NCBI GenBank assembly: GCA_943329165.2
Contig: CALQCV020000003.1
Location: forward strand, 1-24,148
Length of the DNA: 24,148 nt
Direction of reading: 5' to 3'
Origin: Candidatus Nitrotoga sp. CP45
GTDB taxonomy: Bacteria; Bacteroidota; Bacteroidia; Flavobacteriales; Flavobacteriaceae
Shown here: one piece after another, positions 1 through 24,148 of the stretch
Layout: every line of letters starts with the position of its first letter
Position numbering within the stretch: the stretch's first letter is position 1
Program-made: the position numbers and the translations under genes
The notes under the pieces: model-generated
What the model saw: the letters and a program-made list of their open reading frames with translations, nothing else
Databases searched by the model: none
What the model was told of the DNA's origin: nothing

Positions 1-43
1 AATCATTTCGAATAACTAAATTTACATTACCAATTATATATTT

Positions 44-2587
44 ATGGATGATAATTTTTCACCAAGAGTAAAAGACGTGATTACCTATAGCAAAGAAGAA
101 GCTTTGCGTTTAGGTCATGACTTCATTGGGACCGAACATTTGATGCTCGGTATTTTAAGAGACGGAAATGGTAAAGCAATTACTATTCTCAATAATCTTT
201 CTGTTGATTTAGAACATTTACGAAAAAAGGTTGAAGTACTCAGCCCTGCAAATCCAAATGTGGAAATCAGTAACGAAAAGAAGAATCTACACTTGACTCG
301 TCAAGCGGAACGCGCATTGAAAACTACTTTTTTGGAAGCTAAAGTGTTTCAAAGCACGTCTATCAGTACGGCACATTTATTATTGTGTATTTTAAGAAAT
401 GAGAATGATCCAACAACCAAACTACTGCATCGTCTGAAAATAGACTACAACGTAGTTAAAGAACAGTATTTAAATATGACACCAAGCGAAGAAGATTTTA
501 ATGATAATTTGCCAACAAACGAATCATATAATGATGACTCAGGACAAGATGACAGTTTGAAAGAAGGCAATTTTAATAATCCGGCAAATAAGACCAATAA
601 AAAATCTAAAACGCCTGTTTTGGATAATTTTGGTCGTGATTTAACCGAGATGGCTGAAGAAGGAAAGCTCGATCCGGTCGTGGGTCGTGAAAAAGAAATT
701 GAAAGAGTTTCTCAAATTCTGAGCAGAAGAAAGAAAAATAATCCGTTATTAATCGGTGAACCTGGTGTTGGTAAGTCTGCCATTGCTGAAGGTTTAGCCT
801 TGCGTATTATTCAAAAGAAAGTTTCCCGAATTTTGTTTAACAAAAGAGTAGTTACTCTAGATTTAGCGTCTTTAGTTGCTGGCACAAAATACCGTGGACA
901 ATTCGAAGAAAGAATGAAAGCCGTGATGAATGAGTTAGAAAAGAATGACGATATTATTCTCTTCATTGACGAAATTCACACCATCGTAGGTGCTGGTGGA
1001 GCAACAGGTTCACTCGATGCATCCAATATGTTTAAACCGGCTTTAGCTAGAGGCGAAATACAATGTATTGGTGCTACCACGCTTGACGAATACCGACAAT
1101 ACATAGAGAAAGATGGCGCTTTAGAAAGACGTTTTCAAAAAGTAATTGTGGAACCAACTTCGGTAGAAGAAACCATTACGATTCTGAATAACATCAAAAA
1201 CAAATACGAGGATCACCACAGTGTAACCTATACTGATGAAGCGATAGAAGCCTGCGTTAAATTGACCAACAGATATATGTCGGAGCGTTTTCTTCCAGAC
1301 AAAGCTATTGATGCGTTGGACGAAGCGGGTTCAAGAGTTCACATTACTAATATTGATGTGCCAAAACAGATTTTGGATTTAGAGCGTCAATTGGAAGAAG
1401 TACGTGATTTGAAAAATTCGGTGGTTAAAAAACAGAAATATGAAGAAGCGGCCAAACTTCGTGACGATGAAAAACGTTTAGAAAAAGACTTAGCTATTGC
1501 GCAAGAAAAATGGGAAGAAGATTCTAAAAGCAATCGTATTCTGGTTACCGAAGATAATGTTGCCGATGTTGTATCAATGATGACCGGAATTCCTGTTAAT
1601 CGTGTAGCTCAAACAGAAAGCAACAAACTAGCACATCTTCCTGATTTAATAAAAGGGAAAGTAATTGGTCAAGATGAAGCCGTTTTAAAAATATCTCGTT
1701 CCATTCAAAGAAATCGTGCTGGTTTAAAAGATCCAAATCGTCCGATAGGTTCGTTTATTTTCTTGGGGCAAACAGGAGTTGGTAAAACACAGTTAGCGAA
1801 AGTTTTAGCCAAAGAATTATTCGACTCTGAAGATGCATTAATTAGAATTGACATGAGCGAATATATGGAGAAATTTGCCATCTCCAGACTAATTGGTGCG
1901 CCTCCGGGCTATGTTGGTTATGAAGAAGGCGGGCAATTAACCGAAAAAGTTAGAAGAAAACCTTATTGTGTAGTCCTTTTGGACGAAATTGAAAAAGCAC
2001 ATCCTGATGTTTTCAACATGATGTTACAAGTATTAGATGATGGGTATTTGACGGATAGTTTAGGTCGAAAAATCGACTTCAAAAATACTATCATCATTAT
2101 GACTTCTAATGTTGGTGCAAGACAATTGAAAGATTTTGGACAAGGCGTTGGCTTTGGAACTGCTGCAAAGATTGCACAAGCAGATGACAATTCGAAAAGT
2201 GTTATTGAAAATGCTTTGAAGAAAACCTTCGCGCCAGAATTTTTGAACAGAATTGACGACGTAATTGTATTTAATCCCTTAGAAAAACACGATATCGATT
2301 TGATTATTGAAATCGAATTAAAAAAATTATTTGTTAGGGTTTCTGAATTAGGATACACTTTAAATCTTTCAGACAAGGCCAAAGCATTTATTGCTGAAAA
2401 AGGTTTTGACAAACAGTTTGGTGCGCGTCCACTTAAAAGAGCTATTCAAAAATATGTTGAGGATGCTTTAGCGGAGGAAATAATTACTTCCAAAATTGCT
2501 GTCGGAGATATTATTTTTATGGATTTAGACGAAGCTATTCAGGAGTTGACTGTCGCCATACAAAAAGCTAAGAAATCCGCGAGTTAG
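44..2587 (+). CDS. clpC: ClpC-type AAA+ unfoldase (Clp protease ATP-binding subunit)
   Basis: Hsp100 ATPase that unfolds proteins and feeds them to the ClpP peptidase in the cytosol. The 847 residues show the ClpC order: a double Clp N-domain (about 1-145), a polar Asn/Asp-rich linker (about 150-190), AAA+ domain D1 with Walker [10 protein letters not shown] near 238 and Walker B LFIDEIH near 306, a short middle region with a UVR-like segment ([19 protein letters not shown], about 465-485), and D2 with Walker [10 protein letters not shown] near 575 and Walker [12 protein letters not shown] near 645. The loop GVGFG near 703 is the ClpP-docking tripeptide position; ClpB at 15638 lacks it. Length fits the family. 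The upstream region is cut by the window edge, so regulation cannot be judged. A strong hairpin terminator follows the stop. Role from family knowledge; motifs seen directly. Confidence 0.95.
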
Positions 2588-2608
2588 AAATAAAAATTAA
2601 TTAAGTTT

Positions 2609-2661
2609 AAACCACGAATTTACGAATTGATAAAACAAATTCTGAATTCGTGGTTTTTTAA
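2609..2661 (+). terminator. Hairpin terminator after clpC
   Basis: Arms AAACCACGAATT (2609-2620) and AATTCGTGGTTT (2645-2656) are perfectly complementary and are followed by more T residues, as in an intrinsic terminator. The first arm continues with a second partial copy of the same word (ACGAATT at 2622-2628), so the element is built by word reiteration. It lies 22 bases after the clpC stop and rules out a start codon for the next gene at 2627. Confidence 0.8.
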
Positions 2662-2671
2662 TATCCATAAT

Positions 2672-4060
2672 ATGCAACAAGAAAAAATAATATTAGGCTC
2701 TGAGGAATGGTGTACATTTCCCGAATTATCTATACCTTTTATCAAAGCCCGCGTAGATTCTGGCGCTAAAACTTCTGCTTTACACGCTATCAATATTTCA
2801 CCATTTAGTAAAGATTCTGAAAACTGGGTTAAATTCGATATAAACCCTATTCAAAATGATACAAAAACTGTTACTCATTGCGAAGCCAAACTTATTGACA
2901 AACGTATAGTCAAAAGTTCTAGTGGATTTAGGGAACAACGTTATGTTATTTTAACCAATCTAAAAATTGGAGCTGATATCTGGGAAATCGAAATGACACT
3001 GACCAATCGCGATTCAATGGGATTTCGAATGTTGCTTGGAAGACAAGCAATGAGTGGACGTATTTTAGTTGATCCCGAAAAAAAATATCTATTAAATCAA
3101 CCTTCGATAGAAAACTTAACAGAATTATACACTGAATCTATACCTAACAGGACTGGTTTACGAATTGGTCTTTTAGCAAGCAACCCTGATTTGTATAGCA
3201 ACAGACGTATCATGGAGGCTGGAGAAATGAGGGGTCATGAAATGCATTTTCTAAACATAAAAGAATGTTATATGAAACTTGATGCCGACAAGCCCGAAAT
3301 TCATTATCGGGGCGGAAAAATTTTAGACAACTTTGATGCTATTATCCCAAGAATCCGCCCGAGTATTACATTCTATGGTTGTGCCTTAACTCGGCAATTT
3401 CAGGCGATGAAAGTATTCTGTTTAAACTCAGCTTCTGCCATTACACAATCAAGAGATAAGCTTTTTTCATTGCAGTTATTATTGCGAAATGGAATAGATA
3501 TACCAACCACTGGTTTTGCCAATTCGCCTTTGGATACAGACAATTTGATAAAAATGGTTGGAGGTTCACCTCTTATCGTAAAATTACTTGAAGGTACTCA
3601 AGGAAAAGGTGTAGTTTTAGCAGAGACCAAAAAAGCTGCAGAATCAGTTATTAATGCTTTTAAAAGCTTGAATGCTAATATTTTGGTTCAGGAGTTTATT
3701 AAAGAAGCTGATGGTAAGGATTTACGTTTATTTGTTGTAAATGGAAAAGTAGTGGCTTCCATTCAAAGAGAAGCCGCGCCGGGCGAATTCCGAGCAAATA
3801 TACATATGGGTGGAACAGCCTCAGTTATTAAGGCAACAGCTGATGAAAAGCGGATAGCTATTAAAGCTGCAAAGGCAATGGATTTAAAAGTGGCTGGAGT
3901 AGATATCATCCGTTCTTCAAAAGGACCTTTATTACTAGAAGTGAATTCTTCGCCAGGTTTGGAAGGTATTGAAGGAGCTACAAATAAAGACATTGCTGGC
4001 GCTATGATTAAAGCAATCGAAAAGAATTTTAAATTAAAGCACACTGAATCCTTATCTTGA
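2672..4060 (+). CDS. RimB-like aspartic protease domain fused to RimK-like ATP-grasp ligase
   Basis: 462-residue two-domain protein. Residues 1 to about 140 match the PF05618 family (annotated 'ATP-dependent zinc protease', related to RimB and retropepsin-like folds), with the aspartic-protease-like motif [10 protein letters not shown] at about 29-38. Residues from about 160 on are a RimK-type ATP-grasp ligase: glycine-rich ATP loop [12 protein letters not shown] near 305 and metal-binding LEVNSSPG near 423. RimK adds glutamates to the C-terminus of ribosomal protein S6 in E. coli; the substrate here cannot be read from sequence. An upstream in-frame ATG at 2627 lies in the loop of the clpC terminator and adds 15 residues unlike the family start, so I chose 2672 ([13 protein letters not shown]). 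Nothing in the gap before it looks like a promoter. Fusion is seen; function is by homology. Confidence 0.85.
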
Positions 4061-4101
4061 CATAATCCTTCGAAGCGTTGCGGTTTAACTTTTTATGGTG
4101 A

Positions 4102-4224
4102 TTGTATTGCGGATTCTTCGTAAAAGCAATCATCCCAATTTTTGGTGTAATTTATATTTTAGTAGCAATTATTGGGCGCTTACCAGATAAACGAATTGAA
4201 CGTATTTTTAATAAAAAAGAGTAA
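4102..4224 (+). pseudogene. Possible remnant of a small membrane protein gene
   Basis: Frame 4102-4224 reads as a hydrophobic segment (FFVKAIIPIFGVIYILVAII) followed by a positively charged tail GRLPDKRIERIFNKKE and a stop. This has the look of the end of a real inner-membrane protein. There is no ATG in this frame, only a TTG at 4102, and a TGA lies two codons upstream. It may be the broken 3' end of a gene lost after the RimK-like gene, or a tiny protein with a TTG start. I do not recognise the family. Confidence 0.25.
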
Positions 4225-4237
4225 GTGAAAAATATTT

Positions 4238-4346
4238 CACAGAGATTCACAAAGAAAAAAAGAGATACACTGAAAATTAAAAACAATATATCTCTGCGAA
4301 ACTCAAAAAAGAAAATTTAAAACTAAAAACTCTGTGAATCTCTGTG
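4238..4346. repeat. Long nested inverted repeat in a 437-base gap
   Basis: CACAGAGATTCACAAAG (4238-4254) and CTCTGTGAATCTCTGTG (4330-4346) are reverse complements at 16 of 17 positions. Inside them AGAGATA (4261-4267) pairs with TATCTCT (4289-4295). Transcribed, this would fold as a large branched hairpin. It occupies the gap between the RimK-like and cupin genes. The remainder of the gap (4347-4497) is very AT-rich and holds only a weak hairpin, TTATAAAA (4426-4433) with TTTTATAA (4447-4454), and no clear promoter. The word resembles intergenic repeats I recall from flavobacterial genomes, but that was not checked. Confidence 0.75.
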
Positions 4347-4497
4347 TAAAAAATCACAAACAACCAAGCTACAACAAAACCGAATGAAAATACTATTACA
4401 ACTGTATTTCAGCAAATTCGCAGAATTATAAAACTCTTTTATTTTTTTTTATAACTCAACACTTGTACTATTTAGTGAACTTTGATTAAATAATATT

Positions 4498-4896
4498 ATG
4501 AAATCAAAAAACACCGAAGTATCCCAAGAAAAAAATGATAATGGCTTACCAAAATCTAAACAACATATTATTATTGAAATCTTAGAATATGTACCCGACA
4601 AAATAGTTTGCAAAAGAATTATAAAAAATGGAGGCGGAAAATTGTCTGTTGTTGCTTTTGACGAAGGCGAAAAATTTTGTGAAAAGACCACTAAATATCA
4701 TACTTATGTTCAAATAATTGATGGAAAAGCAGAAGTTACAATCGGCAGTAAAGATTGGGAACTCAAGTTGGGCGATGGGATGACAATTCCTATAAATACA
4801 GTACATTGTTTTAAAGCAAACAGCAAATTCAAAATGATAACCACTATTATAAAACATATTGGAAAAACGAAGGCTGTTGTGATTAGAAGCAATTAA
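4498..4896 (+). CDS. Small cupin-domain protein
   Basis: 132 residues with one cupin barrel: first motif around GEKFCEKTTKYHTYVQIIDGKAEV (about 61-84, quoted here in part as the positions of the two beta strands), then WELKLGDGMTIPINTVH (about 87-103), the second cupin motif with its conserved His. Cupins of this size are often metal-binding enzymes or sensors. The usual His pair of motif 1 is not present in standard spacing: Lys and Tyr-His occupy the region, so the metal site may be altered or absent. The first 20 residues are polar and probably disordered. The gene converges on hutH, with four bases between the two stop codons. No specific substrate can be assigned, and the hutH neighbour is convergent, so no operon link is implied. 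Confidence 0.7.
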   Translation: MKSKNTEVSQEKNDNGLPKSKQHIIIEILEYVPDKIVCKRIIKNGGGKLSVVAFDEGEKFCEKTTKYHTYVQIIDGKAEVTIGSKDWELKLGDGMTIPINTVHCFKANSKFKMITTIIKHIGKTKAVVIRSN

Positions 4897-4900
4897 ATTA

Positions 4901-6403
4901 TTAATCCTCTAACTCTACTATAAAACTATTCAAAAACGCTACCGAGTTTTCAATGTCGTAATGCAAAATTCTGTCTTCTTTAACCAAAGGCACATCGGCT
5001 CTGAATGATTTCAAAAACATTTCAATAAAATCACTTGACTGCAAAGGTCTTCTGAATTCAATTGCTTGCGAAGCATTCATTAATTCAATTGCCAGTATTC
5101 TTTCTACATTTTCCATAATCTTCAAGCACTTCGTAGCAGCATTGGCTCCCATACTTACGTGATCTTCTTGACCGTTACTTGAAACTATGCTATCAACACT
5201 TGCCGGAGTAGCTAATTGTTTGTTTTGACTCGCGATGCTAGCTGCAGTGTATTGTGGAATCATAAATCCTGAATTCAATCCCGGATTATCAATTAAAAAA
5301 GCTGGTAAACCTCGCAAACCCGAAATTAATTGGTACGTTCTTCTCTCGGAAATGCTTCCTAATTCGGATAACGCAATCGCCAGGAAATCTAACGCCAACG
5401 CTAAAGGTTGCCCGTGGAAATTTCCACCTGAAATGATTACATCTTCTCCAATAAAAATATTTGGGTTATCAGTAACGGAATTGATTTCGGTTTTAAAAAC
5501 TCTTTTCACATAATCAATAGTATCCTTTGATGCACCATGTACTTGCGGAATACAACGGAACGAATATGGGTCTTGAACATGTGCTTTTTGTTGCAAAATA
5601 ATTTGACTGTCTTCCAACAATTCCTTCATTCTTTTTGCTGTTACTATTTGTCCTTTATGTGGACGAACCATATGTATCAATTCATCAAACGGTTCAATTC
5701 TACCATCAAAAGCTTCCAAAGAAATTGCCGAAATTACATCAGCAAAATAAGAGTATTTCATGGCTTTAAGTAGAATATAACTTCCGTAAGCACTCATGAA
5801 TTGTGTTCCATTCAGTAATGCTAAACCTTCTTTAGATTGCAACACGATTGGCTGCCAGTTAAACTGTTTTAATACTTCTGAGGCATGGCGTTTTTTACCT
5901 TGAAAATTCACTTCGCCTTCACCTAATAAAGGTAATGACAAATGTGCTAAAGGTGCTAAATCACCACTCGCTCCAAGCGAACCTTGTGTATATATTATAG
6001 GAAGAATATCGTTATTGTAAAAATCAATCAAACGCTCTACTGTTGCTAATTGCACTCCGGAATGTCCGTAGCTCAATGACTGAATTTTAAGCAACAACAT
6101 ATTCTTTACGATTTCATTTGGCACAACATCTCCAGTACCACAAGCATGAGATTTTACAAGGTTTTCCTGTAATTGCGATAAATCTTCATTCGAAATTTTC
6201 ACATTACACAACGAACCAAAACCAGTATTAATACCATAAATTGGTTTATCCTGTTTTGCCATTTTTTTATCTAAATATTCCCTACACTTTTGAATATTTA
6301 TTTTGGCTTCTTCGGAAAGCAAAAGTGATTTATGTTGAGAGATGATTTCTTGTAAAGTCTCTAAAGTCAATACTTCCGAACTAATATAATGTGTGTTTTC
6401 CAT
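4901..6403 (-). CDS. hutH: Histidine ammonia-lyase
   Basis: Removes ammonia from histidine to give urocanate, the first step of histidine breakdown; cytosolic homotetramer in the family. The 500 residues include the MIO cofactor triad Ala145-Ser146-Gly147 in GSLGASGDLAPLAH, the catalytic Tyr of YGINTGFGSL (Tyr56), and QDPYSFRCIPQVHG. Ser85-His86 in NLVKSHACG is the pair associated with histidine specificity; tyrosine and phenylalanine lyases carry His-Leu or Phe-Leu there. The frame is open up to 6454, but that ATG lies upstream of a perfect -7 promoter word (6438-6445), so the start is set at 6403 (MENTHYISSE). No hutU, hutI or hutG is adjacent, so the rest of the pathway must be elsewhere. 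The gene is divergent from the threonine operon. Confidence 0.93.
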   Translation of the reverse strand: MENTHYISSEVLTLETLQEIISQHKSLLLSEEAKINIQKCREYLDKKMAKQDKPIYGINTGFGSLCNVKISNEDLSQLQENLVKSHACGTGDVVPNEIVKNMLLLKIQSLSYGHSGVQLATVERLIDFYNNDILPIIYTQGSLGASGDLAPLAHLSLPLLGEGEVNFQGKKRHASEVLKQFNWQPIVLQSKEGLALLNGTQFMSAYGSYILLKAMKYSYFADVISAISLEAFDGRIEPFDELIHMVRPHKGQIVTAKRMKELLEDSQIILQQKAHVQDPYSFRCIPQVHGASKDTIDYVKRVFKTEINSVTDNPNIFIGEDVIISGGNFHGQPLALALDFLAIALSELGSISERRTYQLISGLRGLPAFLIDNPGLNSGFMIPQYTAASIASQNKQLATPASVDSIVSSNGQEDHVSMGANAATKCLKIMENVERILAIELMNASQAIEFRRPLQSSDFIEMFLKSFRADVPLVKEDRILHYDIENSVAFLNSFIVELED

Positions 6404-6437
6404 TTTAGGTTGCAAATTGTCCCCAAAATTGAATAAA

Positions 6438-6445
6438 CAAACGTA
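6438..6445 (-). promoter_or_regulatory. -7 promoter element of hutH
   Basis: On the minus strand this reads TACGTTTG, an exact match to the Bacteroidota -7 word TAnnTTTG, 34 bases before the chosen hutH ATG. No TTTG -33 element is visible at the usual spacing, so the call rests on one box. Confidence 0.5.
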
Positions 6446-6597
6446 AAAAAACAAGTTTTATTAATAGTATTTTATTGAGAAATTAATAATAAAAGTATAT
6501 CTAAAATGTAAAAAAGTTTATTTTTTTTTACTACTATAGGTATTACTACGATTTTGATAAAAATGGAGCTAAAACTTTTTTCCTATTCAAAAAGTAG

Positions 6598-6605
6598 TAT
6601 TTTTG
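6598..6605 (+). promoter_or_regulatory. -7 promoter element of the threonine operon
   Basis: TATTTTTG matches TAnnTTTG exactly and lies six bases before the leader-peptide ATG at 6612. Transcription from it would start at or within a few bases of that ATG, giving a nearly leaderless message. The -33 region is only T-rich (6575-6581). Confidence 0.4.
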
Positions 6606-6611
6606 AAAAAC

Positions 6612-6713
6612 ATGTGGAATAAAAAAAACATATTTACTTCAGCAGTAGCAGATAATTTATTGGCTGTAACTAGTATTGCTACCACGTTAACCACAACCCC
6701 ATTTGGGGTATAA
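6612..6713 (+). CDS. thrL: Threonine/isoleucine-rich leader peptide of the thr operon
   Basis: 33-codon ORF (M-W-N-K-K-N-I-F start) ending in TSIATTLTTTPFGV. Seven Thr codons in all, six of them with one Ile codon within residues 20-29. It ends 84 bases before thrA. This is the layout of attenuation leader peptides such as E. coli ThrL, where ribosome stalling at scarce Thr/Ile-tRNA controls read-through into the operon. No sequence similarity to E. coli ThrL is claimed beyond composition and position. A -7 promoter word sits just upstream. The product is probably not functional as a protein; translation itself is the signal. Composition and position are seen directly; the mechanism is inferred. 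Confidence 0.75.
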   Translation: MWNKKNIFTSAVADNLLAVTSIATTLTTTPFGV

Positions 6714-6736
6714 TCTTTCATATAATGCTAATGCCA
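6661..6736 (+). promoter_or_regulatory. Candidate attenuator RNA overlapping the leader ORF
   Basis: Two folds compete for the Thr-codon region. A compact hairpin pairs ACCCC (6696-6700) with GGGGT (6705-6709) over the leader stop. A longer-range stem pairs TAGTATT (6671-6677) with AATGCTA (6724-6730, one G-U) and TGGC (6661-6664) with GCCA (6733-6736), enclosing all the clustered Thr codons. A ribosome stalled in that cluster would open the long stem. Neither fold has a clear U-tract, so the terminator step is not identified. Confidence 0.35.
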
Positions 6737-6759
6737 TGGACTTTCATTACGAAGGACAA

Positions 6760-6794
6760 CAACTCATAATTCATAATTTACAACTCATAATTCA
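6760..6794 (+). repeat. 14-base direct repeat before thrA
   Basis: CAACTCATAATTCA occurs at 6760-6773 and again at 6781-6794, four bases before the thrA ATG, with CATAATT also between the copies. Unlike most gaps here the copies are direct, not inverted. Confidence 0.7.
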
Positions 6795-6797
6795 ATC

Positions 6798-9245
6798 ATG
6801 ATAGTATTAAAATTTGGCGGTACATCAGTAGCCAATGCAGAAAATATTTCAAAAACAATAGCCATCGTAACTAATAAAAGTAAAGAAGATAAACTAGCCG
6901 TTGTAGTTTCTGCTTTCAGTGGTGTAACTGATATGTTAATCTTAGCAGGAAAAACGGCGTCAGAAAAAGACAAAAATTACAAAGACATTGTTAGCCAAAT
7001 AGAGAAAAAACACAAAGATGTTATTGACGAATTAATTCCATTAAGTGAACAAAGCGATCTTATTAGTGCAATTAATGGCAATATTAATCATTTAAAAACA
7101 CTATTAGATGGCTGTTATCTTTTGGGCGAATTGTCAAATAGAACCGCTGATATAGTGGCTGGATTTGGAGAATTATTATCGTCGCAAATTATTGCTGTTG
7201 TGCTGAAACAAAAAGTAAACAATTCCGCTTTCAAAGACAGTCGTGAACTAATCAAAACCGATTCCCACTTCGGAAAAGCAGCCGTTGATTTTGGCGTAAC
7301 CAATAAATTGATCGCCGATTATTTTAAATCCAATACCAATCAGGTTGTTTTATTTCCTGGTTTTATCGCTTCTTCTATAGATGGCAATACGACAACATTA
7401 GGTCGTGGTGGTTCTGATTATACTGCGGCAATTATCGCTGCAGCCGCAAAAGCTAACGTTTTAGAAATTTGGACCGATGTAAACGGAATGTTTACCGCCA
7501 ATCCAAGAATTGTAAAACAGGCGCAGCCAATAGAAACTATTTCATATCAAGAAGCGATGGAATTATCGCATTTTGGTGCCAAAGTATTGTATCCGCCAAC
7601 CATACAACCCGTATTGAAAGACAGTATTCCTATTTTCATAAAAAATACTTTTGAACCTGAAATATACGGAACATTAATTTCTGATACTCCAAAGGCTACT
7701 GCTAATCCTATCAAAGGGATTTCGCATATCGATAACATTGCGTTGCTGACACTTGAAGGTTCAGGAATGATTGGTGTTGCCGGTTCTTCAAAGCGTTTGT
7801 TCGAAGTACTTTCGCAGCATAACATCAACGTGATTTTTATTACTCAGGCTTCTTCGGAACACTCTATTTGTATTGGTATTTTAAATGCCGATGCTGATAG
7901 AGCCAAATCCGCCATCGATAAAACCTTTGAGATTGAGATTGCCCAAAACAGAGTTGACCCAACTATTGTAGAAAAAGATTTATGTATCGTAGCTTTAGTT
8001 GGAGAAAACATGAAAAACCATCAGGGAATTAGCGGTAAAATGTTTAGCACTTTGGGTAAAAACAATGTGAACATACGAGCGATTGCACAAGGAGCATCTG
8101 AAAGAAATATCTCTGTGGTTATCAATGAAAAAGATGTTAAAAAAGCATTGAATACATTGCACGAACGTTTCTTTGAAGACAATACAAAGCAGTTAAATTT
8201 ATTTGTAATGGGTGTTGGAAATGTAGGCGAGAAATTCATTGACCAAATAGCACAGCAAAAGAAGTTCCTGAAAGAAAATCTAAAAATTAACCTTCGTGTT
8301 ATTGCTATGTCAAACTCAAGAACAATGGTTTTTGATGAAGAAGGAATCAATTTGAAAGACTGGAAAACAGCCCTGAATCAAGGTGAAAAAGCAAACGTTG
8401 AAAACTTTATTTCAAAAGTAAAAGATCTCAACGTACGCAACAGTATTTTTGTTGATATAACCGCAAACTATTATATTGCAGGCATTTACAATAAGTTCTT
8501 AAGCGAGAATATTGCGGTAGTTACCTGCAACAAAATTGCCTGTTCTTCGGAATATGACAATTATAAGAATCTTAAAAATTTATCTCGAAAATACAATGCT
8601 CCTTTCCTATTCGAAACGAATGTTGGAGCCGGATTACCAATAATCGATACACTAAAACATCTGATAGCTTCCGGCGATAAGGTCAATAAAATCCAAGCGG
8701 TTTTATCGGGAAGCCTAAACTTTATTTTTAATAATTTCAGCGATACTTATAATTTTCATGATGTTGTTAAAGAGGCTGGTGTTCAAGGATTCACAGAACC
8801 TGACCCAAAAATTGATTTAAGCGGCGTTGACGTTGCCAGAAAGATATTAATACTAATCCGCGAAAGCGGTTATAAAATGGATATTGAGGAAATCGAGAAC
8901 AATTGTTTCTTGCCACAAGAATGTATGGACACAACCAACAACGAAGATTTCTTTAAATCATTAACGAAAAATGATGCGCATTTCAACAAACTTTTGGCTG
9001 AAGCGAAATCAAAAGACAGCCGCATTAAATTTGTCGCTAAATTTGATAACGGAAAAGCATCGGTTGGTTTACAGTTCATTCCAAAAGAAAGCCCGTTTTA
9101 TAACCTTCAAGGAAAAGATAATATCGTAGAATTCTACACCGACCGTTATGTGGATCAGCCATTAATTATAAAAGGGGCCGGGGCCGGGGCTGCAGTTACA
9201 GCTTCAGGTATTTTTGCCGACGTAATTAGAATTGGAAATGTTTAA
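6798..9245 (+). CDS. thrA: Bifunctional aspartokinase / homoserine dehydrogenase
   Basis: Fused enzyme for the first and third steps from aspartate to threonine. The 815 residues begin with the aspartokinase motif KFGGTSVANAENI (from residue 5) and carry LGRGGSDYTAA near 200. Two ACT regulatory segments follow (about 310-385 and 395-460), for example LVGENMKNHQGISGKMF. Homoserine dehydrogenase starts near 465 with the nucleotide-binding FVMGVGNVGEKF (Gly472, Gly474, Gly477), then VVTCNKIA, FETNVGAGLPII and EPDPKIDLSGVDVARK. Length matches E. coli ThrA (about 820). It is first in thrABC and lies behind the leader ORF. The ACT domains in this family bind threonine for feedback inhibition. No frameshift or missing catalytic segment is seen. 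Confidence 0.96.
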   Translation: MIVLKFGGTSVANAENISKTIAIVTNKSKEDKLAVVVSAFSGVTDMLILAGKTASEKDKNYKDIVSQIEKKHKDVIDELIPLSEQSDLISAINGNINHLKTLLDGCYLLGELSNRTADIVAGFGELLSSQIIAVVLKQKVNNSAFKDSRELIKTDSHFGKAAVDFGVTNKLIADYFKSNTNQVVLFPGFIASSIDGNTTTLGRGGSDYTAAIIAAAAKANVLEIWTDVNGMFTANPRIVKQAQPIETISYQEAMELSHFGAKVLYPPTIQPVLKDSIPIFIKNTFEPEIYGTLISDTPKATANPIKGISHIDNIALLTLEGSGMIGVAGSSKRLFEVLSQHNINVIFITQASSEHSICIGILNADADRAKSAIDKTFEIEIAQNRVDPTIVEKDLCIVALVGENMKNHQGISGKMFSTLGKNNVNIRAIAQGASERNISVVINEKDVKKALNTLHERFFEDNTKQLNLFVMGVGNVGEKFIDQIAQQKKFLKENLKINLRVIAMSNSRTMVFDEEGINLKDWKTALNQGEKANVENFISKVKDLNVRNSIFVDITANYYIAGIYNKFLSENIAVVTCNKIACSSEYDNYKNLKNLSRKYNAPFLFETNVGAGLPIIDTLKHLIASGDKVNKIQAVLSGSLNFIFNNFSDTYNFHDVVKEAGVQGFTEPDPKIDLSGVDVARKILILIRESGYKMDIEEIENNCFLPQECMDTTNNEDFFKSLTKNDAHFNKLLAEAKSKDSRIKFVAKFDNGKASVGLQFIPKESPFYNLQGKDNIVEFYTDRYVDQPLIIKGAGAGAAVTASGIFADVIRIGNV

Positions 9246-9248
9246 CTA

Positions 9249-9321
9249 AGTAACTGAGTAACTGAGAGCCTGAGTAGCTAAGAAAAACTCAGACACTCAG
9301 CTACTCAGACACTCAGCTACT
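9249..9321 (+). repeat. Large hairpin between thrA and thrB
   Basis: Two 34-base arms (9249-9282 and 9288-9321) with a five-A loop are complementary at 25 of 34 positions. Each arm is built from CTGAGTA-type words (CTCAGCTACT on the 3' side, present twice exactly as CTCAGACACTCAGCTACT overlapping copies). The element fills the whole gap and ends eight bases before the thrB ATG, so it could block or pause transcription, stabilise the thrA message, or affect thrB translation. Confidence 0.75.
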
Positions 9322-9329
9322 ATAAAAAA

Positions 9330-10250
9330 ATGAACGAAATAAAAATATTCTGCCCCGCCACTATCGCTAATCTCAATTGCGGATTTGACGTGATGGGATT
9401 GTGTCTCGAAGGTATTGGTGACGAAATGATTATCAGGAAAGTCGATGAAAAAGGTATCAGAATAATCAAAATTACCGGCGCCGATTTGCCTTTAGAAACT
9501 GAGAAAAATGTAGCCGGAGTTGCTGGATTAGCCATATTGAATGCCACTCAATCCGACTTTGGTTTTGAAATCGAAATCCATAAAAAGATAAAAGCCGGAA
9601 GCGGTATTGGAAGTTCTTCTGCTAGCGCGGCTGGAGCCGTTTTTGGGATCAACGAACTTTTGGGCAGACCATTTACAAAACACGAATTAGTTGACTTTGC
9701 TATGAAAGGCGAAGTAGTTGCCAGCGGAAGCGAACATGCCGATAATGTTGCGCCTTGTATTCTTGGGGGGTTCACCTTGGTTCGCGGTTACAATCCGTTG
9801 GATGTGATTAAGATTGAAAGTCCAAGTGAAATTTACGCTGTCGTGTTACATCCTCATATTGAAGTAAAAACTTCTGATTCGCGTGCGGTTTTATCTCCAA
9901 CTATTTCCTTAAAATCTGCTATTTCACAGTGGGGAAACCTTGGTGGATTGATTGCGGGTTTATATACTAAAGATTATGAATTGATTGGTCGTTCGCTAAA
10001 TGATGTCATCGTTGAGCCCAAAAGAAAACATTTGATTCCCAATTTTGATAAAGTAAAAAATGCTGCGCTACATAATGGTGCTTTAGGTTCCGGAATTTCT
10101 GGTGCCGGACCATCAATTTTTGCGCTGTGTAAAGGACAATCTATAGCCGAAAAAGTTGCTTATGCAATGAGCAACACTTATCTGGACACCGGTATTTCGT
10201 TTGATATTCATATTTCAAAAGTGAATGATGAAGGAACTAAAATTATATAA
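9330..10250 (+). CDS. thrB: Homoserine kinase
   Basis: GHMP-family kinase that phosphorylates homoserine using ATP, the fourth step of threonine synthesis; cytosolic. 306 residues, the usual length. The start MNEIKIFCPATIANLNCGFDVMG carries the family's N-terminal substrate region, the phosphate-binding loop KAGSGIGSSSASAAGA lies at about 88-103, and the C-terminal glycine motif GSGISGAGPSIFAL is near 252-265. It lies between thrA and thrC, 84 bases after thrA and 68 before thrC; both gaps hold hairpins, which is wide for a tight operon. No anomaly is seen in the coding sequence. Confidence 0.95.
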   Translation: MNEIKIFCPATIANLNCGFDVMGLCLEGIGDEMIIRKVDEKGIRIIKITGADLPLETEKNVAGVAGLAILNATQSDFGFEIEIHKKIKAGSGIGSSSASAAGAVFGINELLGRPFTKHELVDFAMKGEVVASGSEHADNVAPCILGGFTLVRGYNPLDVIKIESPSEIYAVVLHPHIEVKTSDSRAVLSPTISLKSAISQWGNLGGLIAGLYTKDYELIGRSLNDVIVEPKRKHLIPNFDKVKNAALHNGALGSGISGAGPSIFALCKGQSIAEKVAYAMSNTYLDTGISFDIHISKVNDEGTKII

Positions 10251-10256
10251 AGTTAG

Positions 10257-10315
10257 AAGTACGAAGTACGATATACAAATTATATTTCGTACTTCCGACC
10301 TCGTAAATCGTACTT
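10257..10315 (+). repeat. Hairpin-forming repeat between thrB and thrC
   Basis: AAGTACGA occurs twice in tandem (10257-10264 and 10264-10271 overlapping by one base). Its complement TCGTACTT occurs at 10287-10294 and 10308-10315. Pairing gives a stem with extra ATAT complement around the loop. The last arm ends three bases before the thrC ATG. Confidence 0.7.
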
Positions 10316-10318
10316 AAA

Positions 10319-11608
10319 ATGAAGTATTATAGTCTTAACAATAAATCCCATAAAGTAAGTTTCCAACAAGCTGTTGTTGCTGGTTTAGCGCCTGACCGAG
10401 GTTTGTATTTCCCGGAAACTATTACGCCACTGCACGACTCTTTCTTTGCCAACATAGAAAATCTTTCTCAAAAAGAAATTGCTTATGAAGCCATCAAACA
10501 ATTCGTTGGCGATGAAATTCCGAAGGCGGAACTGAAACGTATTATAGCAGAAACACTTTGCTTTGACTTTCCATGTGTGCTTGTTGAAGAGAATGTATTT
10601 TCCCTAGAGCTTTTTCACGGCCCAACTATGGCGTTTAAAGATGTTGGCGGAAGATTTATGTCGAGATGTTTGGCATATTTTAATAGAGATAAAGATAGTA
10701 AAAACACGGTTTTAGTAGCCACTTCAGGAGATACTGGTGGTGCTGTTGCTAGTGGCTTTTTAGGTGTTAAGAATGTAGAAGTTATCATTCTCTACCCATC
10801 CGGAAAAGTGAGTGATATACAAGAAAGACAGTTGACAACTTTAGGCCAAAATATAAAAGCTCTTGAAGTTGATGGCTTTTTTGATGATTGTCAGGATATG
10901 GTCAAAAAAGCTTTCCTGGATGACGGTTTGAAACACAAGAATCTTACCTCGGCTAACTCAATCAACATTGCACGTTGGTTGCCTCAAATGTTTTATATCT
11001 TTTTTGCGTACCAACAATTAAAAAAACACAACAAACCAATTATTTTGTCTTGCCCAAGTGGAAACTTCGGGAATATCTGTGCCGGAATTATAGCAAAAAG
11101 ATTAGGTTTGCCAATAGCACATTTTGTAGCAGCTACTAATGCAAACGATACCGTTCCAAGATTTTTAGAAAAAGGAAATTACAATCCTAAACCATCAATA
11201 GCAACGATTTCCAATGCGATGGACGTAGGTAATCCAAGTAACTTTATCCGAATTCAGGAATTATACAACAACAATTTATCTGAATTTCACAACGACTTTT
11301 CTTCGTATTCGTATACTGATACTGAAACCGAAAACGCGATTACAGACATTTACAACCGAACAAAATACATAGCCGAACCTCATGGAGCGATAGGTTATCT
11401 TGGTCTGAAAAAAGAAATGACAAAACAGCCAAATAGCGTTGGCGTATTTTTAGAAACGGCGCATCCAATTAAATTTCTGGATACTGTTGAACCTTTATTG
11501 GGTTTAAAACTACCCATTCCAAAACAAATTGAAAGTGTTTTGGGTAAAGAGAAAGTGCGCACCAAGATTAAGACCTATGAAGAGTTTAAGGCATTTTTAA
11601 ACTCTTAG
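10319..11608 (+). CDS. thrC: Threonine synthase
   Basis: PLP enzyme converting O-phosphohomoserine to threonine and phosphate, the last step of the operon pathway. 429 residues, close to E. coli ThrC (428). The PLP lysine is Lys107 in GPTMAFKDVGGRF, followed by the phosphate-cup sequence ATSGDTGGAVASGF and later SANSINIARWLPQMFYIFFAY and LSCPSGNFGNICAG. The N-terminal MKYYSLNNKSHKVSFQQAV is typical of the family's N-terminal domain. Last gene of thrABC; a perfect 10-base inverted repeat overlaps its final codons. Confidence 0.95.
   Translation: MKYYSLNNKSHKVSFQQAVVAGLAPDRGLYFPETITPLHDSFFANIENLSQKEIAYEAIKQFVGDEIPKAELKRIIAETLCFDFPCVLVEENVFSLELFHGPTMAFKDVGGRFMSRCLAYFNRDKDSKNTVLVATSGDTGGAVASGFLGVKNVEVIILYPSGKVSDIQERQLTTLGQNIKALEVDGFFDDCQDMVKKAFLDDGLKHKNLTSANSINIARWLPQMFYIFFAYQQLKKHNKPIILSCPSGNFGNICAGIIAKRLGLPIAHFVAATNANDTVPRFLEKGNYNPKPSIATISNAMDVGNPSNFIRIQELYNNNLSEFHNDFSSYSYTDTETENAITDIYNRTKYIAEPHGAIGYLGLKKEMTKQPNSVGVFLETAHPIKFLDTVEPLLGLKLPIPKQIESVLGKEKVRTKIKTYEEFKAFLNS
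11580..11606 (+). terminator. Possible terminator hairpin at the thrC end
   Basis: AAGAGTTTAA (11580-11589) and TTAAACTCTT (11597-11606) are perfect complements with a seven-base loop, ending just before the thrC stop. The stem is AT-rich and lacks a clean U-tract, so termination is only possible. It encodes the last residues of ThrC (EEFKAFLNS). Confidence 0.35.
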
Positions 11609-11705
11609 AAATTCTTGTTAAATAGAATAACCCTTTTGGAAATACACTTGAGAAAAGAAGATTTTTAAGATTTAAAATCAAGACAAAAAACCAAACGATT
11701 TTTCT

Positions 11706-11713
11706 TATTTTTG
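11706..11713 (+). promoter_or_regulatory. -7 promoter element of the lipoprotein gene
   Basis: TATTTTTG matches TAnnTTTG and ends 19 bases before the ATG at 11733, a normal spacing for a short 5' leader. No -33 TTTG is seen. It implies that the lipoprotein gene is transcribed separately from thrABC. Confidence 0.45.
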
Positions 11714-11732
11714 TTAATAGACCAATCACTCA

Positions 11733-12917
11733 ATGAAAAAAATTACTTCAGTTCTTGCCCTATTTCTTATTGTCACGTCCTGTGGTGTAAAACAAACTCG
11801 TGCATTATTAACTTCGGGCGATTATGATGCTGCTATCAGAAACGCCGTCGATGGTTTACGTGGCAATAAGAATGCTAAAGGAAAACAAGACTATGTCTAT
11901 ATTCTTGAAGAAGCTTTTGCCAAAGTCAAAGAGCGCGATTTGCGAGATATCAATAGTTGGTTTAAAGATACCAATCCACAAAACTTAGAAAAAATATACA
12001 ACACTTACGTTCAGTTGAATTACCGTCAGGAACAAATCCGACCTTTATTACCATTAAAATTACTCCAAGAAAGACGTGATGCTCAATTTCCTTTTGATGA
12101 TTATACCGACCAAATTGTGAGTAGTAAAAACGCCTTGTCAAAATATTTGTATGACAATTCTAAAGCGCTTTTGCTAACCAAAGACAAAATGACAATTCGG
12201 CGTGCTTATGATGATTTGGTTTATTTAGAAAGCATTAATCCAGGATTTAAAGATGTTGCCAAACTAACAGATGAAGCCAAGTTCAAAGGAACCGATTTTG
12301 TAAATGTTTATTTCAAGAACGAAACCAATATGGTTATTCCGGTTCGTTTAGAAAATGATTTATTAGACTTCAGCACCTATGGCTTGAATGATAAATGGAC
12401 CGATTATCACAGTAATCGTCAAAAGGGAATTGATTATGATTATGGACTGATTGTAAACTTTCGTCAAATCAATATCTCACCAGAGCAGGTAAAAGAAAAA
12501 CAATTTGATAAAGAAAAACTGATTAAAGATGGTGTCAAAAACCTTTTAGATACTAATGGAAATATCGTAAAAGATAGTTTGGGACATCCGGTAAAAGTGG
12601 ATAATATGAGAACGGTTCGCATTTCTATTTATGAATTTTCACAAATAAAATCATGTCAGGTTACCGCCAAAGTAGATTATATCAACTTTAAAACCAACCA
12701 GCTAATAGAGACCTTTCCATTAGCAAGTGAGTTTGTGTTTAGCAATATATACTCAAATTACAAAGGTGATAAACGTGCTTGTGAAGATACTTATTATTCT
12801 AATTTCGACAGAAGAGTAGTTCCGTTTCCTAGCAATGAACAAATGGTTTTTGATACCGGAAACGATTTAAAAGCAAAGCTAAAAGATATTATTTCCAGAA
12901 ATAAATTTAGAAGATAA
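11733..12917 (+). CDS. Lipoprotein of unknown function
   Basis: 394 residues starting with a lipoprotein signal: MKK, a hydrophobic stretch SVLALFLIV, and lipobox VTSC with the modified Cys at 17. The residues after the Cys (GVKQT) lack the acidic export signal of surface lipoproteins, so the protein is probably periplasmic-facing. From about 25 to 200 the mature protein looks helical with short repeats that may be TPR-like (ALLTSGDYDAAIRNAVDGL), and it may have a beta-rich C-terminal half. I do not recognise a named family. It sits after thrC with its own -7 box and is followed by proA after 21 bases, so it may be cotranscribed with proAB. Its residue chemistry gives no enzymatic clue. Confidence 0.8.
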   Translation: MKKITSVLALFLIVTSCGVKQTRALLTSGDYDAAIRNAVDGLRGNKNAKGKQDYVYILEEAFAKVKERDLRDINSWFKDTNPQNLEKIYNTYVQLNYRQEQIRPLLPLKLLQERRDAQFPFDDYTDQIVSSKNALSKYLYDNSKALLLTKDKMTIRRAYDDLVYLESINPGFKDVAKLTDEAKFKGTDFVNVYFKNETNMVIPVRLENDLLDFSTYGLNDKWTDYHSNRQKGIDYDYGLIVNFRQINISPEQVKEKQFDKEKLIKDGVKNLLDTNGNIVKDSLGHPVKVDNMRTVRISIYEFSQIKSCQVTAKVDYINFKTNQLIETFPLASEFVFSNIYSNYKGDKRACEDTYYSNFDRRVVPFPSNEQMVFDTGNDLKAKLKDIISRNKFRR

Positions 12918-12938
12918 CTTTAGATAAATTATACCATC

Positions 12939-14135
12939 ATGCTGGAGTCCATACCAATTGCTAAAAGAAATACTATTCTAAACAGAATGGCTGCACTTCT
13001 GGAGCAAGAAAGGTCCGATATCAAGCTAGTGAATGAAGAAGATATTTCTAACTATTCAGGTGCTGATTTGGCAATGAAAAAACGGCTTTTGGTTGATGAT
13101 GGAAAAATAGATGGAATGATTGCTTCCTTAGTAGAATTAGTTGCTCAGGAAGATCCTGTTGGGAAAGTTTTATACAATTTCACTCCAGAAAACGGTATGA
13201 AAATTCAAAACAAGACAGCCGCCTTTGGAACTATTTTAATCATTTATGAATCAAGACCTGATGTAACCGTTGAAGCTACAGCTATAGCGTTTAAATCCGG
13301 AAACAGAATTCTATTGAAAGGTGGTAAAGAATCGTTGCAATCTAATTTAAAGATTATGTCTCTATGGCACCAGGCTTTATCAGATAACAACATCCCAAAT
13401 AGTTGGATTAGCTATTTAAATTTTGACCGAAACGAAACCCAACAATTCTTAGAAAAGCCTTCTCAAAAAGTAGATTTAATTGTTCCGAGAGGCGGAGACT
13501 CATTAATCAATTTTGTAAAAAAACATGCTACTTGCCCTGTTATTGTTAGCGGAAGAGGAAATAACTTTGTATTTGTAAGCCAAGAAGCTGATATAGAGAA
13601 AGCATTAGCAATTATCATTAATGGCAAAACATCCAATATTTCGGTGTGCAATGCGTTAGATAAAGTACTTATCGATATAAATCTTCCAAATTGGGAAGTA
13701 TTTGCTAAAAATATTGTGTTGGAATTGCAGCAACGAAATGTCACTATTTTAGGCGATGCCACTATTTCCAAAGTAACCAACGTTCCTCAAATCGAATCAG
13801 ATTTGATATGGCATGAAGAGTTTTTAGATTATAAAATTGTCATTGGAACTGTTAACTCAAACCAGGAAGCAATTGATAAAATCAACACCTATTGTGGTGG
13901 ACATTCTGCGTCAATCATCACTACAAATGATGTAATGGCACAAGATTTTATGGATAATGTAGATGCAGCAGCAGTGTATCAAAATGCTTCAACTCGTTTT
14001 ACAGATGGCGGACAATTTGGACTTGGAGGCGAATTAGCCATTAGTACAGATAAGCTTCACCAACGTGGACCGCTGGGTTTACAACATTTAGTGACTAATA
14101 AATGGTATATTTACGGCAATGGACAAATCAGGTAA
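12939..14135 (+). CDS. proA: Glutamate-5-semialdehyde dehydrogenase (gamma-glutamyl phosphate reductase)
   Basis: NADPH-dependent reduction of gamma-glutamyl phosphate to glutamate semialdehyde, the second step of proline synthesis. 398 residues. Family landmarks are KTAAFGTILIIYESRPDVT (about 89-107), ILLKGGKESLQSN, IVPRGGDSLI, and the catalytic Cys237 in SNISVCNALDKVL. The C-terminal region RFTDGGQFGLGGELAISTDKLHQRGPLGL is also typical. The ATG at 12939 gives a start close to the family's, beginning MLESIPIAKRN. It overlaps proB by 17 bases, so the two are translated from one message. The order proA-proB is the reverse of the common proB-proA. Confidence 0.94.
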   Translation: MLESIPIAKRNTILNRMAALLEQERSDIKLVNEEDISNYSGADLAMKKRLLVDDGKIDGMIASLVELVAQEDPVGKVLYNFTPENGMKIQNKTAAFGTILIIYESRPDVTVEATAIAFKSGNRILLKGGKESLQSNLKIMSLWHQALSDNNIPNSWISYLNFDRNETQQFLEKPSQKVDLIVPRGGDSLINFVKKHATCPVIVSGRGNNFVFVSQEADIEKALAIIINGKTSNISVCNALDKVLIDINLPNWEVFAKNIVLELQQRNVTILGDATISKVTNVPQIESDLIWHEEFLDYKIVIGTVNSNQEAIDKINTYCGGHSASIITTNDVMAQDFMDNVDAAAVYQNASTRFTDGGQFGLGGELAISTDKLHQRGPLGLQHLVTNKWYIYGNGQIR

Positions 14136-14889
14136 AAAAAGAATTCTTTTAAAATTAGGAAGTAACACTTTAACCAAAGAAACCAATCATATTTCGAGAG
14201 GAAAGATTGAAGATATTGGAATGCAAATTGCTGCTTTAAAAGAAAACTACGAATTTGTAATAGTAAGCTCCGGAGCTATTGCTGCAGCCAAACAGTTTGT
14301 AAAATTAGAAAGTCAAGACAAAGAAGTATTTGTAAAACAAGCTTTGGCTTCTATAGGACAACCCCATTTAATGCGTATTTATCAGGAAAACTTTAGCGAT
14401 TTGGGTTTGCTTATTTCCCAATGTTTATTGTCTTACTCTGATTTTGAGAAAGAAAAATCCAAAGTCAATATTGTTAATACCATAAACGTATTATTGAAAA
14501 ATAATTATATTCCGATTATTAATGAAAATGATACCGTGGCTACTGATGAAATTCAATTTGGTGACAATGACAAATTAGCGGCCCTAACCGCTGTTTTATT
14601 GAAGGCTGATATTTTAATTATCGCTACCAATACTAATGGGATTTATACCAAAGCTTCTCTAAATGATGCGAATCCCGAAACCATTTCTTTAGTAACCGAT
14701 TTAATTGAATTAGAAAAAGAAATCGGTGATTCAAAATCTTCTCACGGAACTGGTGGAATGCAATCTAAAATTGAAGCTGCAACTATTGCCAAAGAAGGAA
14801 AAATAGAAACTTGGATTGTCAATGGATTGGAAGATAACTTTATTTTGAAAGCTTTAAACAATGAAAATAGGTTTACTAAAATAGTATAA
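14119..14889 (+). CDS. proB: Glutamate 5-kinase without PUA domain
   Basis: Phosphorylates glutamate to gamma-glutamyl phosphate, the first and normally proline-inhibited step of proline synthesis. 256 residues: an amino-acid-kinase fold with ILLKLGSNTLT (Lys12), VIVSSGAIAAA, and NENDTVATDEIQFGDNDKLAAL. GTGGMQSKIEAATIAKEG lies near the C-terminus. E. coli ProB has about 367 residues because of a C-terminal PUA domain; this one ends at the kinase domain, as in a known class of shorter bacterial forms. The start overlaps the end of proA by 17 bases, suggesting coupled translation. Followed by REP-like and large hairpins. Confidence 0.93.
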   Translation: MDKSGKKRILLKLGSNTLTKETNHISRGKIEDIGMQIAALKENYEFVIVSSGAIAAAKQFVKLESQDKEVFVKQALASIGQPHLMRIYQENFSDLGLLISQCLLSYSDFEKEKSKVNIVNTINVLLKNNYIPIINENDTVATDEIQFGDNDKLAALTAVLLKADILIIATNTNGIYTKASLNDANPETISLVTDLIELEKEIGDSKSSHGTGGMQSKIEAATIAKEGKIETWIVNGLEDNFILKALNNENRFTKIV

Positions 14890-14902
14890 CTTAACTAAAC
14901 CA

Positions 14903-14949
14903 CTATGGACTTGAAGTCCATAGATTTGGTTGGCAGACTAAAAGTCTGC
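14903..14949. repeat. Pair of REP-like palindromes after proB
   Basis: Two perfect hairpins lie in tandem: CTATGGACT / AGTCCATAG (14903-14911 and 14915-14923, loop TGA), then GCAGACT / AGTCTGC (14933-14939 and 14943-14949, loop AAA). AACCA and TGGTT flank the first and extend its pairing. Two short palindromes with tri-nucleotide loops resemble the REP/BIME elements mobilised by RAYT transposases in other bacteria. No RAYT gene is in this window. Confidence 0.6.
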
Positions 14950-14973
14950 TAAATTTGTAAAACTTAATTTATC

Positions 14974-15031
14974 AACACAAATTACACAAATTAGCACAAA
15001 TTAATTTGTGAAAATTTGCGTAATTTGTGTT
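14974..15031. terminator. Long bidirectional hairpin between proB and ytxJ
   Basis: Two abutting 29-base arms (14974-15002 and 15003-15031) are complementary at 26 of 29 positions, with no spacer between them. Each arm repeats the word CACAAATT three times. Positions 15032-15040 read AAACTTTTT, so it could terminate proAB; from the other strand it could serve ytxJ, whose stop is 46 bases away. It is the longest and best-paired hairpin in the window. Confidence 0.75.
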
Positions 15032-15076
15032 AAACTTTTTAGAAGCTGAAAGCAAAATGCACTAAAGCGCATAGTT

Positions 15077-15478
15077 TTAACTATTTTTGAGACCAATAAA
15101 CTGCTCTAATTTTCCGGCATCTATACTTCCATGCGAATCATTGAAAATCGCATTTCCATCCTTTATAACAATTAGTTGTGGCGATTGGTGAAATACTACA
15201 AACCGACTGGCAATTTCGTTTGAGATATCTCTGTGTTCTAATAAATCTAAAAAATAAGGCGTGATTTTTTCGTGCAAATCAAACTCAATTTCAAATTGCT
15301 TCAAAACCATTCTGCTAACACTACAACGCGTACTGTGTTTAAAAATAATGACGGGTTTGTCTGCTGACTCGGCAATAATTTCATTAAGTTGACCTAAATC
15401 AGTAAGTTGCCTCCACCCTACTTTTGAAACGGGTTTATTTTCTTCTGAAGCACTAAAAATATTCTTTAAAAAACTCAT
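15077..15478 (-). CDS. ytxJ: Monothiol bacilliredoxin, BrxC/YtxJ-like
   Basis: 133-residue thioredoxin-fold protein of the YtxJ/BrxC family, which reduces proteins mixed-disulfide-bonded to bacillithiol. The active site is FKHSTRCSVSRMVL with a single Cys52 in a TRC motif, and the cis-Pro region SPQLIVIKDG lies near 97-106. No signal peptide is evident, so the protein is cytosolic. It is divergent from clpB, with 159 bases between the two starts, and the pair may share stress regulation. Its presence suggests that the organism makes bacillithiol, but no biosynthesis gene is in the window. Family assignment rests on the motif and length. Confidence 0.85.
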   Translation of the reverse strand: MSFLKNIFSASEENKPVSKVGWRQLTDLGQLNEIIAESADKPVIIFKHSTRCSVSRMVLKQFEIEFDLHEKITPYFLDLLEHRDISNEIASRFVVFHQSPQLIVIKDGNAIFNDSHGSIDAGKLEQFIGLKNS

Positions 15479-15481
15479 AAC

Positions 15482-15498
15482 TGTCTTGTTTTAAGACA
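15482..15498. promoter_or_regulatory. Inverted repeat at the ytxJ start
   Basis: TGTCTT (15482-15487) and AAGACA (15493-15498) are perfect complements with a five-base loop, beginning three bases from the ytxJ ATG on the minus strand. It could be an operator or a hairpin masking the ytxJ start. A related half-site, AAGACA, recurs at 15536-15541 in the same gap, so a repeated regulator site is possible. Confidence 0.4.
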
Positions 15499-15571
15499 CT
15501 TTTTCTTTAAAATATGATGGATGTCATATAATAAAAGACATTCTGTCTGTAATTTTATATTGGAATACAAA

Positions 15572-15586
15572 TTGAGCAAAGCTCAA
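15572..15586 (+). promoter_or_regulatory. Inverted repeat upstream of clpB
   Basis: TTGAGC (15572-15577) and GCTCAA (15581-15586) form a perfect six-base stem with loop AAA, 51 bases before the clpB ATG. It is not the CIRCE sequence. It could be an operator or a small 5' leader hairpin of a heat-shock gene. Confidence 0.4.
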
Positions 15587-15637
15587 CAAAGATAGGCATC
15601 TTAAAACATAATTAAATTATTTTAACAACCAACAGCA

Positions 15638-18241
15638 ATGAACATAAACAATTTAACAATCAAATCGCAGGAGGCTTTGCAACAAGCGCAGCAAATTGCA
15701 CAGGGTTTTGGTCAACAACAACTCGAAAACGAACATATTTTTAAGGGAATTTTGGAAGTTGACGAAAACGTAACGCCATTCATTTTGAAAAAACTCAATG
15801 TGAATGTCGATTTATTTTTAAAGATATTAGACAGCACTATTCAAAGCTTTCCAAAAGTTTCAGGAAGCGAAATCATGTTGTCGCGTGAAGCAAACAATAT
15901 GTTGACAGAAGCCAATATCGTTGCTAAAAAAATGAAAGATGAATATGTTTCAATCGAGCATTTGATTTTGGCCATATTCAAATCTAAAAGTAACGTAGCC
16001 CAAATCTTAAAAGACCAAGGTGTTTCAGAAAAAGGATTGGAAGCAGCTATTGCCGAAATCCGTAAAGGGGAACGCGTGACTTCTACCTCTGCCGAAGAAA
16101 CCTATAACGCTTTGAACAAATATGCTAAAAACCTCAACGAATTAGCCCGTCAGGGAAAACTTGATCCTGTTATCGGACGTGACGAAGAAATTCGCAGAGT
16201 GTTGCAAATACTAACACGTCGTACAAAAAACAATCCGATGCTGGTTGGTGAACCTGGTGTCGGGAAAACTGCAATTGCCGAAGGTTTAGCGCATCGAATT
16301 GTAGATGGAGACGTTCCTGAAAATCTGAAAGACAAAGTCGTTTATTCGCTTGATATGGGTTCGCTGATTGCAGGTGCAAAATATAAAGGTGAATTTGAAG
16401 AGCGATTAAAAGCCGTAGTAAAAGAAGTTACTTCTGCCGGAGGAGATATTGTGCTTTTCATTGATGAAATCCACACATTAGTTGGAGCTGGTGGTGGCGA
16501 AGGTGCAATGGATGCAGCCAATATTTTGAAACCGGCTTTGGCTCGTGGCGAATTGCGCGCTATCGGTGCTACGACTTTGGACGAATATCAAAAATACTTT
16601 GAGAAAGACAAGGCATTGGAACGTCGTTTTCAAAAAATAATGATTGACGAACCTGATACGGAAAGTGCGATTTCTATACTCCGTGGAATTAAAGAAAAAT
16701 ATGAAACGCATCATAAAGTACAAATCAAGGACGAAGCTATTATTGCTGCCGTAGAATTATCTCAAAGATATATTACGAATCGTTTTCTTCCTGATAAAGC
16801 CATTGACCTTATTGACGAAGCGGCTTCTAAACTGCGTATGGAAATCAATTCAAAACCGGAAGAATTAGATGTTTTGGATAGAAAGATTATGCAGTTGGAA
16901 ATCGAATTGGAAGCCATCAAACGTGAAAATGACGAAAGTAAAATGAAAGGGCTAAAATTAGATTTGGCAAATCTTAAAGAAGACCGAAATGAGATTTTTA
17001 CGAAATGGAAATCAGAGAAAGACATTGTTGATAACATCCAAATAGCAAAAACTGAAATCGAAGACTTTAAATACGAAGCCGAACGAGCCGAACGTGATGG
17101 TGATTATGGTAAAGTAGCCGAAATACGTTACGGAAAAATAAAAGAAGCTCAGGAACGTTTGGATAAATTTCAAAAAGAATTACTAGAAAAACAAGACGGA
17201 ACTTCTTTGATAAAAGAAGAAGTAACTCGGGAAGATATTGCCGAAGTAGTGGCCAAATGGACTGGAGTTCCGGTAATGAAAATGCTACAAGGTGAAAGAG
17301 AAAAGCTTTTGAACCTAGAAGATGAATTGCACCACAGAGTTGTGGGTCAGGAAGAAGCAATTGAAGCGATAAGCGATGCTGTTCGTAGAAGCCGAGCCGG
17401 ATTGCAGGATATGAAAAAACCAATCGGAACCTTCTTGTTTCTGGGAACAACCGGAGTTGGAAAAACCGAATTAGCCAAAGCATTAGCCGAATATTTATTT
17501 GATGATGAAAACGCTTTGACACGTATTGACATGAGTGAATACCAAGAACGTCACAGCGTAAGCCGTTTAGTTGGCGCACCTCCGGGATATGTGGGTTATG
17601 ATGAAGGCGGACAATTGACTGAAGCGGTACGTAGAAAACCGTATTCCGTAATTCTGTTAGACGAAATTGAAAAAGCACATCCTGATACCTTTAATATCTT
17701 GTTGCAAGTATTAGACGAAGGTCGTCTGACCGATAACAAAGGACGCTTAGCCGATTTCAAAAATACGATTATCATTATGACTTCCAATATGGGAAGTGCG
17801 ATCATACAAGAGAAGTTTGAAAACGTAAAAGGTTCTGTAGAAGCGGCCACTGAAGTTGCCAAAATAGAAGTTTTAGGACTATTAAAACAAACGGTTCGTC
17901 CGGAGTTTATTAATCGTATCGATGAAATCGTGATGTTCACACCGTTAACTGCTGCCAACATCACAGCCATTGTGAGCCTACAGTTAAAAAGCGTTATCAA
18001 AATGCTGGCACATCAAAACATTAAATTTGATGCAACGCCTGAAGCTATTGCCTATTTAGCTCAAAAAGGATACGACCCACAGTTTGGAGCGAGACCCGTG
18101 AAAAGAGTCATTCAAAGAGAAGTCTTAAACCAGCTTTCCAAAGAAATTCTGGCTGGAAAAGTAACCACTGATAGTGTTGTCCTTTTGGATAGTTTTGATG
18201 GTCAATTGGTGTTTAGAAACCAAAGTGAACTCGTTACATGA
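15638..18241 (+). CDS. clpB: ClpB disaggregase chaperone
   Basis: Hsp100 ATPase that, with DnaK, pulls polypeptides out of aggregates; it does not work with a peptidase. 867 residues: N-domain (about 1-145), D1 with Walker [10 protein letters not shown] near 204 and Walker [24 protein letters not shown] near 276, the long coiled-coil middle domain (about 400-520), and D2 with Walker [10 protein letters not shown] near 603 and Walker [14 protein letters not shown] near 670. In D2 the region after MTSNMGS (near 715) lacks the GF loop that docks ClpP and is present in ClpC at 44-2587. The start gives [14 protein letters not shown], typical of ClpB. Two short inverted repeats lie in the upstream gap. 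Confidence 0.95.
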
Positions 18242-18425
18242 CCTTCTTTTTGTTTGGAAGCGGATGCACATAGACACACTTTGCGGGATAGTGCCGTTTC
18301 CTAGAACAATGCATGCTCTTACTCTGGAGGGTTTTTTGATAAAACTCACTCTTTTTGTATTTGGTTTACAATTAAATAAAACTATTAACTAGCAACTTGA
18401 ATTAATTATAAAAAAGGTTCGTTAA

Positions 18426-19718
18426 TTACTTTTCAAATTGCTTCAAGGTCTTGATAATGATTGCCACACAATCTAATAATTGTTCTTCGTTCATTACTAA
18501 GGGCGGCGCAAAACGGATGATGTTTCCGTGTGTTGGTTTTGCCAATAATCCGTTGTCACGTAAAGCCATGCAGATATTCCACGCCGTATCGCTTTCTTCA
18601 GTATCATTGATGACAACTGCGTTAAGCAATCCTTTTCCACGAACTAAGGTTGCAATGTTTGATGTTTTCACAAATTCCCCTATTTTTTCTCGGAATATTT
18701 TACCTAAACGACGTGCGTTTTGAATTAAATTTTCATCATTAACAACTTCTAAAGCTGCCATTGCAACTGCGCCAGCAATAGGATTCCCTCCAAAAGTAGA
18801 ACCGTGTTGTCCTGGCTTAATCACATTCATAATAGCATCATTTGCCAAAACTGCCGAAACTGGATAAGCGCCACCAGAAATTGCTTTTCCTAAAATTAAA
18901 ATGTCTGGAGTAACATAAGTTGCTTGTTTTTCACACTTGTTTTCACAAGAGCAATTACCACAGACCGCCAATATTGAACCTGTACGTGCGATTCCCGTTT
19001 GCACTTCGTCAGCTATGAATAAAACATTATTTGCTTCACATAAGGCTTTTGCTTTCGCCAAATAATCTTCACTTGGCACATAGACTCCGGCTTCACCCTG
19101 TATTGGTTCTACCAAGAAACCTGCTATGTTTTTAGTAGAAGCTATTGCTTTCTCCAGCGCGTCAATATCATCGTAAGCAATTTTTATAAATCCGGCTGTA
19201 TAAGGTCCAAAGTTTTTACGCGCATTTTCATCATTTGAAAACGAAATGATAGTCGTTGTTCTTCCGTGGAAGTTACCGTCACATACAATAATTTGTGCTT
19301 CGTTTTCGTTAATTCCTTTCTTTTCGTATGCCCATTTTCTACAAAGTTTCAGAGCAGTTTCAACCGCTTCTGCACCTGTATTCATTGGCAATACTTTATC
19401 AAAACCAAAATATTTGGTTATATATTCTTCATAAATACCTAATTTATCATTGTAAAAAGCTCTGGATGTCAGCGTCAAAGTTTGCGCTTGTTTCATCATG
19501 GCGTTGACAATCTTTGGATGACAATGACCTTGATATACAGCCGAATAAGCCGAAAGAAAATCGTAATATTTTTTTCCTTCCACGTCCCAAACATACACAC
19601 CTTCTCCTCTGCTCAAAACTACTGGCAACGGATGGTAATTGTGAGCGCCGTACTTGTTCTCTAATGCAATTGCTTCAGCAGAACTCATTTTTTCTAAAAC
19701 TGACATATTTTTTTTCAT
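18426..19718 (-). CDS. rocD: Ornithine aminotransferase with a Cys-rich insert
   Basis: PLP enzyme moving the delta-amino group of ornithine to 2-oxoglutarate, giving glutamate semialdehyde, the same intermediate that ProA makes. 430 residues; class-III aminotransferase core with [25 protein letters not shown], the PLP-contacting Asp237 in [14 protein letters not shown], the Schiff-base Lys278 in [12 protein letters not shown], and [13 protein letters not shown]. Between ARTG and the lysine lies a segment with four cysteines, Cys253, 256, 258 and 262 ([10 protein letters not shown]), where standard ornithine aminotransferases have a short loop. A CX2CXCX3C spacing suggests a metal site. Transcribed leftward, 147 bases after the NRAMP-like gene; no clear promoter is seen. 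Confidence 0.93.
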
Positions 19719-19757
19719 TTTAACCCAAACTCGTCATGGATTTTTATAAAATATCGA

Positions 19758-19773
19758 CCTGTCTACAGACAGG
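19758..19773. repeat. Short palindrome upstream of rocD
   Basis: CCTGTCTACAGACAGG has seven-base complementary arms around a two-base centre. It resembles palindromic REP-like units that I recall from Bacteroidota intergenic DNA. It lies 40 bases upstream of the rocD start on the minus strand and could be an operator or a mobile palindrome. Confidence 0.5.
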
Positions 19774-19827
19774 CAAGATTCCTTCTTTTGGAGAGAAATC
19801 ATCCATGGATTAGACAAATGTATAAAA

Positions 19828-19864
19828 AGATTGTTAGACTTCTTAGATTGTTAGATTATTAGAC
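19828..19864. repeat. TTAGATTG word repeat between transporter and rocD
   Basis: AGATTGTTAGA occurs at 19828-19838 and 19845-19855, and TTAGA recurs once more at 19860-19864, up to the transporter stop. It is built by direct reiteration of one word; I see no complementary arm. Confidence 0.6.
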
Positions 19865-19865
19865 T

Positions 19866-21134
19866 TTAAGTAAATTGCAAATATAACAGTGCCCCGGCAG
19901 CAAGAGTCATAATTATCAAAGCAGTGAATCCTAAAAAATTAGAGAGCCTGCTATTAGTAAAATTACCCATTACCTTTTTGTTGTTTGAGATGTGCAGAAT
20001 AATTGCTATCAAAACAGGAGCAGTTAAGCCGTATAAAATAGCAGTATAGATTAGCGCTTTTACTGGAGAAATACCAATATAATTTAACGACAATCCCAAC
20101 ATCAAAGAGATGGCAATAACAATGTAAAAGGCTTTAGCCTCGTGGAATTTTTTGTCTAAACCTTGCTCCCATCCAAAAGTTTCAGTAATGATATACGATA
20201 TTGAACCGCTCAATACGGGAATAGCAATAAGTCCGGTACCAATAACCCCAACTGCAAAAAGTAAATAGGCAAAATTTCCAGCCAAAGGTTTTAAAGCTGC
20301 GGCCGCTTGTTCTACCGTATCAATTTGATGGATACCAGCATTGAATAAAACTGTGCCAGTAGTAAGTATAATAAAATACATAACAAAACCCGAAAACGAC
20401 ATGCCAAAATCGACATCTTGTTGCATATCGTTAATGATTTTTTTATTAACTATTAAATGTCGTTTTCTATTTTTCATTTCTTCGACTTCTACTGAAGCCT
20501 GCCAAAAGAAAAGATAGGGAGAAATTGTAGTTCCTAAAATACCCACTAAAATAGCGACAAAGTCTTTGTTAAACTTTATAGTTGGAATAAATGTGGCTTT
20601 AGCTATAGCTGCAAAATCTTGTTTGTATAGAAAAGGGACAATAAAATAAACCAACATTACAATGCACAAATATTTGAGTACTGCAGCAATTTTCACATAG
20701 GGTAAGTATATAATTAAACCCAATAATAGAATAGTGAAAAACACACTAAAAAACGAGGCATCAATAGCCGGAAATAACAAATTACCGACAGCACCCATTC
20801 CAGCAATGTCAGCACCAATGTTCATTATAATAGCCGGAAAACTAAAAAGTAACATGAGGTATAAAACTGATTTATGATAATGGGTCTTTAAAGCCCCTGT
20901 TAACCCTTGTGAGGTAACTAAACCAATCTTTGCACACATTTGTTGAATAGCAGCCATTAGAGGAAAAGCAACAATAGAAGTCCAGAGTGTAGAAAGTCCG
21001 AATGCTGCACCTGCTTGAGAATAGGTAGCAATCCCAGAAGGATCATCATCACTAGCACCCGTTATTAAACCTGGACCTAATACTTTCCAAAAGCGCTTTA
21101 ATTTATTAGTTTTATTCACAAGAGATAATTTCAA
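19866..21134 (-). CDS. NRAMP-family-like cation transporter with divergent metal site
   Basis: 422-residue membrane protein of the SLC11/NRAMP fold, with about ten or eleven hydrophobic segments. TM1 reads DDDPSGIATYSQAG (Asp31-Pro32-Ser33-Gly34) where Mn/Fe transporters have DPGN. TM6 reads GTTISPYLFFWQAS (Ser205-Pro206-Tyr207) where they have MPH, so the metal-selecting Met and the His are both replaced. The ion is therefore uncertain: Mg-like NRAMP relatives (NRMT) and other subgroups carry changes at these sites. The start codon is TTG at 21134; a stop lies four codons upstream and no ATG occurs before Met60, while GTG at Val6 is an alternative. A strong leftward terminator lies just upstream, so it is transcribed apart from the OsmC gene. 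Confidence 0.8.
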   Translation of the reverse strand: MKLSLVNKTNKLKRFWKVLGPGLITGASDDDPSGIATYSQAGAAFGLSTLWTSIVAFPLMAAIQQMCAKIGLVTSQGLTGALKTHYHKSVLYLMLLFSFPAIIMNIGADIAGMGAVGNLLFPAIDASFFSVFFTILLLGLIIYLPYVKIAAVLKYLCIVMLVYFIVPFLYKQDFAAIAKATFIPTIKFNKDFVAILVGILGTTISPYLFFWQASVEVEEMKNRKRHLIVNKKIINDMQQDVDFGMSFSGFVMYFIILTTGTVLFNAGIHQIDTVEQAAAALKPLAGNFAYLLFAVGVIGTGLIAIPVLSGSISYIITETFGWEQGLDKKFHEAKAFYIVIAISLMLGLSLNYIGISPVKALIYTAILYGLTAPVLIAIILHISNNKKVMGNFTNSRLSNFLGFTALIIMTLAAGALLYLQFT

Positions 21135-21146
21135 TGCTAATTTACA

Positions 21147-21182
21147 TTAAAAAAACCTCATTTCTAAAAAAGAAATGAGGTT
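21147..21182 (-). terminator. Strong intrinsic terminator after the OsmC-like gene
   Basis: AACCTCATTTCT (21154-21165) and AGAAATGAGGTT (21171-21182) are perfect 12-base complements with a five-base loop. On the minus strand the stem is followed directly by a T-run, the classic intrinsic terminator. It ends OsmC transcription 12 to 13 bases before the transporter's TTG start, so the transporter promoter must lie inside or beyond it. Confidence 0.9.
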
Positions 21183-21206
21183 GTTAATTTTATAATCCTG
21201 TATTAT

Positions 21207-21617
21207 TTATAGTAAGGTTGCGTCAGAAGTAATTTCGGTGTTTAATAATTTTGAAATAGGACAGTTTTTTTCTGCTTTAGTTACCAATTCCTGAAATGTA
21301 TCATTTGATATTCCTGGGATTTTAGCTTCTACAGTCAAAGTTGAACTAATAATACTTCCATTTTGAAAATCGATTACGCATTTGGTTTCAATACTATCCG
21401 GTGTAAATCCGGCTTCGCCTATAAAAGCGGAAAGCTGCATCGAAAAACAACCCGAATGTGCTGCTGCAACCAATTCTTCTGGATTCGTTCCAACGCCTTC
21501 CTCAAAACGAGAACCGAAAGAATATTGTGTGCTATTTAATGTGGTGCTTTGTGTAGTAAGTGCTCCATTTCCTTCTTTTACGGAACCTCTCCAAACTGCG
21601 GTTGCATTTCTTTTCAT
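21207..21617 (-). CDS. OsmC/Ohr-family peroxiredoxin-like protein
   Basis: 136-residue OsmC-fold protein that reduces organic or other peroxides with a cysteine pair. The reactive Cys57 lies in EELVAAAHSGCFSMQLS and the resolving Cys119 in AEKNCPISKLL, at the expected spacing. A catalytic Arg and Glu are plausible in FGSRFEEG (37-41). The start MKRNATAVWRGSVKEGNG is typical of OsmC. Whether it belongs to the OsmC or Ohr subgroup is not clear from this reading; the AHSGCFSM context favours OsmC. It is followed by a strong terminator and preceded by its own -7 box, so it is likely a single-gene unit. Confidence 0.88.
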   Translation of the reverse strand: MKRNATAVWRGSVKEGNGALTTQSTTLNSTQYSFGSRFEEGVGTNPEELVAAAHSGCFSMQLSAFIGEAGFTPDSIETKCVIDFQNGSIISSTLTVEAKIPGISNDTFQELVTKAEKNCPISKLLNTEITSDATLL

Positions 21618-21643
21618 GATAGTTGATTGTTTAAAATTTCAGT

Positions 21644-21651
21644 CAAATTTA
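21644..21651 (-). promoter_or_regulatory. -7 promoter element of the OsmC-like gene
   Basis: On the minus strand this reads TAAATTTG, an exact TAnnTTTG match, 26 bases before the ATG at 21617. No -33 element is seen. Confidence 0.45.
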
Positions 21652-21724
21652 AGAATAGAATCGGAAATGGATGTTATATAATTATCATTATTTTTAATAA
21701 AAGGATTGATTTTGTCTTTTTACA

Positions 21725-22282
21725 CTATCGTAATTCCGGCTTACTAGGGACCATTTCTAAAAGCTTATTTACCGTATTCCAATTACGTGTTGTAGAAACC
21801 ACATTCATACTTTTCTCAATCCATTTATTATCGAGTCTGGTTTTGGCGGGAGAAATATCATATTTTAAATAAATCCGCTTTCCATCCAATTGAATTTCGT
21901 CTGGCTTGATAAAGTTTAAGTTAAGTTGAGTAATCATGTTGTCGGGTAGCATGGAGGATATAAACGAAACATATAATTTCTTTAAATCAACGCCTTCATC
22001 GTTCAGGAATTTATTTCTATCTAAACATGCCTGCAAATCTTCTTTGCCAATGACAATTACGGGAACATCATGCGCAAATTCCTTAAAAATTTCCTGCTTA
22101 ATTAGAAAACCAACTTTACTCGGACTTTCCTCTTCCGTATCCACAAAAATATTTCCTGATTGAATATAAGTGACCGCATTGGTAAAGCCAATTGACTCGA
22201 GTGCTTTTTTCAAAGCCACCATGTTTATCATTTTATGTCCTGAAACATTGATGCCGCGGAGAAGGGCGAGATGGGTATGCAT
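21725..22282 (-). CDS. DUF1697 family protein
   Basis: 185 residues with the family's opening MHTHLALLRGINVSGHKMINMVALKKAL, followed by TYIQSGNIFVDTEEES at about 39-54 and LYVSFISSMLPDN further on. The family is widespread in bacteria; its function is unknown. It is divergent from rlmD with 77 bases between starts, and no clear promoter for it is seen there (near-matches only). It lies upstream of the OsmC-like gene on the same strand, but the OsmC gene has its own -7 box, so coupling is doubtful. Confidence 0.85.
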   Translation of the reverse strand: MHTHLALLRGINVSGHKMINMVALKKALESIGFTNAVTYIQSGNIFVDTEEESPSKVGFLIKQEIFKEFAHDVPVIVIGKEDLQACLDRNKFLNDEGVDLKKLYVSFISSMLPDNMITQLNLNFIKPDEIQLDGKRIYLKYDISPAKTRLDNKWIEKSMNVVSTTRNWNTVNKLLEMVPSKPELR

Positions 22283-22347
22283 GATTAATAAATTTCTATA
22301 AAATTATATTTTTTTCTTAAATCCGTATCAAGTTTTAACCAATAGTT

Positions 22348-22355
22348 TATTTTTG
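22348..22355 (+). promoter_or_regulatory. -7 promoter element of rlmD
   Basis: TATTTTTG matches TAnnTTTG and lies four bases before the rlmD ATG at 22360. Transcription from it would give a message with essentially no 5' leader. No -33 word is seen. Confidence 0.4.
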
Positions 22356-22359
22356 CGCC

Positions 22360-23775
22360 ATGGGAAGAAAACAAACTAACAAAGTCATCTTTGAAAACAT
22401 CACTGTTCTTGATGCTGGTGCCAAAGGCGTATCGGTGGCTAAAGCTCCGGAAGGTCAAGTTATTTTTATACCTAACGTCGTTCCCGGCGATGTGGTAGAT
22501 GTGCAAACCTTAAAGAAAAGAAAATCCTATTTTGAAGGCAAAGCCATCAAGTTTCACTCTTATTCTGAAAACCGAATTGAACCTGTTTGCCAGCACTTTG
22601 GTGCCTGTGGCGGTTGCAAATGGCAGAATATGAAATACGAGCAACAGTTATTTTACAAAAATCAAGAAGTCTATAACAACCTTAAACGCATTGGTAAAAT
22701 TGAATTGCCTGATTTTGAACCGATATTGGGTTCAGAAAAGCAATTTTTCTACCGAAACAAAATGGAGTTTGGGTTTTCTGATACGCGTTGGTTAAACGAA
22801 ACTGAAATTAAATCAGAAGACCAATCATTAAGTAAAAAGCCAGCTTTAGGATTTCATATTCCTAGAATGTGGGATAAGATTTTGGATGTTGAGAAATGCC
22901 ACTTGCAGGAAGATCCATCAAATGAAATCCGGAATGCTATAAAAGGATTTGCTGTTGAAAATGATATGCCGTTTTTTAATGCTCGTAACCACGAAGGTTT
23001 GTTGCGTACGCTGATGATTAGAACGTCTTCAACGGGAGAAATCATGGTGCTAATTCAGTTCTTTAAGGAAGACAAAAAACAACGTGAATTGTTATTGAAT
23101 TATATTGACGTAACGTTTCCACAGATTACTTCTTTACAGTACGTAATCAATGGTAAAGCCAACGATACCTTATACGACCAAGACATAAAATTGTATAAAG
23201 GAAGAGATTTTATTTTGGAAGAAATGGAAGGCTTGCATTTTAGTATTAACGCTAAATCGTTTTACCAAACCAACTCGGATCAGGCCTATGAACTCTACAA
23301 AATCACGCGCGAATTTGCAGGCTTGACAGGCAACGAAATCGTTTACGATTTATACACCGGAACGGGAACGATTGCACAATTCGTTTCCAAAAAAGCCAAA
23401 AAAGTAATTGGCGTAGAAGCAGTTCCCGAAGCAATTATTGATGCCAAAGAAAATGCCAAACGCAACAGTATTACCAATTGCGAGTTTTATGTGGGCGATA
23501 TGAAAAACGTATTTAACGATGATTTTATTGCGCAACACGGTCAGCCCGATGTTATCATTACGGATCCTCCACGAGATGGAATGCACGCAGCTGTTGTAGA
23601 ACAATTGCTAAAAATTGGCGCGGATAAGATTGTGTATGTTAGTTGTAATTCGGCTACACAAGCACGTGATTTAGCCCTAATGGATGAAATGTACAAAGTT
23701 ACACGTGTGCGTCCGGTAGATATGTTTCCGCAAACGCATCATGTGGAAAATGTCGTACTTTTGGTGAAAAGATAG
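22360..23775 (+). CDS. rlmD: 23S rRNA (uracil-5-)-methyltransferase RlmD-like
   Basis: RNA m5U methyltransferase of the RlmD/TrmA family, methylating a uridine of 23S rRNA. 471 residues: N-terminal TRAM domain (about 8-65), then a [4Fe-4S] cluster motif with Cys77, Cys83 and Cys86 in CQHFGACGGCKWQN, plus Cys180 in VEKCHLQ, the fourth ligand. The SAM-binding domain has VYDLYTGTGTIAQFV near 328 and DPPRDGMH near 405. The catalytic Cys429 lies in VYVSCNSATQARD. The cluster and the length favour RlmD-type over TrmA. It starts 77 bases from DUF1697 and is followed after 62 bases by a lipoprotein gene. Confidence 0.92.
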   Translation: MGRKQTNKVIFENITVLDAGAKGVSVAKAPEGQVIFIPNVVPGDVVDVQTLKKRKSYFEGKAIKFHSYSENRIEPVCQHFGACGGCKWQNMKYEQQLFYKNQEVYNNLKRIGKIELPDFEPILGSEKQFFYRNKMEFGFSDTRWLNETEIKSEDQSLSKKPALGFHIPRMWDKILDVEKCHLQEDPSNEIRNAIKGFAVENDMPFFNARNHEGLLRTLMIRTSSTGEIMVLIQFFKEDKKQRELLLNYIDVTFPQITSLQYVINGKANDTLYDQDIKLYKGRDFILEEMEGLHFSINAKSFYQTNSDQAYELYKITREFAGLTGNEIVYDLYTGTGTIAQFVSKKAKKVIGVEAVPEAIIDAKENAKRNSITNCEFYVGDMKNVFNDDFIAQHGQPDVIITDPPRDGMHAAVVEQLLKIGADKIVYVSCNSATQARDLALMDEMYKVTRVRPVDMFPQTHHVENVVLLVKR

Positions 23776-23779
23776 TTTA

Positions 23780-23811
23780 CAGTCGCAGTATACATCTGAA
23801 AACTGAGACTG
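23780..23811 (+). repeat. Inverted repeat after rlmD
   Basis: CAGTCGCAGT (23780-23789) and ACTGAGACTG (23802-23811) are complements at nine of ten positions. The repeat starts five bases after the rlmD stop and is followed by another GAGATTGAC-type stretch. It belongs with the other word-built hairpins in the window. Confidence 0.6.
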
Positions 23812-23837
23812 AGATTGACAACTCAATTAAAACAAAT

Positions 23838-24148
23838 ATGAAAAAGATACTATTTCTACTCTTTATAATAATCACTTTCTCCGGTTGCGAAAAGGACGAT
23901 ATCTGTATAGATGAAACTACTCCCCGATTGATATTAGAGTTTTATGACATTTCAAATCCGTCGAATTTGAAGAGTGTAGTGAACTTATTGATAACTGGCG
24001 AAGGACAAACAGCATTGGGCACTTTTAATGGAGTTAGTAAAATAGAGCTCCCGATAGATATTACAGAAGATACAACCCAATATAGTTTGATATTAAACAG
24101 TACAAGTTTAACCGGTGCGAATGAAGACTCGCTTAAATTTAATTACAC
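23838..24148 (+). CDS. DUF6452-type lipoprotein, cut off at the window end
   Basis: First 103 codons of an open frame that runs past the window end. MKKILFLLFIIITFSGC is a lipoprotein signal, with the modified Cys at 17. The following residues EKDDI match the flavobacterial lipoprotein export signal (Lys followed by two acidic residues at +3 to +5), so the mature protein is probably on the cell surface. The body CIDETTPRLILEFYDISNPSNL resembles the DUF6452 family as I recall it, which is often found after rlmD in flavobacteria. No function is known. The stop is beyond the window. Confidence 0.7.
   Translation, partial: MKKILFLLFIIITFSGCEKDDICIDETTPRLILEFYDISNPSNLKSVVNLLITGEGQTALGTFNGVSKIELPIDITEDTTQYSLILNSTSLTGANEDSLKFNY

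Follow-up and report, generated by a model that had tools for sequence, protein, structure and literature searches.

How does a flavobacterium adjust the expression of its threonine operon when the leader in front of that operon carries no classic terminator? The question is raised by a 24,148 nt stretch of DNA, hereafter the window (contig CALQCV020000003.1 of assembly GCA_943329165.2, Candidatus Nitrotoga sp. CP45, placed by GTDB in Flavobacteriaceae), in which the genes thrABC follow a short ORF rich in Thr codons. Comparison of this locus with other thrA upstream regions led us to a reading that we hold at roughly even odds (about 0.5), namely that the leader is a ribosome-dependent attenuator of thrABC that reads the charging of both Thr and Ile tRNA and is built without an intrinsic terminator.

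A threonine leader peptide upstream of thrABC

The features of the locus are collected in Table 1. The original prediction of a 33-codon, Thr-rich ORF 84 bases 5' of thrA agrees with the sequence in both coordinates and translation, and the ORF does end in TSIATTLTTTPFGV, with six Thr codons and one Ile codon within ten. This is the only ORF with six Thr codons in ten among the 283 ORFs of at least 20 codons in the window. In the 80 named loci described below, such ORFs numbered 57 out of 5213 (again of at least 20 codons), of which 55 lie on the coding strand within 500 nt 5' of thrA and the remaining two (L038 and L039) are thrA leaders too, at shifted positions. The leader ORF upstream of thrA is real, and the arrangement by which an attenuator is recognised, a short ORF with clustered codons for the pathway product placed behind a promoter and before the operon, is the one found here.

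Table 1. Coordinates of the thr leader, its RNA elements and the thrABC genes in the window.
Feature	Position	Strand	Description
-7 promoter element	6598..6605	+	TATTTTTG, matches TAnnTTTG; six bases 5' of leader ATG
thr leader peptide ORF, MWNKKNIFTSAVADNLLAVTSIATTLTTTPFGV	6612..6713	+	ATG 6612, 33 codons, TAA 6711-6713
Hairpin A	6642..6674	+	Inside ORF; consensus pairs 6649-6654 with 6661-6666; one mismatch in window
Putative Thr/Ile control codons	6669..6698	+	Thr codons 20, 24, 25, 27, 28, 29; Ile codon 22; run into hairpin B
Hairpin B	6696..6709	+	ACCCC 6696-6700, loop ATTT, GGGGT 6705-6709; stop codon begins 6711
Motif M	6719..6728	+	CATATAATGC in window, consensus CATATMATCC; 9 nt after hairpin B
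Hairpin D	6741..6755	+	CTTTC-ATTAC-GAAGG; structure kept, sequence not
thrA, bifunctional aspartokinase-homoserine dehydrogenase	6798..9245	+	ATG at 6798; Pfam
thrB, homoserine kinase	9330..10250	+	GHMP kinase domains; Pfam
thrC, threonine synthase	10319..11608	+	Thr_synth_N; Pfam

Just 5' of thrA, positions 6759-6794 of the window also hold a direct repeat of ACAACTCATAATTCA (copies at 6759-6773 and 6780-6794), and AACTCATAA words resembling this repeat precede thrA in the relatives L005 and L033.

Conservation of the leader in flavobacteria

Upstream regions of thrA were compared at 110 loci, comprising the window and 29 places in relatives (together the best 30 places of a longer match list, with 60 relatives searched) and 80 named contigs (the best 80 of 577 confirmed stretches). 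The named set is mostly Flavobacterium and also includes Kordia, Flagellimonas, Tamlana, Cellulophaga, Neptunitalea, Seonamhaeicola and others. One locus with just 19 nt of upstream sequence (L105) was excluded from presence counts, leaving 109 assessable regions; in 101 of them thrA is preceded by a Thr-run ORF whose end falls on hairpin B (98 found by rule, L098 and L103 by eye, and L039 beyond an inserted gene). An ORF kept across relatives with variable synonymous Thr codons, which the original prediction had proposed to look for by alignment, is what the alignment revealed. The leader was not found in the other eight regions (L008, L026, L029, L031, L032, L040, L085 and L089), of which L032 belongs to a distant paralogue type of thrA (36% identity), and the leader scan likewise found none at L226, a thrA of the window's family. 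Genomes of the same genus carry a second aspartokinase-homoserine dehydrogenase that is 35-38% identical (e.g. G009:C1:43541-45940); L032, without a Thr leader, is the copy inspected. A nonredundant set below 80% identity retained 56 of the 98 leaders, the start codon of L053 being doubtful.

The untranslated gap between leader and thrA spans 63-194 nt in the 98 leaders. About 80 extra bases lie between hairpin D and thrA in L011, L012, L019 and L021, and those of L019 and L021 contain AACCTTTG-type repeats. At L161 and L039 a gene insert of about 600 bp separates an intact thr leader from thrA, so that thrA of L161 starts 741 nt past the start of the motif match; the inserted gene has roughly 130-150 codons and presumably encodes a GxxExxY family protein.

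The word six bases upstream of the leader, earlier taken for a promoter, does match TAnnTTTG, which is described as the flavobacterial sigma-A -7 box (PMC9723704). Allowing up to one mismatch, such a box is present in 97 of the 98 leaders, 3-24 nt (median 10) 5' of an in-frame ATG, a count that stands without a shuffle control, and a perfect TAnnTTTG is found near the leader ATG in 92. In F. johnsoniae about 4-5 nt are reported to separate the -7 element from the transcription start (PMC6847099), so the thr transcript probably begins with the leader AUG itself or only a few nt from it.

Selection for threonine and isoleucine codons

In the 56 diverse leaders the codon that starts hairpin B is always Thr (56/56, the Thr run having belonged to the selection rule), the codon preceding it is Thr in 49 and Ile in 7, and the next one is Thr in 51, Ile in 4 and Gly in one. 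Taken together, these two positions ahead of hairpin B hold Thr in 100, Ile in 11 and Gly in one of 112 cells, and Ile occupies 11 of the 12 non-Thr cells (binomial p 3e-8 against 1/6). Thr codons are exchanged freely with their synonyms (ACA 117, ACT 116, ACC 91, ACG 11), which, with the residues kept, indicates that selection acts on the encoded residue, and specifically on both pathway products. This near-exclusive use of Thr and Ile before hairpin B within a conserved ORF suggests that the leader very probably reads Thr- and Ile-tRNA charging, and the earlier reading of a Thr/Ile leader peptide for thrABC is upheld by its conservation and by the synonymous turnover of its Thr codons.

A covariance model comprising the Thr run, hairpin B and motif M was searched against genomes without reference to thrA. 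Within the family it matched 21 of 120 genomes and within the order 25 of 196, with one match each and the window genome included in both, and thrA was directly downstream in all 45 model-match loci that were fetched; the model was built from thr leaders, and some of the searched genomes were among its sources. These match counts are lower bounds for presence, because most genomes fell below the cut-off under strict filters. Alignment A5 used 54 of the 56 leaders, with L027 and L087 excluded. A search of Rfam gave no gathering match in the whole window and no match at E<=1 in 6560-6810, and nine thr-leader loci matched no family, with the Bacteroid-trp leader detected in L200 as a positive control.

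Hairpins of the leader

The stem of hairpin B is nearly invariant in Flavobacteriales and is kept though the peptide beneath it varies, ending in P-stop, L-stop, PFGV-stop, PLG-stop or LWG-stop. Its position relative to translation is similarly constrained, as the stop codon ends 9-18 nt past the start of the left arm in 94 of the 98 leaders (the exceptions are L009, L022, L104 and L082). In L082, from Flavobacterium johnsoniae CI04, the loop of hairpin B has UCG for UAG, which extends the leader to 61 codons. Covariation in hairpin B was not seen within Flavobacteriales, where the arms hardly change, and substitutions with pairing kept appear only between families. The original prediction had also placed two competing folds over the Thr codons; this part gained no support, as the predicted fold of the window leader is about as stable as those of its shuffles (z -0.11) and its centroid contains hairpin B alone.

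Hairpin A lies about 45 nt into the ORF, and in many leaders its pairs fall between +37 and +54, counted from the ATG. In the window it has the same centre and is weak (z +0.43), whereas in relatives it is strong and covarying. Against synonymous-codon controls its mean z was -1.44 in the 56 nonredundant leaders, with 17 at p<0.05 (Fisher 7e-16), in comparison to +0.23 and +0.27 for slid control windows. The arms of hairpin A also pair better with their own partners than with those of other species (-7.22 versus -3.56 kcal/mol, p 3e-9), and both the energy and the swap tests used all 56 leaders. In alignment A4, 94% of hairpin A was paired with 21 double-change cells (0 of 500 shuffles), counts that lean towards structure as its 25 leaders were picked from the 56 for the same hairpin A offset from the ATG; the number of pair types showed no excess there (9 versus 9.3 in shuffles). 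Kinship inflates the hairpin p-values; slid and swapped controls carry more weight as evidence. The region of hairpin D had a mean z of -1.22, with 13 of 56 leaders at p<0.05 and the window itself at z -0.51.

Leaders in other families of the phylum

Homologues of thrA elsewhere in the phylum were scanned for Thr/Ile-rich ORFs with no stem requirement, and 22 leaders of the hairpin B type were found outside Flavobacteriales: 13 in family f22, eight in family f35 and L227, where computed kinship places f22 in the same class and f35 in another class. All 22 have a paired GC stem adjoining the run and a stop codon in or beside the hairpin. In f22 the stem reads ACGGG/CCCGU in 12 of the 13 ORF-found leaders (L253 has ACCCC/GGGGU), meaning that three of its five base pairs have switched sides and still pair. 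A stem-based finder, which requires pairing and whose background was 7 matches in 156 reverse complements and none in 780 shuffles, detected leaders in 23 of 58 regions outside Flavobacteriales and none in 35; within f22 it gave the reversed stem in 13 of 14 leaders, adding L269. Four f35 loci that were outside the stem-finder set (L231, L232, L234 and L235) had no visible leader.

Fixed spacing between hairpin B and motif M

In 48 of 56 Flavobacteriales leaders [CT]ATAT lies 9-11 nt beyond hairpin B, as it does in 10 of 13 leaders of f22 and 8 of 9 of f35 with L227. When the range is widened to 6-12 nt, the counts in the same groups are 51/56, 10/13 and 9/9, in comparison to 3-7% in shuffles, the copy nearest 10 nt being counted where two were present. 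Motif M is absent in five of the 56 Flavobacteriales leaders and in three of the 13 of f22. The CC that follows is less constant, occurring within 6 nt after [CT]ATAT in only 40 of the 56, and M of the window ends in GC instead. Many Flavobacterium leaders also have ACATAT (Thr-Tyr) at ORF +19 to +24, which resembles motif M.

Known pause hairpins sit 10-13 nt from the RNA 3' end (PMC12288461), and the hisL pause is described with a 5-bp stem and a distance of 10 nt (PMC9291695). As the spacing from B to M corresponds to the geometry of such an RNA-polymerase pause hairpin, we propose that the two form a pause-type module, at which polymerase may be held.

Absence of an intrinsic terminator

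Each leader was scanned from its start into thrA for a hairpin of at most -8 kcal/mol followed by a U-tract. Only three of the 98 thr leaders passed, two of them by way of hairpin A inside the ORF, and none was found in the window, as the original prediction had stated. By the same kind of scoring, terminators are present in 21 of 21 his, 9 of 9 ilv and 16 of 16 trp leaders of relatives. The his set comprised all 21 fetched hisG loci with hairpins of up to 35 nt (39 nt was allowed in later scoring); the ilv set consisted of those nine of 20 fetched ilvD loci with a visible leader, L183 being chosen by eye; and the trp set was 16 of 17 stronger trpE loci (none in L213), with the weaker PF04715 loci L216-L222 outside the count. 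Canonical attenuators are thus common in these relatives for his, ilv and trp, and the thr leader departs from the local norm. With the classic terminator absent, the off-switch must act differently, and the earlier suggestion to this effect gains support.

The his leaders of these relatives are His-run peptides, MISIQLHHHHFHYCSQAMC in L125 being one example, and each of the 21 hisG loci (L113-L133) has a strong intrinsic terminator; those 5' of ilvD are rich in Ile, Val and Leu, again with strong terminators (L179, L180, L183, L184, L186, L188, L189, L191 and L196). The his leader L114 and the ilv leader L184 match no Rfam family.

Outside Flavobacteriales, four of the 22 hairpin B-type leaders (L230, L237, L270 and L278) pass the loose -8 kcal/mol rule with values from -8.4 to -10.3, and in two of these the hairpin is B itself. 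Five further Thr/Ile leaders of thrA (L241, L263, L268, L274 and L276) have a strong U-tract terminator (-13.3 to -19.4) with the Thr/Ile run spaced from the stop codon, and four of the five belong to f22, alongside terminator-free ones. By sequence, two attenuator designs are predicted for one thr operon within the phylum.

Proposed mechanism and alternative explanations

We propose that transcription starts at or just 5' of the leader ATG and that hairpin A, whose distance from the start is constant, most likely pauses RNA polymerase so that the ribosome catches up. If the ribosome then stalls at the final Thr/Ile codons, it would cover the left arm of hairpin B, and once B has formed the polymerase would stand about 10 nt beyond it, at CAUAU..CC, much like a polymerase held at a hairpin-stabilised pause. 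When Thr is plentiful, the ribosome would leave at the stop codon, B would form and the held polymerase would be released from the template, most likely aided by Rho or another factor. Under Thr or Ile shortage the stalled ribosome would keep B open, and transcription would reach thrA. Sequence comparison supports the ORF, the promoter box, the selection for Thr and Ile, hairpins A and B, the spacing of B to M and the lack of a terminator, and from these we infer the pausing and the release step, and, from pathway logic, the direction of the response (shortage leading to expression). It is important to note that tight coupling of ribosome and polymerase would weaken or reverse this logic, as a translating ribosome would keep B open with polymerase at M.

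A broader proposal, which we advance tentatively and with less confidence, is that these leaders represent a separate attenuator design in at least two Bacteroidota classes, in which the starved ribosome directly gates the formation of a pause hairpin within the exit channel of RNA polymerase, the stop codon lying inside this hairpin or next to it, without antiterminator or intrinsic terminator. The pause module and a release factor would together constitute the off-switch, and the design would coexist with canonical his, ilv and trp attenuators in same-genus relatives and with canonical thr attenuators in f22.

Control could instead be purely Rho-dependent, where the Thr run and the untranslated gap serve as a Rho entry site that is hidden by the stalled ribosome, and B and M merely set the halt site or matter little. 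This explanation, which we regard as unlikely, accounts for the lack of an intrinsic terminator and for the length of the untranslated gap, and ribosome-controlled Rho loading, with stalled ribosomes governing the loading sites, is described for bacterial leaders (PMC12121999). The transcribed leaders also contain more C than G (means of 0.197 and 0.114), an excess that follows from the Thr codons alone; in the window the best 60-nt C-over-G excess of the leader falls after the ORF and is equalled or surpassed by 3.8% of its 60-nt stretches. Rho entry by itself would leave the invariant hairpin B and its fixed spacing to M unexplained.

A classic attenuator with mutually exclusive folds appears improbable. 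Here GGGGUAUA would pair with AUAAUCC as an antiterminator, and otherwise AUAAUCC would pair downstream as a terminator. The complementary words are present in many Flavobacterium leaders, the C-rich M persists in f22 though the G-rich arm has switched side, and in several leaders the site most like a terminator is this first pairing with U-rich RNA behind it. The competing pairing is nonetheless no better than dinucleotide shuffles (mean z 0.10, 2/56 at p<0.05, Fisher p 0.91), a comparison of low power as shuffles keep CC words, and is slightly weaker than with swapped partners (p 0.054), where power is limited as the arms hardly vary. The pairings of GGGGUAUA with AUAAUCC and of AUAAUCC with a downstream GGAU, convincing by eye in Flavobacterium, were dropped as the main model for lack of support from shuffles and swaps. 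In a swap test over 21 region pairs, pairing of the ORF start gave p 0.019 for hairpin D as partner and p 0.015 for the Thr run, both of which fail correction, and the left arm of A pairs with the right arm of B more weakly in its own leader than when swapped (-3.43 versus -3.69, p 0.00035). The scarcity of thr terminators (3/98), when all 46 his, ilv and trp leaders score as having one, argues further against exclusive folds.

The ribosome position might act after transcription, on the stability or translation of thrA mRNA, a reading that fits the missing terminator and conserved hairpins that could guard the mRNA. The variable distance from leader to thrA (63-194 nt) and the gene between them at L161 and L039 speak against it, and extra sequence up to the size of a gene insert argues for action on transcription. 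We consider post-transcriptional control rather doubtful for this reason, and control of thrA translation, an option of the original prediction, has become less likely given the roughly 80 extra bases or the whole gene in between.

It is very improbable that M works at the DNA level (as an operator or internal promoter) and has nothing to do with the leader peptide: its sequence is conserved with no supported pairing partner and includes TATAAT in many Flavobacterium leaders, but its spacing is tied to an RNA hairpin, and TATAAT does not match TAnnTTTG and is lost in other families (CATATAGCCC, CATATTACCC and CATATCGCC). TATAAT as a second promoter was rejected, as it is not kept outside Flavobacterium. 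TnaC is a nascent-chain arrest peptide, and a similar arrest instead of codon-dependent stalling is hardly credible here and was rejected, since many leaders do end in Thr-Pro-stop but the peptide end is not conserved (LWGC-stop and TG-stop occur besides the ends named above).

Relation to known leaders and significance

The thr leader resembles E. coli thrL in being a Thr/Ile-rich leader before thrABC with the same two gating amino acids. In thrL, a U-tract terminator follows the stop codon and the codon run is spaced from the terminator, whereas here the run adjoins the hairpin, the stop codon is in or next to the hairpin and no terminator was found. The Bacteroid-trp leader (RF01692) is likewise a Bacteroidetes leader peptide with control codons, but it senses Trp and has a strong intrinsic terminator (16/16 trp leaders), and the thr leaders have no model match. 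Pause signals of the hisL type are similar in having a short hairpin, 10-13 nt ahead of the RNA 3' end there and 9-11 nt ahead of the motif here. The pause in his and trp leaders is a timing step beside a terminator; in the thr leader the pause-like module is the only conserved candidate off-element. As in E. coli tnaC and other Rho-controlled leaders, a stalled ribosome close to the stop codon could block factor-dependent termination, yet unlike tnaC the thr leader would sense codon starvation and not a peptide-ligand arrest, and a role for Rho is conjectural.

Strong clues for leader-peptide attenuation before amino-acid biosynthesis operons are described in Flavobacterium psychrophilum (PMC9723704); the main text of that paper contains neither 'thrA' nor 'threonine', and its supplements may list thrA. 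Among the literature matches listed (titles and abstract starts) there was no report of this thr leader, though the 2010 Lopatovskaya survey might mention it. We rate the terminator-free thr leader as the known idea of leader-peptide attenuation in a new form, outside Rfam families. Such a design is easily missed because attenuators are often sought through their terminators.

The terminator-free thr leader is deeply conserved, yet absent from Rfam. It offers a clean system for signalling from ribosome position to RNA polymerase, for which the canonical his, ilv and trp attenuators of relatives provide controls, and this in a phylum without Shine-Dalgarno sequences and on a nearly leaderless mRNA. 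Control of thrA in a large group of environmental and aquatic bacteria becomes directly testable.
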